Shown in pieces: positions 1-64,000 of a DNA stretch of 64,000 bases. Source of the stretch: Spirochaetota bacterium (lineage in GTDB: Bacteria; Spirochaetota; Spirochaetia; Treponematales; Rectinemataceae). Every line of letters begins with the position of its first letter. Position 1 is the first letter of the stretch. The notes under the pieces are model-generated. The model was not told the DNA's origin. It ran no database searches and saw only the letters and a program-made list of their open reading frames with translations. Both the position numbers and the translations under genes were made by a program. The DNA lies in assembly GCA_022711355.1 (NCBI GenBank), contig JAKLFE010000020.1, positions 1-64,000 of the forward strand, read 5' to 3'.

Positions 1-285
1 GGGGCTTCCCGCGGAGAGGGCCTTGAAGAGGAAGGGCAGCTCCCGGCCGAAGCGCTCGACGCAGACGCTCCCGAGGCAGGCCTCGGGGTCGGCCGCGATC
101 AGCTCGTCGAGGCCGAGCTTCCTCCCCTCGGCCTCGACCTGGGAGGGAGCGCTCGGGTGGGCCCCCATCCAGAGCTCGGCGAAGGGGCCGCCGCCGGGGT
201 TCGGCACGCCGAGGGCCGAGGCTATGCCGTCGCGGCTGCCCCAGGCGTAGCGCTGGACGGGGTTGTCGAGCTTGTAGATGCGCAT
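1..285 (-). CDS. manA: Mannose-6-phosphate isomerase, class I (N-terminal part)
   Basis: The first 95 residues of a type I phosphomannose isomerase, which interconverts mannose 6-phosphate and fructose 6-phosphate in the cytoplasm. The start MRIYKLDNPVQRYAWGS and the later AELWMGAHPSAPS are the conserved family N-terminus; WMGAHP holds the first residues of the zinc/active-site region. The rest of the gene lies beyond base 1, so nothing can be said about the C-terminal half. The start ATG at 285-283 has no Shine-Dalgarno sequence; a TACACT hexamer ends 6 bases before it, suggesting a leaderless message. It follows the helicase gene in the same direction after 49 bases but appears to have its own promoter. 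The alpha-mannosidase gene at 30217 could feed mannose towards this enzyme (inference). Confidence 0.88.
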   Translation of the reverse strand, partial: MRIYKLDNPVQRYAWGSRDGIASALGVPNPGGGPFAELWMGAHPSAPSQVEAEGRKLGLDELIAADPEACLGSVCVERFGRELPFLFKALSAGSP

Positions 286-291
286 GGGCCT

Positions 292-320
292 AGTGTACCG
301 GGCTTCGCGCCGCTGGGCAA
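292..320 (-). promoter_or_regulatory. Putative manA promoter
   Basis: On the minus strand TTGCCC (320-315), a 17-base spacer and TACACT (297-292) are followed by AGGCCC and then the manA ATG. The -10-like hexamer ends 6 bases before the start codon, so the transcript would begin at or next to the ATG. Confidence 0.45.
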
Positions 321-334
321 TCGCGGCCCGCCCC

Positions 335-2836
335 TCACCAGTCGAAGAGGAACTTCCTGACTTCCTTGGCTATCGCCGGCAGGCCCTCGGCCAGGAGGCG
401 GCACTCGGGCAGGCTCTGCACGAAGAGGTTGCCGTAGCGCTTGGTCGCGATGCGCGAATCCAGGATGACGACCGCCCCGCGGTCCTCGGAATGGCGGATG
501 AGGCGGCCGAAGCCCTGCTTGAGGCGGATCACCGCCTCGGGCAGGGATATCTCCATGAAGGCGTTGCCGCCCCTGCGCTCCACCGCCTCGCTGCGCGCGA
601 GCTGGATGGGATCGGAGGGGACCCGGAAGGGCAGCTTGCAGATGACGACGAGGGACAGGGTCTCGCCGGGGGCGTCGATGCCCTCCCAGAAGGAATCGGT
701 CGCGAAGAGGACCGAGGAGATGTCGGCCTTGAAGGCCTCGAGGAGCTTGGAGCGCTCGTCCTCGCCCTGCTTGAGGCCCGTGATTCCGAGCTCGGCGAGC
801 TTGGGCTTCGCCGCCTCGTAGGAGCTCCGCATCGCCTCGTAGGAGGTGAAGAGGACCAGGGCCCTGCCCTGCGAGGCCTCGAGGAGGACCGGCACGGCGC
901 GGTCCACGTAGTCGCGGTAGGCAGGGCTCTCCGGCGGGGGAGCCTGGGTGTCCACGGCGAGGAGGGCGTTGGTCTTGAAGGGGAAGGGCGAGGGGTAGAC
1001 GGCGGTCTCGACCTTCGACGAGGCGGCGGCCAGGCCGACGCGGCCCTTCCAGAAGTCGAAGCTCTCGCCGACCGAGAGGGTCGCCGAGGCGCAGACCACC
1101 GAGCGGAACTTGGTGAACACGGCCTCGTCCATCGTGCCGGTGATGTCCAGGGGCGTGGCGACGTAGCGGAGGAAGGTCTCGCCCTGGCCGGTCCGGCCCT
1201 TCTCGAGCCAGAAGACGGTCTCGGGCGAGCGCTCGAAGTCCTTGAAGCGGGCGCAGAGGGCCGCCAGCTCCTCGAGGTTCCACATCGACAGCCGGGCCTC
1301 GTAGACCGCCCGCTCCTGGGCGAGGGCCTCGGGGACCTGGTCGAGGGCCTCTCCCAGGAGCTCGGTGCAGCCGAGGATGCGGCGCTCGAGCTCGGCCATG
1401 GGCCTGAGGAGGCTCGCCTCGAGCTCGGCCGTGCGGGCCGTCAGGCGGTAGCTGCGCTCGGCCCGCCCCCCGCGGGCCTGGGCCCCCGGCCCCGGGGCCA
1501 TCGCCTCGGCCCCGAGGGCCGGGCCGGGCCCGAGGAGGAGGACGGCGCGGTCGTCGAGGGCGTCCATGGCCTTGCGCGCGGCGGCCAGGGCCGCGGGCAG
1601 GGACTCGAGCTTGGCCGCGGGCATGCCGGGCAGGGCCAGGAGCCGGGGGAGGACGCCGAAGCCCCGGTCCCCCTTGCGGCGCGTTATGCGCGACAGCCGG
1701 CGGTTGAGGGCGAAGCGGGTCAGCTCGTCGGAGAAGAAGCTCGTCGCGCTCGACTCGATCGAGTGGGCCTCGTCCATGACGAGGACCCGGAAGGCGGGCA
1801 GGACCGCGGTCTGCTCGTAGCCGGCGCCCTTGAGGCGCATCGAGAGGTCCGAGAAGAGGATGTGGTGGTTGGCCACGATGACCTGGGCGTCGGCGGCCTC
1901 GCGGCGCACGCGGAGCACGAAGCACTTCTCGCGGTGGGGGCACTTGAGGTGGAGGCAGGATTCCGAGTCCGAGGCGACGCGGGACCACAGGCGGTCCTCC
2001 GCGAAGAAGGAGAGGTCGGCCCGGTCGCCCGTGGGGCTGGTCTCGGCCCAGGCGGCGAGGGCGCGCAGGGGGTGGTCGTCGCCGGCGAGGAGGCCCTCCT
2101 CGTCGAGGGCCTCGCCGAGCCTGATCCGGCAGAGGTAGTTGCCCCGGCCCTTGACGAGGACGGCCTTCGTCTTCTTTCGGAAGAGGCGCTGCACGACGGG
2201 GATGTCCTTGTCGACGAGCTGCTTCTGGAGGTTGATGGTGGCGGTCGAGACGACGACCCGCTCCTCGTTGCGGATGGCCCAGGCGAAGGCCGGCACGAGG
2301 TAGGCGAAGGACTTGCCGACGCCCGTGCCCGCCTCGGCCGCGAGGACCTTGCCCTCGTTGAGGGCCTCGGTCACGTCGCGCGTTAGGCGGACCTGGCTCT
2401 TGCGGCTCTCGTAGTTCGGGATGAGGGTGGAGAGCTTCCCGCCCTCCTCGAGGACGCCCGAGATCTCGTCGGGGTCGAGGAGGACCAGGGAGCGGCGCCG
2501 CGCGGGCTCGGCCACGACGTGGACCCGCTCGACCGCGTTGTCCACGATGTAGGAGCCCACCCCCGCCGAGCCGGCCTCGGCCGCGATGCCCACGTCGGCG
2601 TCGCTCGGGCGGAGGGTGCCCGAGGGGTGGTTGTGCACGATCACGTCGCCCCGCTCGATGTAGGGGGCCAAGGCGGGTACGGCGCTCTTGGTGCCGCGGG
2701 CCACGACGAGGATCTCGCCGATCCTCCCCTCGGCGTCGAGCCTGCCCGCGGCGAAGACCTCGTTCCCGCCGTTCTCCTCGATCTCGTCGCGCAGCCGCCC
2801 CGCCGCCTCGGCGGTGAAGCGCTCGGAGGCGTCCAT
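335..2836 (-). CDS. DinG/XPD-family helicase with N-terminal RadC/JAMM domain
   Basis: An 833-residue fusion. Residues about 20-110 form a RadC/JAMM-type metal-binding domain: E26, then VHNHPSG with H68 and H70, and S78/D81 in the SxxD position, matching the E...HxH...SxxD pattern. Residues from about 140 are a superfamily 2 iron-sulfur helicase of the DinG/XPD group: Walker A AGTGVGKS (169-176), four cysteines in the CRIRL...CLHLKCPHREKC region expected to hold a 4Fe-4S cluster, the DEAH box VMDEAH, and the C-terminal motif QGFGRLIRH. It probably unwinds DNA or R-loops during repair or replication stress. Start chosen at the ATG overlapping the upstream purine phosphorylase stop (TGATG), which puts the JAMM domain right at the N-terminus. 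The JAMM motif looks intact, so a hydrolase activity is possible, but RadC homologues have no firmly established activity. Helicase assignment is strong; the role of the fusion is unknown. Confidence 0.9.
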   Translation of the reverse strand: MDASERFTAEAAGRLRDEIEENGGNEVFAAGRLDAEGRIGEILVVARGTKSAVPALAPYIERGDVIVHNHPSGTLRPSDADVGIAAEAGSAGVGSYIVDNAVERVHVVAEPARRRSLVLLDPDEISGVLEEGGKLSTLIPNYESRKSQVRLTRDVTEALNEGKVLAAEAGTGVGKSFAYLVPAFAWAIRNEERVVVSTATINLQKQLVDKDIPVVQRLFRKKTKAVLVKGRGNYLCRIRLGEALDEEGLLAGDDHPLRALAAWAETSPTGDRADLSFFAEDRLWSRVASDSESCLHLKCPHREKCFVLRVRREAADAQVIVANHHILFSDLSMRLKGAGYEQTAVLPAFRVLVMDEAHSIESSATSFFSDELTRFALNRRLSRITRRKGDRGFGVLPRLLALPGMPAAKLESLPAALAAARKAMDALDDRAVLLLGPGPALGAEAMAPGPGAQARGGRAERSYRLTARTAELEASLLRPMAELERRILGCTELLGEALDQVPEALAQERAVYEARLSMWNLEELAALCARFKDFERSPETVFWLEKGRTGQGETFLRYVATPLDITGTMDEAVFTKFRSVVCASATLSVGESFDFWKGRVGLAAASSKVETAVYPSPFPFKTNALLAVDTQAPPPESPAYRDYVDRAVPVLLEASQGRALVLFTSYEAMRSSYEAAKPKLAELGITGLKQGEDERSKLLEAFKADISSVLFATDSFWEGIDAPGETLSLVVICKLPFRVPSDPIQLARSEAVERRGGNAFMEISLPEAVIRLKQGFGRLIRHSEDRGAVVILDSRIATKRYGNLFVQSLPECRLLAEGLPAIAKEVRKFLFDW

Positions 2837-3693
2837 CAGAGGCGGTCTATGAGCCCCAGGACGAGATCGCGCAACGCGGCCTCGGCCTTCTTGCCGGTCT
2901 CCACGACCTCGGCGTGGGAGAGGGGCGCCGCGGCCAGGCCGGCGGCGAGGTTGGTGACGCAGGAGATCCCGAGCACGCGCATCCCCAGGAAGCGGGCGGC
3001 CGTGGCCTCCGGCGCCGTGGACATGCCGACCAGGTCGGCGCCCATGGCGCGGGCCATGCGGACCTCGGCCGGGGTCTCGTAGGAGGGGCCCGAGAAGGCG
3101 CAGTAGACCCCCTCGCGCAGGGGGGCGCCGGAGAGGCCTCGGACGCCGCGGGCCACGTCCCGGGCGGCCTCGCGGAGCTCGCCGGAGTAGACCTCGGACA
3201 TGTCGAAGAAGCGCTGGCCCGCCCCGGCGAAGGCCGAGGGGAGGCCGAAGGGGGAGCCGTCTGGCCGGGTCGGGTTCGGCCCGATGAAGGGATGGGTCCC
3301 CATGAAGTTGATGTGGTCCTTGATGAGGACGAGCTCCCCCGGCGAGTAATCGGGGTTGGCCCCGCCGGCCGCGTTGGTGAGCACGATCGTCTCGACCCCG
3401 ATCTCGCGGAGCGCGAAGACCGGCAGGACTATGTCGTCCATCGCGTGCCCCTCGTAGTAGTGGAAGCGGCCGGCCATGATGGCCGCCTTGGCCGAGAGGC
3501 AGAGGAGCCCCGCGTGGCCCTGGACCGTGGGCCGGGGGAACTCGGGGATGGAGGAGAAGGGGATCTCGCGGTAGCCCAGGCCCCGGGCGATGCCGGAGAG
3601 GCCCGAGCCGAGGACCACGGCGACCTTCGGCCTGAACTCGGGGGGCAGGGCCCTCGCGGCGCGGAGCACGCGCTCGCCGAAGCCAGCTTGCAT
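2836..3693 (-). CDS. punA: Purine nucleoside phosphorylase (trimeric PNP family)
   Basis: A 285-residue cytoplasmic enzyme that splits inosine/guanosine-type nucleosides with phosphate to give base and (deoxy)ribose 1-phosphate. It shows the trimeric-class signatures: LGSGLSG phosphate-binding loop near residue 27, a GHAG segment, FHYYEGH, the TNAAGG segment and the SGPSYETPAE block. Length is normal. The start ATG at 3693 has a good AAGGAGG ribosome site just upstream. It lies 26 bases after the metallopeptidase-barrel gene and its stop overlaps the helicase start by one base (TGATG), so it is translated from a shared message. It probably works in nucleoside salvage. The exact gene name (punA versus xapA-like) cannot be settled by eye. 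Confidence 0.9.
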   Translation of the reverse strand: MQAGFGERVLRAARALPPEFRPKVAVVLGSGLSGIARGLGYREIPFSSIPEFPRPTVQGHAGLLCLSAKAAIMAGRFHYYEGHAMDDIVLPVFALREIGVETIVLTNAAGGANPDYSPGELVLIKDHINFMGTHPFIGPNPTRPDGSPFGLPSAFAGAGQRFFDMSEVYSGELREAARDVARGVRGLSGAPLREGVYCAFSGPSYETPAEVRMARAMGADLVGMSTAPEATAARFLGMRVLGISCVTNLAAGLAAAPLSHAEVVETGKKAEAALRDLVLGLIDRL

Positions 3694-3719
3694 GGGAGCC
3701 TCCTTGGGGGCAGCCGAAA

Positions 3720-6668
3720 CTATAGCGAGAGGCCGGCGAGGAAGGCAAGACGCGCCTGTCCCTCGACGAGGTCGCCGCGGAATGCCCAGGAGAGCTCCAT
3801 CCCGGCGGTGGCGTGGGCCTGGGCCGCCGCGCCGACCAGGGGGGAGGCCGTCAGGGCGAGGCGGCCGAAGGCGGAGGAGAGGAGCTCGGCGCCGCCGAGC
3901 TCCCCGGGCTCCGCCCCGTAGAGGGCGGCCCTGAGGCCTGCGCCGAGGAAGATCCGGTTGAGGTAGAGGGGCGAGCGGAGGCGCCCCAGGCCGAGGCGGC
4001 GCTGGAGCTCGAGGCTCAGGGGCTGGGCCGAGGCCTCGGCGAAGGCGTAGAGGGAGCCGCGCTCGGGCAGGGAGGCGTATTCGTAGTAGCTGCCGCAGCG
4101 CGCGGCGAGGACGGAGTCGCCCGTGTCCGCCAGGCTCCTGCCCCCCGGCCCGAGGAGGACCGAGGCGTCGGGCGAGGCCGCGGCGCGGAGGGTTGCGGCG
4201 AGGCCGAGGAAGGGGAGGGCGGCCCCGAGGCCCGCCTCGGCGGCGAGGGCGGGGCGGGCCTGGGTCTCGGCGGGGGGAAGGGGCCACTCGGCGTCCAGGG
4301 AGAGCTCGGCGCCGAGGCCCGAGCGGGCGAAGGGGGGGAAGTGCTCGTCGCGGAAATTCGAGAAGGCGAGGAGGAGGCTGCCGGCGCCGGCCGCGTAGTC
4401 GGGCTCGGCGGCGTAGGCCGAGCCGGGCTCGGCGGGGGCCCGGGCGGCCGCGACCGCCGCGAGCTCGAGGGAGAGCTCGCGGCGCCGGGGGAAGGAGGAG
4501 AAGCTCCGGGCGGCCGCGAGCGAGGCTCCGCTCGACCTCCTGGCCCCTGCCGCCCTGTCCTCGAAGCTGTCCGATAGGGAGGCGGAGAAGGTCCAGGGCT
4601 CGCGGGCGAGGGAGAGCCCGAGCCCGAGCTCGGCGGCCTCGAGGACCCAGTTGTAGCGGGCCTCGAGGCTCCAGCCCAGGCGGGCGGCCAGGTCCGAGCC
4701 GACGAGGCCCAGGCCGGCCGAGTCGCCCTCGAGGGGGATCGAGGGGTAGCGGAAGCTGCGCAGGAGGAGGGGGAGGGCCGGGGCCTCGGTCGGCGCGGCT
4801 GTCGGGGAGGACGCTCGCTCGAGCTCGGCCGGGGCCGCTTCGAGGGCCTCCTCCTCCGCGCCCGCGGTCGAGGCTTCGAAGGGGATCCAGGAGGCCTCCG
4901 AGCCGCGGAGGCTCAGGTCGGGATGGTCGAGGGGATAGGCGCAGGGATACTCGCCCGCCGAGAAGCGGCCGATGTAGTAGACCGCCTCGCCCGAGGGGAA
5001 GGGCTGGAACACCGAACCGGAGAGGAGGGTTTCCTGTCGGAGAAGGGTTGGGCCCGCCTCGCTCCCGGGCCTGCCCGAGGGAGGATCGTCGAGGAGGGCG
5101 AGGCGGGGAAGCTCCCCCTCGGCGGCGAAGGAGAGGGCGAGGCGGTTTCCCCCTCCCGGCGCGGGGGCCGCGCGGAGGGAGCGGAGCCCCCCGAGGAAGC
5201 TCTCGGTCGCGAGGACCCAGGCCTTCCCCGAGGCGAGCTCGAGCTTCAGGATCCTGGTCTCGGAAGCTTCCCGGGCGAGGCAGTAGAGCAGCTTCCCGTC
5301 GGGGCAGGCCGGGCTCGCGAAGCTCCTGCCCCGCCCTCCCTCGAGGAGGACGCGCCGCCCTGCTCCTTCGACGAGGACGAGGTCACTCTCGAAGCCCCGG
5401 GAGGAGAGCCCGACCAGGGCCGATCCGGCGAAGGCGGCCTCGCGCAGGTCGGGGACGGCCTTTCCCAGGGGACGGCCCCTGGCCGCGTCGACGAGGAAGG
5501 CGAAGGACTCCTCTCCCCAGGGCCTCGCGCGCTCGGCGGAGACCAGGAGGCGCGATCCGTCGGCCGAGAGCTCGAGGCGGCCGACGCTCCCGTCGGCCTC
5601 GAGGAGGCGACGCGGCTTTATGGCGCCCGGCTCGAGGCGAAGGATGGCCCCCCGGGAAGCGTCGGCCCAGTACAGGCCGGTCTCGCCCGCGGCCAGGGCG
5701 CCTAGGTAGCCGGGTTCGGCGCTCAGCCGGCGGGTCTCCCGGACGACGGGCTCGCGGATGGCGGCGGACTCGAGGAAGCTCGACCAAGCCGCGTCGAGCT
5801 CTTCGCCGTAGCAGGCCTCGAAGGCTCCTTTAAAAAGAAGGCCTCCCTCGAGGCCGGCGAGGATGTTGCCCGAGCCGACGCGGCGCCAGAGCTCGGCGTA
5901 GCGCTCCTCTCCCCCCCGCTCGAGGAGGGAGGCGGTGAAGAGGCCGCCGTAGCTATAGGGAAGGCGGCCGAAGGGGTAGGCGTCCCAGGCCTCGGAGGCC
6001 TGCCAGAAATCCTTGCCCCTCCCCTCGAGGAGGTCCTGCCGCAGCAGGGCGAGGGCGAAGGGATCCCGCGCCCTCCCCCCGCCCCCTCCTCCCGCGGGGA
6101 AGGGCTCTCCCTCGCCGGCCACGGCGGCGCCCTCGATCAGGGCGCTGCCGGCCATCCACAGGCTCGGCTCGATAGGATCGCCGAAGAGGGCGGCGAGGGC
6201 CCGCCAGAGGGGGCCTCGGCTCCGCAGGGAGAGGGCGTGGGCGAGCTCGTGGGCGAAGACCGCGGCGAGGCCGTCCTCGAATGAGCCCAGCTCCGAACCG
6301 AGGGGTATGGGGGCGGGGAAGAGGACGATGCGATCGGAGGGGTAGGGGCTGAAGGAGCCGTTGGGCGAGGCGAGGCGCTTCGAGAGGAGGACCGGTATGC
6401 GGCCGGGGTCCCGGGCCCCCTCGGGGAAGCGCCGGGCGAGGCTCGCGAAGCTCGCGTCGGCGAAGGAGGCGAGGCGCCGGGCCTCGGCCGAGAGCGCGGC
6501 TGGATAGTATATGTCGAAGCGGCCCGTCTCGAGGCGGTAGAGCTCCTCGCCCGGGGCGAGGAGCTGGGCGCCGGCGGGGAGCCCGGCGAGGGCCAGGGCC
6601 AGGGCGAGGCCTGCCCGGGCGAGGCGGGACGCGGGGAAGCGGCGCCGCGCTGCCGAGGGGCCCGGCAT
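3720..6668 (-). CDS. Secreted gluzincin-like peptidase / beta-propeller / outer-membrane barrel protein
   Basis: A 982-residue exported protein. The N-terminus has an Arg-rich start and a hydrophobic stretch (about 17-34) ending in AGAQ, a signal peptide. Residues about 45-200 carry VFAHELAHAL (HExxH at H140-H144) and 35 residues later WMAGSALIEGAA, with E179 placed as the third zinc ligand of a gluzincin (peptidase MA-like). Residues about 315-560 are repeated segments of the type 'LELSADGSRLLVSAER', as in WD40/PD40-like propellers. The C-terminal third is rich in alternating aromatic/acidic beta strands (ending AFLAGLSL) and looks like an outer-membrane barrel. Peptidase-propeller-surface antigen architectures are known in other diderms; a BamA-type barrel is not demonstrated here. 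The start sits 8 bases after the MCP stop, so both are cotranscribed. Function beyond 'cell-envelope metalloprotein' is not known. Confidence 0.72.
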   Translation of the reverse strand: MPGPSAARRRFPASRLARAGLALALALAGLPAGAQLLAPGEELYRLETGRFDIYYPAALSAEARRLASFADASFASLARRFPEGARDPGRIPVLLSKRLASPNGSFSPYPSDRIVLFPAPIPLGSELGSFEDGLAAVFAHELAHALSLRSRGPLWRALAALFGDPIEPSLWMAGSALIEGAAVAGEGEPFPAGGGGGGRARDPFALALLRQDLLEGRGKDFWQASEAWDAYPFGRLPYSYGGLFTASLLERGGEERYAELWRRVGSGNILAGLEGGLLFKGAFEACYGEELDAAWSSFLESAAIREPVVRETRRLSAEPGYLGALAAGETGLYWADASRGAILRLEPGAIKPRRLLEADGSVGRLELSADGSRLLVSAERARPWGEESFAFLVDAARGRPLGKAVPDLREAAFAGSALVGLSSRGFESDLVLVEGAGRRVLLEGGRGRSFASPACPDGKLLYCLAREASETRILKLELASGKAWVLATESFLGGLRSLRAAPAPGGGNRLALSFAAEGELPRLALLDDPPSGRPGSEAGPTLLRQETLLSGSVFQPFPSGEAVYYIGRFSAGEYPCAYPLDHPDLSLRGSEASWIPFEASTAGAEEEALEAAPAELERASSPTAAPTEAPALPLLLRSFRYPSIPLEGDSAGLGLVGSDLAARLGWSLEARYNWVLEAAELGLGLSLAREPWTFSASLSDSFEDRAAGARRSSGASLAAARSFSSFPRRRELSLELAAVAAARAPAEPGSAYAAEPDYAAGAGSLLLAFSNFRDEHFPPFARSGLGAELSLDAEWPLPPAETQARPALAAEAGLGAALPFLGLAATLRAAASPDASVLLGPGGRSLADTGDSVLAARCGSYYEYASLPERGSLYAFAEASAQPLSLELQRRLGLGRLRSPLYLNRIFLGAGLRAALYGAEPGELGGAELLSSAFGRLALTASPLVGAAAQAHATAGMELSWAFRGDLVEGQARLAFLAGLSL

Positions 6669-6676
6669 GGCCTGTC

Positions 6677-8554
6677 CTAAGCCTTCCCGCCGGCCGCCTC
6701 GGAGACCGTGAACTGGGCTATCAGGGCGGCCAGGTCCTTGACCGAGTCGGAGTTGCGCGTGCCCGCCTCCGATATGGCCTCGGCGGCCTTGTAGATCTCG
6801 TTGATCCCGATCGTCACTTCCTCCATGCCGATCTTCGTATCGGCCGAGATGCCCGAGACCCGCTCCATAGCCTCGGAGATGGCCCCGATCCGGCTGCTCA
6901 TGTCGCGGGAGGAGCCGCGGACCTCCTCGGTCGTGGCGATGAGGGAGCCGAGGGCGTCGAGGATCTGCTTGGCCCCGATCGAGAGCTCGCTCGTGGCGTT
7001 CTTCATCTCCGACATGGAGAAGGCGACGCCCTTGATCTGCTCGACGATCTTGTCGAAGATCGCCCCGGTGCGCGAGGTGCTCGCGTCGGAGAGGGAGATG
7101 AACTCGGCGACCTCGGCCAGGGAGCGGGTCACCGCCTTGGCGCTCTCCGCGCTCGACTCGGCGAGGTTGCGGATCTCGTCGGCGACCACGGCGAAGCCCT
7201 TGCCGAACTCGCCGGCGTGGGCGGCCTCGATGGCGGCGTTCATCGCCAGGAGGTTGGTCTTCGAGGCGATGTCGGTGATGATCTGGGTCATCTCGAGGAT
7301 GAGGCTCGTCGAGCTGGCCACCTTCTTTATGCCCCGCTCCGTCTCCTCCATCTCGGACTGGCCGTCGAGGGCGGTCGCCTCGAGCTCGTTGGCGATGCGG
7401 AGCTTCTCCTCGGCCGCCTCGGCGATGTTGGCGATGGAGGCGCTCATCTGCTCGATGCTGGCGCTCGACTGGTTGATGGCGGAGGCCTGGTTCGCGATGA
7501 GCCCGGCCAGGCTCTCGATGAAGAGCTTGACCTCGGCGGCCGAGCGCGCGCTGCCGGAGACCTCGCCGTCGAGCCGGACGATCTTGTCCTTCATGCCCTC
7601 GGTGTTGATCCTGATCTCGTGGATGCTGGCCGCGGTCTCCTCCGAGCTCGCCGCGAGGTCCTCGGAGACGCGGCTCGCGCTGGAGGTCACCTCCTTAACC
7701 TGGGCCACGATATGGTCCAGTGTGGAGAGGTAGTGGTTGAAGTGCTCGGCTATCTTGCCCACCTCGTCGTTCCGGCCCTTCCGGGCGCGGGCCGTGAGGT
7801 CCCCCCGGGAGGCCTTCTGGAGGACCTCCATGTACTGGGTGAGGGGCCCGAGCACGACGCGGACGACGAAGAAGAGGCCCAGGCCGAGGCAGAGCGCGAT
7901 GATGCCCGTGAACATGCCGATATTGGCCGTGGCCGCCGCCACGCTGCGCTTGGCCTGGGAGAGGGAGGAGACGACCTCGAAGGCCCCGTGCACCTCCCCG
8001 GCCTTCCAGCCCTCCTTGGCCCCGCCGATGGGGTCGGGGGAGCCGGCGGGATCCCCGTGGCAGAGGAGGCACTCCTGCGAGAGGCGGATGGGGCGGAAGT
8101 AGCGCACGTTATCCCCGTCCTTGTGGATATATTCCTCGAGCGAGCCGGCCTCGAGGGCCTTGAGCGCCTCGATCTCGGGGCCGACCGGCTCGTTCTGGGG
8201 GTTGCGGGGCTGGAATTTGGGCACGCGGAAGCTGTAGTCTCCCGCCTGGGCGTTCTTGGAAGCGACCTCTATGGCCGTGAGGATGGGCACCGCCTTGAGG
8301 AGCTTGGCGCGGTCGCCCTGGGCGGCGAGGCTGTCGAGGTCGGTGACGACCCCCTGGTCGATCCGCTCGGCCATGGCCTCGCGGGCCGCCTCCGCCGTAA
8401 GGACGACCGCCCGGCTCTTTTCGAGTATGGCGAGCTCGGCCTGCACCGCGATATCCCGGCGGAAGACCAGGGCTATGATGGTGTTGACGAGGACTATGCT
8501 CCCGATGGTCAGGACGAGTATCTTGGCTTTGAGGCTGGCATCCCGAATATGCAT
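6677..8554 (-). CDS. Methyl-accepting chemotaxis protein with CxxCH haem-type sensor domain
   Basis: A 625-residue chemoreceptor. Transmembrane helix 1 covers about residues 10-30; the periplasmic sensor runs to about 210 and contains [13 protein letters not shown], a c-type haem attachment motif (C162-C165-H166) as in DUF3365/Tll0287-like domains. Helix 2 is at about 212-233, followed by a HAMP segment and the cytoplasmic signalling hairpin with the invariant [20 protein letters not shown] tip and methylation-helix features. It should relay a redox, gas or electron-acceptor signal to CheA/CheW. Start chosen at ATG 8554, where TATAGT lies 6 bases upstream and no ribosome site is visible; earlier in-frame starts lie in sequence that does not resemble a receptor. 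It heads the run of four minus-strand genes down to the helicase. Confidence 0.93.
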
Positions 8555-8560
8555 AGGGCC

Positions 8561-8589
8561 ACTATAGGCCGCGCGGCCCCGTGAAGCAA
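8561..8589 (-). promoter_or_regulatory. Putative promoter of the haem MCP gene
   Basis: On the minus strand TTGCTT (8589-8584), 17 bases, TATAGT (8566-8561), then GGCCCT and the ATG. The spacing predicts a leaderless or nearly leaderless transcript. Confidence 0.45.
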
Positions 8590-8731
8590 GCTCGGGACCT
8601 GCGGCGGATGGGCCTGGGCCGCCTTTTTTCGACTCTAGGGCCCCCTCGGCCGCTCCGATATTGGATAGAAGGCCCCGTCCTCGACGCGGGGCGAAAAAAA
8701 CGCAGGGAAAGGAAGCGGGGACGCGCGGGAC

Positions 8732-11700
8732 ATGAACGTCGGCCAAAAAGCCAGCTTGAGCCTCCTGATAGCCGTGCTCCTCTTCGCGGCCTTCTCCGTC
8801 GCGGCCTTCTCCGGCCTTTTCGACGTGATCGAGGCGCGTTTCTACAACCCCGCCGTCTCCCGGGGCTACGAGGAGAGCCTGGCCCGGATCGCCCGCTACG
8901 CCGACGAGTACCACGGCCGCAACGCCGACCGCTTCCAGTCCGTCCTCGGCCTGGACGCGGTCAGGCGGAGCTTCCTGCCGAACATCAGCGCCCAGGACTC
9001 CTTCGACCGGGCCAACGCCCTCGGCAAGCTCCAGGAGGAGACCCTGGGCCTCTCGGGGCTCCGCCTCATCGACGCGGGGGGCAAGCGGATCCACTTCAGC
9101 ACCCTGCCTGGGGACATCCTCCGCAGGGGCGAGCTCGAGACCGTCTACCGGAACTACGGCGAGGCGGGCGACCCGAGCTACGAGTCGATCGCCGCGCCCG
9201 AGGGCTCCGAGCCCAAGGTCAGCCTCGACCCCGCCTCGGGCCGCTTCGTCTATTCCCTGCCCTTCTTCGACGGCTTCAAGGTCTACCGGGGCAGCGCCGT
9301 CTTCTTCGTCTCCGTCGACGGCCTCTCCTCCCTCCTGACCAAGGAAGGCCTCCTCACGGTCGGAGAGCTCCCCCGTCCCGCGGCCGGCAGGGGCCTGGTC
9401 CTCAAGGCGCCGCCGGCCGCGGCCGAGGCCCTGGCCTCACGGGCCGCCGAGGTCTGGGCCTCGGGGGTCGGCGATGAGCCGATCGCCATAGCCGCCTCGG
9501 CCCAGGGCGAGGGCGAGTCCTACGTCCTGTTCTCCAGGCCCACCGAGCGGGCCGGCTACGTCGGCTTCGTCCTGCCCGCCTCCTCCTTCGCCCTGCCGGG
9601 ATCGATGAAGTGGCTCCTCCTGGGCTCCTTCCTCGTCACCGCCTACCTCCTCGCCTTCCTCCTGCTCAACCTCCGCCAGGACCGGATGGCGGTCCTCTCC
9701 GACCGGATCAAGCGCTTCCAGATCACCCTCCTCGAGGAGTCGATGGGGGACCGAGCCGAGCTCGACATCGGGCGCTGGCGCCGCGAGCTCGAGTCCCGCC
9801 GCGGCGAGGTCAAGGCCGAGATCAAGAAGAGCGTGGGCCGGGTCCGCAAGAACCGCGAGCCGGAAGTCGACGAGCTCATCGACAAGAGCTGGGACGAGAT
9901 ACTCTCCGTCCTCGGAGCCAGGGCCGAGACGGGCCGCGCCGAGGGCTCCCTGGGCGTGAAGGAGCTCGAGCGCCTCCTGGGCGAGGCCTTGAAGAGCGGC
10001 AGTTTCGTCATTCCCGCCGGCGCCCTCGTGCAAGCCGGGCCGGCAGCCCTCCCTGCCGCCGCGCCGGCGAGCGCAGCCCCCCGCGTCGCCCCCTCCGCCC
10101 ACCACGCCCCTCCTGTCCAGGCTGCCGGTCATCCGCGTCCCGCGGCGGCTGCCCTCGTCGAGGAGGCGGAGTCGGTCGAGGAGCTCGAAGAGCTGGAGGA
10201 ACTCGGGGAAACCGAGGCGGTCGAAGAGGCCGAGGCGGGCGAAGAAGCAGGGGCGATCGAAGAGGCCGAGGCAGTCGAGGAGGCCGAAGCGGTCGAAGAG
10301 GCCGAGGCGGCCGAAGTGGCCGAGGCGGCCGAAGCAGTCGAGGAGGCCGAGGCAGTCGAAGAGGCTGAAGCGGTCGAAGAGGCCGAAGCGGCCGAAGCGG
10401 TCGAAGCGGCCGAAGCGGTCGAAGAGGCCGAGGCAGTCGAGGAGGCCGAGGCAGTCGAGGAGGCTGAAGCGGTCGAAGCGGCCGAAGCGGTCGAAGCGGC
10501 CGAAGCGGTCGAGGAGGCCGAAGCGGTCGAGGAGGCCGAAGCGGTCGAGGAGGCCGAGGCGGTCGAGGAGGCCGAGGCGGTCGAGGAGGCCGAGGCGGTC
10601 GAGGAGGCCGAGGCGGTCGAAGAGGCTGAGGCGGTCGAAGAGCTCGAGGAGGCCGAAGCTGAGGAGGGCCTCGAAGCCCCGTCGCCTCCTGCCGCGCCTG
10701 CGATAGAGATCGAGGCCTTGATCGAGGCGACGGTTCCCGAGCCGGTCCGCCCTGAACGCGAGGAGGCGCCGCGGGTCTTCTCGCTCGAGCTTGCGACGCC
10801 CTGGGAAGCGGAGTCCCTGGATCGGATCGGCCTTGTCGAGGAAGGCCAGATCGAGGGCCCCGCGCCTGAGGCGGCTCCGCTTCTCGAGGAGAGCCTCCTC
10901 GGTTCCGCGCCCGCGGCCGAGTCCGCGGCAGAGCCCGAGGTCGAAGCGCTCCGAGCCGAGGCCGGCGCGGCGGCGGCCGAGCGGCCCGAGGAGCTGGATG
11001 AGCTGGAGCCGCTCGAGGAGCTCGAAGCCGCCGAGGATGAGGAGCTCGCCGCTCCCGGGGAGCGCGGCTCCGCGGGGGCCCGCGCCCTCGCCCTCGCCTC
11101 GATCGACGACGAGGACATCCCGGTCATACCCGAATCCTCGGGTCTCGAGCTCGTGGACGGAACCGATATCTCGGACATCATCGGCTTCATCGACATGGAG
11201 GATCCCGCTCGATCCGAGGAGTTCGGCTTCCTCGAGCCCGCCGGGGATTCGGAGTCCTCGATCGTCCTCCGCTACGGCTCGACCCAGGTCGAGGAGTCGC
11301 CCGAGCTGATCCTGGACGGGGCCCTCGAGGAGCTCGACCTCGAGGAGGAGGCCGCCGAGGAGCTCGAGCTCGAGCTCGAGCTCGAGCTCTCCCCCCTCGA
11401 CCTCTCCGCCCTCGCGCTCTGGGGGCGCGAGGAGCCGGGCCTCGGCGCGGGGGCCGCCGTCTTCGCCCAGGAGGCGGCTATCCCCGCGGAGCAGGGGCCC
11501 GAGCCGGCCGAGCCGGCCGATACGGGCTGGCGCTTCACCCGCTCCGCCGAGCAGGCCGCCTCCCCCGAGGCCGACGATTCGGCGGTGCAGGGCGGCGAGA
11601 TCGCGATGCTCTCCGACGAGATGCGCGAGCTCCTCGAGTACCTTCCCGCGGCCGAGAGCGAGGACGGGGTCCCTGTCGACCTGACCGAGTACCTCGGCCC

Positions 11701-11983
11701 CTGCCGTCCCTACGTCCGCATGGCCGCCCTGGGCAGGGACGAGCTTTCCGCGGCCGAGGAGCTGCCGGTCGTCGGCGAGGGAAGCGCCTGGTCCGAGGCC
11801 GAATTCCTCGGCGAGCTTTCCTCCGAGCCGGAGTCCGACGAGGAGGATGGCCTCCAGGATCCCGCCGGGCCCGGTCCCATCGTCTACCGGGACGGCGTGT
11901 TCCAGATCGATCCCGAGTACCCGGGCTCCCCCCCCGCCCAAGACAAGGGGCTCCGCGAGCTGGTCGATTCCGTGCTGGGTTGA
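8732..11983 (+). CDS. Membrane protein with extracytoplasmic domain and long Glu/Ala repeat tail
   Basis: A 1083-residue protein I do not recognise. An N-terminal helix (about 8-30) and a second helix (about 290-312, [20 protein letters not shown]) bracket a roughly 260-residue extracytoplasmic domain with sensor-like (Cache-like) character; a short basic, coiled-coil-prone stretch follows ([15 protein letters not shown]). Residues about 440-480 are Ala/Pro-rich, and about 495-645 are an almost pure run of EAVEEA-type hexapeptides. The rest is strongly acidic and low in complexity, ending in a conserved-looking [15 protein letters not shown] segment. The overall layout suggests a receptor or scaffold with an extended, highly negatively charged cytoplasmic tail. 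The gene runs divergently from the MCP gene and may be cotranscribed with the cell-wall genes that follow. Function unknown. Confidence 0.75.
10213..10665 (+). repeat. Tandem 18-base coding repeat (EAVEEA hexapeptide)
   Basis: About 25 near-identical 18-base units of the form gaggcggtcgaggaggcc lie head to tail inside the 8732-11983 gene. Several consecutive units near 10550-10620 are identical at DNA level and others differ by third-base changes or EE/AA swaps. Such an array should be prone to in-frame length change by slippage or recombination. Confidence 0.9.
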
Positions 11984-12077
11984 GCCGGCCCGCCGCGGCC
12001 GAGCGCGCGGATTCGCTTCGTCCCTCTCCCCTCGAGGACTTGACGAGCTTCCCCTCCGGCTCCGATGATGGGCCACG

Positions 12078-12293
12078 ATGCTCATGCCCTTCCTGCGCCG
12101 GCTCGGGCGAGCCCTCGGCGCCTCGGCCCTCATCCTAGGCCTCTCCGCGGCCCTCGTCTGGCCGCTCTGGGCCCTCGCGACCAAGGCGCGGACGCTCTAC
12201 AACGCGGCTATCCTCCTTGCCCTCCTGGCCCTCGGCGGCGCTGCGGCCTGGCGCCGGATCCGGCGGCGCCGCTCGGAGCCCAGTTCCCGATGA
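12078..12293 (+). CDS. Small membrane protein, two predicted helices
   Basis: A 71-residue protein of unknown function with two hydrophobic helices (about 13-33 and 41-57) and a basic RRIRRRR tail, giving an N-in/C-in hairpin by the positive-inside rule. The ATG at 12078 lies 94 bases after the repeat protein, and the stop overlaps the start of the M23 peptidase gene in an ATGA arrangement, which supports real translation and coupling. No ribosome site is obvious. It might assist the secreted peptidase that follows, but that is only inferred from position. Confidence 0.6.
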   Translation: MLMPFLRRLGRALGASALILGLSAALVWPLWALATKARTLYNAAILLALLALGGAAAWRRIRRRRSEPSSR

Positions 12294-13216
12294 GGGGCGC
12301 GGGCGCCCTCCTCCTGCCCATCCTGGCCCTCGTCGGAACCGCGCAGGCCCAGGGGCAGGCTTATCCCCGGCTCGGCTCCCTCGGCCCCGACGACTACGTG
12401 TTCAAGCAGCACCAGGAGCAGCTGGCCGCCTCCTACGAGGCCGTCCTCTCCGGCGAGGAAGCGCCCGAGCTCGTCTTCTTCGCCTATACGGTCAGGCCCC
12501 GTCCCGCCCAGAAGTCCGGCGAGGAGGTCAAGGGCTCGGCCGACCTCCTCTCCCTCGCGGCCCGGCTCAACCTGCCCTACGAGAGCCTCGCCACCCTGAA
12601 CGGGCTCGATAGGGCCAGGGAATTCCTGCCCGGCGAGCGGGTCCTCGTCCCTTCCATCGCGGGGCTCTTCGTCCCCGAGCGCCCGAGCTCCGACCTCGAG
12701 CTCCTCATCTCCTACCGGGGCCTCCCCTCAGGCTCCCCCCTGTCCGTCGGGGGCCGGCGCCTCCTTTTCTATCCCGGCGCGCGCTTCAACCCCGAGGAGC
12801 GGGCCCTCTTCCTCGGCCTCCTGTTCCGCTTCCCCCTCCCCGCGGGCCGCCTGACCTCGGGCTTCGGCCCGAGGGCCAGCCCCTTCACGGGCAAGCAGGC
12901 GATGCACAACGGCATCGACCTCGCCGCGCCCGAGGGCACCGAGGTCTACGCCGCGCGGGAGGGCCTGGTGGTCGAGAGCGGGACCGACGGGGTCCTCGGC
13001 GAGTACCTCGTCCTCTCCCACGCGGGGGGCATGTCGACCGTCTACGGCCACCTCTCGGCGCGCCGGGCGAGGTTGAACGATCGCGTCGAATCGGGTATGA
13101 TAATAGGCAACGTGGGATCCACGGGCCTTTCTACGGGCCCCCACCTCCACTTCGAGGTGAGGAATCGCGGCGAGCCCCGGGACCCCGAGCCCCTCATCCC
13201 AAGGGGAAAACGATGA
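12290..13216 (+). CDS. Secreted M23-family peptidoglycan endopeptidase with LysM-like segment
   Basis: A 308-residue exported protein. Residues 1-21 are a signal peptide ending AQAQ. Residues about 65-123 resemble a degenerate LysM (DLLSLAARLNLPYESLATLN...LPGERVLVPS), suggesting binding to glycan strands. The C-terminal lysostaphin-type metallopeptidase domain shows GFGPRASPF, the zinc ligands H206 and D210 in HNGID, H254 in YGHLS and the HLHFE motif (H285, H287). It should cut peptide crosslinks in peptidoglycan or, if the site were inactive, activate other hydrolases; all expected ligands appear present. The start is the ATG overlapping the small membrane protein's stop (ATGA), and its own stop overlaps the next gene the same way. 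Confidence 0.9.
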   Translation: MRGAGALLLPILALVGTAQAQGQAYPRLGSLGPDDYVFKQHQEQLAASYEAVLSGEEAPELVFFAYTVRPRPAQKSGEEVKGSADLLSLAARLNLPYESLATLNGLDRAREFLPGERVLVPSIAGLFVPERPSSDLELLISYRGLPSGSPLSVGGRRLLFYPGARFNPEERALFLGLLFRFPLPAGRLTSGFGPRASPFTGKQAMHNGIDLAAPEGTEVYAAREGLVVESGTDGVLGEYLVLSHAGGMSTVYGHLSARRARLNDRVESGMIIGNVGSTGLSTGPHLHFEVRNRGEPRDPEPLIPRGKR

Positions 13217-14220
13217 AACGCCCGCGCTCGCCCCTCGTTCCGCTCCTCGCCGCGGGCCTCCTCGCCCTGGCGGCCTTCCCCCCGGCCCTCCAAGCCCAGG
13301 AGCTCCGTACCCTCGTCGCCGGGATCGCCTCGCTCCAGGCCGAGAACGCGGAGGGCTCGCGGCTCGCCATGGGCTACGACGAGGCCATCGCGGTGACCTT
13401 CGCCAAGGACTCCCCCTTCATCCAGGGTTTCGAGATCGAGCTCAAGCTGCCCCCGGCCATCTCCGCGAGCCCGGGCGCCTTCGCTTACGAGCTCTGGCGC
13501 CGCGTCGAGCCGGCCCCCGACAAGAGCCGCTACGGCTACAAGGGCGAGCGCATCATCACCCAGAGCCTGCCTTCCCGCGCGGGCTTCGTCATCCAGATCC
13601 CCGTCCGCCGCGACCACGGCCTCAAGAGCGGGCCCTACGCCACCCTCCTGCCCACCGTGGTCGAGGCCAAGGACTTCCCCTTCCTTTTCAAGCTCGTGCC
13701 CCTGGCCAAGGGCTCCTCGCCCGCCATCGAGGCGGCCCGGATCCAGGTCAGGGTCCGGCCCCTCCTCGGCGAGGAGGGAGGCTTGAAGCTCCTGCTCAAG
13801 TATCCCGAGGCCGCGGGCGAGCGGGACGCCCTCGTCGTCACCGTGGACGAGAAGCGGATCGATCCCCAGGCGACGATCCTCCTCAAGGCGGGCCCCCACC
13901 GCCTCCACGTCTCCTCCGAGCTCTACCGCGACGAGAACCGCAGCTTCGTCGTCGAGCAGGGCCGGATCCTGGAGCTCGCGCTCGAGCTCCAGGACACCGC
14001 CCCCCTCCTCGTCATCGAGGCTCCCGACTCGGCCCTGGTCCTCCTCGACGGGGTCAGGATCGACCACGTCGCGAGGCCCCAGATGGCCATCGAGCCGGGG
14101 GAGCACAGCGTCTCCTGCAAGATCGGCGACTACAGCCTCTCCCGCAAGTTCTCGATCGCCCGGGGCAAGACCTACCGCCTCGTCCTCTCCGTCGATCTCC
14201 AGGTCCAGGAGGGCCCATGA
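13213..14220 (+). CDS. Secreted protein with C-terminal PEGA domain
   Basis: A 335-residue exported protein of unknown function. A signal peptide covers about 1-29 (ending LQAQE). The middle is beta-rich with no motif I recognise. From about 260 to 330 it reads LLVIEAPDSALVLLDGVRI...IEPGEHSVSC, a PEGA-type surface domain. The start ATG and the stop TGA both overlap neighbouring genes by 4 bases, so it is translationally coupled to the M23 peptidase before it and exonuclease III after it. An envelope role near the peptidase is likely but not shown. Confidence 0.75.
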   Translation: MKRPRSPLVPLLAAGLLALAAFPPALQAQELRTLVAGIASLQAENAEGSRLAMGYDEAIAVTFAKDSPFIQGFEIELKLPPAISASPGAFAYELWRRVEPAPDKSRYGYKGERIITQSLPSRAGFVIQIPVRRDHGLKSGPYATLLPTVVEAKDFPFLFKLVPLAKGSSPAIEAARIQVRVRPLLGEEGGLKLLLKYPEAAGERDALVVTVDEKRIDPQATILLKAGPHRLHVSSELYRDENRSFVVEQGRILELALELQDTAPLLVIEAPDSALVLLDGVRIDHVARPQMAIEPGEHSVSCKIGDYSLSRKFSIARGKTYRLVLSVDLQVQEGP

Positions 14221-14999
14221 CCCGCGTCTTCTCGTGGAACGTGAACGGGATCCGCGCCTGCGCCGGCAAGGGTCTCTTCGACTGGCTCGCCGTCGCGAGC
14301 CCCGACATCCTCTGCCTCCAGGAGACGAAGGCCCACCCCGAGCAGCTGCCCAAGGAGTTCCTCTCCCCGGCGGACGGGCGGGGCGGGACCTACCGCTCCT
14401 ACTGGGCCTCGGCCAAGCGCCGCGGCTACTCGGGCACGGCGATCTACTCCAAGCGCGAGCCCCGCGCGATCTCCTTCCTCGGGGAGGGGGAGTTCGACGA
14501 GGAGGGGAGGGCGCTCGTCGCCGACTTCGGCGCCTTCACCCTGGTCTCGGCCTACTTCCCGAACAGCCAGGACGGCGGCGCCCGCCTGGACTACAAGCTC
14601 CGCTTCTGCGCCGCCATCCTCGCGCTGTGCGATCGCATCGTCGCGCGGGGCGGCCACGTAGTGGTCGCGGGCGACTACAACATCGCGCACAAGCCCATCG
14701 ACCTCGCCAATCCCAAGGCCAACGAGGGCAACCCCGGCTACCTCCCCGAGGAGCGGGCCTGGATGGACGAGTTCACCTCGCGCGGCTACGTCGACAGCCT
14801 CCGGCGCTTCGATCCCGAGCCCGGGCGCTACACCTGGTGGACCTACCGCGTGCCCGGCGCCCGCGAGCGCAACGTGGGCTGGCGCCTCGACTACCACTGC
14901 GTCGACCCCGGCCTCGCCCCCGCCCTCGCGGGGGCGGCGATCCACCCCTCCGTCCTCGGCTCCGACCACTGCCCCGTGTCCATCGACCTCCAGGAGTGA
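14217..14999 (+). CDS. xth: Exodeoxyribonuclease III / AP endonuclease
   Basis: A 260-residue Mg-dependent nuclease of the ExoIII/Ape1 family that cleaves at abasic sites and removes 3' blocking groups in base excision repair. The conserved blocks are all present: SWNVNGIRA near the start, DILCLQETK, SAYFPNSQ, VAGDYNIAHKPID, the WRLDYH segment and the final GSDHCPVSID with the catalytic Asp-His pair. Length is typical. It is coupled to the PEGA gene by ATGA and is followed two bases later by the rhomboid gene, so a DNA repair enzyme is embedded in an otherwise envelope-related string. Confidence 0.96.
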   Translation: MTRVFSWNVNGIRACAGKGLFDWLAVASPDILCLQETKAHPEQLPKEFLSPADGRGGTYRSYWASAKRRGYSGTAIYSKREPRAISFLGEGEFDEEGRALVADFGAFTLVSAYFPNSQDGGARLDYKLRFCAAILALCDRIVARGGHVVVAGDYNIAHKPIDLANPKANEGNPGYLPEERAWMDEFTSRGYVDSLRRFDPEPGRYTWWTYRVPGARERNVGWRLDYHCVDPGLAPALAGAAIHPSVLGSDHCPVSIDLQE

Positions 15000-15001
15000 G
15001 C

Positions 15002-15565
15002 ATGAAGATAAAGTACAACGCGCCGACCACCCTCAGCTTCACCCTCGCCTCGGCCCTCGTCCTCGCGGCCACGGGCGCCTTCGGCCCCGCCTTCGCCCAA
15101 TCCTGGTTCTCGACCCCGGCCCCCTTCCACGCGAGCGTGGCCAAGGACTACGTCAAGCTCTTCACCCACGTGCTCGGCCACGCGAGCGTCGACCACTTCA
15201 TCTCGAACTTCAGCTTCATACTCCTCCTCGGGCCCATCCTCGAGGCGACCTACGGCTCGGTCGCCATGCTCCTCATGATCCTCGCCACGGCCCTCGCCAC
15301 CGGCCTGCTCAACGTCCTGGTCTTCCCCGGGACCGTCCTCCTCGGGGCGAGCGGGGTGGTCTTCATGATGATCCTCCTGTCCTCCTTCACGAACTTCACC
15401 AAGGGCGAGGTCCCCCTGACCTTCATCCTCGTCATGGCGATCTACCTGGGCCGCGAGGTCTGGGCCGCCGTGGCCAGGGCGGACAACGTGTCGCAGTTCG
15501 CCCACGTCATCGGCGGCATGGTCGGGAGCTTCTTCGGCTTCGTGCGGCCCGCCCGGCGAGAGTAG
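15002..15565 (+). CDS. Rhomboid-family intramembrane serine protease
   Basis: A 187-residue polytopic membrane protein. The serine motif GASG (S117) and the histidine (H168 in QFAHVIGGMVGSFFG) on a later helix give the rhomboid Ser-His dyad; HFISNFSFILLLGPILE supplies the upstream Asn-containing helix. It is at the short end for the family, with about six hydrophobic stretches. Rhomboids cut single-pass membrane proteins within the bilayer; the substrate cannot be guessed. It starts two bases after exonuclease III and ends 8 bases before the IclR gene, so all may share a message. Confidence 0.85.
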   Translation: MKIKYNAPTTLSFTLASALVLAATGAFGPAFAQSWFSTPAPFHASVAKDYVKLFTHVLGHASVDHFISNFSFILLLGPILEATYGSVAMLLMILATALATGLLNVLVFPGTVLLGASGVVFMMILLSSFTNFTKGEVPLTFILVMAIYLGREVWAAVARADNVSQFAHVIGGMVGSFFGFVRPARRE

Positions 15566-15573
15566 GGGGGGCG

Positions 15574-16428
15574 ATGCCCACGAAGAGCGGCGGCCGGCGG
15601 ACGGGCGACAAGGCCCCCGGCCCGGCCGCGGGATCGCCCGCCGGCCCGGCCCCCTCCGGGATCGTCAACGCGGCCGCCCGGGCCTTCGCCATCCTCGAGC
15701 GCCTGGCCGACCAGCGCTCCGTCGGCCTCGAGGAGCTCTCCCGGGAGGTGGGCCTCGCCAAGCCCACGGTCTACCGCTTCCTCCTCACCCTCCAGGAGCT
15801 CGGCTACGCGCGCCGCGCGCCCGACGAGCGCTGGGCCATGACCTTGAAGAGCTTCCGCGTCGGCTCCCGCGCCCTCGACCACCTCGACCTCTACGAGGCC
15901 GCGAGGCCCGTGGCCGCGGAGCTGGCCGAGGCCCTCGGCGAGACGATCCACATGGGCGTGCTCGAGGAGGACTCGGCCGTCTACGTGCTCAAGATCGAGT
16001 CGCGCTACACGATCCGCATGCACTCCCGGGTCGGCCGCCGCGTCCCCCTGCACTGCACCTCCATCGGCAAGTGCCTCCTCGCCTTCGGCGCGCCGGAGGC
16101 GGCCGAGGAGCTCGTCCGCGCCTCCAAGCTCGTCGCCTTCACCCCCGGCACGATCACGCGGCGCGAGGCCTTCCTCGCCGAGCTCGGCCTGGTCCGCAAG
16201 CGGGGCTACGCCCTCGACCGCGAGGAGCACGAGGAGGGCATCCGCTGCATCGGCGCGCCGGTGCTCGACTGCGACGGCCTGGCCGTCGCGGCGCTCTCGG
16301 CTTCCTGGCCGGTCTTCCGCTACGACGAGTCCGAGGAGGCGCGCAACGCGTCGGCCGTGGTCGGAGCGGCCCTCCGCATCTCCGAGGCCCTCGGCTACGA
16401 TCCCGCGGCCCGGCGCCCCCTGCCCTGA
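15574..16428 (+). CDS. IclR-family transcriptional regulator (KdgR-like)
   Basis: A 284-residue DNA-binding regulator. After a low-complexity tail of about 30 residues comes the winged helix-turn-helix (about 35-90; GLEELSREVGLAKPTVYRFL), then an IclR effector domain (about 105-275) with GETIHMGVLEEDSAVYVLKIES and the HCTSIGKCLLAF block. IclR proteins of the KdgR subgroup sense 2-keto-3-deoxygluconate and control uronate catabolism. The gene lies 42 bases upstream of kduI, whose promoter contains a short inverted repeat, so control of kduI is the natural inference. Start chosen at ATG 15574; the purine run before it is a weak ribosome site. Confidence 0.9.
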   Translation: MPTKSGGRRTGDKAPGPAAGSPAGPAPSGIVNAAARAFAILERLADQRSVGLEELSREVGLAKPTVYRFLLTLQELGYARRAPDERWAMTLKSFRVGSRALDHLDLYEAARPVAAELAEALGETIHMGVLEEDSAVYVLKIESRYTIRMHSRVGRRVPLHCTSIGKCLLAFGAPEAAEELVRASKLVAFTPGTITRREAFLAELGLVRKRGYALDREEHEEGIRCIGAPVLDCDGLAVAALSASWPVFRYDESEEARNASAVVGAALRISEALGYDPAARRPLP

Positions 16429-16435
16429 GCACCGG

Positions 16436-16464
16436 TTGACAGGAATGGACCGCTGTTCCAAAAT
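16436..16464 (+). promoter_or_regulatory. kduI promoter
   Basis: A perfect TTGACA (16436-16441), 17-base spacer and CAAAAT (16459-16464) stand out in this GC-rich sequence. Only GGTCTC separates the -10 from the kduI ATG, and no Shine-Dalgarno sequence is present, so a leaderless transcript is predicted. Confidence 0.6.
16446..16460 (+). promoter_or_regulatory. Candidate IclR/KdgR operator
   Basis: TGGACCGCTGTTCCA is an imperfect inverted repeat (TGGA, 7 bases, TCCA) lying wholly inside the spacer and first base pairs of the kduI -10. A bound IclR-type protein would block RNA polymerase. IclR-family sites are often short palindromes of this size. The assignment rests on position and symmetry only. 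Confidence 0.4.
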
Positions 16465-16470
16465 GGTCTC

Positions 16471-17307
16471 ATGCAGTTCGACACCCGCTATTCCCACCAT
16501 CCCGACGACGTCCGCGGCTACGACGGCGCGGCCCTCCGCAAGCACTTCCTCGTGGAGCGCGTCTTCGTCCCCGGCGCCATCAGCCTCGCCTACGCCCACG
16601 ACGACCGCGTGATCTTCGGCGGCGCCGCGCCGACCTCGGCGCCCCTGGCCCTCGAGGGGGCCAAGGAGCTCGGCACCGAGCGCTTCCTCGACCGCCGCGA
16701 GCTCGGCCTCATCAACGTCGGGGGGCCGGGCTCGGTCACCGTCGACGGGGAGCGGCGGCCGGTCGGGGCCCGCGACGGCATGTACGTCGGCAAGGGCGCC
16801 AAGTCCGTCGCCTTCGAGAGCGCCGACCCCGCGGCACCGGCCAAGTTCTACCTCATGAGCTGCCCGGCCCACCGCAGCCTGCCCACGGCCCTCATCCCCA
16901 AGGAGAAGGCCAATCCCCGGCGTCTGGGCTCGGCGGAGACCTGCAACGTCCGGACGATCAACCAGTACGTCCACCCGGCCGTCTGCGAGAGCTGCCAGCT
17001 CGTCATGGGCATGACCGTCCTCGAGCCGGGCTCGGTCTGGAACAGCTGGCCGCCCCACACCCACGAGCGGCGCATGGAGGTCTACCTCTACTTCGACATG
17101 GCCGAGGCGACGAGGGTCTTCCACTTCATGGGCCGGCCCGACGAGACCAGGCACATCGCCATGTCCAACGAGCAGGCGGTGATCTCGCCCTCCTGGTCCG
17201 TCCACTACGGGGTCGGCACCGGGGCCTACACCTTCATCTGGGGCATGGCGGGCGAGAACCAGACCTTCGACGACATGGACAACCTCGCCCCCGCGGCCAT
17301 CCGCTAG
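16471..17307 (+). CDS. kduI: 5-keto-4-deoxyuronate isomerase (4-deoxy-L-threo-5-hexosulose-uronate ketol-isomerase)
   Basis: A 278-residue zinc cupin that converts 5-keto-4-deoxyuronate, formed from unsaturated galacturonate, to 2,5-diketo-3-deoxygluconate in pectin degradation. The sequence tracks the enterobacterial KduI along its full length: LRKHFLVERVF near the start, the RRELGLINVGGPGSVTVDG block, HTHERRMEVYLYFDM with metal-binding His/Glu, NEQAVISPSWSVHYGVGT and the end FIWGMAGENQTFDDMD. The N-terminus also lines up, supporting the ATG at 16471 although it lacks a ribosome site. It precedes kduD, the next enzyme, separated by a repeat-bearing gap of 198 bases. Confidence 0.97.
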   Translation: MQFDTRYSHHPDDVRGYDGAALRKHFLVERVFVPGAISLAYAHDDRVIFGGAAPTSAPLALEGAKELGTERFLDRRELGLINVGGPGSVTVDGERRPVGARDGMYVGKGAKSVAFESADPAAPAKFYLMSCPAHRSLPTALIPKEKANPRRLGSAETCNVRTINQYVHPAVCESCQLVMGMTVLEPGSVWNSWPPHTHERRMEVYLYFDMAEATRVFHFMGRPDETRHIAMSNEQAVISPSWSVHYGVGTGAYTFIWGMAGENQTFDDMDNLAPAAIR

Positions 17308-17330
17308 GGACGCTGACCAAGAGGGAAGGC

Positions 17331-17491
17331 AAACCACAGAGGCACAGAGGCACAGAGGAGATTGAGGTCGGGGAAAAGACGAATGGCCCGAGGGAACAGA
17401 CGCCACAGGCCGATTCATGGATTTTTCCGTGTGACCAAGCCTCTCTCTCTTGCGTCTTCCCTCTGTGTCTCTGTGTCTCTCCATTTTTTTT
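17331..17491 (+). repeat. CACAGAG-type imperfect palindrome between kduI and kduD
   Basis: The left arm (17333-17370) carries CCACAGAGGCACAGAGG and the right arm (17441-17483) its near-reverse complement CCCTCTGTGTCTCTGTG. Transcribed as RNA they could pair over about 25 bases with a roughly 70-base loop. The base composition is much lower in GC than the surroundings, which argues for an inserted element. I recall similar CACAGAG repeats in other bacterial genomes but cannot check this here. The right arm ends just before the kduD ribosome site. Confidence 0.65.
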
Positions 17492-17505
17492 CGTGGAGGA
17501 TTATC

Positions 17506-18276
17506 ATGGCAGGAGTACTGGATCTCTTCAGGCTCGACGGAAAAGTCGCGATCGTCACCGGTTCCGAGCGGGGCCTGGGCCAGGCCTACGCGATCGCCCT
17601 GGCCCAGGCGGGCGCCGATATCCTCGGGGTCACCTACGCCGACGAGGCAGACGAGACGGCGGCCGCGGTCAAGAAGGCCGGCAGGCGCTACGCCCACCTC
17701 AAGGCCAACCTCATGAGCCTCGAGCCCATACCCGGCATCGTCGAGAAGGCCCTCAAGGAGTTCGGCCATATCGACATCCTGGTTAACAACGCCGGCATGA
17801 TCACGCGCCGCCCCAGCATCGACTTCACCGAGAAGGACTGGGACGACGTCATGGACCTCAACCTGAAGACGGTCTTCTTCCTCTCGCAGGCCGTCGCCCG
17901 GCAGTTCATGAAGCAGGGCAAGGGCGGCAAGATCATCAACATCGCCTCCATGCTCTCCTACCAGGGCGGCATCATCGTCCCCTCCTATACGGCCTCGAAG
18001 AGCGGCATACGGGGCATCACGATGACCTTGGCCAACGAGTGGGCCAAGCAGGGCATCAACGTCAACGCGGTCGCGCCGGGCTACGTCGAGACGATGAACA
18101 CCGCCCCCATCCGCGCCGACGAGGAGCGCCGCGATTCCATCACCGCCCGCATCCCCGCGGGCCGCTGGGCCCTGCCCGAGGACGTCGCCCCGACGGTGGT
18201 CTTCCTGGCCTCCGCGGCGGCCGACTACCTCCACGGCACCGTGGTGGCCGTCGACGGAGGCTGGCTCGGCCGCTGA
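17506..18276 (+). CDS. kduD: 2-deoxy-D-gluconate 3-dehydrogenase / 2-keto-3-deoxygluconate oxidoreductase (SDR)
   Basis: A 256-residue short-chain dehydrogenase that reduces 2,5-diketo-3-deoxygluconate to 2-keto-3-deoxygluconate with NAD(P)H. SDR landmarks are the nucleotide-binding TGSERGLGQAYA near residue 20, NNAG at about 90, the catalytic Ser (IASMLSYQGG), and Tyr/Lys in SYTASKSG. The end VDGGWLGR is typical of KduD. The start ATG at 17506 has a clear GGAGGA site; upstream in-frame codons fall within the repeat and were rejected. Together with kduI it completes the unsaturated-uronate branch leading to KDG. The KDG kinase and aldolase are not in the window. Confidence 0.95.
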   Translation: MAGVLDLFRLDGKVAIVTGSERGLGQAYAIALAQAGADILGVTYADEADETAAAVKKAGRRYAHLKANLMSLEPIPGIVEKALKEFGHIDILVNNAGMITRRPSIDFTEKDWDDVMDLNLKTVFFLSQAVARQFMKQGKGGKIINIASMLSYQGGIIVPSYTASKSGIRGITMTLANEWAKQGINVNAVAPGYVETMNTAPIRADEERRDSITARIPAGRWALPEDVAPTVVFLASAAADYLHGTVVAVDGGWLGR

Positions 18277-18295
18277 TCCCCCCGGCGCGCGGCCA

Positions 18296-18324
18296 TTGCG
18301 CCCTCCCGCGGCATATCCCATACT
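18296..18324 (+). promoter_or_regulatory. Putative promoter of the iron alcohol dehydrogenase gene
   Basis: TTGCGC (18296-18301), 17 bases, CATACT (18319-18324). The start codon is about 50 bases further on and has a GGAGG site, so this is an ordinary leadered transcript, unlike kduI. Confidence 0.4.
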
Positions 18325-18376
18325 TGGCTGAAACGCCGGTCCGAGCCGGATCAGATCGCGGCCATGGAGGGACGGT

Positions 18377-19528
18377 ATGCCGGGAACCTACTACATGCCG
18401 GGCGTCAATCTCATCCATCGGGGGGCCCTCAAGGACGTGGGTACCTGGGCCGCGCGCCTAGGCGGCACGAAGGGGCTCATCGTCGCCTCCCTGGGCAGCT
18501 ATGGCGAGAGCCAAGCTCGGCTCCTCGTCGAGGTCCTGGCGAGGAGCGGCATCGGCTCCGCGGTCTTCGCCGGGGCGGGCCCTAATCCGACCGACGCCAT
18601 GGTGGCGCGCGGCGCCGCCGAGTACCGGGATCGAGGCTGCGATTTCCTCCTCGCCATCGGCGGCGGCAGCGCCATGGACTGCGCCAAGGGGATCGGCCTC
18701 GTCGTCAGCAACGGCGGCGCCGTGGCCGATTACGCCGGGACCGACAGGGCCACGAAAGAGCTCCCTCCCTTCATCGCCGTCAACACGACCGCGGGCACGG
18801 GGAGCGAGGTCACATCGGTGGCAGTCATCACGGACGGCGCCACCCACCGCAAGATGATGATCGTCGACTGGCGGCTCACCGCGGACGTCTCGGTCAACGA
18901 TCCCGAGCTGATGCTGAGCATGCCCCCCGAGCTCACCGCCTACACCGGGATGGACGCCCTCTCCCACGCCATCGAGGCCTACCTCGCGACCAACGCGACC
19001 GCCCTCAGCGACTCCCTGGCCTACGAGTCGATCGTCCTCGCCTTCGCGTGGCTCCCGGCCGCCTTCTCCGACGGCAGGAACGTCCCCGCCCGCGAGGGCA
19101 TGTGCAACGCGGCCTTCCTCGCCGGCCTCGCCTTCAACAACTCGGGCCTGGGCTACGTCCACGCCCTCTCCCATCCCCTCACCGGCAAATACGGGCTTCC
19201 CCACGGTCTGCTCAACGCCCTCCTCCTTCCCGCCGTCATGCGGTGGAACGCCACGCGGACCGCGCCGAGGATGGCGAGGATAGCCGTGGCCATGGGGGTC
19301 GGCCATCCCTGGCGCAGCGATCGGGAGAACGCCGAGAAGGCGATAGCCGGGGTCGAGGACCTCAATCGCCGCCTCAGGCTGCCTCCGGGCCTGGCCGCCC
19401 TCGGGGTCAAGGAGGCCGATCTCCCGGAGCTGGCCCGAGCCGCCCTCGAGGAGAGCGTCGCCGCGACCAATCCGCGGCAGGCGGCCTCCGCGGAGCAGCT
19501 GCTGAACCTCTACCTCGAGGCGATGTAG
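18377..19528 (+). CDS. Iron-containing (group III) alcohol dehydrogenase
   Basis: A 383-residue NAD(P)-dependent dehydrogenase. It has the family's coenzyme loop IGGGSAMDCAKG (about 95-106), TTAGTGSEVT and the metal ligands in GMDALSHAIEAYL (Asp, His) and GYVHALSHPLTGKYGLPHG (two His). The substrate cannot be read from sequence; nearby pectin genes make a sugar-derived aldehyde or ketone plausible, for example lactaldehyde from rhamnose or reduction of a uronate product. The start has GGAGG 6 bases upstream. It is separated from kduD by 100 bases with its own promoter-like sequence, and from the AraC-type gene by 68 bases. Confidence 0.92.
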   Translation: MPGTYYMPGVNLIHRGALKDVGTWAARLGGTKGLIVASLGSYGESQARLLVEVLARSGIGSAVFAGAGPNPTDAMVARGAAEYRDRGCDFLLAIGGGSAMDCAKGIGLVVSNGGAVADYAGTDRATKELPPFIAVNTTAGTGSEVTSVAVITDGATHRKMMIVDWRLTADVSVNDPELMLSMPPELTAYTGMDALSHAIEAYLATNATALSDSLAYESIVLAFAWLPAAFSDGRNVPAREGMCNAAFLAGLAFNNSGLGYVHALSHPLTGKYGLPHGLLNALLLPAVMRWNATRTAPRMARIAVAMGVGHPWRSDRENAEKAIAGVEDLNRRLRLPPGLAALGVKEADLPELARAALEESVAATNPRQAASAEQLLNLYLEAM

Positions 19529-19559
19529 CCGCCGGGCCGCGATCCGAGGCCATCCCGAA

Positions 19560-19589
19560 TGGACGAGCCGGGCGGCCGGCGGCTATACT
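19560..19589 (+). promoter_or_regulatory. Putative promoter of the AraC-type regulator
   Basis: TGGACG (19560-19565), 18 bases, TATACT (19584-19589), followed after CCTCCCG by the ATG. The short distance predicts a leaderless transcript. Confidence 0.4.
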
Positions 19590-19596
19590 CCTCCCG

Positions 19597-22008
19597 ATGC
19601 CCATCGCCCTCCACCGCCGACCCCGCCCCCGCGCCGCGGGGGGGGAGCGGCCCCGCGCCAGGATCCAGGACCGGGCCTCCCGGGCCAAGGCGAGGCTGCA
19701 CTCGGTCCTATTCCGGCTCCTCGTCTCCTACGTCGCCCTCATCCTCCTCGTGGCCCTGAGCGTCACCGGCGTCTCCTATCTCTATTTCCAGGGCCGGTAC
19801 AACGCCGAGCTCGAGAATTTCCACTCCCTCTACCTCAAGAACATCGAGAAGGAGCTGCAGCGGCGCCTGGCCGACAGCGCCCTCGGCGTCTACCTCGAGA
19901 TCGAGAGCCTCCTGAGCTCGGGCGAGGGACCCCTCTTCGGCCCCGAGGACGGCCTCGACCGCCGCTCCGGCCGGGTCTACAGCACCTACCTCTTCCTCGG
20001 GAACCTCGCCGCGCGAAACTACGGCGTCATCGAGGCGATCCACCTTTACTACGTCAAGAGCGGCATCGTCGTCTCCTCGACCGGCTCCAGCGTCGAGGGA
20101 GGCAACGCCATCACGGGCCTCGGGCGGAGCTGGCACGGCTCCCTGGCCGGGCGCGGGACCGCGAGCGCCTGGGAGCCCTGGGAAAGGCCGGCCTATTACG
20201 GGATCCCGGCCCTCCAGCTCTACCGCAACCTTCGCTGCTACCCCATCCTCGCCTCGCCCCAGGACAGCACGGTCGTCGTCGCGATCGACTTCCGGGCCGA
20301 CCTCGTCCGCGAGATCATGGACCGCCTCCTGCCCGAGGAATCCGGGGCGACCGCCCTGATGAGCCTCGACTCCCCCTCCTCCATCGAGGGCCGGGGCTCG
20401 GCGGCCTGGGAGGGGCCGGCCCAGGCCGCGGCCCGCGGCCTGATCGCCGAGGGCAGGCAGGGAGTGGCGAGCCGCCGGCTCGACACGGGCTCGGGCTCGG
20501 CCCTCCTCACCGTCCTGCCCTTCGCGGACACGGGCTGGTACCTGGCCAACCTCGCCCCCTACTCCAAGCTCTACCAGCGCGGCGCCGATATACGCCTCGT
20601 CCTGGCCCTCATCTGCCTGGCCGCCGTCGCCCTGGGCCTCGCCCTCTCCGCCTTCCTCTCCTCGCGGCTCTACAATCCCCTGGGCCGCCTCCTCAAGCGC
20701 TTCCGCGCCCTCTTCGGCCTGCCCGAGGCCGAGCCCGCCGAGCCGCGCGACGAGTACGAGGTCTTGGGCTCGGCCCTCGACGGCATCTCCACCCGGATGG
20801 GGGAGCTGGAGGCGGCCATCGAGGCCCACAGGCCGGCGATCAAGAACGAGCTCACGGCCCGCCTCCTCGAGGGCGAGCCGGTGGAGGCGGAGGAGCTCCA
20901 GGATTCCCTGGCCCTCCTGGGCCTGCCGCCCCTGCCCGGGCGGCTCGGGACCGCCCTCCTCCTCCTCCCGGTCGACCGCTCCGCCGACGCCGGGCGGGGA
21001 GCCGGCTCCGGCGGCCTGCTCAAGCACCGCCTGGCGGCCGAGATCGAGTCCTCCTTCCCCGGGGCCGTCCTGACGGCCGCCCTGCCGGGCCGGCAGGTCG
21101 GCCTGGTCCTCGCGGCGACCGAGGAGGAAGGCTACGCCGGCAGCCTGGCCTCCCTCGCCGAGCTGGCCCGGTCGATGGGCGGGCCGGGGGCGGTCCTGGC
21201 GGCCGGCCCGAGGGTCGGCTCGCCCGCCGAGCTGGCGGCCTCCTTCGCGTCGGCGCGGGACCTGGCCGAGTACCACTTCCTCTTCCCCGAGCTCGCGGTC
21301 ATCGACGAGAAGCCGGGCAGCCGGGCCCGCGCGGAGCGGGTCCCCGCAGCCGATCCCGCCTTCCTCCAGGCCCTCGCCTCCAGCCTCGCCAACCGGGACC
21401 TGCCCGCCTTCAGCGCCCAGCTCAGGCGCTACCGCCAGTCCGCCCGCTCCGGGGACCGCGACCCGAGGAGCTGCAGGGCCGAGCTCGAGCAGGTCAACCT
21501 GCGCATCGTCGCCGCCGCGCGGGAGCTCGCCCTCGAGACGGACCCTTCCTTCGAGGCCGACCTCCGGGGCCTCCTCGCCGAGGCGGAGACCCTGGACTCC
21601 TACCTCGAGGAGCTCGCGACCGTGGCCGGCGACCTCTGCGCCAGCGACCGCAGCCCGCGGGAGCAGCGCAACTCACTCCTCGTCTCGCGGATCAAGGCCT
21701 ACGTCAAGGACCGCCTCGCCGAGGAGCTCTCCCTCGACCGGGTCAGCGAGGCCATGGCCCTCAGCCCCGGCTACCTCTGCACGGTCTTCAAGGAGGCGAG
21801 CGGCGCGAGCTTCCTCTCCTACGTCAAGGAGCTCAGGCTCGAGGAGGCGGCCCGCCTCCTCGAGGAAGGCCGCGAGTCCGTCCAGGAGGTCGGCCGCCGG
21901 GTCGGCTTCGGCGCCTCGGCCTACTTCATCCGCGTATTCAAGAGCCGCTACGGCCAGACCCCCCTGGAATATCGGCGCAGCCGATCGGGCGAGATGAATT
22001 CCGCCTAA
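19597..22008 (+). CDS. Membrane-bound AraC-family regulator with extracytoplasmic sensor
   Basis: An 803-residue one-protein sensor-regulator resembling Bacillus YesS/YtdP. A basic start precedes helix 1 (about 37-63); a roughly 270-residue extracytoplasmic double-Cache-like domain follows; helix 2 is at about 335-357; a HAMP-like linker and a central cytoplasmic domain lead to the AraC helix-turn-helix pair at about 694-797 (LSLDRVSEAMALSPGYLCTVFKEASG and ESVQEVGRRVGFGASAYFIRVFKSRYG). Such proteins sense an extracellular oligosaccharide, often through the solute-binding protein, and activate the adjacent importer. Start chosen at ATG 19597, giving a short basic N-terminus before the helix and a -10 7 bases upstream. 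It directly precedes the LplBC-type importer, its likely target. Confidence 0.9.
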   Translation: MPIALHRRPRPRAAGGERPRARIQDRASRAKARLHSVLFRLLVSYVALILLVALSVTGVSYLYFQGRYNAELENFHSLYLKNIEKELQRRLADSALGVYLEIESLLSSGEGPLFGPEDGLDRRSGRVYSTYLFLGNLAARNYGVIEAIHLYYVKSGIVVSSTGSSVEGGNAITGLGRSWHGSLAGRGTASAWEPWERPAYYGIPALQLYRNLRCYPILASPQDSTVVVAIDFRADLVREIMDRLLPEESGATALMSLDSPSSIEGRGSAAWEGPAQAAARGLIAEGRQGVASRRLDTGSGSALLTVLPFADTGWYLANLAPYSKLYQRGADIRLVLALICLAAVALGLALSAFLSSRLYNPLGRLLKRFRALFGLPEAEPAEPRDEYEVLGSALDGISTRMGELEAAIEAHRPAIKNELTARLLEGEPVEAEELQDSLALLGLPPLPGRLGTALLLLPVDRSADAGRGAGSGGLLKHRLAAEIESSFPGAVLTAALPGRQVGLVLAATEEEGYAGSLASLAELARSMGGPGAVLAAGPRVGSPAELAASFASARDLAEYHFLFPELAVIDEKPGSRARAERVPAADPAFLQALASSLANRDLPAFSAQLRRYRQSARSGDRDPRSCRAELEQVNLRIVAAARELALETDPSFEADLRGLLAEAETLDSYLEELATVAGDLCASDRSPREQRNSLLVSRIKAYVKDRLAEELSLDRVSEAMALSPGYLCTVFKEASGASFLSYVKELRLEEAARLLEEGRESVQEVGRRVGFGASAYFIRVFKSRYGQTPLEYRRSRSGEMNSA

Positions 22009-22080
22009 ACCGGGGGATTTGTCCAATAATCGGAGTATTTTCTTATTGCGGGTTTCGGGAAACGATCCAAATGATGAGCC
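22009..22080 (+). promoter_or_regulatory. AT-rich control region before the oligosaccharide importer
   Basis: This 72-base gap is far less GC-rich than its surroundings. It holds TTGTCC (22019-22024) with weak -10 candidates around 22041-22047 and a GTTTC-GG-GAAAC inverted repeat at about 22052-22063 that could be a regulator site. No ribosome site is seen before the ATG at 22081. A promoter here is likely, but the exact boxes are uncertain. Confidence 0.35.
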
Positions 22081-23049
22081 ATGGATCACGCGACGGCAAG
22101 CGCCGAGGCCCTGGCGGGACTCTCGCGCGGGGCGCCCTCACGCGGGCGCCTCCTCCGGCGCCGCGCCTGGGATAGCCGCTACCTCTTCGTCCTCTTCCTC
22201 CCGGGCATGCTCTACTTCCTCGTCTTCCGCTACGTGCCGATCTACGGCCTCGCCATCGCCTTCAAGGACTACAACTTCTTCGACGGCATCATGGGCAGCC
22301 CCTGGGTCGGCCTCGCCGTCTTCAAGGAGGTCTTCGCCAGCAAGGGCTTCTGGGAGGTCTTCCGCAACACCCTCGGCATCTCGATCCTGCAGTTCGCCTT
22401 CGGCTTCCCCGCGCCCATCGTCTTCGCCCTCCTCCTGAACGAGGTCGTCAAGATCCGGGCCAAGAAGGTCTTCCAGACCATCAGCTACCTGCCGCACTTC
22501 GTGTCCTGGGTGATCCTCGCGGGACTCTTCACCCAGTTCCTCTCGCCCTCGACCGGGCCGATCAACGTCCTGATCAAGGCCCTCGGGGGCAAGCCCGTCT
22601 ACTTCATGGCCGACACGAAGTGGTTCGTGCCCGTCCTCGTGGCGACCGAGGTCTGGAAATCCATAGGCTGGGGCTCGATCATCTACCTCGCCGCCATCAG
22701 CTCCATCGACACGGAGATGTACGAGGCGGCCGAGATCGACGGCGCCGGCCGCTGGGCCCGCATGCGCTACCTCACCCTGCCCTCCCTCGCGCCCACGATC
22801 ACGGTCATGCTCATCCTCGCGATCGGCAAGCTCGTCAACGACAACTTTGACCAGATCTTCAACATGTACAATCCGTCGGTCTACAAGGTGGCCGACGTCA
22901 TATCTACCTACGTCTACCGCAAGGGCCTCGAGGACATGGAGTACGCCTACGCCACGGCCGTGGGCCTGTTCAAGAACCTCATCGCCTTCGCCATGGTGCT
23001 CGGCGCCAACAAGCTGGCCAAGCGCATCAACGGCAACGGGATCTGGTGA
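22081..23049 (+). CDS. lplB: ABC sugar importer permease, LplB type
   Basis: A 322-residue inner-membrane permease with six hydrophobic segments. The ATPase-docking EAA loop is YEAAEIDGAGRWARMRYLTLP near residue 220. The opening LFVLFLPGMLYFLVFRYVPIYG, FKDYNFFDGI and the end TANKLAKRINGNGIW-like tail match the LplB/YteP group, which import oligosaccharides such as unsaturated rhamnogalacturonan with YtcQ-type binding proteins. No ATPase gene is next to it, as usual for this group, so a shared MsmX-type ATPase encoded elsewhere is expected. It pairs with the next gene after 10 bases. Confidence 0.95.
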   Translation: MDHATASAEALAGLSRGAPSRGRLLRRRAWDSRYLFVLFLPGMLYFLVFRYVPIYGLAIAFKDYNFFDGIMGSPWVGLAVFKEVFASKGFWEVFRNTLGISILQFAFGFPAPIVFALLLNEVVKIRAKKVFQTISYLPHFVSWVILAGLFTQFLSPSTGPINVLIKALGGKPVYFMADTKWFVPVLVATEVWKSIGWGSIIYLAAISSIDTEMYEAAEIDGAGRWARMRYLTLPSLAPTITVMLILAIGKLVNDNFDQIFNMYNPSVYKVADVISTYVYRKGLEDMEYAYATAVGLFKNLIAFAMVLGANKLAKRINGNGIW

Positions 23050-23059
23050 GGAGGGAGCG

Positions 23060-23950
23060 ATGCCGAGCGCGGCGATCAGGCGATCCGGCGGGGACCGGGC
23101 CTTCGATGCCTTCAACTACCTCGTCATGATCCTCCTGAGCCTGACGACCCTCTACCCCTTCTTCTTCCTCATCTCCTCCTCCCTCTCAGCCCTCGACGTG
23201 ACCTTGGGCAGCTTCTCCCTCCTGCCGCGGCAGTTCACCCTCGAGAACTACGCGAAGGTGCTCAGGAACCCCGCGATCGGCGCGGGCTACGTGAACACGA
23301 TCCTCAGGACGGTCATCGGGACCTCCCTCTCCCTCCTGGCCACCTTCTGCCTGGCCTGGCCCCTCTCCAAGCGCTCCTTCCCCCTTCGGAACCTGTGGAC
23401 CGGCCTCATTGTCTTCACCATGTTCTTCTCGGGGGGCATGATCCCGACCTACCTCCTCGTCCGGCAGCTGGGCCTGATCGACACGATCTGGGCCCTGGTC
23501 CTCCCCGAGCTCGTCACCGCCTACAACTTCGTCATCGTCCGCAACTACATGCAGACGATACCCGGCAGCATGGAGGAGTCGGCGAAGATGGACGGGGCCA
23601 ACGACATCACCATCCTCTTCCGGGTCATCCTCCCGGTCTGCAAGCCCATCATCGCGACCATCTCCCTCTGGGTCGCGGTCTGGCACTGGAACGCCTGGTT
23701 CGACTCGATGATCTACATGACGAAGGCCTCGGGCCAGGTGGTCCAGCTGGTGATGCGGCGCATCGTCCTCGAGGGCTCCGACCAGATGACCCAGATGATG
23801 GCCGAGATGCAGCGCCAAGGCCTGGTGATAGCCCCCGAGGGCCTCAAGGCCGCCACGATCATGGTCACCACCCTGCCCATCCTCTGCATCTATCCCTTCG
23901 TCCAGAAGTATTTCGTCAAGGGCGTCATGATGGGCTCCCTCAAAGGCTGA
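23060..23950 (+). CDS. lplC: ABC sugar importer permease, LplC/YtcP type
   Basis: A 296-residue partner permease. FNYLVMILLSLTTLYPFFFLI opens the protein, the EAA-like loop is MEESAKMDGANDITILFRVILP, and it closes with YPFVQKYFVKGVMMGSLKG, a signature of the YtcP/LplC family. The ATG at 23060 has a strong GAGGAGGGA site and follows the first permease after 10 bases. It forms a heterodimeric channel with the preceding protein. Confidence 0.95.
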   Translation: MPSAAIRRSGGDRAFDAFNYLVMILLSLTTLYPFFFLISSSLSALDVTLGSFSLLPRQFTLENYAKVLRNPAIGAGYVNTILRTVIGTSLSLLATFCLAWPLSKRSFPLRNLWTGLIVFTMFFSGGMIPTYLLVRQLGLIDTIWALVLPELVTAYNFVIVRNYMQTIPGSMEESAKMDGANDITILFRVILPVCKPIIATISLWVAVWHWNAWFDSMIYMTKASGQVVQLVMRRIVLEGSDQMTQMMAEMQRQGLVIAPEGLKAATIMVTTLPILCIYPFVQKYFVKGVMMGSLKG

Positions 23951-24020
23951 GGGAGCCCCGGGCTTCGCGAGTCGCGGGTCCCGAGCCTCGAAGGGCGGGC
24001 CCGAGTCCATAGGAGGTACG

Positions 24021-25601
24021 ATGAGAGCTACAGCGCGAAAAGCGGCCTGGATCGCGGCGATCCTCGCCTGCGCGGCCGGGGCCGCCTTCGGCCAGGCCAA
24101 GATGCAGATCACCTTGGCCAACTACCAGATCGAGCCGACCGACCCGAACGGCGAGTCGCTGGTCACCTACGGGGCCAAATTCGGCGTCCAGTTCGTCCCG
24201 GTCAACATCGACAACAACAAGTACCACGAGATCCTCAACCTCAAGCTGGCGGCGGGCGAGATCCCCGACTTCTTCTACCTGAAGGAGGCGGACAAGCTCG
24301 GCAACTACGTGAAGCAGGGAGTCTGCGCCAGGATCCCGATGGACCTGCTGCAGAAGCACGCCCCCAACATGCTCAAGGTCCTCGCCGAGAACGCCCCCGG
24401 CTACCTCGACATGGGCAAGGTCAAGGGCGCCCTCTACGGCATCCCTGCCGTCAACGCGACCAACGCCTTCCACAGCCCCCTGGTCTACCGCACCGACTGG
24501 ATGAAGAAGGTCGGCGTGTCGAAGTTGCCGACCACGCTGGCCGAGTTCGAGTCGCTGATGTACAAATTCGCGAAGAACGACCCCGACGGCAACGGCAAGA
24601 ACGACACCTACGGCCTGTCCCAGGACGGGCTCAACGCCGTCTTCGGCTCCTTCGGCCTGGTGCCCTTCGACCACAACTCCAAGGGCGCCGCGGGCACCGA
24701 CTACTGGGTCCTCAAGGACGGCAAGGTGATCAACGCCTCCATCCACCCCGACGTCAAGCGGGCCCTCGAGCTCATGGCCAAGTGGTACAAGGACGGGGTC
24801 ATCGATCCGGAGTTCATCACCGGCGAGAACCAGGGCGGCTACTGGGCCCTCTCCCACGCCTTTATCAAGGGCCGCATCGGCTTCTCCACCCGCGCCAACT
24901 TCTACCACTGGGCCATGCCCGGCGTCTACGACGACATCGACGCGAGCGGGAAGCGGATCCCCTGCCAGCCGGGGGCCATCGGCAAGGAGATCGTGGCCGC
25001 CGATCCCACGATGACGATCGGCTTCGGGCAGCCCCTCAAGGGGCCGACCGGCAAGCAGGGCATCAAGAAGTACAACATGCTGATGAACTTCTACTGCTTC
25101 GGCAAGCAGATCGAGAAGGACCCCGCGAAGATGGCGAAGATACTCGCCTTCATGGAGGAGAACGCCGACCCCGACTTCGTCGTGCGCAACACGATCAAGA
25201 ACGGGGCCAAGGACAAGTACTGGGAGCTCCTGGACGCCCCCACCGAGACCTACCGCTTCATCCCGCCCTACGACAAGGACACCGGCTACGTCAGCCGCAT
25301 CGGCGCCACCCTCCTGCGCGCCGAGCTGCCCTTCCCGCTCAAGGCCCCCCGCGAGCAGTGGGCCTACAGCCTCTCCTATAATAAGCTCGGCATCGACAAC
25401 CTGATCCAGGTCGGCCTCCCCGTGGCGACCAAGTACAAGGTCGACCTCATGAAGCTGCGGGACGAGACCTACATCTCGATCATCACGGGCGCGAAGCCGC
25501 TCTCCTACTTCGACGAGTACGTGAAGGCCTACCTCGCCGCGGGCGGCCAGGCGGCCCAGGAGGACGCCAACGCCTACTACGAGGAGATGACCTCGAAGTG
25601 A
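24021..25601 (+). CDS. Extracellular solute-binding protein of the LplABC-type importer
   Basis: A 526-residue exported binding protein. The N-terminus has a signal sequence (about 1-24) with either a type I site after AAFG or a lipobox-like ILAC at C17. The mature part has the family-1 fold and an EF-hand-like calcium loop, NDPDGNGKNDTYG at about 190, frequent in LplA/YtcQ proteins. It should capture oligosaccharides, most likely unsaturated galacturonate or rhamnogalacturonan fragments given the neighbours, and deliver them to the two permeases. A strong AGGAGGT site precedes the ATG. A hairpin terminator or attenuator follows the gene. Confidence 0.95.
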   Translation: MRATARKAAWIAAILACAAGAAFGQAKMQITLANYQIEPTDPNGESLVTYGAKFGVQFVPVNIDNNKYHEILNLKLAAGEIPDFFYLKEADKLGNYVKQGVCARIPMDLLQKHAPNMLKVLAENAPGYLDMGKVKGALYGIPAVNATNAFHSPLVYRTDWMKKVGVSKLPTTLAEFESLMYKFAKNDPDGNGKNDTYGLSQDGLNAVFGSFGLVPFDHNSKGAAGTDYWVLKDGKVINASIHPDVKRALELMAKWYKDGVIDPEFITGENQGGYWALSHAFIKGRIGFSTRANFYHWAMPGVYDDIDASGKRIPCQPGAIGKEIVAADPTMTIGFGQPLKGPTGKQGIKKYNMLMNFYCFGKQIEKDPAKMAKILAFMEENADPDFVVRNTIKNGAKDKYWELLDAPTETYRFIPPYDKDTGYVSRIGATLLRAELPFPLKAPREQWAYSLSYNKLGIDNLIQVGLPVATKYKVDLMKLRDETYISIITGAKPLSYFDEYVKAYLAAGGQAAQEDANAYYEEMTSK

Positions 25602-25628
25602 GTCCATCAGGCGTCGCGCGGCGCGGCG

Positions 25629-25668
25629 CCGGCCCGGGGACGGCGAGGAGCCGGCCCCGGGCCATTTT
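25629..25668 (+). terminator. Hairpin after the solute-binding gene
   Basis: GGCCCGGGG (25629-25637) pairs with CCCCGGGCC (25653-25661), a 9-base perfect stem followed by ATTTTCG. It lies 28 bases after the binding-protein stop and before the lyase-like gene, so it probably reduces transcription of the downstream enzymes or protects the upstream message. Confidence 0.55.
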
Positions 25669-25707
25669 CGCGAGAGGCGGCGGGCGAGGTCCGAAAGGGA
25701 GGCAGGC

Positions 25708-27450
25708 GTGAGGGAGCATTGGCTGAAGCTGGTCGGCGACAACGACGCGAGGGTGGGCTCCTTCATCGCCCTCCAGGTGGCCGACCCCCGCTCGCCCGAG
25801 CGGGGCGCGATGGGCGGGGCCTGGGGCGGGGGCGAGTGGGGCTTCGCCGACCCCAAGCCGGCCCTCAACCTGGGCTCGGCCGCGATCGCGGCCTACCTGA
25901 ACCCCGACTCGTCCTTCCGGGGCGAGGGCCGGGCCCTGGCCGCGGCCGAGCTCGCCCTGGGCTACGCCGAGCGGGTCCAGCTGGCCGACGGCCTCTTCGA
26001 CTACCGCCCCTGTAACTTCCATTCCGCCCCCGACACGGCCTTCATCGTCAACCGGGTCGTCCAGGCCCTCAAGCTCGCCCTCGCCTCGGGCGATCCCGCC
26101 TTAGCCGATTTCTCGGCCCGGCTCCGGGCCCTCGTCCTCCGGGCCGGCGAGGGCATGGCCGCGAACGGCTTCCACACGCCCAACCACCGCTGGGCCCTCG
26201 CCGCGGCCCTCTCCTCCTGCGCCCGCCTCTCGCCCGACGAGGCCGCCCGCTCCCGCTTCTCCGAGGCGGCCTCGCGCTACCTCGCCGAGGGTATCGACTG
26301 CAGCGCCGAGGGCGAGTGGGCCGAGCGCTCGGCGGGGAACTACAACGCGGTCTCGAACGACCAGATGATCATCCTCGCCGAGGAGCTCGGCGACGGCTCC
26401 TACCTCGACCATGTCGAGCGCAACCTCGAGATGATGCTGAGCTACGTCGAGCCCGACGGCTCGGTGTTCACGAACAACTCGACGAGGCAGGACCGGGGCC
26501 GCAGGACCTACCTCGACCAGTACTGGTTCGAGTTTCTCTACCTCGCCCGCCGACGGGGCCGGGCCGACTTCGCCGCCGTCGCGCGCGACGCGATGGGCGA
26601 TATCATCCGCGCCGGCCGGCCGGCGCCCGACGTCCTCGACCAGCTCATGCTCTACCTCGGCGGCGTGGACTACGGCGAGGCCTGGGCTCCGCCCGCGGAG
26701 GCGGCCGGGATCGCGCCTCCCGCGCCCCGGCCTCCCGCGCCGGCGCGCCCCGCCGCCTCCGTCCCGAGCTCCTATCGCCGGCTCTACGCGGGCTCGGGTA
26801 TCGCGCGCCTGCGGCGCGGCGAGTGGAGCCTCTCCCTCGTCCGCGGCTCGGGAAACTTCCTCTACTTCCAGTCCGGCTCCCTCTCGGCCCGCCTCCGGCT
26901 CGCCCTGGTCTACTTCGACAAGCGCGAGCTCAGGCCGGCGAGCCTCGAGGAGGAGGGCGGGGCCCTCGTCCTCCGCTGCAAGGCCGCGGGCTGGTACTAC
27001 CTGCCCTTCGAGGAGGCTCCCGGCACGAGCGACTGGTGGGAGATGGACAACGCGGCTCGGCCGCGGCAGGAGGGGCCCGACCTCGACTTCGAGCTCCGCG
27101 TCTCCGAGCTGGGCTCGGGCGAGGGCGTCGAGCTGCGCGCCATCGCGCGCGGGACCGCCGGGGTGCCCCTGCGCTTCGAGCTCGGCCTGACGGCCGGCTC
27201 GCGCGTGGAGACCGAGCACTTCCGGGTCGAGGGCGCGGCCGGGGGCTTCGCCCAGGTCAAGGACGGGGAGCTCCTCGCCTCGCTGGGGTCCGACGGCCTC
27301 GCGGTCGGCCCCGCCTTCGCGGAGCACGGCAGCCTGGGCGGGGGCTACAGCGAGCCGCGGAGCCCCGACCACTTCACGGCGATCCTCACGGCCCTGACGC
27401 CCTTCGACAAGGTCCTGGCCTTCCGCCGCGTCCCCCCCGCGAGGTTCTGA
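25708..27450 (+). CDS. Putative polysaccharide lyase-like protein (heparinase II/III-like fold)
   Basis: A 580-residue protein I assign only tentatively. Residues about 1-325 read as a helical toroid with conserved-looking polar motifs NFHSAPDTAF, GFHTPNHRW and AERSAGNYNAVSNDQ; the C-terminal part (about 345-575) is beta-sandwich-like, following a Pro/Ala linker (about 330-350). This two-part layout and the His/Asn/Tyr-rich first half resemble heparinase II/III-like lyases. No signal peptide is visible, so it would act in the cytoplasm on imported oligosaccharides. The start is GTG with AAAGGGAGG upstream. Its stop overlaps the next gene's start (TGATG). It could instead be a glycoside hydrolase of unknown family. 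Confidence 0.6.
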   Translation: MREHWLKLVGDNDARVGSFIALQVADPRSPERGAMGGAWGGGEWGFADPKPALNLGSAAIAAYLNPDSSFRGEGRALAAAELALGYAERVQLADGLFDYRPCNFHSAPDTAFIVNRVVQALKLALASGDPALADFSARLRALVLRAGEGMAANGFHTPNHRWALAAALSSCARLSPDEAARSRFSEAASRYLAEGIDCSAEGEWAERSAGNYNAVSNDQMIILAEELGDGSYLDHVERNLEMMLSYVEPDGSVFTNNSTRQDRGRRTYLDQYWFEFLYLARRRGRADFAAVARDAMGDIIRAGRPAPDVLDQLMLYLGGVDYGEAWAPPAEAAGIAPPAPRPPAPARPAASVPSSYRRLYAGSGIARLRRGEWSLSLVRGSGNFLYFQSGSLSARLRLALVYFDKRELRPASLEEEGGALVLRCKAAGWYYLPFEEAPGTSDWWEMDNAARPRQEGPDLDFELRVSELGSGEGVELRAIARGTAGVPLRFELGLTAGSRVETEHFRVEGAAGGFAQVKDGELLASLGSDGLAVGPAFAEHGSLGGGYSEPRSPDHFTAILTALTPFDKVLAFRRVPPARF

Positions 27451-28448
27451 TGCGGACCTTCCCCTTCTCCTTCTCGACCTCCTGGAACTTCCGCGACTCG
27501 CGCGTCGGCCGCGAGCTCATGGAGCGGATCCTGGGCCTGGGCTTCTCCTCGGTGGAGCTCAACTACCGCGTCACCGAGGAGATGCTCGCCACCATCGAGC
27601 CCATGGTGGAGGCGGGCAGGATCGCCGTCTCGAGCGTGCACAACGTCTTCCCCGCCGAGCCCGATCCGCGCTTCGACACGGACTCCCGGCTCCTGGGCTA
27701 CGAGGACGAGGAGCTCCGCCTCCGGGCGGTGGCCTTGGGCAAGCGGAGCGTCGACTGGGCGGCCCGCCTGGGGGCCAAGGCCGTGGTCGTCCATCCCGGG
27801 GCCATCCCCATGGACGGGGGCGGCCTCGCGGGGCCGAGCGGCCTCGCGGGCGAGGCCTACGACGCCCGCCTCAAGGAGCTCTACGACGCCGAAGGCCCGG
27901 GCTCGCCCGCCTTCCTCGCCCTGCGCGAGGAGTTCGCGGCGTACCGCGAGCGCGCCCTGGGCGGCGATCTCGAGCGCATAACGCGGAGCCTGGCCGAGAT
28001 AGCCGAGCACGCCGCAGCGCGCCATCCCGGGATAGCCATCGGGATCGAGAACCGGCCCATGTGCCACCAGGTCCCCGACTTCCGCGAGCTGCGCCGGATA
28101 CTCGGCGGGCTCGAGGGCCTGCCGGCGGGGCTCTGGTTCGATACCGGCCACGGCGCCCTCATGCGCAAGCTCGGCTTCTTCGACGACCGCGCCGAGGCCG
28201 AGGCCCTCGCGGGCAAGCTCGTGGGCGTCCACATCCACGACGTGGCCGGGACGAGCGACCACGTCGCGCCCTACGAGGGCGAGGGCCTGGACGGCTACCT
28301 CGGCATCATCGAGGCCGCCCCGATCAAGGTCCTCGAGCTGGGCAAGAAGAACTCCGCCGAGGCCGTCCTCCGCGGGGCCGAGGCCCTCGCCGCCAGGCTC
28401 GAGGCCAGGAGCGCGGCCCGGGGTCGAGGCATGGAGGAAGCGCGATGA
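27450..28448 (+). CDS. TIM-barrel sugar isomerase/epimerase family protein
   Basis: A 332-residue xylose isomerase-like TIM barrel. Likely metal-binding residues appear in order at strand ends: the Glu of IGIENRP, the Asp/His of LWFDTGHGALM, the His residues of GVHIHDVAGTSDH and the Glu of IKVLELGKKN. A VVHPGA segment earlier in the barrel is also typical. The reaction is not predictable, but in this locus epimerisation or isomerisation of a released sugar is likely. The start overlaps the preceding stop by one base and the stop overlaps the GH105 start by four. Confidence 0.85.
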   Translation: MRTFPFSFSTSWNFRDSRVGRELMERILGLGFSSVELNYRVTEEMLATIEPMVEAGRIAVSSVHNVFPAEPDPRFDTDSRLLGYEDEELRLRAVALGKRSVDWAARLGAKAVVVHPGAIPMDGGGLAGPSGLAGEAYDARLKELYDAEGPGSPAFLALREEFAAYRERALGGDLERITRSLAEIAEHAAARHPGIAIGIENRPMCHQVPDFRELRRILGGLEGLPAGLWFDTGHGALMRKLGFFDDRAEAEALAGKLVGVHIHDVAGTSDHVAPYEGEGLDGYLGIIEAAPIKVLELGKKNSAEAVLRGAEALAARLEARSAARGRGMEEAR

Positions 28449-29509
28449 GCGACACAGGAAGGGCCGCGGCCCTGGCGAGAAGCGCCATCTCCGCCCTCCT
28501 CGCCACCGAGGGCGATCCGGAGGCGGACAGCCACCTCGCGATCTCCCGCTGGGAATGGCCCCAGGGCGTGGCCCTCTACGCCCTCTGGCTCGCCGCCGCG
28601 CGGAAGGGGGACGAGGAGCTCCTGGGCTTCCTGCGCCGCTGGTACGCCGGGCAGCTCGCCGGGCCCGAGAGCGAGCTCAACGTCAATACGAACGCCCCCT
28701 ACCTCGCCCTCCTCCACCTGGCGCGCCGCGACGGCAGCCGGGCCTGGCTCGAGGCCTGCGAGCGCCGCGCGCGCAGGGTCTACCTCGAGTCGCCGCGCAC
28801 CGAGGAGGGTGGACTCCAGCACGTCACCGCCGACCTGGCCAACCCCGGCCAGCTCTGGGCCGACACCCTCTTCATGACGGCCCTCTTCCTCGCCCGCGCG
28901 GGCGAGGCCTTCGGCCGCCCCGAGTGGAGCGACGACGCCGTCCACCAGTACCTCCTCCACGCGAAGTACCTTACCGACGCGGCCTCGGGCCTGTGGTACC
29001 ACGGCTTCTGCTTCGAGGGGCGGCACCATTTCGGCGGGATCCGCTGGGCCCGCGGCAACGCCTGGTTCACGATGGGGGCCTTGGAGCTCCTCGAGTCTCC
29101 CGGCCCCGGCCGATACCTGGTCGAGGGCGGGGCCCGGCTCTCGATCCTCGAGAGCCTGCGCTCCCAGGCCCGCGCCCTCGCCGCCGTCCAGGACGGCTCG
29201 GGCCTGTGGAACACCATCCTGGGCGATCCCGGCTCCTACCTCGAGACCTCGGCCTCGGCCGCCTTCGCCTACGCCCTGCTCAAAGGCTCGCGCCTGGGCT
29301 ACCTGGGCGCCGCCGAGCGCGAGGCCGGGATCCGCGCCGCCCGCGCCGTCGCCGCCGCGATCGGCCCCGACGGCCTCGTCTCGGGCGTCTCCCACGGCAC
29401 GGCCATCGGCATGGACCGCGGGCACTACCTGGGGATCAGGCGCTGCCCCACGGCCTACGGCCAGGGCCTGGCCTACCTCATGCTCGGGGAGTGCGAGGGT
29501 CTCCTGTGA
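28445..29509 (+). CDS. GH105 unsaturated rhamnogalacturonyl/galacturonyl hydrolase (YteR/YesR-like)
   Basis: A 354-residue (alpha/alpha)6-barrel enzyme that removes the 4,5-unsaturated uronic acid from the end of lyase products by hydration of the double bond. Family features are the catalytic Asp in LWADTLFMTALFLAR (D140), WYHGFCFEGRHHFGGIRWARGNAWF with the conserved RGN-W, and the late SHGTAIGMDRGHYLG. The length is close to YteR. No signal peptide is seen, so it works in the cytoplasm on imported oligomers. The product, 5-keto-4-deoxyuronate, is the substrate of KduI encoded 11 kb upstream. The start overlaps the TIM-barrel gene (ATGA) and the stop overlaps the next GTG. Confidence 0.92.
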   Translation: MSDTGRAAALARSAISALLATEGDPEADSHLAISRWEWPQGVALYALWLAAARKGDEELLGFLRRWYAGQLAGPESELNVNTNAPYLALLHLARRDGSRAWLEACERRARRVYLESPRTEEGGLQHVTADLANPGQLWADTLFMTALFLARAGEAFGRPEWSDDAVHQYLLHAKYLTDAASGLWYHGFCFEGRHHFGGIRWARGNAWFTMGALELLESPGPGRYLVEGGARLSILESLRSQARALAAVQDGSGLWNTILGDPGSYLETSASAAFAYALLKGSRLGYLGAAEREAGIRAARAVAAAIGPDGLVSGVSHGTAIGMDRGHYLGIRRCPTAYGQGLAYLMLGECEGLL

Positions 29510-30198
29510 GCGGGCCGGGGGCGGCTCCGGACTTCGACCGCGAGCTCGTCGCGCGTTATGCGCCCCAGATCATGTTCGACGAGCGCGAGCCCTTCCTCCC
29601 CCGGCGCTGCGGCGCGAGCGTCCTCCGCGGGCCCGGGCCCTCCCCGAGCTTCCGCCGCGCGCTCGAGCCGCCGCCCGGCGGCCTCGTCGTCGAGTACGCG
29701 GTCTACTGGGACTGGGATATCCAGCACCTCTACGACCTCGAGCATCTCTGGGTCTACGCCGACGGGGAGGGCAGGGTCGTCGACGCCGAAGGCTCCTTCC
29801 ACGGCCGCTACCTCAAGGCCCTACTCCCCGACCGCGGGAACCTCGAGGGCGAGCGCCTCCGCGTCTGGTCCCAACCGGGCAAGCACGCCTTCTCGCCCCT
29901 GCCGATCCTCTTCCGCCTCCTCCCGGGCTTCGCCGAGTGCACGACGAGCCGGGCGGGGGAGGGCGGGGCCCTCGTAGGCGGCCCCCTCGAGGGCCGCGTG
30001 GAGAAGCCAGCCTGGCTCGACGCGGCGGCGGCGGCCTACCTGCGCGGGCGCGCCTTCGAGCCCAAGCTCGAGTACCTGCCCTACGAGCTCCCCCTCGATA
30101 TACTGGTGCCCTGGGAGGAGCTCGACCGGGAGCTGCCGGCCTTCTTCGCCGAGAAGGCCGCCGAGCTCGGGCCGGACCCCGGCGCCGGGCCTGCCTAG
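29506..30198 (+). CDS. Uncharacterised protein in the pectin locus
   Basis: A 230-residue soluble protein with no signal peptide or membrane helix. It opens RYAPQIMFDEREPFLP and has a central YWDWDIQHLYDLEHLWVYAD segment, then VDAEGSFHGRYL. The run of aromatic and acidic residues with Asp-x-Glu-His is faintly reminiscent of the HDWEH-type motif of Vps62/NPP1-like proteins, but I would not assign a family on that. The start is GTG overlapping the GH105 stop (GTGA), so translation is coupled. It probably handles a sugar or a sugar acid in the same pathway. Confidence 0.6.
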   Translation: MSGPGAAPDFDRELVARYAPQIMFDEREPFLPRRCGASVLRGPGPSPSFRRALEPPPGGLVVEYAVYWDWDIQHLYDLEHLWVYADGEGRVVDAEGSFHGRYLKALLPDRGNLEGERLRVWSQPGKHAFSPLPILFRLLPGFAECTTSRAGEGGALVGGPLEGRVEKPAWLDAAAAAYLRGRAFEPKLEYLPYELPLDILVPWEELDRELPAFFAEKAAELGPDPGAGPA

Positions 30199-30216
30199 CC
30201 CGGGAGAGGTTGCGCG

Positions 30217-33200
30217 ATGTCCTTGACCAGGGAATGGGAGCAGCGGATCCGCTGCTGGATCGACGAGCTGCCCCGCCAGTTCTACGAGGAGCTCGGGCCA
30301 GTCGAGCTCGAGGGCTTCTGCACCTTCGAGCGCCTGCGGCCGGAGGAGGCCGCGCGCCGGAACTTCGAGCCCATGCCCGTCGGGAGGGCCTGGGGCGCGA
30401 AGTGGGAGTACGGCTGGTTCCGCGGCAGCCTGCGCCTCCCTGCCCAGGCCGCGGGCCGGCGCGTGGTCTTGAGGCTCAACCCCGGCAAGGAGGGCCTGGT
30501 CTTCGCGAACGGCGCCGCCCTCGGGGCCCGGGACCGCGAGCATACCGAGCTCTGCCTCTGCCGCGATGGCCGCCCCGGGGCGAGCTACGATATCCTCGCC
30601 GAGTTCTACGCGGGCCACGGGCCGATCGAGGAGAACGTAGGGCCGGTGCCGCCCGGGCGGATCCCCCTGCCCGAGCCGGGGCCCGCGCAGCGGGTCGTCG
30701 AGCCGAGCTCCTTCGGCCTCTGGGACGAGGATGCCTTCGGCCTCTGGGTCGACGCGCTCACCCTCTACCAGGCCCGCTCCGTCCTCCCCGAGCCCTCGCT
30801 CCGCGCCGCGGAGATCGACGAGGGCCTGCGCGGGTTCTGCCGCCTCGCCGACTTCGAGCTGCCCCGCGAGGGGCGCGACCTAAGCTTCCGCGCGGCGCGG
30901 GCCGCCCTCGCTCCCCTCCTCGAGCGACGCAACGGCCCCACGGCCCCGACCCTCCACGTCTTCGGCCAGTCCCACCTCGACCTGGCCTGGCAGTGGCCCC
31001 GCGAAGAGACGCTGCGCAAGGCCGCGCGCACGGTCTCCTCCCAGCTCGCCCTCATGGAGGAATACCCCGAGTACCGCTTCCTCTGGTGCCAGGTCCCCCT
31101 CTTCCTCATGCTCAAGGAGGGCTACCCGGAGCTCTACGCCCGCTTGAAGGAGGCCCTGCGCCGCGGGCAGCTGATCGCCGAGGGCGGGATGTGGCTCGAG
31201 CCGGACACGAACCTCCCCTCGGGCGAGAGCCTGGTGCGGCAGGCGATCCGGGCCAAACGATTCTTCGCCGAGGAGCTCGGCGCGGATACCCGGGTCCTCT
31301 GGCTGCCCGATACCTTCGGCTTCTCCGCCGCCCTGCCCCAGATCATGCGCCAGTGCGGCCTGGACTACTTCGCCACGAAGAAGCTCGCCGACGGCTACGG
31401 CGACGGGGATCCCTTCCCCTACAACGTCTTCGAGTGGCAGGGCATCGACGGCAGCCGCGTGCTCTCCCACCTCTACCGCAAGTGCAACTCCCCCCTCGAT
31501 CCCCAGACCCTCGCGCGGCGCTGGGAGCGCGACCGGGTCCAGAAGGACGGGATCTCCGCCTACCTGGTCCCCTTCGGCTACGGCGACGGCGGCGGCGGCC
31601 CGACGCGGGAGATGCTGGAGTTCTCGCGCAGGCTCTCCGACCTCGAGGGCCTGCCGCGGACCAGGATGTCGGGACCGCGCGAGTTCTTCGAGGAGCTCGA
31701 GCGCTCGGGCGGCGCGCGGCCGGCCTACGTGGGCGAGCTCTACTTCACCGAGCACCGGGGGACCTACACCTCGCAGGCCCGCCTCAAGCGCGCCGGCCGC
31801 AAGGCCGAGCTCGCGTTGCGCGACGCCGAGCTCTGGAGCGCGGCGGCCGGGCGCCTGGCCGGCCGCCCCTATCCCCGCGAGGCCCTGGAGGGGGCCTGGA
31901 CGGGCCTGCTCATGAGCCACTTCCACGACGTGGTCACCGGCGTGGGCATCCGCCGCGTCGTCGAGGAGGCCGAGGCCGAGCTCGCCGCCTCGCGCGCCGC
32001 GGCCGAGGCCGAGCGCGACGGCGCGTTGCGCGCCATCGCCGGGGCGCCGTCGGCCGGGGAGGCGCTCCTCGTCTCCAACTCCCTGTCCTGGCCGAGGACC
32101 GAGCTGGTCGAGCTGCCCGAGGGAGCCGCCTCCTGCTCGGACGCCGAGGGCCGGCCCCTGCCCGTCCAGTCTTTAGGGGGGCGGACCTGGGCCCTGGCCG
32201 AGCTGCCCAGCTGCGGCTGGGCCTCGCTGCTGCCCTCGGCCGAGCCGCCGAGCGGCCCCGCTCCCCGCGCGGGCGGCGCCATGGCGGGAGCGGGCGAGGG
32301 CGGCTGCCGCGCCTGGCTCGAGAACGAGCTCCTGCGGGTCGAGCTCGACGCGCGGGGAGGGGTATCGCGGCTCTACGACAAGCAGTCGCGGCGGGAGATC
32401 GCGGCGGGAAGCTGCAACGAGCTGCGCATGTACCGCGACGTCAACGCCAACTACGACGCCTGGGACATCGGCTCCATGTACGCCGAGCTCCCCGTGGCCC
32501 TGGACGAGGAGGCCGAGCTGCGCGTCCTCGAGGCGGGGCCCCTAGCCGCGCGGGTGGCCGTCGGGCGGGATCTGGCGCATTCGAGGCTCGAGCAGATCGT
32601 CTCGCTGCGGGCGGGCTCGCGGCGGCTCGACTTCGAGACGAGGATCGACTGGCGCGAGGACCACAAGCTGCTCAAGGTGGCCTTCGAGGCCAACGTCCAC
32701 GCCGACGAGGCCCTGAGCGAGATCCAGTTCGGCTACGTGGCCCGGCCCAACCACCGCTCCCGGAAGCACGACGCCGACCGCTTCGAGGCCTGCCACCATC
32801 GCTGGGTAGCCCTCGTCGAGCCGCGCCGCGGCTTCGCCGTCCTCAACGACTGCAAGTACGGCGCGAGCGCCCAGGGCCGCAGACTCGAGCTGACCCTCCT
32901 CAAGTCGGCCTTCGTGCCCGACATGAGGGCCGACCGCGGCCCCCAAGAGTTCACCTACTCGATCTACGCCTGGAACGGGAGCTTCGCCGACTCGGGCCTG
33001 GTCCGCCGCGGCTACGAGCTCAACTGCCCGCCGGTCGCCCTGCCCATGCCGGCCGCGGCCGCCGGCCCGCCGGTCTCCGCCTTCTCCATCGACGACCCGG
33101 CCGTGATCCTCGAGGCCGCCAAGCTCGCCGAGGACGGCTCGGGCGACCTCGTGCTGCGGCTCTACGAGAGCCTGGGGAGCGCCGCGCGTTGCGCGCTCTC

Positions 33201-33339
33201 CATCGGGCTGCCAGCCGCCGGGGCCGCGGAGACCGACCTCCTCGAGGCGCCCCGCGGGGCCCTCGAGCTCCGCGAGGGCAGGGTCGAGCTCGACTTCCGG
33301 CCCTTCGAGATCAAGACTCTGAGGCTCGGCAGGCCCTAG
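30217..33339 (+). CDS. GH38 alpha-mannosidase
   Basis: A 1040-residue retaining alpha-mannosidase, close to the usual length. A beta-rich N-terminal domain precedes the catalytic barrel. The zinc-binding GQSHLDLAWQWP gives H253 and D255; WLPDTFGFSAALPQI contains the likely nucleophile D365 (and a zinc ligand); FHDVVTGVG supplies the later zinc histidine. C-terminal beta domains follow (DARGGVSRLYDKQSRREI is a family hallmark). No signal peptide, so it acts inside the cell on imported glycans. A mannosidase in a pectin locus suggests a mixed substrate such as plant glycoprotein or a side chain. Mannose could pass to the ManA encoded at 1-285 after phosphorylation. Confidence 0.93.
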   Translation: MSLTREWEQRIRCWIDELPRQFYEELGPVELEGFCTFERLRPEEAARRNFEPMPVGRAWGAKWEYGWFRGSLRLPAQAAGRRVVLRLNPGKEGLVFANGAALGARDREHTELCLCRDGRPGASYDILAEFYAGHGPIEENVGPVPPGRIPLPEPGPAQRVVEPSSFGLWDEDAFGLWVDALTLYQARSVLPEPSLRAAEIDEGLRGFCRLADFELPREGRDLSFRAARAALAPLLERRNGPTAPTLHVFGQSHLDLAWQWPREETLRKAARTVSSQLALMEEYPEYRFLWCQVPLFLMLKEGYPELYARLKEALRRGQLIAEGGMWLEPDTNLPSGESLVRQAIRAKRFFAEELGADTRVLWLPDTFGFSAALPQIMRQCGLDYFATKKLADGYGDGDPFPYNVFEWQGIDGSRVLSHLYRKCNSPLDPQTLARRWERDRVQKDGISAYLVPFGYGDGGGGPTREMLEFSRRLSDLEGLPRTRMSGPREFFEELERSGGARPAYVGELYFTEHRGTYTSQARLKRAGRKAELALRDAELWSAAAGRLAGRPYPREALEGAWTGLLMSHFHDVVTGVGIRRVVEEAEAELAASRAAAEAERDGALRAIAGAPSAGEALLVSNSLSWPRTELVELPEGAASCSDAEGRPLPVQSLGGRTWALAELPSCGWASLLPSAEPPSGPAPRAGGAMAGAGEGGCRAWLENELLRVELDARGGVSRLYDKQSRREIAAGSCNELRMYRDVNANYDAWDIGSMYAELPVALDEEAELRVLEAGPLAARVAVGRDLAHSRLEQIVSLRAGSRRLDFETRIDWREDHKLLKVAFEANVHADEALSEIQFGYVARPNHRSRKHDADRFEACHHRWVALVEPRRGFAVLNDCKYGASAQGRRLELTLLKSAFVPDMRADRGPQEFTYSIYAWNGSFADSGLVRRGYELNCPPVALPMPAAAAGPPVSAFSIDDPAVILEAAKLAEDGSGDLVLRLYESLGSAARCALSIGLPAAGAAETDLLEAPRGALELREGRVELDFRPFEIKTLRLGRP

Positions 33340-34190
33340 GCCTCCGCGTAGCTCCGCAGGACGAAGTCCCGCGCGGCGCCCATGTCCTCGGGCCGCAGGT
33401 CCTCGATAAGGAGGTCGACCTCGGGCCTGGAGGCGCGGAGGAGTCGGAGGAATCGGGGATAGTCGAGGAGGCCCGTCCCGGGGGGGCAGATCTTGAGCTC
33501 GCCGCCCGCGGGGCGGAAGTCCTTGGCGTGGACGACGAGGATGCGGTCGGCGAGGAGCTCGAAGGCCTCGTCGATCATGCGCCCCTGCTCCCGGTAGTTC
33601 GATCCGTCGAGGAAATTCACCGGGTCGAAGAGGACCTGGAGGCTCGGCGAGCCGACGGCGTCGATGGCCGCGCGCAGCCGCGCGGGCGTGGAGGCGACGT
33701 GGCGCACGACCCCCTCGACGCAGGCGATCGTCCCGCAGCCCTCGGCGGCCTGCGCGATCTCCGCCAGGGCCTCGACGAGGAGGCCGAAGGCCCGGTCGCC
33801 CGAGTTGCCCGGGTGCGGCGAGCAGTCCGCGTTGTGCGATCCCGTCTCCGTGGCGACGACGGGGAAGCCCAGGTAGCCGCCCGGCCCCGTGGAGAAGTCC
33901 TTGGCCAGGCCGAGGAGCTCCTTGAAGCGCGCGATGCCGGCGGCGCGCTCATCGGGGTCGGGATGGATGGGGTTGATGTAGCAGCCCAGGACCGCTATGG
34001 CGGCGCCGGCATCGCGGAAGGCCCCGGCCACCTGCCTCGCGTACCCGGGCGAAAGCTCGGAGGGCGGGGGGACGAGGGCCTTGGAGAGGGCCAGCTGTGC
34101 CGATCGGAAGCCCGAGCCCGCGACCCGCCGCGCGAGCTCCTCCGCCGTCGAGAACCTGCCCAGGTCGTGGGCCCTGCAGCCTATGCGCAT
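33336..34190 (-). CDS. TIM-barrel sugar isomerase/epimerase-like protein
   Basis: A 284-residue xylose isomerase-like barrel on the strand opposite the mannosidase. Candidate metal ligands are the Glu of IACVEGVVRH, the Asp of QVLFDPVNFLD, the His of LVVHAKDF and the Glu of VDLLIEDLRP. The reaction is unknown. I start it at ATG 34190 (MRIGCRAHDLG), where the barrel's first strand begins; a longer start at 34226 adds a poorly structured tail. Its TAG stop and that of the mannosidase lie on the two strands of the same CTAG (33336-33339). Confidence 0.82.
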   Translation of the reverse strand: MRIGCRAHDLGRFSTAEELARRVAGSGFRSAQLALSKALVPPPSELSPGYARQVAGAFRDAGAAIAVLGCYINPIHPDPDERAAGIARFKELLGLAKDFSTGPGGYLGFPVVATETGSHNADCSPHPGNSGDRAFGLLVEALAEIAQAAEGCGTIACVEGVVRHVASTPARLRAAIDAVGSPSLQVLFDPVNFLDGSNYREQGRMIDEAFELLADRILVVHAKDFRPAGGELKICPPGTGLLDYPRFLRLLRASRPEVDLLIEDLRPEDMGAARDFVLRSYAEA

Positions 34191-34286
34191 GGCCCCATCC
34201 TGGCCGCGGCCGAGCTCGCCTGTCAAGCCGAACCCGTCGCCGAGCCGCGTAAGCGATCATTGACATGCCTCCCCCCGCCGGCCCAC

Positions 34287-34292
34287 TATGAT
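34287..34292 (+). promoter_or_regulatory. -10-like hexamer before the 34299 gene
   Basis: TATGAT ends 6 bases (CCCATC) before the ATG at 34299 and no ribosome site is present, matching the spacing seen at kduI and others. TTGACA at 34260-34265 is 21 bases upstream, too far for a normal spacer, so the -35 is unclear. Confidence 0.35.
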
Positions 34293-34298
34293 CCCATC

Positions 34299-35300
34299 AT
34301 GCATCAGCCCGCCGCTCCGGCGAAGGCCGCGCCGCGGCGGGGCCTCATCCTCGGCATAGCGCTCCTCCTCGCCTGGGCCGCTTCGGGACCGGCCTTCGCC
34401 GAGGCGGGGGGCCTGGTCCGGCTGCGCTTCGCCGCGGAGCGGCGCGACGCCGAGCTCGAGGCCCTCCTCTATCTCGCCGCCGGAGTCGAGCTGGCCGATC
34501 TCGGCTACTCGAGCAGCCCCTCCGATAAAGGGGAGGGCGATGCCCTGACCATCGAATACGCCCTGGGGGCCGCCGAGGCCGAGCTCCGCCTGAGCCTCGA
34601 GCCCGCCCGCGGCGCCGGGGCGCGGCCCGCCGCCCTCGAGCTGACCCTCCACCTCGACCATCGCCTCGAGGCCGAGCTCGCCGGGGCGATCCGCGAGCTC
34701 ATGGCGGAGGCGCGGCGGCCCCTGGCGGCCGCCGGAGGCGAGGCCGCCGGGGCGGGGGAGATCGGCGGCCTCTTCTCCTCGGAGCTCGTCGCCCGGGACG
34801 ACGCGCTCAGGACCAAGAAGGCCAGGAGGCTCGAGAGCTCGGTGTACGGAGGAGGGGTGCTCTTCATCGGCGACTTCTCCGAGTACGCCCGCTACGGGGC
34901 CACCGCCTCCCTCGACGCGGCCCTCCTCTTCCTCAAGCGGGACTGGAGCCTCTCCCTGGGCCTCCGCGCCTCGGCGACCCGGGCCTTCAACGCCGAGGAC
35001 GTCTCGGGCGGGCCCCTGTACCTGAGCAGCCTCGGGCCCAACCTCCGCGTAGGCGCGGGGGCGGCCCAGGCCCAGCGGCTCTCCGCCACCATCTCGGGGG
35101 GCGCCGCCGTCCTCACCGTGGAGGGGGAGGGCGGGAGGCTCAGCAAGGCCGTGCCCTACTTCGACGCCGGGGCCCAGGCCGGCCTGCCGATCGGCGGGGA
35201 CTTCTTCCTCGGAGCCGAGGCCCGCTTCATGGCCGCCTTCGAGGGCGGGATCCTCATCCTGGGAATCGTCCCGACGATCTCCCTGTGCAAGGAATACTGA
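34299..35300 (+). CDS. Exported beta-rich protein, unknown function
   Basis: A 333-residue protein. A signal peptide (about 1-36, ending GPAFAEA) is clear. The remainder alternates short hydrophobic and charged strands, and the C-terminal half (YGGGVLFIGDFSEYARYGATAS, later FFLGAEARFMAAFEGG) resembles membrane beta strands, so an outer-membrane or periplasmic location is likely. The penultimate residues CKEY do not form a classic barrel end. The ATG at 34299 lacks a ribosome site. It is followed one base later by a lipoprotein gene, so the pair probably works together at the envelope. Confidence 0.65.
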   Translation: MHQPAAPAKAAPRRGLILGIALLLAWAASGPAFAEAGGLVRLRFAAERRDAELEALLYLAAGVELADLGYSSSPSDKGEGDALTIEYALGAAEAELRLSLEPARGAGARPAALELTLHLDHRLEAELAGAIRELMAEARRPLAAAGGEAAGAGEIGGLFSSELVARDDALRTKKARRLESSVYGGGVLFIGDFSEYARYGATASLDAALLFLKRDWSLSLGLRASATRAFNAEDVSGGPLYLSSLGPNLRVGAGAAQAQRLSATISGGAAVLTVEGEGGRLSKAVPYFDAGAQAGLPIGGDFFLGAEARFMAAFEGGILILGIVPTISLCKEY

Positions 35301-35301
35301 G

Positions 35302-35958
35302 ATGAGCCCAAGGATCGGCCGCTCCGCCCTTATCGGCGCCCTCGCCCTCGCCCTGGGAGCCTGCGATTCCTTCTCCCTCCTCGAGCAGTTCACGCTGCCG
35401 GGCGCGGGGGGCGGGACCGGGACCGAGCCCCTGGTCCTCGGCCTCGACAGCGAGTCGACGACGCGGGGAGGCGGCAGCATCGGCCTTGAGCCGAGCGGAG
35501 GGACCAAGCCCTATTCCTTCGAGCTCAGCGGCTACGATCTCTACGCCGGCACCTCCTCCGAGGGCCTCGGCTCGGTCGACGCAGGCAGCTACATCTACAG
35601 CTCCGGGCTCGCCATCGGCAGGATCAGGATCAGCCTGAGCGACGCCGAGGGCCTGAGCGCCACGGCCTACGTGGACGTCCTGCCGCCCGCGCCGACCGTC
35701 ACCGGCGCAACGCGCACCGGGAGCGGCAACACCATCAGCCTCGCTTGGGCCTATGCGGATACCTCGATAATCGACCGCTTCCGCCTGGACTACTCCTTGG
35801 ACGGCTCGGCCTTCGCCACCTGGGCATACCCCGCGAAGAGCGCTTCCTCGCTCAGCGGCAATGACTTCTCGACGACGGGCACCTATACCATCCGGCTCTA
35901 CGCGGAATCGGGCTCCTTCGATTCGCCGCCCTACGAGGTGGAGCTCCCCCCTCCCTGA
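35302..35958 (+). CDS. Lipoprotein with Ig/fibronectin-like beta domain
   Basis: A 218-residue predicted lipoprotein. The N-terminus MSPRIGRSALIGALALALGAC contains a lipobox, with lipidation at the final Cys (about residue 21). A Gly-rich linker follows, then two beta-sandwich-like stretches: GGTKPYSFELSGYDLYAG..., and APTVTGATRTGSGNTISLAW...YSLDGSAFATW, the latter fibronectin III-like. The function is unknown. It starts one base after the upstream exported protein's stop and ends 6 bases before the stop of the convergent coiled-coil gene. Confidence 0.7.
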   Translation: MSPRIGRSALIGALALALGACDSFSLLEQFTLPGAGGGTGTEPLVLGLDSESTTRGGGSIGLEPSGGTKPYSFELSGYDLYAGTSSEGLGSVDAGSYIYSSGLAIGRIRISLSDAEGLSATAYVDVLPPAPTVTGATRTGSGNTISLAWAYADTSIIDRFRLDYSLDGSAFATWAYPAKSASSLSGNDFSTTGTYTIRLYAESGSFDSPPYEVELPPP

Positions 35959-35964
35959 CGCGCG

Positions 35965-36903
35965 CTATCGCCCCCGAGCGAGTTCGCCTAACGCCTCGAT
36001 GGCCTCGGCGCAGGCCTCGCGCCTGCCGCGCAGGTAGGCCTCCTCGGCGAGGAGGGCCAGGTAGCGGTCGAGGGAGCCCAGGAGCTCGGGGTACTCGGCG
36101 CGGATGGCCGGGGCGCGCACGATGGCCCGGAGGAGGGCCCTGGTCTTGAGGTCGGAGAGCTCGAGGGGCCTCCCCGCCGCGGCCGCGCGCTCGCGCTCGA
36201 GGAACTCGAGGGCCGCCGCGACAGGATCCCCTTCCGCGATGGCCCTCGCTGGCTCGATCGGCGGAGGCCCCTCCGCGGCGGGCCCGGGGGCCGGGGCCGC
36301 GGTCGGGGACGGCGCCTGGCCCGCGGCGGCTTCGGCGGCCAGGCGGAGCCCGGCCAGCTCCCGCTCGAGGGAGGCGGCGCTCGAGCGGCTCGCCGCGAGC
36401 TCCCGCTCGAGCGCCTCGATGTCGCGGCGCAGGAGCTCGCTCAGGGCCGAATCCTTCTCGGGAAGGGCGGCTTCCGGGACGCTCGCCCGCTGCCGGGGGC
36501 GCGCCGCGGCGAGCTCGGCGGCCGCGGGGCTCGCCGTGGCCGCCTTGATCCTCGTCGAGAGCAGGGCCTCGCGCTCGGCCTCGGCCCGCCGCATCTCCTC
36601 CTCGAGCTCGGCGAGGGACTCGGAAGAGGAGCCTGCGTCCTTCAGGCTCAGGTAGCGCGCCCGGAGCTCGGCTATCTCCCGATCCTTGTCGCGCAGCTCC
36701 CGGTCGGTCCGCTCCTTGAGCTCCCGCATGAGGCGCCACTCGGTGGTCAGGAAGCCGCTTTCCTTGAGGCTGGCCTCGCGGGAGCGCGCGCCGAAGCGGG
36801 GCCCCGAGGCGGCGAGGAGGATGGCGACGCCGAGGAGGATGGCGAGATCGAGGGCCACGAGGGGGAGGTCGATCCGGCTAACCTGTTTCCTTTCCTGTTC
36901 CAT
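35965..36903 (-). CDS. Single-pass membrane protein with coiled coil
   Basis: A 312-residue protein of unknown function. One transmembrane helix (about 15-33, LVALDLAILLGVAILLAAS) is followed by a long, charged coiled coil (about 45-125: ELKERTDRELRDKDREIAELRARYLSL and on), an Ala/Pro-rich linker (about 195-230), and a helical C-terminal region ending GELARGR. It may be a structural or scaffold protein at the inner membrane. The gene is divergent from the HD-GYP gene with a 65-base AT-rich gap in between, and convergent with the lipoprotein gene. Confidence 0.65.
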   Translation of the reverse strand: MEQERKQVSRIDLPLVALDLAILLGVAILLAASGPRFGARSREASLKESGFLTTEWRLMRELKERTDRELRDKDREIAELRARYLSLKDAGSSSESLAELEEEMRRAEAEREALLSTRIKAATASPAAAELAAARPRQRASVPEAALPEKDSALSELLRRDIEALERELAASRSSAASLERELAGLRLAAEAAAGQAPSPTAAPAPGPAAEGPPPIEPARAIAEGDPVAAALEFLERERAAAAGRPLELSDLKTRALLRAIVRAPAIRAEYPELLGSLDRYLALLAEEAYLRGRREACAEAIEALGELARGR

Positions 36904-36951
36904 GGGCTTCCGCTAATTCTCCGTTAAACCTTCAATACGGCGGCTTTCTAG

Positions 36952-36962
36952 TATACTATATC
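36952..36962 (+). promoter_or_regulatory. -10 region of the HD-GYP gene
   Basis: TATACT (36952-36957) overlaps TATATC (36957-36962). The second ends 6 bases before the ATG, the first 11 bases before it. There is no ribosome site. No convincing -35 was found; the gap 36904-36968 also serves the divergent coiled-coil gene. Confidence 0.4.
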
Positions 36963-36968
36963 GGCGCG

Positions 36969-38390
36969 ATGCAGAGTCTACGCGCGAAGACCTACCTGAC
37001 CGTCCTTCCCATCGTCGCGGCGGCGTTGCTCGTCAGCGGCTACCTGAGCCTCATGGAGTCCAGCCTGGCCCTGACCCGCCTCGCCAACCGCCACCTGGCC
37101 TACAAGGCCGAGCAGCTCCGCGACTTCCTCAACAGCGAGTGGGAGGTGGTCGAGTCCCTCGGGCTCGCGGGGAAGGGCGAGTACCGGGCGGCCCAGGAAG
37201 AATCCTTCCGCTCCTACGCCTACTCGGTCCTGCGCAGCGATACCGAGCTGGTCTTCGCCCTCGACGGGAAGGGCGCGGCCTTGTTCAGGATCGGGGGCCT
37301 CGGCGGGGGCGGCATCGAGGCCGGCCGCGGGGAGGAGCCGCCCCATCGCCTGGGGCCGGGCTGGTTCTCCGAGCGGCTCTTCGGCGAGGAGCGCGTCGGC
37401 ATCGCCTTCGCCTTCGAGCCCTTCGGCTGGACCGTCGGCCTCTCGGAGCTGCGCTCGGCCTTCTTCTCGGACGTGGACGCCATCCTCAGGGCCAACCTCC
37501 TCATCCTCGTCGCGGCCTTGTCCTGCGCGATCCTCCTGTCGGCCCTCTTCCTCCGCCACCTCACCGGCCCCCTCGAGCGGCTGGGCGGGCAGATTGGCCG
37601 CATCGCCCGCACCGGCGACCTCTCCCTCCGCGCGCCGCTGGAATACGACGACGAGATCGGCGAGCTCGCGCGGCGCTTCAACGACCTCGTCGGGAAGCTC
37701 GAGTCGAGGAGCCTGGAGCTCGCCGAGGCCAACCGGGCCGAGCGCGAGGCCCACGAGACCGCGGTGCAGCGCGAGGCGGAGACCCTCTTCCTCCTCGGCC
37801 GCATCTCCGACTACAACGACGAGAAGACCGGCGCCCACCTCGCGCGCATCGGCGCCCTCTCGGCCCTCTTCGCGCGCGTCCTCGGCCTGGGCGAGGCGGC
37901 GGAGGAGCTCATCCTCAACAGCTCCCCCCTCCACGACATCGGCAAGATAGCCATCCCCGAGGCGATCCTCCTGAAGCCCGGCAAGCTGAGCCCCGAGGAG
38001 TTCGAGGCCATGCAGCGGCATACGCTCTTCGGCTACGAGCTCCTGCGGGATTCCAAGAGCCGCTTCCTCGCCGAGGGGGCCGCCATCGCCCATTCCCACC
38101 ACGAGCGCTGGGACGGCTCGGGCTATCCCCAGGGCCTGGCCGGGGAGGCCATCCCCCTCTCGGCGCGGATCGTGAGCATCGTGGACGTCTTCGACGCCCT
38201 CGTCTCCGAGCGGCCCTACAAGGCCGCGTGGAGCAAGGAGGCGGCCCTCGAGCATATCCTCGAGCAGGGGGGCAGGCACTTCGACCCCCGGCTCGCCGAG
38301 CTCTTCGCCGCCCGTTTCGGCGAGTTCGCCGCGGCCTGGGACGAGCTCCGAGGTTCGCCCCGCGCCGCCGAGCGGGATGCACTATACTGA
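36969..38390 (+). CDS. Membrane HD-GYP cyclic-di-GMP phosphodiesterase
   Basis: A 473-residue signalling protein. Helix 1 (about 7-27) and helix 2 (about 174-197) enclose a roughly 145-residue extracytoplasmic sensor; a HAMP segment (about 198-250) and short coiled coil lead to the HD-GYP domain (about 265-460). The HD dyad is at H322-D323 in LHDIGKIAIP, and HHERWDGSGYP provides the GYP motif, so it should be an active phosphodiesterase breaking down cyclic-di-GMP. This opposes the GGDEF protein encoded at 53482. The gene ends 18 bases before the PIN-PhoH start; a TATACT at its very end may start a separate PhoH transcript. Confidence 0.92.
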   Translation: MQSLRAKTYLTVLPIVAAALLVSGYLSLMESSLALTRLANRHLAYKAEQLRDFLNSEWEVVESLGLAGKGEYRAAQEESFRSYAYSVLRSDTELVFALDGKGAALFRIGGLGGGGIEAGRGEEPPHRLGPGWFSERLFGEERVGIAFAFEPFGWTVGLSELRSAFFSDVDAILRANLLILVAALSCAILLSALFLRHLTGPLERLGGQIGRIARTGDLSLRAPLEYDDEIGELARRFNDLVGKLESRSLELAEANRAEREAHETAVQREAETLFLLGRISDYNDEKTGAHLARIGALSALFARVLGLGEAAEELILNSSPLHDIGKIAIPEAILLKPGKLSPEEFEAMQRHTLFGYELLRDSKSRFLAEGAAIAHSHHERWDGSGYPQGLAGEAIPLSARIVSIVDVFDALVSERPYKAAWSKEAALEHILEQGGRHFDPRLAELFAARFGEFAAAWDELRGSPRAAERDALY

Positions 38391-38408
38391 GTGAAGCGGA
38401 GGAAGCGC

Positions 38409-39710
38409 ATGGCCGAGGATAGCAAGCTCTTCGTCATCGACACCAACGTCCTCATCCACAACCCCGAGTCCATCATGTCCTTCCGGGACAACGATATCGT
38501 CATTCCCCTCGAGGTGCTCGAGGAGCTGGACAAGCTCAAGACCTACCCCGACCAGCGCGGCAAGAGCGCCCGCGACGCCATCCGCTTCCTCGACTCCACC
38601 GCCCGCAGGGGCAGCCTCAACGAGGGGGTCAGGCTCGAGAACGGCTCGACCCTCCGCGTCTCCTTCCGCCGCCCCGCCCAGCCGCCCGAGGGCCTCGACC
38701 CCGAGAAGGTCGACAACCGGATCATCATGTGCGCCTACGCCCTCCAGCAGGAGGGGCGCAAGGTCTTCTTCGTCTCGAAGGACATCAACGCCCGGGTCAA
38801 GGCCACGGCCATCGGCCTCAAGGCGGTGGACTACGAGAAGCAGAAGGTCGACATCGCGACCCTCTACCAGGGCCTGCGCGAGATCGACGCCTCGGGCGAG
38901 AGCCTCGCCCGCCTCGCGGGGACGGGGGAGCTGCCCTGGAAGGAGCGCCTCTTCCCGAACGAGTTCGCCCTCCTCCGCGACCGGGCCTCGGGCTCCCAGG
39001 CCCTCGCCCGCTCCGACCCGGCGGGGGGGCGCCTGGTCGCCCTCGGCCCCTGGGAGGGAGCGGCCTCGGGCATCTCGCCCCTGAACGAGCGGCAGCGCGT
39101 CGCCCTCGAGCTCCTCCTCGACGACGAGGTGCGGCTCGTCACCCTCGTGGGCAAGGCGGGCACGGGCAAGACCCTCCTCGCCATCGCGGCGGGCCTCAAG
39201 AGCACGGTCGAGGACAAGCGCTACGCGCGCATGCTGGTGACCCGGCCCGTCGTGCCCGTGGGCAAGGACATCGGCTACCTCCCCGGCGAGAAGTCGGCCA
39301 AGATGGCCGCCTGGATGCAGCCGGTCTTCGACAACCTCGAGCAGATACTCGGCTCCTACCACCGGCCCAACGTCAAGAGCGTGGAGCAGCTGGTCAAGGA
39401 CCGGGTCCTCGAGATCGAGGCCCTCTCCTTCATCCGCGGCCGAAGCCTGCCCAGCCAGTACATGATCGTGGACGAGGCCCAGAACCTCACCCCCCACGAG
39501 ATCAAGACCCTCGTGTCGCGGGCGGGCCAGGGCACCAAGGTCGTCCTCACCGGCGATCCCTACCAGATCGACAACATGTACCTCGACGCGAACTCGAACG
39601 GCCTGTCCTACCTCGTCGAGGCCTTCAAGGGCCAGGGCCTCTACGGCCACGTGACCCTGCAGAGGACCGAGCGCTCCGAGCTGGCCGAGCTGGCCGCGAG
39701 CCTGTTGTAG
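38409..39710 (+). CDS. PIN-PhoH family ATPase/ribonuclease
   Basis: A 433-residue fusion of an N-terminal PIN nuclease domain (about 1-140; VIDTNVLIHNPES with the first catalytic Asp, later SKDINARVKA) and a C-terminal PhoH-type P-loop ATPase (VGKAGTGKTLLA at about 248, QYMIVDEAQNLTPHEIKTL, LTGDPYQID). It is thought to unwind and degrade RNA. I prefer the ATG at 38409, 7 bases after GGAGGA, over the GTG at 38391 that would overlap the ribosome site and add KRRKR. A downstream zinc-ribbon gene follows after 10 bases. Confidence 0.93.
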   Translation: MAEDSKLFVIDTNVLIHNPESIMSFRDNDIVIPLEVLEELDKLKTYPDQRGKSARDAIRFLDSTARRGSLNEGVRLENGSTLRVSFRRPAQPPEGLDPEKVDNRIIMCAYALQQEGRKVFFVSKDINARVKATAIGLKAVDYEKQKVDIATLYQGLREIDASGESLARLAGTGELPWKERLFPNEFALLRDRASGSQALARSDPAGGRLVALGPWEGAASGISPLNERQRVALELLLDDEVRLVTLVGKAGTGKTLLAIAAGLKSTVEDKRYARMLVTRPVVPVGKDIGYLPGEKSAKMAAWMQPVFDNLEQILGSYHRPNVKSVEQLVKDRVLEIEALSFIRGRSLPSQYMIVDEAQNLTPHEIKTLVSRAGQGTKVVLTGDPYQIDNMYLDANSNGLSYLVEAFKGQGLYGHVTLQRTERSELAELAASLL

Positions 39711-39720
39711 GAGGTAGCGC

Positions 39721-40026
39721 GTGAACGTCAAATTCTGCCCCGCCTGCCGCAGCCTCATCCTCTCGGACTTCCGCTTCTGCCCCTACTGCGGGGCCCAGGC
39801 CTCCCGCGGCCCCGGCCTCGCCGAGTCCCTCGAGGGCCCCTTCTCCCGCATCGAGGCCGCGGCCTCGGCTCGGGAGGGCGCGAGCGGGGAGGGCCCGGCC
39901 GCGGCCCCCCGAGCCAGCCGCGAGGAGGGCCGCTTCGCCGAGCTCGAGGACGAGCTTCGGCGCCTCGAGTCCGACATGGACCTCCTCCTCGGCGAGCTCG
40001 AGCGGACGGGGGGGCGCAGGGGCTAG
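39721..40026 (+). CDS. Small zinc-ribbon protein
   Basis: A 101-residue protein with one zinc ribbon at its N-terminus (FCPACRS at C6/C9 and FCPYCGA at C20/C23), an Ala/Ser/Gly-rich middle and a short acidic coiled coil at the end (LEDELRRLESDMDLLLGELE). Function unknown; proteins of this type often serve as adaptors. The start is GTG with AGGAGGT upstream. It probably shares a transcript with PIN-PhoH. Confidence 0.75.
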   Translation: MNVKFCPACRSLILSDFRFCPYCGAQASRGPGLAESLEGPFSRIEAAASAREGASGEGPAAAPRASREEGRFAELEDELRRLESDMDLLLGELERTGGRRG

Positions 40027-40039
40027 GGCCCCTCCGTCC

Positions 40040-40069
40040 TTGCCCGGGGCGCGGCGCCGGGTGTACTAT
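40040..40069 (+). promoter_or_regulatory. Putative kbl promoter
   Basis: TTGCCC (40040-40045) followed after 18 bases by TACTAT (40064-40069), or after 16 bases by TGTACT. The ATG at 40090 is preceded by AGGGAGGAAGC, so this transcript has a normal leader. Confidence 0.35.
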
Positions 40070-40089
40070 CTCCCGCAAAGGGAGGAAGC

Positions 40090-41337
40090 ATGTACGGTGC
40101 TCTCAAGGGCGAGCTCGAGGCCAAGCTCGGGCAGATAAGGGCCGAAGGCCTGTATAAAAGCGAGCGCGTCATCGCGACGAGCCAGGGCGCCCTCATCAGG
40201 GCCTCCGCCGGGGGCGCGGCCGAGGGGGCCGAGGTCCTCAACTTCTGCGCGAACAACTACCTCGGCCTGGCGAACGACGCGCGGATCCGGAAGGCCGCGC
40301 AGAAGGCCATGGACCAGTGGGGCTACGGCATGGCGAGCGTCCGCTTCATCTGCGGCACCCAGAGCCCGCACAAGAAGCTCGAGAAGGCCCTCTCCGACTT
40401 CCTCGGCGCCGAGGACACGATCCTCTTCTCCTCCTGCTTCGACGCCAACGGCGGGGTCTTCGAGCCGCTGCTCGACGAGGACTGCGCCATCATCACCGAC
40501 AGCCTGAACCACGCCTCGATCATCGACGGCATCCGCCTGTGCAAGGCCCAGAGGTGGATCTACAAGCACGGCGACATGCGCGACGTCGAGGAGGCCGACC
40601 CCGACACGGGCAAGGGCGCCAAGGGCCTCGAGCGCTGCCTCAAGGAGTCGGCGAAGTGCCGCCTGCGCATGATCGCCACCGACGGGGTCTTCTCGATGGA
40701 CGGGGACATCGTCAAGCTCAAGGAGATCTGCGACCTCGCGGACGAGTACGGGGCCCTGGTCATGGTGGACGACTCCCACGCGACGGGCTTCCTGGGCCGG
40801 ACCGGCCGCGGCAGCCCCGAGCACTGCGGGGTCGCCGGCCGCGTCGACATCATCACGACGACCTTCGGCAAGGCCCTGGGCGGGGCCTCGGGGGGCTGCG
40901 TCTCGGGCCGCAGGGAGATCGTCGAGTACCTCCGCCAGAAGGCCCGGCCCTACCTCTTCTCGAACACGGTGGCGCCCTCCATCGTGGGCGGGACCCTCGA
41001 GTGCCTCGCCATGCTCAGCGAGTCGACCGCCCTCCGCGACAAGCTCGAGGAGAACACCAAGCGCTTCCGCGAGGGCATGACCCGCGCGGGCTTCGATATC
41101 CGCCCCGGCGTGCACCCGATCTGCCCGGTCATGCTCTACGACGAGAAGGTCGCGATGCGGATGGCCGACGAGCTCCTGGCCGAGGGGATCTACGTGATCG
41201 GCTTCACCTTCCCCGTCGTGCCCCGGGGCAAGGCCCGGATCCGCGTGCAGATCTCCGCGGGCCACTCGACCGAGCAGGTCGACAAGGCGATAGCGGCCTT
41301 CACGAAGGTCGGCAAGAAGCTCGGGGTGATCAAGTAG
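40090..41337 (+). CDS. kbl: Glycine C-acetyltransferase (2-amino-3-ketobutyrate CoA ligase)
   Basis: A 415-residue PLP enzyme of the alpha-oxoamine synthase family that interconverts 2-amino-3-ketobutyrate plus CoA with glycine plus acetyl-CoA, the second step of threonine breakdown. The family blocks are clear: [44 protein letters not shown], and the PLP lysine K261 in [14 protein letters not shown]. Size is slightly above the E. coli enzyme because of an insert ([12 protein letters not shown], about 173-184). No threonine dehydrogenase gene is adjacent. The related BioF/KBL subfamilies cannot be fully separated by eye, but the motifs favour Kbl. Confidence 0.92.
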
Positions 41338-41396
41338 CCGATGGCCCCCCGCGGCGAGTAGTAGGGATACCTAGCGTACTCGCCGAGGGCGGGGCC

Positions 41397-41461
41397 CCGC
41401 TCGCGCTTCGCGATTCCGCGCTAGATCGCGCGGAGTCGCGCCGCGCGGCGCCCCGCCTCGG
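41397..41461 (+). repeat. 65-base direct repeat, copy 1
   Basis: This intergenic copy differs from the one at 41532-41596 at about three positions. It contains GC-rich self-complementary segments (e.g. GCGCGGAGTCGCGCCGCGC) and sits between the convergent kbl and TIM-barrel genes. The rest of the 265-base gap (41338-41602) holds no gene that I can see. Confidence 0.85.
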
Positions 41462-41531
41462 TAGCTCGCGGGGCATGCCGCAACTCTCTCATCCCCGAGG
41501 TCCGTTCCGAGGCGCGGCCGCTCCCGCGCCG

Positions 41532-41596
41532 CCGCTCGCGCTTCGCGATTCCGCGTTAGGTCGCGCGGAGCCGCGCCGCGCGGCGCCCCGCCTCGG
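41532..41596 (+). repeat. 65-base direct repeat, copy 2
   Basis: Second copy, 135 bases downstream of the first, ending 6 bases before the stop of the TIM-barrel gene. The near identity implies a recent duplication or an active repeat family. Confidence 0.85.
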
Positions 41597-41602
41597 CGTC
41601 CT

Positions 41603-42439
41603 CTACCGAGCCAGGCTCATCCGCGCGAGCTCGGCGTCGAAGCGCTCGACTGAGGCCATGAGGTCGGGCACGTTCTTGTGCTCGAGGCTCAGGGGGAAGG
41701 ACCAGCCGCCCGCGAGGTAGGCGGCGATCAGCTTGTCGAGGCGGAGGACTCCCGCGCCGAGGGGGCGGTGCTCGTCGGCCCGGCCCGAGTTGTCGTGGAG
41801 GTGGGCGAGGAGGACGAGCTCGGGCCCCAGCTCCTCGACGAGGTAGGAGGGATCGGCGGAGAAGTAGGTCCCGTGGCCGAGGTCGAGGGTGAAGCCGATC
41901 CTGCCCCCGAGCTTCTCCCTGATCTCGCGCATATGGCAGGGAGCCACCGCGTGCTTGAGGGCCGAGCGGGTGTAGCCGTTGCCGTTCTCGAGGCAGAGGG
42001 CGATGCCCAGGGACTCGGCGAGCTCGAGGGCCCGGCCGAGGGAGGAGAGGCAGCGGCGCTTCGACTCGGCGAAGGCCGCGGGGCTGTAGTCCTTGGCCGG
42101 CAGGGAGCCGGAGTGGATCGTGGCTCGCCGGGCGCCGATGGCGGCGGCGAAGCGCAGGCCCTCGAGCTGGAGCCGCAGCGATTCCTCCAGCATCCCGTCG
42201 TCGAGGTCGGCGATGTTCAGCTCGTCGAAGGGGAGATGGACCGAGGCCGAGATGCCGCGGCGGGCCAGGGCCGCCGCCACCCGGCCCGGGTCGAGGGAGC
42301 CCGCGGCCTCGCGGGCCGGGGGCTCGTACTTGAACTCGATCCACGAGAGGTCGCGCGAGGCGGCCAGCTCGACGAAGCTCTCGTAGCCTTCGGCGTACTC
42401 GGAGAAGCAGACCGCCCCGAGGGGCAGGGGCCTAGGCAT
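41603..42439 (-). CDS. TIM-barrel sugar (phosphate) isomerase/epimerase
   Basis: A 278-residue xylose isomerase-like TIM barrel. The expected metal site is visible: the Glu of LCLENGNGY, the Asp/His of FTLDLGHGTYF, the His of LLAHLHDNSGRADEH and the Glu of LSLEHKN. The exact reaction is not known. It follows the HAD phosphatase in a TGATG overlap, with AAGGAGG as its ribosome site, and belongs to the RpiR-controlled group; isomerisation of an imported sugar or its phosphate is a reasonable inference. Confidence 0.85.
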   Translation of the reverse strand: MPRPLPLGAVCFSEYAEGYESFVELAASRDLSWIEFKYEPPAREAAGSLDPGRVAAALARRGISASVHLPFDELNIADLDDGMLEESLRLQLEGLRFAAAIGARRATIHSGSLPAKDYSPAAFAESKRRCLSSLGRALELAESLGIALCLENGNGYTRSALKHAVAPCHMREIREKLGGRIGFTLDLGHGTYFSADPSYLVEELGPELVLLAHLHDNSGRADEHRPLGAGVLRLDKLIAAYLAGGWSFPLSLEHKNVPDLMASVERFDAELARMSLAR

Positions 42440-43191
42440 CAGGATCCTCCTTGTTCGAAGCGATCGAGGGCGGGCGCGAGCTCGTCGAGCCGGTCTATGA
42501 CGAGGTCGGGCGCGGGGTTCCCGGGCTCGGGCCGGGCCGGGAAATCGTGGCGGATCCTGACCGCGAGGGCGAAGCCGGCCCGCCGCGCCCCGGCCACGTC
42601 GCGCGAGACCCGGTCGCCCACGTAGCCGCAGTCCCCGGCCGCCGCCCCGAGGCGGGCGGCGCACTCGAGGAAGATGGAGGGGTGGGGCTTGCGGCGGCCG
42701 TACTCCGAGGAGGTCAGGACCGCGTCGAAGAGGCCCGCGATGCCGTAGCGCTCGAGGTCGGCGGGGACCTGGCCCCGCGAGAGGACGTTGCTCACGATCC
42801 CGAGCTTCAGGCCCCGGGCCCTGAGCGCGGCGAGGGCCGCCGGGGCCTCGGGCCGGAGGGAGCGGGGGTGGAAGCGGGTGTCCACGATGAGGGCGAGACT
42901 CTCGCCGAGCTCCGGCGTCAGGCCGGGCAGGGGGCCCGAGCCGCGCAGGTAGTAGTCCCGCCAGACGGTCTCGGGCTCGAGCTCGAGGAGCTCGGCCTCG
43001 CGGAAGGCGCGGTAGCGCTCCTCCCCGGCGGCGACCAGGGCGAGGAGCTCCTCGTCCCCGGGCAGGCGCCCCAGGCCCGCGCGGGCCAGGAGGGAGCGCA
43101 GCTCGGGCAGGGAGGCGAGGGCCGAGGCGCTATCGAAGCGGTAGTCGTCGAGGGTACCGCCCATATCGAAGAGCAGGGCTTGGAGTCTCAT
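42439..43191 (-). CDS. HAD-superfamily phosphatase
   Basis: A 250-residue haloacid dehalogenase-like hydrolase. Motif I is LLFDMGGTLDD, where the usual second Asp (DxD) is replaced by Gly, as in several HAD subfamilies, motif II is LGIVSNV, Lys comes from YGRRKPHP and motif IV is GYVGDRVSRDVAGARRAG. It probably dephosphorylates a sugar phosphate. The gene starts 88 bases after the RpiR gene with its own promoter-like boxes, and its stop overlaps the TIM-barrel start. The unusual motif I could affect phosphatase activity. Confidence 0.85.
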   Translation of the reverse strand: MRLQALLFDMGGTLDDYRFDSASALASLPELRSLLARAGLGRLPGDEELLALVAAGEERYRAFREAELLELEPETVWRDYYLRGSGPLPGLTPELGESLALIVDTRFHPRSLRPEAPAALAALRARGLKLGIVSNVLSRGQVPADLERYGIAGLFDAVLTSSEYGRRKPHPSIFLECAARLGAAAGDCGYVGDRVSRDVAGARRAGFALAVRIRHDFPARPEPGNPAPDLVIDRLDELAPALDRFEQGGS

Positions 43192-43210
43192 AGCTCGGGT
43201 CTCTGCCGAG

Positions 43211-43239
43211 ACTATACTGGGTCGGGCAGGAAATGTAAA
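43211..43239 (-). promoter_or_regulatory. Putative promoter of the HAD/TIM-barrel operon
   Basis: On the minus strand TTTACA (43239-43234), 17 bases, TATAGT (43216-43211). The HAD start codon is 19 bases after the -10. The inverted repeat at 43242-43270 lies just upstream of the -35. Confidence 0.45.
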
Positions 43240-43240
43240 T

Positions 43241-43270
43241 ATATTTTCAGAACAAACGCAATCGAAAATA
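43241..43270. promoter_or_regulatory. Candidate RpiR operator, HAD side
   Basis: ATATTTTCAG (43241-43250) includes TATTTTC, which forms a perfect 7-base inverted repeat with GAAAATA (43264-43270), spacer 15. The same ATATTTTCAG decamer recurs at 44192-44201 in front of the RpiR gene and importer. The region is strikingly AT-rich for this genome. Confidence 0.45.
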
Positions 43271-43279
43271 ATATACCAA

Positions 43280-44161
43280 TCAGGGCTGGGCTTCGATCCC
43301 CGCCAGCTCCTCATCGTAGTAGCGGCGCCTGAGCTCGCTGATCTCCTGGAGGGCCTCGATCGCCCCCTCGCCGAGCCGCTCCGCCACCCCGACGATGAGG
43401 GCGTTGGTGATGGCCATGGGGACGAGGGGGGACTGGAAGGTGCCGAAGGGGCCCCGCTCGGCGACCAGGGCCAGGTCCGTGTCCTTCATCATGGGGGGGA
43501 TCCTCGTGTTGGTCACCAGGAGGCTCGGCGCGCCGCGGGCCTTCAGGTGCGAGAGGAGAACGGCGAGGTCCCGGCTCGGCTTGGTGAAGGCGTAGAGGAC
43601 CACGAAATCCTCCTTCCCGATCCTGAGCAGGCGCTCGCAGAGCTCCTTGCCCGTCTCCGTGATCTTCGCGGTCGCGATGCGGAAGCGGTTCATGCGGTAG
43701 CAGAAGTAGTGGGCGAGGGACTCGTTCGAGCCCGTGCCGTAGGCGTAGACCGTCCGGGCGCCGACGATGCGCTCGACGCTCCGGTCGAAGGTCGCCTTGT
43801 CCACCGCTTTCGCGGAGAGCCGGAGGTAGCCGATCTCCTGCTCGACCATGTCGGCGTAGAGGGACTCGGAGAGCTTGTACTCGCCCATGGCGCTGCGGAT
43901 CTTGCTCTCCGGGACGAGCTGCTCTTTGTAGTAGCGGATCAGCTCCCGCTTGAGCTCGGGGTAGCCCGAGAAGCCGAAGTACTGGGCGAAGCGGAAAATG
44001 CCCGCCTCGCTCGTGCCCAGGGCGGCGGCGAACTCGGAGATCGAGAAGAAGATCACGTCCTGGAAGCGGGTGACGATGAAGTCGGCTATCTTCTTATGGG
44101 ACTTGGGCAGGGACTCGTACTCGGCCCTGATCCGCTCCAGGATGCTCCCCGTTTCTGCCAT
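43280..44161 (-). CDS. RpiR-family transcriptional regulator with SIS domain
   Basis: A 293-residue regulator. The N-terminal HTH (about 1-80; SISEFAAALGTSEAGIFRFAQYFGFSGYPELK) is followed by a sugar isomerase (SIS) domain (about 125-260; TVYAYGTGSNESLAHYF), which binds phosphorylated sugars. RpiR proteins usually control sugar-phosphate catabolism. It is divergent from the AfuABC-like importer with a 149-base control region between and precedes the HAD and TIM-barrel genes. Start at ATG 44161, with GAGGTGAG upstream. A common motif at both flanking promoters supports local autoregulation (inference). Confidence 0.92.
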   Translation of the reverse strand: MAETGSILERIRAEYESLPKSHKKIADFIVTRFQDVIFFSISEFAAALGTSEAGIFRFAQYFGFSGYPELKRELIRYYKEQLVPESKIRSAMGEYKLSESLYADMVEQEIGYLRLSAKAVDKATFDRSVERIVGARTVYAYGTGSNESLAHYFCYRMNRFRIATAKITETGKELCERLLRIGKEDFVVLYAFTKPSRDLAVLLSHLKARGAPSLLVTNTRIPPMMKDTDLALVAERGPFGTFQSPLVPMAITNALIVGVAERLGEGAIEALQEISELRRRYYDEELAGIEAQP

Positions 44162-44191
44162 GGCGGCTCACCTCTTCCCTGTAATGAAACA

Positions 44192-44224
44192 ATATTTTCA
44201 GCTCGAGGGCAAGCCTGAAATTTT
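44192..44224. promoter_or_regulatory. Candidate RpiR operator, importer side
   Basis: ATATTTTCAG (44192-44201) and CTGAAATTTT (44215-44224) form an imperfect inverted repeat around a 13-base centre, immediately upstream of the importer's -35 box (44227) and in the RpiR leader/promoter. Confidence 0.45.
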
Positions 44225-44226
44225 GA

Positions 44227-44254
44227 TTGACAGATTGCGGAACTGGCCTATACT
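44227..44254 (+). promoter_or_regulatory. Promoter of the AfuABC-like operon
   Basis: TTGACA (44227-44232), 16 bases, TATACT (44249-44254). This is one of the best sigma-70-type matches in the window. The start codon at 44311 has AAAAGGAG upstream, so the leader is about 50 bases. Confidence 0.65.
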
Positions 44255-44262
44255 CAAAAAAA

Positions 44263-44296
44263 GTTTCCTGAAACCGTTTTTTGAAAATCGGTTTCC
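44263..44296 (+). promoter_or_regulatory. Inverted repeats in the AfuABC-like leader
   Basis: GTTTCCTGAAAC (44263-44274) is a palindrome, and GAAACCG (44270-44276) pairs with CGGTTTC (44289-44295). They lie at the predicted transcription start and could be a downstream operator or an RNA hairpin. Confidence 0.4.
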
Positions 44297-44310
44297 AAAA
44301 GGAGTGCGCT

Positions 44311-45435
44311 ATGGCCCGTTCAGCCCTCTTCGTGCTCATCCTCCTGACCGCCTTCTCCCCCCTCCTCGCCCAGGCCAAGCCCGGCTACATGGAGGAGGAG
44401 CTTAACCTCGATGCCCTGGTCAAGGCCGCCAAGGCCGAGGGCGAGCTCGTGGTCTACTGGACCTCGAGCCGTATCACCGTGGCCGCGAAGAACTTCGAGG
44501 CGAAGTACGGCATCAAGGTGAAGGGCACCAAGATGGCCGATCCCGAGCAGGCCGAGCGCGTCATCCGCGAGGTCGACTCGGGCAAGGTACAGGTCGACGC
44601 CATCGGCTTCGAGGACGGCCCCTTCCTCGAGGCGAAGCTCCTTCCCGACGGCTACGTGACGAGCTGGTTCCCCAAGGACCTCGCCTCGAAGATCGCCAAG
44701 GACGACCAGTATCCCCTCGTCTACCAGTGGCAGCCGCGGGTTTTCGCCTACAACGCCGAGGCCTACCCGAAGGGCAACCCCATCACGAACCTCTGGCAGC
44801 TCACCGAGCCGAAGTGGAAGGGCAAGGTCATCGTCCGCGACCCGGCCCTGACCCCCGCCAACCTCGCCTTCTTCGCCACCATCGTCGGCCAGCCCGAGGC
44901 GATGGCCGCGGCCTACAAGGAGCTCTACGGGAAGGCCCTCGCCGTCAAGGAGAGGAACGCCGGCTGGGAGTTCCTGCGCCGCCTCTTCGAGAACGGCCTA
45001 TTAACCATGAACTCCGACGGCGATATCGGCGACGCGGTGGGCGCCGCCGGCCAGAAGGACCCGCCGGTCGGCATGATCACCATGACCAAGATGCGGGACA
45101 ACGTCGACAAGAACCTCAAGCTCGCCACCTGCCAGGGCCTCAAGCCCTTCATGGGCTACGCCCTGCCGACCTACGCCCTCCTGGTCAAGAACGCGCCCCA
45201 CCCGAACGCCGCCAAGCTCTTCCTCCGCTACGTCTGCACTCCCGAGGGCATCGCCCCCTGGACCGTGGACAATATGGGCGGCTACTCCTCGAACGTCGAG
45301 GCCTTCGTGAATCCCGCGAACGAGGGCTCCTGGCAGGTCTGGCTGCCCAAGCTCCTCAGGCTCGACAACAAGGGCGCGATGAAGCTCAGGCAGGACATCC
45401 TCGACTTCTGGCTCCTCTACGGGAAAGCCAACTAG
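44311..45435 (+). CDS. Periplasmic substrate-binding protein, AfuA/FbpA-like
   Basis: A 374-residue exported binding protein (signal peptide about 1-21, ending LLAQA). The mature sequence, with ELVVYWTSS, the WQPRVFAYN segment and LKNAPHPNAAKLFLRYVCTPEG, belongs to the group that contains FbpA iron binders, phosphonate and AfuA hexose-phosphate binders. The RpiR, HAD and sugar-isomerase neighbours favour a phosphorylated sugar rather than iron; no pair of adjacent Tyr typical of FbpA is seen. The ATG at 44311 is chosen over a TTG at 44281 because of the ribosome site and signal peptide. Confidence 0.88.
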   Translation: MARSALFVLILLTAFSPLLAQAKPGYMEEELNLDALVKAAKAEGELVVYWTSSRITVAAKNFEAKYGIKVKGTKMADPEQAERVIREVDSGKVQVDAIGFEDGPFLEAKLLPDGYVTSWFPKDLASKIAKDDQYPLVYQWQPRVFAYNAEAYPKGNPITNLWQLTEPKWKGKVIVRDPALTPANLAFFATIVGQPEAMAAAYKELYGKALAVKERNAGWEFLRRLFENGLLTMNSDGDIGDAVGAAGQKDPPVGMITMTKMRDNVDKNLKLATCQGLKPFMGYALPTYALLVKNAPHPNAAKLFLRYVCTPEGIAPWTVDNMGGYSSNVEAFVNPANEGSWQVWLPKLLRLDNKGAMKLRQDILDFWLLYGKAN

Positions 45436-45442
45436 GGAAAGC

Positions 45443-47254
45443 ATGGCCGAATCCACGGCATTCCGGCTGCGCCGGGCGGGCAACCGCGCCCGCTCGGCGC
45501 TCCGCGATCCCACGAGGATGCTCGCCTTCCTCCTGGTCCTGACCCTCTCCTACCTGGTGCTCGCCCCCCTGGCCTCCATGCTCGCGGGCACCTTCCGCGT
45601 GGGCGTCCGCGACAGCGCGGTCTCGGGCCTGGCCACGGGGAGCTTCACGCTCCGCTTCTACCAGCGGGTCTTCGCCCTCCCCATCTCGAAGGTCCTCTTC
45701 TGGCGGCCCCTCGGCCGCACCCTCTACGTGGCCCTCATGGTCAGCCTCGCCGCGATCCCCGCGGGCGCGGCCGCGGCCTATCTCATCAAGAAGACCGACC
45801 TGCCCGGGAAGCGCTGGTTCTCGAAGCTCATGATGCTCCCCTACATCATGCCCTCCTGGACCTTCGCGACGGTCTGGATCACCCTCTTCAAGAACCGCCG
45901 CATGGGGGGCACCGCGGGCCTCTTCGAGAGCCTGGGCCTCTCGCCCCCCGACTGGCTGGCCTACGGCGCCCTGCCCATCATCGCCTGCGAGGCCCTCCAC
46001 GTCTTCCCCTTCGCCTACACCCTCTTCTCGAACTCCCTGGGCTCGATGGACGCCCAGCTCGAGGAGTCGGCCCGGGTCGTGGGCGCGCGCCGCGGCACGG
46101 TGGCCAGGCGCATCGTCGCGCCCCTCCTCCTCCCCGCCCTCATGTCCTCCTTCCTCCTGATCTTCACGCGGGTCCTGGGCTCCTTCGGCACGCCCTACAT
46201 CCTCGGCTCGCCGGTCAAGTACAGCCTCCTGCCCACGGCCCTCTACAGCGCCTTCAAGTCCGGCTCGCCCGGCGTCTCCTCGGTCATCGCCCTGGCGATG
46301 ATCCTCATCGGGGTGAGCCTCATCGCGGTGGACGGCTTCTTCCTCCGCGAGGCCAAGCGCTTCGTGACGATCGGGGTCAAGGGCTCGATCAGCCGGGTCT
46401 CCGCCCTCGGCCGCGGCAAGGCCCCGGCCCTCGCCTTCATGTCGGCCCTCGTCGGCGTCTCGGTCCTCGCCCCCCTGGCGACCCTGGTCCTCTCGAGCCT
46501 CACCCGGCGCCCGGGCGACTTCGGGCCGGAGAGCCTGACGGCGGCCTACTGGATCGGCGGCTCGATCCCCGCGATGCCCGGCCTCAGCGGGGTCCTCCGG
46601 AGCCCCGAGGTCTGGCGGGCGGCCTGGAACAGCCTGCGCACCTCGGCGGCCGCGGCCCTGATCGCCGGCTTCGCGGGGATCTTCGTGGGCTACGTCGCGA
46701 CGCGCTCGCCGCGCTCGCTCTCGACGCGGTACCTGAAGCAGCTGTCCTTCGTGCCCTACCTCGTGCCGAGCATCGCCTTCGCCGCCGCCTTCATAGGCCT
46801 GTTCGCGGTGCGGCGCGGCCCGATCCCCAGCCTCTACGGCACGATGGGCCTCGTGGTCCTCGTCATGAGCGTGAAGTACCTGCCCTACTCGGCCCGGGCC
46901 GGCATCGCCTCGATGATGCAGCTGGGCAACGACCCCGAGGACGCCGCGCGGATCTGCGGGGCCCCCTGGCGCCGGCGCATGTCGAGGATCGTCCTGCCCC
47001 TGCAGAAGGCCGGCCTGGTCAGCGGCGTCGTCCTGCCCTTCATCACGGGCATGAAGGAGCAGAGCCTGGTCATCATGCTCGCGAGCCCGGGCACCGAGCT
47101 CCTGACCACCCAGGTGCTCCGCTACATGGACTACGGCTACAGCCAGCTGGCCAACGCCGTGGTGCTCGAGATAGTCCTCATCATCGTCGCGCTGGACCTC
47201 GGCGTGCGAAAGCTGTCGGGCGCCGACTCCCCGGCCGCCCTCGGGAAGGGATAG
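45443..47254 (+). CDS. ABC permease, two fused membrane domains (AfuB/FbpB-like)
   Basis: A 603-residue inner-membrane permease containing two copies of the permease domain in a single chain, so no partner is needed. The EAA-type loops are LEESARVVGARRGTVARRIVAP at about 205 and PEDAARICGAPWRRRMSRIVLP at about 495. Twelve or so hydrophobic segments are evident. It begins 7 bases after the binding-protein stop. It passes the AfuA-like protein's ligand into the cytoplasm with ATP hydrolysed by the next protein. Confidence 0.93.
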   Translation: MAESTAFRLRRAGNRARSALRDPTRMLAFLLVLTLSYLVLAPLASMLAGTFRVGVRDSAVSGLATGSFTLRFYQRVFALPISKVLFWRPLGRTLYVALMVSLAAIPAGAAAAYLIKKTDLPGKRWFSKLMMLPYIMPSWTFATVWITLFKNRRMGGTAGLFESLGLSPPDWLAYGALPIIACEALHVFPFAYTLFSNSLGSMDAQLEESARVVGARRGTVARRIVAPLLLPALMSSFLLIFTRVLGSFGTPYILGSPVKYSLLPTALYSAFKSGSPGVSSVIALAMILIGVSLIAVDGFFLREAKRFVTIGVKGSISRVSALGRGKAPALAFMSALVGVSVLAPLATLVLSSLTRRPGDFGPESLTAAYWIGGSIPAMPGLSGVLRSPEVWRAAWNSLRTSAAAALIAGFAGIFVGYVATRSPRSLSTRYLKQLSFVPYLVPSIAFAAAFIGLFAVRRGPIPSLYGTMGLVVLVMSVKYLPYSARAGIASMMQLGNDPEDAARICGAPWRRRMSRIVLPLQKAGLVSGVVLPFITGMKEQSLVIMLASPGTELLTTQVLRYMDYGYSQLANAVVLEIVLIIVALDLGVRKLSGADSPAALGKG

Positions 47255-47262
47255 GACCGAAC

Positions 47263-48348
47263 ATGGCAAGGATCGAGCTCATCGGCGTCGAGAAGACCTA
47301 CCCCGGCTCCCGCCTCAAGGCGGTCGAGGGCCTCGACCTCGTCATACCCGAGGGCAGCTTCGTCAGCCTCCTCGGGCCCTCGGGCTGCGGCAAGACCACG
47401 ACGCTGCGCATGATCGCCGGCCTCGAGTCGCCGAGCGCGGGGGTCATCCGCGTCGGCGAGCGCGTCCTCTTCGACGCGGCCCGGGGCGTCGACGTGCCGA
47501 CCGAGGAGCGGGGCATGGGGCTCGTGTTCCAGAGCTACGCCCTCTGGCCCCACATGACGGTAGCGGACAACGTGTCCTTCGGCCTGGAGATGCGGAAGGT
47601 CCCGCGGCCCGAGCGCAAGCGGCGGCTCGAGCGCGTCTTCGAGCTCCTGCGCCTGGGCGGCTTCGAGGGGCGCTACCCCATGCAGCTCTCCGGCGGCCAG
47701 CAGCAGCGGGTCGCCCTGGCGCGCATGCTCGTCCTCGACCCGGAGGTCCTCCTCCTCGACGAGCCCTTGTCCAACCTCGACGCCAAGCTCCGCCTGGAGA
47801 TGCGCGCCGAGCTCAAGCGGATCCACGCCGAGCTCAAGAACACCATCGTCTTCGTCACCCACGACCAGCTCGAAGGCATGACCCTCTCCACCGAGATAGC
47901 CGTCATGAACCGGGCCGTGCTCCAGCAGTTCGACAAGCCGATGGAGGTCTACCGCCGGCCGCGCAACCTCTTCGTGGCCGAGTTCGTCGGCAGCCCCCCG
48001 ATCAACAGGATCGCGGTGGGGGAGGCCTCCTGCGCCGAGGCCTGCGGCCGCCTCCTCGAGCTCTTCCCCGGCCTCGAGGGAAGGGCGAGGACCATCGGCG
48101 TGCGGCCCGAGTCCATCTCCCTTTCCCCGAGGAGGGGGTGCGGGCGGGCCTTCCGGGGCAGGGCCCGGGTCGAGGCCGTCCTGCCCACCGGGTCGGAGTG
48201 GATCCTCAGCCTCGAGCTCTGCGGGACCCCCTTCTTCGCCATCTCGACCGAGGAGTTCGCGGGAGCCCCGGGCGACGAGATCGAGGTCGAGATCGAGGCG
48301 GCGCGCCTCCTCCTCTTCGACGCCGAGGGCGAGCGGATCGAGGCCTAG
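47263..48348 (+). CDS. ABC transporter ATPase (AfuC/FbpC-like)
   Basis: A 361-residue ATPase. The nucleotide-binding domain (about 1-240) has Walker A LGPSGCGKTTT, Q-loop VFQSYALWPHMT, signature LSGGQQQRVALARML, Walker B VLLLDEPLSNLD and the switch His in VTHDQ. The C-terminal part (about 250-361; RTIGVRPESISLS) is a TOBE-like regulatory domain typical of the CUT1/FbpC/PotA class. It starts 8 bases after the permease stop and completes the importer. Confidence 0.95.
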   Translation: MARIELIGVEKTYPGSRLKAVEGLDLVIPEGSFVSLLGPSGCGKTTTLRMIAGLESPSAGVIRVGERVLFDAARGVDVPTEERGMGLVFQSYALWPHMTVADNVSFGLEMRKVPRPERKRRLERVFELLRLGGFEGRYPMQLSGGQQQRVALARMLVLDPEVLLLDEPLSNLDAKLRLEMRAELKRIHAELKNTIVFVTHDQLEGMTLSTEIAVMNRAVLQQFDKPMEVYRRPRNLFVAEFVGSPPINRIAVGEASCAEACGRLLELFPGLEGRARTIGVRPESISLSPRRGCGRAFRGRARVEAVLPTGSEWILSLELCGTPFFAISTEEFAGAPGDEIEVEIEAARLLLFDAEGERIEA

Positions 48349-48382
48349 CGGCGGGCGCTTTACGACCGGGGCCCCTTCTTGC

Positions 48383-48441
48383 TATATTGGTGCTTGAAAT
48401 AGCGAGGGAGCCCCGCGGCGAAAAGGCCGCCGGCCGGCTCC
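48383..48441 (+). promoter_or_regulatory. Promoter and structured leader of the FmdB-family gene
   Basis: TATATT (48383-48388) could be a -10. The leader then holds GGAGCC (48407-48412) pairing with GGCTCC (48436-48441) and an inner GCGGC/GCCGC stem around GAAAAG. The start codon is 27 bases further on with GAGGTG as ribosome site. The hairpin may simply end or stabilise transcripts from upstream. Confidence 0.35.
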
Positions 48442-48467
48442 GTTCGGAATACCGAGGTGCCAGTCCG

Positions 48468-48716
48468 ATGCCCACGTACGAGTACGAGTGCAATTCCTGC
48501 GGGAAGAGCTTCGAGGCCTTCCAGAGCATGTCCGACGAGCCCATAAGCTCCTGCCCCGCCTGCGGCAAGAAGGTCAGGCGGGTCATCAACGGGGGCACGG
48601 GGATCATCTTCAAGGGCTCCGGCTTCTACGTGAACGACAGCCGCAAGCCCTCCGGCTCCTGCGATTCCTGCGGGAGCTCGCCCTCCTGCCCCAGCGCGAA
48701 GAAAGAGACCGCCTAG
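48468..48716 (+). CDS. FmdB-family zinc-ribbon protein
   Basis: An 82-residue protein with the FmdB/RPE-type start MPTYEYECNSCGKSFEAFQS and a zinc ribbon from C8/C11 and C29/C32 (SSCPACGKKVRRVI). GGTGIIFKGSGFYVNDSR is the usual FmdB continuation; a Cys/Ser-rich tail follows. Its role is not well defined; the family is a suggested regulatory or metal-binding protein. Start chosen at ATG 48468 with GAGGTG upstream. Confidence 0.92.
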   Translation: MPTYEYECNSCGKSFEAFQSMSDEPISSCPACGKKVRRVINGGTGIIFKGSGFYVNDSRKPSGSCDSCGSSPSCPSAKKETA

Positions 48717-48736
48717 GGCCCGCGCCCGGGGGGGCC

Positions 48737-49039
48737 GTGAAGAAGCCGAAGTACTACTGCGAGCGCTGCGGGGCCGAGGTCCGGAAGGACGCCCGCGTCT
48801 GCCCCCGCTGCGGACGCTTCTTCTCCTCGGTCAAGTGCCCCCGTTGCGGCTACGTCGGCGCTTCCGACGACTTCGCCGCCGGCTGCCCGGTCTGCGGCTA
48901 CGCCGACGTGGCCAACGCCGCCCCCGATCCCCTGAAGAGCCTGCCCCCGGCCGCCCCGCCCCCGCCCTGGTGGGCCTATCCCCTCGCCACGGCCGCCGTC
49001 CTCGCCCTGGTCCTCCTCCTCGTCCGGAGCCTCCGCTAG
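48737..49039 (+). CDS. Double zinc-ribbon membrane-anchored protein
   Basis: A 100-residue protein with four CxxC pairs (C8/C11, C22/C25, C34/C37, C50/C53) forming two zinc ribbons, a Pro-rich linker and a C-terminal helix (about 80-96) that should anchor it in the inner membrane with the ribbons in the cytoplasm. Function unknown. The start is GTG at 48737 with a G-rich upstream run; it is 20 bases after the FmdB stop, so the two may be cotranscribed. Confidence 0.72.
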   Translation: MKKPKYYCERCGAEVRKDARVCPRCGRFFSSVKCPRCGYVGASDDFAAGCPVCGYADVANAAPDPLKSLPPAAPPPPWWAYPLATAAVLALVLLLVRSLR

Positions 49040-49042
49040 CCC

Positions 49043-49071
49043 TTGCCCCGGCCGCCTTCCCCGCGTAGACT
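49043..49071 (+). promoter_or_regulatory. Putative promoter of the 2-hydroxyacid dehydrogenase gene
   Basis: TTGCCC (49043-49048), 17 bases, TAGACT (49066-49071), then 7 bases (TCCAGCC) before the ATG, with no ribosome site. Same layout as manA and kduI, hence a probable leaderless transcript. Confidence 0.5.
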
Positions 49072-49078
49072 TCCAGCC

Positions 49079-50062
49079 ATGCGCATAGGATCACTCATGC
49101 CCGCCGGCTCCGCGCTCTGGGCCGAGCGGCTCGCCGCCCTCCCTTCCCGCTTCCCCGGGCAGCAGTTCGTCGCCGACCCCGCCGCCGTCCTCGCCGATCC
49201 CGGGAGCTTCGACGCCCTCCTCGCCTCCAAGGTCGACCCGGCCTTCCTCGAGGGGGCGAGCTCCCTCAAGGCCCTCTTCCTCTCCATCACCGGAGTCAAC
49301 CACCTCCCCCTCGAGCTCCTCGCCGCCCGGGGCGTGCGGCTTTTCAACGTGCACGGCAACGCCGAGTCCGTCGCCCAGTGCGCCCTGGCCATGACCCTGG
49401 CCTTCTACGGGAGGACCATCGAGTACCACAACGACCTCAAGCGGACCGCGTGGCACGGCTTCTGGGTCGGCAAGGGGGCCGAGGACGAGTGGAACTCCCT
49501 CTTCCGCCGGAAGTGCGCGGTCTTCGGCACGGGCGCCATCGGCCAGGCCCTCGCCAAGCTCCTTAAGGCCTTCGACTGCGAGGTCGTCGGCTACCGGAGC
49601 CGCTCGGGCGAGCCCACGCCGCCTAACTTCGACCGCGTCGAGCCCGATTTCAGCCGCGCCGTGGCGGGGGCCGAGCTCCTCTACGTGACCCTGCCCCTCT
49701 CGCCCTCGACCCAGGGGCTCTTCTCCAAGGAAGTCCTCCTCTCGGCCAGGGGCAAGTTCATCGTCAACGTGGGCCGGGGCGCCGTGATCGACGAGGAGGG
49801 CCTCTACCTCGCCCTGCGCGACGGCATCCTCAAGGGCGCCGGCATCGACACCTGGTACCAATACCCCAAGGCCGGGGCGACGAGCGGCGCGCCTTCGCGC
49901 TTCCCCATCCACGAGCTGCCCAACGTCATCCTCTCGCCCCACGTCGGCGGCTCGACCCGCGAGGCGAGCGTCATCGCCGCGGACCAGACGATCGAGAACC
50001 TGGCCTCCTGGCTCGAGACGGGGAGCTGCGGCCGCGAGGTGGACCTGGCCAGGCGCTACTGA
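49079..50062 (+). CDS. D-isomer-specific 2-hydroxyacid dehydrogenase family protein
   Basis: A 327-residue NAD(P)-dependent dehydrogenase. The Rossmann signature CAVFGTGAIGQALAKLL sits at about residue 145, the substrate Arg is in VNVGRGAVIDEEGL and the catalytic His in ILSPHVGGSTREA. The usual catalytic Glu position, normally an E before P in a D-V-x-x-x-E-P block, reads IDTWYQYP here; some family branches naturally have this variant. The substrate is unknown. The ATG at 49079 is preferred over longer starts because the first strand MRIGSLMPAG begins there and a -10 lies 7 bases upstream. Confidence 0.9.
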   Translation: MRIGSLMPAGSALWAERLAALPSRFPGQQFVADPAAVLADPGSFDALLASKVDPAFLEGASSLKALFLSITGVNHLPLELLAARGVRLFNVHGNAESVAQCALAMTLAFYGRTIEYHNDLKRTAWHGFWVGKGAEDEWNSLFRRKCAVFGTGAIGQALAKLLKAFDCEVVGYRSRSGEPTPPNFDRVEPDFSRAVAGAELLYVTLPLSPSTQGLFSKEVLLSARGKFIVNVGRGAVIDEEGLYLALRDGILKGAGIDTWYQYPKAGATSGAPSRFPIHELPNVILSPHVGGSTREASVIAADQTIENLASWLETGSCGREVDLARRY

Positions 50063-50094
50063 GGCCCGGCCGGCCGTACCCCCTTCGCCAGGCG

Positions 50095-50125
50095 CGGCGC
50101 CCCCTCCGGGGGGCGCCGTCCTATT
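50095..50125. terminator. Strong hairpin between convergent genes
   Basis: CGGCGCCCCC (50095-50104) and GGGGGCGCCG (50109-50118) form a perfect 10-base stem with a TCCG loop, between the 2-hydroxyacid dehydrogenase stop (50062) and the caspase-like gene stop (50121). On the plus strand it is followed by TCCTATTT. It probably terminates transcription on the plus strand and may serve both directions. Confidence 0.6.
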
Positions 50126-51611
50126 TCCTGAGGCTGAGGAAGCCGGGGATATCTCCGGCCGCGAGGACCTGGGGCGTCTGCTCCTGGGCGTTGAGCCCGT
50201 TGGCGTAGCGCGGCACCCATTTCCGCAGGTAGGACTCGAGCTCGGGGATGGCGATGGAGCGGTCGCCGTTCTCGTCGGCCTCGCCGGCGAGGCCCTTCAG
50301 GAGGAAGTAGGTGAACAGGCCGTGCTTCTCCTCGGGGTACCAGGAGGCGAACTCCTCGCCCGAGGAGGCGAACATGACGACGGACTCCGCGATCCTGGCC
50401 TTGGGCGCCACGGGCTTGACCGCGATGCCGGAGACGTTCTTGATCAGGAGCCCCCCGTCGCCGCCCTGGCCCGAGAAGCAGGCGTCGAAGCAGATCCAGC
50501 TCCGGCCGATCACCTTCTCGGCCTTCATTGAGGCGACGTTCTGGAGGAGCTCGTCGATCGAGTAGCCGGTGCTCTGGATGGCCAGGAGGTCGGCGTCCAC
50601 GGGGACGAGGTAGCCCTTGCCCTTGGTCGCGCCCGAGGTCGAGGGGGCCCCGTGGCCCGAGTAGTAGATGACGAGGTCGGTCGGGGACTCGCGCATCGAG
50701 GCCGTGCGGTAGACGCGGGAGCGCTTGTAGTCCTCGGCGCTCCCGAAGAGGCTCAGGAAGTCGGCCAGGCCGAGGTTCTCGGAGTACCAGATGTCCTTCG
50801 GGTCGAGGCCGAAGCTCCGCTCGAGGGTCGCGCGGAAGGCGGCGGCGTCGTTCAGGGCGTAGCTCACCGGGCTCGTGCCCCGCTCGTAGTCGCGGTTGCC
50901 GATCACGATGGCGATGACGTTCTTGGCGAGGACGCTCTTGCCGGGGGCCGGGACGACGGGATTCTTGCCCGAGCCCGAGGACTTGCCGAGCTTCAAAGGC
51001 TCGAGGCCGGCGGCGGGCTTGGACTTGGCCGGCGCGGGCGCCGGAGCGGGGGCTGGTGCGGGTGCGGGGGCTGGAGAAGGCGCCGGGGCGGCCTTCGCCG
51101 CGGCAGCGACCGGGGCGGGGGCCTGGCCGCCCGAGGCCGAGACCGAGGCGACCAGGGGCTGGACCCGCCCGATCTTCGCGTAGTCGAGCCGCGGGGCGTC
51201 GAGAATGGAGATCATGTTCGCGAAGCTCGCCGTCATGGTCATCGGATTGAGCTCGACGTAGAGGGTCGAGCCGGCGCGCACCTGCAGCGAGAAGCTCGCG
51301 GCGTAGAGGGGCGATGCCGCTCCGAAGGCGAAGCCCTCCATTCGCAGCTGGTACTCCCCCGGCGCGGCGAGGACCGAGGCGAAGGAGCCGTTCTGGATGG
51401 CGGCGACCCTGGTCTGGCCCATCGTCGCCTGGACGAGGATGGCCGACATCGAGAAGGAAGCCGGCCGCCCGAAGACCACGCGGCCCGAGCCCGCGGGGAT
51501 GGCCTCCGCGTCCAGGGGCGAGCTGCCCGCCGCCGCGTAGCCGGAGACCATGGTGGCGCAGGAGGCGCAGGATAGGAAGGCGATGAGGAGGACGGGCAGG
51601 ACTTTTTTCAT
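50121..51611 (-). CDS. Caspase-like (C14/metacaspase) lipoprotein
   Basis: A 496-residue exported protease-like protein. The N-terminus MKKVLPVLLIAFLSCASC carries a lipobox (lipidation at C15 or C18). Residues about 40-150 form an extracytoplasmic beta domain; a (Ala-Pro)n linker (about 163-197) follows; the caspase-like domain begins at about 230 (NVIAIVIGNRDYE) and has the His-Cys dyad H320 in YYSGHGA and C378 in CFDACFSGQGG. C-terminal DENGDRSIAIPE may be a calcium-binding loop. Metacaspase-like proteins cleave after basic residues. The protein should sit in the periplasm or on the outer membrane. A TTTACA-17-TATCAT promoter and GGAGGGG site precede the ATG at 51611. Confidence 0.87.
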   Translation of the reverse strand: MKKVLPVLLIAFLSCASCATMVSGYAAAGSSPLDAEAIPAGSGRVVFGRPASFSMSAILVQATMGQTRVAAIQNGSFASVLAAPGEYQLRMEGFAFGAASPLYAASFSLQVRAGSTLYVELNPMTMTASFANMISILDAPRLDYAKIGRVQPLVASVSASGGQAPAPVAAAAKAAPAPSPAPAPAPAPAPAPAPAKSKPAAGLEPLKLGKSSGSGKNPVVPAPGKSVLAKNVIAIVIGNRDYERGTSPVSYALNDAAAFRATLERSFGLDPKDIWYSENLGLADFLSLFGSAEDYKRSRVYRTASMRESPTDLVIYYSGHGAPSTSGATKGKGYLVPVDADLLAIQSTGYSIDELLQNVASMKAEKVIGRSWICFDACFSGQGGDGGLLIKNVSGIAVKPVAPKARIAESVVMFASSGEEFASWYPEEKHGLFTYFLLKGLAGEADENGDRSIAIPELESYLRKWVPRYANGLNAQEQTPQVLAAGDIPGFLSLRK

Positions 51612-51632
51612 CGATCCCCTCCGACGGAGCAG

Positions 51633-51661
51633 ATGATACTCCCCTCCAGTCTGGCTGTAAA
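51633..51661 (-). promoter_or_regulatory. Promoter of the caspase-like gene
   Basis: On the minus strand TTTACA (51661-51656), 17 bases, TATCAT (51638-51633). The start codon at 51611 lies 21 bases downstream of the -10, with a GGAGGGG ribosome site. The gap 51612-51779 is shared with the divergent DUF3943 gene. Confidence 0.55.
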
Positions 51662-51742
51662 GCGAAGCGCGGCGGCGGTGCGTCCCCTTCTCGTAAACCG
51701 CAGCCAAACGCGCGATATCGCAGTAATCGGTAGGAAACAAGG

Positions 51743-51772
51743 TTGATCTTCGTTTCATGATTTCGGTATTTT
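51743..51772 (+). promoter_or_regulatory. Putative promoter of the DUF3943 gene
   Basis: TTGATC (51743-51748), 18 bases, TATTTT (51767-51772), then 7 bases before a GTG start with no ribosome site. It matches the leaderless-style spacing seen at kduI and elsewhere. Confidence 0.45.
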
Positions 51773-51779
51773 TACCGCA

Positions 51780-53141
51780 GTGAAGACTCCCTCCCTGCTC
51801 TGCATCCTGATCATCCTCGGCGGCTTCGCCGGGGCCGAGGAACTCCCTCCCCCGAAGGACGAAGGCTCGCCGCGGATTGGCCTGGCCCTAGCCGAAGCCC
51901 AGGCCCTGAACCTCTCCCTCTACGCCGTCGACCGCTACCTCATCGGCTACGAGTGGGCGCAGGTCAGCCCCGACACGATCTGGCGCAACCTCCGCTCGGA
52001 CTGGGTCTGGGACCAGGACAGCTTCGCCGTCAACCAGCTCGGCCACCCCTACCACGGCTCCCTCTACTTCAACGCGGCGCGCGCGAACGGCCTGGGCTTC
52101 TACGGCTCGACCCTCGCGGCCCTCTCCGGCAGCTCCGTCTGGGAGCTCTTCCTGGAGACGGAGCTCCCCTCCAAGAACGACCTCGTCGCCACGACGATCG
52201 GCGGGGCCGCGCTGGGCGAGATGCTCCATCGCCTCTACCAGGCGGTGGAGCCCTCCCATCCCCTCGCGGCGGCCCTCCTCAGCCCGATGGACGCCGCGAA
52301 CCGCGCCCTCGGGAACGAGGGCGGGAAGGAGGCCGAGGGGGCTATCTCCGAGGGCGAGCTCTCCCTCGCCGCCGGCCTCGTCGACTACCGCCCCGCCCTC
52401 GACGCGAGCCGGGGCGAGGCCGACCGCGACCAGGATATCCTGGGGACCTTCGAGCTCCGCCTCGCCTACGGCGATCCCTTCGGCGCGGCTTCCTCGATTC
52501 CCTACGAGAGCTTCGAGCAGCGCCTCTCCCTCGCCCTCTCCCCGAGCTACCGCTCGATCGCCTTCTTCTCCGACGGCTTCCTCCGCTCCTGGGCCCTCGC
52601 CGACTCGGCCCGGCGCCGGGCGAGCCTGGGGCCCAGCCTCCACTACGACCTGATCTACAGCTCGGACATCACCTTCTCCGCGATATCCCTCGGCCTGTCC
52701 TGGAAGAGCGAGCGCGGCCTCCCCCGGGGCCTTAGGCTCCGGACCAGGCTCCACGCCGACTGGGTCGCCCTGGGCGCGAGCGAGTACGCCTTCCTGAGCG
52801 GCGAGGAAGGTTCCTCCGATGAGGAGCGGCGGGAGTACGACCTCGGTACGGGCGAGGGGGCCAAGCTCGGCCTCGAGCTCCTCCACCCCCGCCGCGGGGC
52901 CCTCATCCTCGACTACGCCTTCTACGGCTTCCACACGATCCCCGCCTCGGCCCCCGAGGAGGGCTACGAGGGCTACGCGATGATCGGGATGCTGAGCCTG
53001 GCCCTGGAGCGGGCCCTGAGCCCGGAGCTCTCCCTCGGCCTCGCTGCCTCCCTCTACCACAAGAGCGGCGTCTACGAGGATGCCCCCGACGTCGAGGACG
53101 CGACGAGCTTTGTGAACCTCTACGTCAAGCGCCGGTTCTGA
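51780..53141 (+). CDS. DUF3943-type outer-membrane protein
   Basis: A 453-residue exported protein (signal peptide about 1-18, GGFAGAEE). It contains the DUF3943 region: DSFAVNQLGHPYHGSLYFNAAR, GFYGSTLAALSGSSVWELFLE and TTIGGAALGEMLHRLYQ. The C-terminal half alternates short aromatic strands and ends with VKRRF, consistent with an outer-membrane beta barrel. The start is GTG at 51780, supported by the promoter spacing and signal peptide. It is divergent from the caspase-like lipoprotein; joint function is conjecture. Function of DUF3943 is not known. Confidence 0.82.
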   Translation: MKTPSLLCILIILGGFAGAEELPPPKDEGSPRIGLALAEAQALNLSLYAVDRYLIGYEWAQVSPDTIWRNLRSDWVWDQDSFAVNQLGHPYHGSLYFNAARANGLGFYGSTLAALSGSSVWELFLETELPSKNDLVATTIGGAALGEMLHRLYQAVEPSHPLAAALLSPMDAANRALGNEGGKEAEGAISEGELSLAAGLVDYRPALDASRGEADRDQDILGTFELRLAYGDPFGAASSIPYESFEQRLSLALSPSYRSIAFFSDGFLRSWALADSARRRASLGPSLHYDLIYSSDITFSAISLGLSWKSERGLPRGLRLRTRLHADWVALGASEYAFLSGEEGSSDEERREYDLGTGEGAKLGLELLHPRRGALILDYAFYGFHTIPASAPEEGYEGYAMIGMLSLALERALSPELSLGLAASLYHKSGVYEDAPDVEDATSFVNLYVKRRF

Positions 53142-53240
53142 AGGGCGCGCGGGGGAATGCTCAAAGCCGGACCAGGAGCCGCGCGGCCGGAGGCAGGGGG
53201 CGCGAAGCCTAGCGAGCGAAGCGAGCGTTAGCCGTGAAGA

Positions 53241-53458
53241 AGGAGTCGGGATTCGGCATGCAAAGGGGAGACCAACGAGCCGCCGCGACGGGATTGAACA
53301 GCGCTCCACTGCTCATCGGCGACGTAGGGTGGCGGGTGTCGCAACAAAAGACGGGACCTCCGACCCTAGGAGGACCGCCCCGCTTATTGTTGCGACAGGC
53401 CCCGCCCTGGGCCGTTATGAAAATGCCCGCGGCGGTTTGACCCTGGGACGTGGAGACC
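53241..53458. repeat. Structured intergenic repeat, copy A
   Basis: About 218 bases closely matching copy B at 55271-55487 (constant offset near 2030). It includes a stem of 17 base pairs: GGCGGG + TGTCGCAACAA (53331-53347) against TTGTTGCGACA (53387-53397) + CCCGCC (53401-53406), with a GGC bulge; inside is a CCTCC/GGAGG hairpin (53357-53373). It fills the 340-base gap (53142-53481) between convergent DUF3943 and GGDEF genes and may act as a terminator. A 30-base block with GCGAGCGAAGCGAGCG (about 53210-53227) is absent from copy B. No gene is seen in this gap. Confidence 0.85.
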
Positions 53459-53481
53459 GGCCGGGCGCCCCCTTACCATAC

Positions 53482-55071
53482 TCAGCCCCCCAGCACGCTC
53501 CGGTCCCTCCCCGCCTCCTTGGCCGCGTAGAGGGCCGCGTCGGCCCGCTCGATGAAATCGTCGAGCCCCGACTCGCGGCCCGGCGGCGCGGCGTAGACCC
53601 CCGCGCTCGAGGTCACGCGCAGCTCCTTCCCTTCCCAGAGGATCGGGGCGGAGCCGATGGCGAGCCTGAGTCGCTCGGCGGCGCGCAGGGCCGCGGCCGG
53701 ATCGGCGCCGGGGAAGAGGACCGCGAACTCCTCGCCGCCGTAGCGGCAGAGGATGTCGGCCTCACGCAGGACCTTCGACAGCCGCGCGGCGACGGCGCGG
53801 AGGGCCTCGTCGCCGGCCGCGTGGCCGTAGCTGTCGTTCACGGCCTTGAAGTGGTCGATGTCGAGGATGGCGACGCCGAGGCTGCGGCCCTCGCGGGAGG
53901 CGTGGGCGAACTCGCGCGCCGCCTCCTCGAAGAAGCGGCGCCGGTTGCACAGGCCCGTGAGCTCGTCGGTGCCGGCCAGGAGGGCCAGCTTGGCGAGGAG
54001 GGCCGCCGTCTCGGTGACGTCGCGGACCACGACGCCCCAGCCGTCCTTCTCCTTCCGCCGGCCGACGCGCACCCGGAAGGCCTGGGCGACGAGGCGGCGC
54101 TCCCCGCCGCCCGGCGCGGGTAGGGAGAACTCGGCCTCCCCGCCCCCGGCCTCGATCAGGGAGGCGATCTCGGCGGCCCCGGGCTCGGCGCTCCCGCCCG
54201 AGGCTGCGCGGGGCTCGCGCGCGAGCCCCGCCTCGGCCCCCAGGCTCTCGTCCTCGCGCCGGGCCCAAGGGCCGAGGAGGGCGGCCGCGGCCAGGTTGGC
54301 GTCGATCACCCGGCCGCGGCCGTCGGTCACGAGGAAGCCCTCGCGCAGGGACTCGATGGCCCGGTCCCGGGCCGCGGGCACGAGCTCGAAGAGGCCCAGG
54401 CGGAAGACCGCCAGGGCGAAGCAGAGGCTCGTGGCGGTCATGGCCAGGGGGCCCGGGTCGAGGCCCCAGGGGACGAGGCCCAGGAGGTAGGCTATGTTCC
54501 CGCCCCAGGGCAGGAGGGAGCCCGCGCAGGCCATGAGGGCCTGCCGGCGGCTCGCGCGCGTCGAGCGCAGGGCGTGGCGTACGAGGATGATATTGCCGGC
54601 GGCGAGGTAGAGCTGGTAGTAGGCGATGGTGAGCCAGTACAGGGGTCCGCGCTCGAAGCCGAAGGCGGGGAAGGGGCCGTCGGTCCTGAGCCAGGTGCGG
54701 GCGTAGTACAGGCCGTGGAGCTCGTTGCTCCAGACCGCGAGGATGGTGACCGTCGGCGCGGCGAGGAGGGCGGCGAGGAGGGCGGGTCGGGGCTTGGGCC
54801 GGCCGGAGAAGGCGAGGGCGAATAGGATCCACAGGAGGGGGAGGTAGGAGGTGGCGAGATACTCCAGGCGCACGACCGCCTCGAGGCCCGGCAGGTCCCG
54901 GGAGTCCAGCTCGAGGGCGTAGGCCAGGCAGTAGGCGGCCGAGGCGGCCATGAGCCAGGCGAACTCGGTCGCGGAGCGCACGCGGCGCCGCGCGGCCGCG
55001 TAGGCCGCGGCGAAGACTAGGAGGCCCGCGGAGAGGAGGAGGGGGAGGGTGAGGAGGTTCGTGTCGATCAT
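53482..55071 (-). CDS. Membrane diguanylate cyclase (7TM sensor-PAS-GGDEF)
   Basis: A 529-residue enzyme that makes cyclic-di-GMP. The N-terminal part (about 1-205) has around seven hydrophobic helices similar to the 7TM sensor found in some histidine kinases; a PAS domain (about 220-345; SLREGFLVTDGRGRVIDAN) leads to the GGDEF domain (about 360-525) with DELTGLCNRRRF, DIDHFKAVNDSYGHAAGD and the active loop YGGEEFAVLF. No RxxD inhibitory site is obvious directly before the loop. I use the ATG at 55071; a longer start at 55116 adds 15 residues and would follow a TTGACA-18-GATAGT promoter by only 12 bases. The gene lies between two direct repeats. Confidence 0.92.
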   Translation of the reverse strand: MIDTNLLTLPLLLSAGLLVFAAAYAAARRRVRSATEFAWLMAASAAYCLAYALELDSRDLPGLEAVVRLEYLATSYLPLLWILFALAFSGRPKPRPALLAALLAAPTVTILAVWSNELHGLYYARTWLRTDGPFPAFGFERGPLYWLTIAYYQLYLAAGNIILVRHALRSTRASRRQALMACAGSLLPWGGNIAYLLGLVPWGLDPGPLAMTATSLCFALAVFRLGLFELVPAARDRAIESLREGFLVTDGRGRVIDANLAAAALLGPWARREDESLGAEAGLAREPRAASGGSAEPGAAEIASLIEAGGGEAEFSLPAPGGGERRLVAQAFRVRVGRRKEKDGWGVVVRDVTETAALLAKLALLAGTDELTGLCNRRRFFEEAAREFAHASREGRSLGVAILDIDHFKAVNDSYGHAAGDEALRAVAARLSKVLREADILCRYGGEEFAVLFPGADPAAALRAAERLRLAIGSAPILWEGKELRVTSSAGVYAAPPGRESGLDDFIERADAALYAAKEAGRDRSVLGG

Positions 55072-55128
55072 GTCCTGCGGCTCCGGCTCTCCCCGCGGCC
55101 TGGGCCTTCGATCCATCGCGGGGCCATC

Positions 55129-55158
55129 ACTATCGGCCCGAACCGGCCGGCCTGTCAA
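55129..55158 (-). promoter_or_regulatory. Promoter of the GGDEF gene
   Basis: On the minus strand a perfect TTGACA (55158-55153), 18 bases and GATAGT (55134-55129). An ATG at 55116 lies 12 bases after the -10, another at 55071. Confidence 0.55.
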
Positions 55159-55270
55159 CCGCGCCCCGCGCGATACGCGACCTCGCCGGCCCCCATGCGG
55201 GGAGTGGGGGTGCCGGAGCGGACCGCAGCGCTCCGCGCGAGGACCGCGGAGGCAGGGGGAGCAGCGCAGG

Positions 55271-55487
55271 AGGAGTTGGGGCTCAGCAGGCAAAGGGGAG
55301 ACCTGCGAGCCGCCGCGACGGGGTTGAACAGCGCGACGCTTCTCGTCGACGACGTAGGGCGGCGGGTGTCGCAATGAAAAACGGGACGCCCGACTCTTGG
55401 AGGACGCCCCTTTTTTTGTTGCGACAGGACCCGCCCCGGGACGTTCGAAGAAAGCCCGCGGCGGCTTGATCCAAGAACGGGGAGATC
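55271..55487. repeat. Structured intergenic repeat, copy B
   Basis: The second copy, in the same orientation, in the 434-base gap 55072-55505. Its main stem is GGCGGG + TGTCGCAA (55361-55374) against TTGCGACA (55419-55426) + CCCGCC (55430-55435), with a GGA bulge at the same place as in copy A. The inner arm has CGGG...CCCC followed by seven T, which looks like a terminator on the plus strand. It lies directly after the radical SAM gene's 3' end. No gene is seen in the gap besides this repeat and the GGDEF promoter. Confidence 0.85.
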
Positions 55488-55505
55488 AACGAGGCGCTCC
55501 CCCCC

Positions 55506-57341
55506 TTACTTGAACAGCTCCTCGGGCGCCTCGACGAGCATGTGGCGGAAGTCCGCGTAGATCGTCATGAGCTCGTAGAGCCGGTCGAAGGGCAGGGCCT
55601 CGCGGTCGAAGGCCACGAAGGGCATCTGCTCCGCGAGCCGGTCGGCGTTGAAGCCCCCCTTGCCCCCGATGACCAGCATGGTCTCGAGGTCGGTGGCCTC
55701 CTCCATGGCGCGGTAGGCGAGGGAGGGGTTGCGCGTGGCGAAGAACAGGCGGGTCTGGTAGCTCGGCTGGGGGTCGAGGGAGAAGAAGCGCGAGAGCTCG
55801 TAGTAGTGCTCCTCGCGGAGGAAGGCGTCGCGCAGGCGGGCGCTGAGCTTCTCCGAGGGGATGCGCGTGTCGGAGCGCAGGACGAGCTGGTAGAGGGCGA
55901 AGGGGTTGTCGCGGCGGAGGTCGCGGGCCGCGCGGGCGAGGCGGGACAGGCCCTCGGGGTCGTCGGCGTCGGCGAGGAGGGTGATGGAGCTGGCGAGCTT
56001 GGCGGGATTCAGGCGCATCCAGTCGAGGTTCTCGCCGCGCCGCGCGTCGACGAAGGCGCGGTAGCCGCCCTCGTCCTCGCGGAAGTGGGGGGCGGGGGGG
56101 AAGGCCCACTCGACGTCGAAGCCGTCCTCGAAGGCGGCCACCGCGTCGGCCATGTCGTCCTGGGAGATCCAGTCGGTGGAGGTGACCCAGTAGGGGGGGC
56201 CCTCCATGCGGCCCATGCCCCAGTCGTCGGCCATCGCGCGCACGGGGGTGCCGGGGAGGAGGGCGAGGGGGTAGAGCTCGGCCTCCTGCCCCAGGCCGTG
56301 CATGCCCAGGAAGTCGAAGGTCTCGATGACCTGCTCGTAGCCGTCGAAGGGCAGGCCGAGGATGAGGCCGGTCTTCACGGTCACGCGGTTCTTGCGCATG
56401 ATCTCCGCGCCCCGCTCGAAGGCCGCCCGGTCCCAGGAGCGGTTCACGGCCTCGAGGGCCCGCGGGTTGACGCTCTGCAGGCCCACCTCGGCCGAGCCCA
56501 GGCCCGCCGCGGCGTAGAGGCGGCCGGCTTCCTCGCCGATCGACTCGAGCCTGAGCTCGGCGTGGATCGGCAGGCCGGCGGCGTTGGCCTTGGCCAGGCC
56601 GACGAGGCGGTCGGCCAGGTCCTCGGTGGCCTGGAAGGAGGGGTCCATGAGGTATATCTCGCTCGCCCGGCCGCGGCCGGCGAGCTCGACGACCTTGTAG
56701 GCGTCTTCCCGAGGGAAGCGGCGGACGGTCGGGTAGTTTTTGCCGTAGTAGCAGTAGCCGCACTTGCCCGGGCAGCCGCGCATGGTCTCGAGGTGGACGG
56801 GGCGCTCGGCCTCGATGGGGAGGGTGCCCGCGAGGTAGGGGTTGGGGGCCGTAGCCAGGTCGAGGAGCTCGGAGGCGGCGTAGCGCCTGGCCAGGGGCTT
56901 GCCCCGCCTGAGGTCGGCCAGGAGCTCGGCGAAGGGCAGCTCGCCCTCGCCCTCGACCAGGGCGTGGAAGGGCGAGCGGCCCGAGCCCCGCTCGCCCTCG
57001 TAGACGAGCATGCCGGGCACGACCTCGGGGCCGCCGGCGACGAAGCGGGTCCGGCCCGAGGCCGCGGCCGCGCGCTCGGCCACGTGGATGCTGCGCTCGA
57101 GGTTCCAGGCGTAGAGGCTGAAGCAGGCGAGGTCGGGCTCCCAGGCGGCGATGGCCTCGACCAGGGCGGCGTCCGAGCCGTAGTCCGTGGCCTCCCGCCC
57201 CAGGATGCGCCACTCCTCGCGCGCGAGCAGGCCGCGGGACTCGGCGTAGGCGGCCAGGCAGCCGGCCGCCAGGGGCACGTTGGCCCGGGAGCTCTCCCAG
57301 TTGGGATCCTGCACCGGCAGCTGAACGAACAATACCTTCAT
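55506..57341 (-). CDS. Cobalamin-binding-type radical SAM protein
   Basis: A 611-residue protein. The N-terminal 140 residues (MKVLFVQLPVQDPNWESSRA...FVAGGPEVVPG) are a B12-binding-like Rossmann domain; the radical SAM core begins at about 180 with MRGCPGKCGYCYYGKNY, whose C190, C194 and C197 bind the 4Fe-4S cluster, and includes EVGLQSVNP and TVKTGLILGLPFDGYEQV. The C-terminal 230 residues are helical with no motif I recognise. It probably catalyses a methylation, ring rearrangement or similar radical reaction; the substrate is unknown. The start overlaps the aat stop by 4 bases (ATGA), so it is translated with aat. Confidence 0.88.
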   Translation of the reverse strand: MKVLFVQLPVQDPNWESSRANVPLAAGCLAAYAESRGLLAREEWRILGREATDYGSDAALVEAIAAWEPDLACFSLYAWNLERSIHVAERAAAASGRTRFVAGGPEVVPGMLVYEGERGSGRSPFHALVEGEGELPFAELLADLRRGKPLARRYAASELLDLATAPNPYLAGTLPIEAERPVHLETMRGCPGKCGYCYYGKNYPTVRRFPREDAYKVVELAGRGRASEIYLMDPSFQATEDLADRLVGLAKANAAGLPIHAELRLESIGEEAGRLYAAAGLGSAEVGLQSVNPRALEAVNRSWDRAAFERGAEIMRKNRVTVKTGLILGLPFDGYEQVIETFDFLGMHGLGQEAELYPLALLPGTPVRAMADDWGMGRMEGPPYWVTSTDWISQDDMADAVAAFEDGFDVEWAFPPAPHFREDEGGYRAFVDARRGENLDWMRLNPAKLASSITLLADADDPEGLSRLARAARDLRRDNPFALYQLVLRSDTRIPSEKLSARLRDAFLREEHYYELSRFFSLDPQPSYQTRLFFATRNPSLAYRAMEEATDLETMLVIGGKGGFNADRLAEQMPFVAFDREALPFDRLYELMTIYADFRHMLVEAPEELFK

Positions 57342-58129
57342 TTCGGGGCGGGCTCTTTCAGGACGAGGCGTCGGTACTCGGCCGAGGCGGGGAAGTCCGG
57401 GAAGAGCGTGCCCCAGTCGCCCCTGCGCGTCGGCGCCGCGAGGCGCTCGGGCAGGTGGCGCAGGTACTCGTCCCGTGGGATCTCCCGGGCGCCGAGGCCG
57501 GCGAGATGGTCAGTATACACTTGCGAATCGACGAGGGTGAAGCCCTCTTCCCGCAGCCGCCACACGAGGGGGATGAAGGCCGCCTTCGAGGCGTCGTCCT
57601 CGAGGCTGAACATTGACTCGCCGAAGAAGGCCGAGCCCAGGGAGACCCCGTACAGGCCCCCGACGAGCCTCCCGCCGCGCCGGGCCTCGACCGAGTGGGC
57701 CAGGCCGAGGCGGTTGAGCTCGACGTAGGCCTCGATCATGGCCGGGGTGATCCAGGTGCCGCGCTGGCCGGCCCGGGGGACGGCGGAGCAGGCGCGGATG
57801 ACGGCGGGGAAGTCCCGGTCGAGGGCGAGCTCGAAGGAGGGCTCCCGGGCGGCCCGGCGCATGATCTTCAGCATGGTGGCCGAGGCGTGGAGCTCCTCGG
57901 GGAAGAGGACGAAGCGGGGATCGGGGCTCCACCAGAGGATGGGCTCGCCCTCGTTGTACCAGGGGAAGACGCCGCGGCGGTAGGCCGAGAGCAGGAGGCC
58001 GGGGGAGAGGTTGCCGCCGGAGCAGAGGACGCCCCGCTCGTCGGCCTCGGAGGCCTCGGGGAAGGGGAAGTCGACCTCCTCGCCGAGGTAGGGGAAGGGA
58101 GGCTCGCTCTCGCGGCGGCGGGGCCTCAT
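57338..58129 (-). CDS. aat: Leucyl/phenylalanyl-tRNA-protein transferase
   Basis: A 263-residue enzyme that adds Leu or Phe from aminoacyl-tRNA to proteins starting with Arg or Lys, marking them for ClpS/ClpAP degradation. Hallmarks are GVFPWYNEGEPILWWSPDPR, RGTWITPAMIEAY and GGLYGVSLGSAFFGESMFS. Length is typical. The start overlaps the PAP2 gene's stop, and its own stop overlaps the radical SAM start. The genes for ClpS and ClpA lie just upstream, giving a complete L/F branch of the N-degron pathway except ClpP, which is not in the window. Confidence 0.97.
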   Translation of the reverse strand: MRPRRRESEPPFPYLGEEVDFPFPEASEADERGVLCSGGNLSPGLLLSAYRRGVFPWYNEGEPILWWSPDPRFVLFPEELHASATMLKIMRRAAREPSFELALDRDFPAVIRACSAVPRAGQRGTWITPAMIEAYVELNRLGLAHSVEARRGGRLVGGLYGVSLGSAFFGESMFSLEDDASKAAFIPLVWRLREEGFTLVDSQVYTDHLAGLGAREIPRDEYLRHLPERLAAPTRRGDWGTLFPDFPASAEYRRLVLKEPAPK

Positions 58130-59088
58130 CGCCGGGCGGCGGCCCCGAGCTGGCCGGCCTTGGCGCAGAGCTCCTCGATAGGGCCCTGTGCGCGCTCTGC
58201 CAGGGGGGCGAGGGCGAGGGCGGCGAGGATGCCGGCGATGGCGTCCACGGCGTAGTGGGCGTAGATGTAGACGGTGGAGAGGACGATGAGGGCGGCGAGG
58301 GGGAGGTAGGCGGCGAAGAGCCGCTTGTCGATCCTCCGCGCGAAGCGGAGGCTCACGAAGGTCAGCATGACGTGGGTGGAGGGGAAGGCCGCGCCCGAGA
58401 GGACGGCCTTGTCGAAGACGGCCTGGAAGAAGGCGACGAAGGCCCCGCCCTCGAAGGAGCCGTACCAGGCGGAGCGGAGCTCGGGGAACCAGTACTTGGG
58501 GCCCTGGACGCGGAAGAAGACGTAGAAGAGGTCGACGGCGACGAAGAGGGCCGCCTGGGCGAAGACCATGCGCCGCGCCTCCTCCCTCCCGCCCCGGAAC
58601 CAGGCCAGCCAGGGGGTCGTGATCATGATGACGAAGTAGGAGAAATAGGCGCCGAACATGAGCTCGTTGACCAGGGGGAGGTGGGAGAAGGCCCGGGAGA
58701 ACTCGATGGAGGGCTGGAAGCCGAAGAGGGCCTGGTCGGCGGCGGCCATGGCCGGGTCGTGGGAGAGGCCGCCGAAGGCGATGGAGGAGAGGAGGATGCT
58801 CTCGGAGAAGAAGGCCAGGAGGTAGGCCTGGGGGTAGAATCGGCGCAGGAAGGCCACGAGGGGGCTCGAAGGCCTGATCCGCGGGGCGACGGCGAGGGAG
58901 AAGAAGGCCATGACGAGGAAGCCCAGGGCGGCCAGGTGGCCGTGGGCCAGCTCGAGGCCGAGGAGCCGGTCCACCCCCGTGTCCGGCCAGACGAGGGAGA
59001 AGGCGGCGAAGAGGAGGGCCGCCGCCCCGGTGATCAGGTCCTGCGCCTCGAGCCCGGCGGGCTCGAGGCTCTGCTGCGACTGCCGCAT
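58126..59088 (-). CDS. PAP2-superfamily membrane phosphatase
   Basis: A 320-residue inner-membrane protein with about six to eight hydrophobic helices. The PAP2 motifs are GAAFPSTHVMLT (second phosphatase motif with the first His) and YAHYAVDAIAG (third motif with the second His and Asp). It may dephosphorylate a lipid phosphate such as phosphatidate or undecaprenyl diphosphate, or transfer a headgroup. It lies 30 bases after clpA, in a gap with a GCGCCC/GGGCGC hairpin, and overlaps aat by 4 bases. No obvious link with N-degron proteolysis. Confidence 0.85.
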   Translation of the reverse strand: MRQSQQSLEPAGLEAQDLITGAAALLFAAFSLVWPDTGVDRLLGLELAHGHLAALGFLVMAFFSLAVAPRIRPSSPLVAFLRRFYPQAYLLAFFSESILLSSIAFGGLSHDPAMAAADQALFGFQPSIEFSRAFSHLPLVNELMFGAYFSYFVIMITTPWLAWFRGGREEARRMVFAQAALFVAVDLFYVFFRVQGPKYWFPELRSAWYGSFEGGAFVAFFQAVFDKAVLSGAAFPSTHVMLTFVSLRFARRIDKRLFAAYLPLAALIVLSTVYIYAHYAVDAIAGILAALALAPLAERAQGPIEELCAKAGQLGAAARR

Positions 59089-59102
59089 GCTGCTGCTCCG
59101 AC

Positions 59103-59116
59103 GCGCGCCCGGGGGC
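59103..59116 (-). terminator. Short hairpin between clpA and the PAP2 gene
   Basis: On the minus strand GCGCCC and GGGCGC surround CC right after the clpA stop. No T run follows; it might mark a processing or pausing site and not a full terminator. Confidence 0.3.
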
Positions 59117-59118
59117 GC

Positions 59119-61539
<2,421 letters not shown>

Positions 61540-61541
61540 TC

Positions 61542-61853
61542 CTATGCCTTCTCCATGGTGCACTTGAGGGGGAAGCCGTTCTGCCGCGCGAGCTGGTGCA
61601 CCTGGCTCACTTTCGTCGCGGCGATGTCGTAGCTGAAGACGCCGACCATGCCCTTCCCCTTCTTGTGCACGTCGAGCATGATCTTCGTCGCGTCCGGCAA
61701 GGACTTGTGGAAGACGGTCATGAGCACCGACACCACGAATTCCATGGTCGTGTAGTCGTCGTTGAGGAGGAGGACCCGATACTCCTCGGGTTCCTTGACC
61801 TGCTCCTCGCTCCTGGTCAGCAGCTCTCCTGCCGGTTGCGTATCCTTCGCCAT
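61542..61853 (-). CDS. clpS: ClpS adaptor protein
   Basis: A 103-residue adaptor that binds N-terminal Leu, Phe, Tyr and Trp and hands substrates to ClpA. The pocket sequence LLNDDYTTMEFVVSVL and the VHKKGKGMVGVFSYDIA block are conserved. The unstructured N-terminus (about 1-25) is of usual length. It is the first gene of the clpS-clpA unit. The ATG at 61853 has no ribosome site and is close to -10-like sequences. Confidence 0.97.
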   Translation of the reverse strand: MAKDTQPAGELLTRSEEQVKEPEEYRVLLLNDDYTTMEFVVSVLMTVFHKSLPDATKIMLDVHKKGKGMVGVFSYDIAATKVSQVHQLARQNGFPLKCTMEKA

Positions 61854-61858
61854 GGCTT

Positions 61859-61898
61859 AATCTAGTGTTAAAATAGCGACTGGGATAGGTAAAAACAA
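61859..61898 (-). promoter_or_regulatory. Putative clpS promoter
   Basis: On the minus strand TTGTTT (61898-61893), 17 bases and TATTTT (61875-61870) would give a leader of about 10 bases. Alternatively TAGATT (61864-61859) ends only 5 bases before the ATG. Either way there is little or no leader. Confidence 0.4.
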
Positions 61899-61933
61899 GC
61901 CCTTGGGGCCTCCGGGGCGGGGCGGGAGGGCTT
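61897..61933. other. Inverted repeat in the divergent clpS/kinase gap
   Basis: AAGCCCT (61897-61903) and AGGGCTT (61927-61933) frame a 23-base GC-rich loop in the 178-base gap. It could be an operator or RNA hairpin; no further support. Confidence 0.35.
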
Positions 61934-62031
61934 TCCTTTACATAACCGGGCTCCCGCGCTATCGTTACGGGAAGGGAAAGAGGCGGAGCGGGGCCCGGGC
62001 CGCCGAAGGCCCGGCCGCCCACGGAGGGCCG

Positions 62032-64000
62032 GTGGCCAGGAAACCAGGGGAGCCCCGCGGGGCGGACGAGGCCGAGCGCCGGGCCAAGGAGCTGCTCTCG
62101 CTCGAGGAGGCCAAGTCCGAGCTCCTCATCAATACCGTCATCCTCGCCGCCATCCTGCCCGGGATCGCCCTCATGATGGTCCCCATCCTCCTCGTCCAGG
62201 GCTTCTCGCCCAACGCGACCATGGACCTCGTCGCCCTCTGCCTCGCGGCAGCCTACTACCTGCCCCATCGGCTCATCCTCCGGCGGGGCGGGTATCGGCC
62301 GGCCATGAAGTACGTCTCGTCCCTCCTGAACGTCACCCTCTGCAGCCTCACCCTCGTCGGCTACTCCTGGTCCTCCGGCTGGATCCACAGCGCCCGCTCG
62401 GCCGTCGTCGTCATGTACGCCGTCATCATCCTCGTGTCGGGCCTCTACCACTCCCCCCGCCTCCCCCTCGCGACGGCCGCCCTGGCCGTCTTGCAGTACA
62501 GCGGCATCGCGGCCTACGCCGTCCTCGGGGCCGGCGTTGCCCTGTCGCCGATCGAGACCTTCGGCTCGCCCGCCTACAGCCTCGACGTCTACGCCCTCCT
62601 CGTCGCCGTCTTCCTCCTCTCGGGCCTCGCCGCGGCCTATGGCGGCTCGCGCTTCCGCGCGAACCTGGCCCGCGCCCTGCGCTCGGAGGCGAGCCGCGAG
62701 GCCATCGCCGCGCTGGACGCCCAGAAGACCTACTTCTTCTCGAACGTGTCGCACGAGCTCAGGACCCCCCTCACCCTCATCCTCTCCCCCCTCGACTCGA
62801 TGCTCGCCGGCGACCTCTCCTACATGCCCGAGAAGCACCGCGGCTACCTCGGCCTCGTCCGCCTCAACGCCCTGCGCCTGCTCAAGCTCATCAACAACCT
62901 CCTCGATTTCACGAAGCTGGAGGCGGGGATGATGGAGCTCAGGCGGCAGAAGACCGACCTCGGGGCCGCCCTGGAGTCCTACGTCGCGGCCCTCCGCCCC
63001 GCGGCCGAGGCGAAGGGGCTCGGCCTGGAGCTCTCGGTCGAGGCCGGCCGGCCGGGGGGCATCGTCGCCGCCGTCGACCGCAACCTCTTCGAGAAGGCCG
63101 TCTTCAACCTCCTCTCCAACGCCCTCAAGTTCACCGCCTCAGGCGGCCGGATCCAGGTCGCCCTGCGCTCCCTCCCCGAGCCGGGGGGCGGCCGCTTCGA
63201 GCTCTCGGTCGCCGACAGCGGGATCGGCATAGCCCCGGACCAGCTCGACTTCGTCTTCGAGCGCTTCAGCCAGGTCGACTCGAGCCTGGCGCGGAAGTAC
63301 GAGGGCAGCGGCATCGGCCTTTCCCTGGCGCGGGACATCGTGGAGCTCCACGGCGGCGGCATCTCCGCGCGCAGCGAGCTCGGCCGCGGCTCGGTCTTTA
63401 CCATCTCGATGCCGACGGGGCGGGTGGACGAGGGCGAGCCGATCGAGGAGCTCCGGGCCGCCATGCCCTCCCAGCTCTCGGACCTCCTCCCCGCGCCGGC
63501 GGCCGGCCCGGCGCCTCGGCCGGAGGGGGGGCGCGCCCTGGTCCTGGTGGTCGACGACAATCCCGACCTCCGCGCCTACCTCGCGGCCTTCCTCGGCGAG
63601 GAGTACGAGGTCCTGACCGCCGTCGACGGCCTCGAGGGCCTCGCCGCGGCGCGATCGCGGCGGCCCGACCTCGTGGTCTCGGACGTGATGATGCCGCGGA
63701 TGGACGGCTACGCCCTCTGCGCCGAGCTCAAGCGCGATCCCGAGCTCGCCCAAGTCCCCCTCATCCTCCTGACCGCCCGGGCCGAGGAGGGCATGAAGCT
63801 CGCCGGCTACGGGCTGGGCGCCGACGACTACCTCGGCAAGCCCTTCAGCGCCGAGGAGCTCCTCGCCAAGATCCGGGTCTTCCTGGGGCGGGAGGCCCTG
63901 CGGCGGGAGCTCGATTCCCTCGCCGCCCGGCTCCGCGAGGCCAACGAGCGGCTCGAGGACAAGGTGCGGGAGAGGACGGCCCAGCTCGAGGAGCGCTTCT
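62032..64000 (+). CDS. Hybrid sensor histidine kinase (partial, runs off the window)
   Basis: A membrane signalling protein of at least 656 residues. The start is GTG 62032 (MARKPGEPRG...), with GGAGG upstream. Helices from about 35 to 210 form a multipass sensor. The histidine-kinase core begins with FFSNVSHELRTPLTLIL (phosphoacceptor His), followed by NLLSNALKFT (N box), VADSGIGI (G1) and GSGIGLSLARDIVELHGG. A receiver domain follows (LVLVVDDNPDLRAYL, VSDVMMPRMDGYALC, LLTARAEEG, GKPF). After it the chain continues as a coiled coil, EANERLEDKVRERTAQLEERF, which normally leads into another domain (second kinase or output). The end is outside the window. Confidence 0.93.
   Translation, partial: MARKPGEPRGADEAERRAKELLSLEEAKSELLINTVILAAILPGIALMMVPILLVQGFSPNATMDLVALCLAAAYYLPHRLILRRGGYRPAMKYVSSLLNVTLCSLTLVGYSWSSGWIHSARSAVVVMYAVIILVSGLYHSPRLPLATAALAVLQYSGIAAYAVLGAGVALSPIETFGSPAYSLDVYALLVAVFLLSGLAAAYGGSRFRANLARALRSEASREAIAALDAQKTYFFSNVSHELRTPLTLILSPLDSMLAGDLSYMPEKHRGYLGLVRLNALRLLKLINNLLDFTKLEAGMMELRRQKTDLGAALESYVAALRPAAEAKGLGLELSVEAGRPGGIVAAVDRNLFEKAVFNLLSNALKFTASGGRIQVALRSLPEPGGGRFELSVADSGIGIAPDQLDFVFERFSQVDSSLARKYEGSGIGLSLARDIVELHGGGISARSELGRGSVFTISMPTGRVDEGEPIEELRAAMPSQLSDLLPAPAAGPAPRPEGGRALVLVVDDNPDLRAYLAAFLGEEYEVLTAVDGLEGLAAARSRRPDLVVSDVMMPRMDGYALCAELKRDPELAQVPLILLTARAEEGMKLAGYGLGADDYLGKPFSAEELLAKIRVFLGREALRRELDSLAARLREANERLEDKVRERTAQLEERF

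Follow-up and report, generated by a model that had tools for sequence, protein, structure and literature searches.

The question raised by this locus is why two long structured repeats in the same orientation enclose one gene for a GGDEF protein. The window (the whole stretch of 64,000 nucleotides that was analysed) lies on contig C13 of a source genome of 4.13 Mb, which is assembled in 96 contigs and is 79% complete. A sequence-only reading had described the repeat as roughly 218 bases long, with a shared long stem, a bulge at the same place and a diverged inner hairpin, and had proposed that the direct repeats could delete or amplify the GGDEF gene and thereby change the cyclic-di-GMP level. 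By using a repeat finder, both copies were recovered around the whole gene in the same orientation as two blocks, 53216-53380/55246-55410 (79% identity) and 53376-53472/55405-55501 (76% identity), with start-to-start spacings of 2030 and 2029, respectively, and blastn of 53230-53472 against 55246-55501 gave an E value of 6e-55, which is far outside chance. The alignable repeat units were located at 53216..53472 (copy 1) and 55246..55501 (copy 2), both on the plus strand. The repeat itself was thus upheld, and its length was revised upward, since the outer ends probably lie near 53150-53478 and 55203-55504, respectively; the extent 53150..53478 for copy 1, to which no strand was assigned and which includes a degenerate form of the second module (module B) described below, has ends judged by eye and would occupy the whole gap between two convergent genes.

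The structured unit of 158 nt, hereafter the core, was placed in the orientation of covariance model R1 (see below) at 53279..53437 on the plus strand for copy 1 (134.7 bits; alignment A4) and at 55309..55466 on the plus strand for copy 2 (153.4 bits), with the bulged hairpin at about 53331 to 53408 and the corresponding hairpin at about 55361 to 55438, respectively. The stem GGCGGG-TGTCGCAA...TTGCGACA-xxx-CCCGCC is present in both copies (xxx is GGC in one and GGA in the other), the position of the bulge is identical and the sequence of the inner hairpin differs, as had been described. Single-strand fold energies for the four strand/copy combinations gave z values of -0.98, -1.94, -0.85 and -4.37. 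As only one of the four folds clearly beats shuffles, energy is insufficient to prove the structure of the window copies, and covariation was taken as the proof.

The GGDEF gene (HisKA_7TM-PAS-GGDEF; 53482..55071, minus strand) has its 3' end 44 nt from core 1, and the radical-SAM/B12-binding gene (55506..57341, minus strand) has its 3' end 39 nt from core 2. The gene convergent with the GGDEF gene (51780..53141, plus strand) ends 137 nt before core 1. The order aat-radical-SAM gene is conserved in relatives. In a comparison of 29 other radical-SAM loci, mostly with 1.5 kb of flank per locus, aat adjoined the radical-SAM gene at 27, whereas neither the GGDEF gene nor that at 51780 was found beside it at any of the 29, and the GGDEF block is therefore a lineage-specific arrangement here. 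Elsewhere in the window, an open frame on the minus strand at 50121-51611 contains YYSGHG and DACFSG, which we take to be motifs known from caspase-like (C14) peptidases.

For the search of further copies, blastn was run with copy 2 and about a dozen additional divergent copies were found in the source genome. Thirteen source-genome copies, aligned in one orientation, share a core of 155-160 nt and were used for building R1. On the source genome R1 gave 16 copies at 116-167 bits and three weaker ones, of which one had 57 bits and two had about 30, and the remaining 11 of its 30 matches were reverse-strand echoes of a near-palindrome. At E <= 0.01, R1 matched in 14 of 58 genomes (the source and 57 relatives in the order), full-length in 12 and over only part of the core in G033 and G043; the genome-wide covariance search suggested by the sequence-only reading thus did yield many copies. 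A second model, R2, was built from 67 copies of 10 genomes and matched at E <= 1e-4 in 9 of the 392 genomes of a phylum sample, every one of them in the same order. A pattern scan of a named-species collection returned 48 stretches, 18 of which came from related spirochaete bins (metagenome-assembled Spirochaetota) and all scored at least 39.7 bits with R1, while only two of the other 30 matched R1 at E <= 0.05, with at most 21.6 bits. In Rfam 15, the window and the loci of 14 relatives had 0 matches above the gathering threshold; the match of mir-3158 below it (43.9 of 97 bits, on the hairpin of one copy) was taken as a look-alike long hairpin. Blastn against a plasmid collection gave no match to the element, and among viral contigs three were matched by the pattern, with a best model score of 15.8 bits; on these two results carriage by plasmid or phage was rejected. 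Searches of an open-access library and of Rfam gave no description of the element, which is weak evidence for its newness. The elements form a strongly supported structured family, which is dispersed between genes, restricted to a lineage and built on a core of about 158 nt. Several copies in G037 lie within a few hundred bases of the ends of contigs C89, C83, C65, C78 and C9; the copies are probably undercounted, because assemblies probably break at or near the elements. In G000, weak and diverged core-like copies in both orientations are clustered in about 2.2 kb (C26:4702-6889, L128).

The consensus structure was obtained by RNAalifold from an unguided alignment, and it has 41 pairs, namely an outer stem of 8, a hairpin base of 8, an inner stem of 24 and one isolated pair, with an internal loop between hairpin base and inner stem whose strands CGGGTG and CAGGnC are nearly invariant. 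In alignment A4, which was made by MAFFT and was not fitted to structure, 92.2% of cells were paired and double changes were found at 23 of the 41 pairs, values that none of 500 shuffles reached; as a control, partner columns were slid by 1-3 and pairing fell to 44-49%. In A6, which was fitted to the model, 38 of the 41 pairs had double changes. The hairpin stem has a median of 25 bp, and its inner part is fully rewritten across genera with pairing retained. Thirteen orthologous copies of the sister species G032 and G037 were also compared, and 25 compensatory double changes were recorded in 370 comparable pairs (2000 shuffles gave a mean of 3.5 and a maximum of 11), together with 31 broken pairs versus 61 expected. 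The structure is therefore kept beyond sequence identity, and on this point the sequence-only reading was right.

Such pairing could also be kept by mutation, if template switching in replication corrected imperfect palindromes (quasipalindrome correction) while the sequence drifted, and arms that are completely rewritten but near-perfect fit this explanation. However, the bulge and the internal loop stay uncorrected, contrary to expectation, the outer stem covaries as well although its arms are about 140 nt apart, and both core length and flanking single-strand motifs are kept from genus to genus, so that we consider correction by mutation very unlikely.

The ends GGGGGTGC...GCGCTCCCCC are present in source-genome copies, and the hairpin carries a GTAG foot in 9 of 13 source-genome copies and GYAG in 22 of 51 others; the GTAG foot is partly paired in the consensus fold. 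At least five T in the seven positions after the hairpin were found in 8 of 12 source-genome copies on the forward strand and in 9 of 12 on the reverse strand, and outside the source genome in 17 of 55 copies on each strand. A simple terminator scan gave 2 sites versus 1.8 in shuffles. G-T mismatches exceed A-C ones on the R1 strand by 94 to 50, in counts that are not independent by descent; this excess is suggestive and would favour folding of the strand opposite the upstream mRNA. Further counts of this strand test rest on a model-fitted alignment.

For the placement of the copies relative to genes, gene calls were made by a simple hexamer gene caller written for the analysis, and 97 copies from five genomes were placed (G000; G001 and G014, which represent genus g2; G032; and G037). 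Of 96 copies, 66 had a facing stop codon within 70 nt on the core's 3' side, versus 2 of 85 on its 5' side (p 2e-17 under equal sides). These counts are partly dependent, since the G032 and G037 copies include many orthologues and the G037 regions were picked for their copies; in the source genome and g2 alone the respective counts were 34 of 42 and 0 of 37. The orientation of the core relative to the stop of the upstream gene is fixed. The gaps that hold cores (n=84) were convergent in 42 cases, tandem in 26 and divergent in 16, and 30 of 96 cores had no facing stop within 70 nt. A small RNA or protein-binding sponge, transcribed independently from the R1 strand and binding a host protein by its invariant loop, would agree with the G-T excess and with an invariant loop within covarying helices, but no promoter was identified for such a transcript and the fixed nearness to opposite-strand stop codons is unexpected for a trans-acting RNA; we regard it as quite unlikely.

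The source-genome copies usually stand at the ends of housekeeping genes, such as those of elongation factor P, seryl- and tyrosyl/tryptophanyl-tRNA synthetase and ornithine carbamoyltransferase, and because the neighbours are mostly of this kind the elements are not mobile cassettes. This also bears on the link to cyclic-di-GMP. Recombination between the direct repeats, by which the GGDEF gene would be deleted or amplified and cyclic-di-GMP set, is consistent with the orientation of the pair, with the lack of the gene from the same place at all 29 relatives' loci and with gene-sized differences next to elements when G032 is compared with G037. However, the two window copies share no exact match longer than 17 bp, which is too short for efficient RecA recombination, and most of the other copies are single and adjoin housekeeping genes. 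Such a role is highly improbable, and as far as tested the sequence-only reading erred in tying the repeats to the GGDEF gene, which is probably their chance neighbour.

Many cores of the source genome lie between GGGGGAGC, right after the stop codon, and GCTCCCCC, which is followed by a second conserved hairpin terminating in CCCCCACT; this outer part is module B. In the window it spans 55204-55503 around copy 2, with the right half (GCTCCCCC..GGTCCTCG..CGGTC..CCCCCAC) at 55204..55262 and the left arm GGGGGAGC at 55496..55503, both on the minus strand and both taken from locus L264 (coordinates of the right half converted), and GGGGGAGC starts 5 nt downstream of the first base of the TAA that ends the radical-SAM gene. 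Five of the six module B matches in the source genome adjoin core copies, and in three other genera the radical-SAM gene was found to have module B, without a core, at its 3' end (L265:3310-3635, L266:3310-3725 and L269:3330-3519). When 15 module B copies from the analysed loci were aligned, double changes were found in 11 of 15 stem pairs, and in 11 of the 15 copies a long open frame has the first base of its stop codon 2-10 nt ahead of GGGGGAG; four of these 11 belong to one orthologous gene and two are orthologues of each other, so that about seven are independent. It is conceivable, and in our judgement unlikely, that this spirochaete order has a two-module 3'-end system, in which module B marks the first bases past the stops of chosen genes across genera and holds the core; the two together would then be a 3'-UTR regulon spanning the genome, recognised by a dedicated protein of the host or by the ribosome at termination, and would be more than a tolerated repeat. 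A different palindromic repeat, AAGTCCAAAGTTCC..GAGGCGTAGCC, follows the radical-SAM stop in L274:3340-3600 (G018) and in L273 (G009), and is in tandem in L274.

The history of the copies was followed by using a tree of 67 copies, in which 11 of the 12 source-genome copies group together, the window copies are sisters (SH-aLRT 93) and the G032 and G037 copies are interleaved. Based on this grouping and interleaving, amplification is lineage-specific at genus level, and within a genus the sites are stable. When two G032 loci were searched whole in G037, both were found to carry the element at the same place, with no clean empty site in either; ten more G032/G037 regions align with copies at matching places, the G037 regions having been chosen for holding copies. 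In L239:3892-4363 versus L147:1870-1880, an insert of about 485 bp in one sister species has an extra inverted core copy inside, and no clear target duplication was found at this insertion difference, the only one examined. Differences of about 1.2-2.7 kb lie directly beside elements in L237, L244 and L246 versus L155, L152 and L157 of the sister species, as if the spots beside the elements gain and lose genes.

A further explanation is that the element is a very large REP, namely a selfish element recognised, as a hairpin of single-stranded DNA, by a host RAYT (REP-associated tyrosine transposase), with the transposase keeping the pairing and the vicinity of stop codons being merely where insertion is tolerated. 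Three RAYT-like Y1_Tnp genes in the source genome, the GTAG and GYAG feet recorded above and, in several genomes, inverted core pairs with a spacing of about 300 bp agree with it, and published REPs are also placed after genes, in many cases with a stop codon no more than 20 bp away (PMC3733652). However, only one of 15 RAYT loci has a copy, which is weak (25.9 bits), no core-like GTAG hairpin was found at 7 RAYT loci and the core motif was absent at 32 Y1_Tnp loci, and G016, G043, G045 and G033 match the model yet have no Y1_Tnp match. Published REPs, for which mobilisation by RAYT transposases has been proposed (PMC3733652), are elements of 20-40 bp with stems of 6-13 bp, versus a core of 158 nt here. 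We consider this explanation rather unlikely, and RAYT-flanked REPs, which were tested at up to 32 loci, were unsupported. G049 has 28 Y1_Tnp matches, far above other relatives.

The reading that we favour, with a probability of about one half, is that of a new REP/ERIC-like dispersed repeat, whose copies act, if at all, at transcript 3' ends, a function being weakly supported. The copies would be transcribed together with the gene upstream, forming its 3' UTR on the opposite strand from model R1. They may act at the transcript end as a two-way terminator where A and T tracts flank the inner hairpin, as in most source-genome copies, or alternatively as a block to exonucleases, and this role would explain why old copies at shared sites of sister species have stayed paired. 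Spread would have occurred in trans by some mechanism, since no open reading frame is carried, and local copying would explain the window pair, whose copies are each other's closest relatives. A transcript-end element fits the position after stops, the convergent gaps and the A-tract and T-tract flanks in most source-genome copies. Termination is not general, given the few T-tracts in outside copies and the result of the terminator scan. The strand assigned to the 3' UTR is opposed by the G-T excess on the opposite strand, and the 16 of 84 copies in divergent gaps and the 30 of 96 without a facing stop also count against a transcript-end role.

By this analysis a large and strongly covarying element family, with a nested second module, is added to spirochaetes that are known mainly from metagenomes. 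The upkeep of dispersed palindromes is a long-open question for REP and ERIC elements, and the sister-species pairs and the many copies offer a natural test of what maintains them, be it a function of the RNA, recognition by a transposase or mutation alone.

Among known systems, integron attC sites are long imperfect hairpins with conserved unpaired bases directly after a stop codon. The present copies are alike in having a long imperfect hairpin just after a stop and differ in being scattered beside chromosomal housekeeping genes, with no arrays seen; on these neighbours an integron cassette attC was rejected. A retron msr-msd was also rejected, as no PF00078 (reverse transcriptase) match was found in the 79%-complete source genome. 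The TD-1 and TD-2 RNA motifs of Treponema, which are contained in Rfam, are likewise multi-copy, structured and of the same order, and the present copies differ from them in having no Rfam match. With MITE-like small mobile sequences (ERIC and others) the element shares many dispersed intergenic copies in the 100-400 bp class. ERIC/IRU (127 bp), RU-2 and NEMIS/Correia resemble it in size class, long stem-loop, intergenic position and probable co-transcription (PMC2229807, PMC2759123), and ERIC elements, of similar size, alter upstream mRNA stability in an orientation-dependent manner (PMC2229807). In contrast to these elements, the present copies are far more diverged, have a rewritten stem and have no known sequence kinship with them. 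The GTAG/CGTC REPs and BIMEs (PMC3733652) are similarly dispersed and palindromic, lie in convergent or tandem gaps, often within 20 bp of stops, and have inverted dimers, compensatory stem changes and a foot like the GYAG seen in part of the present copies. Unlike these REPs and BIMEs, the present element is without a copy-flanked RAYT gene and has a core of 158 nt, a long rewritten stem, an outer closing stem, a second module and a fixed orientation to the stop codon.
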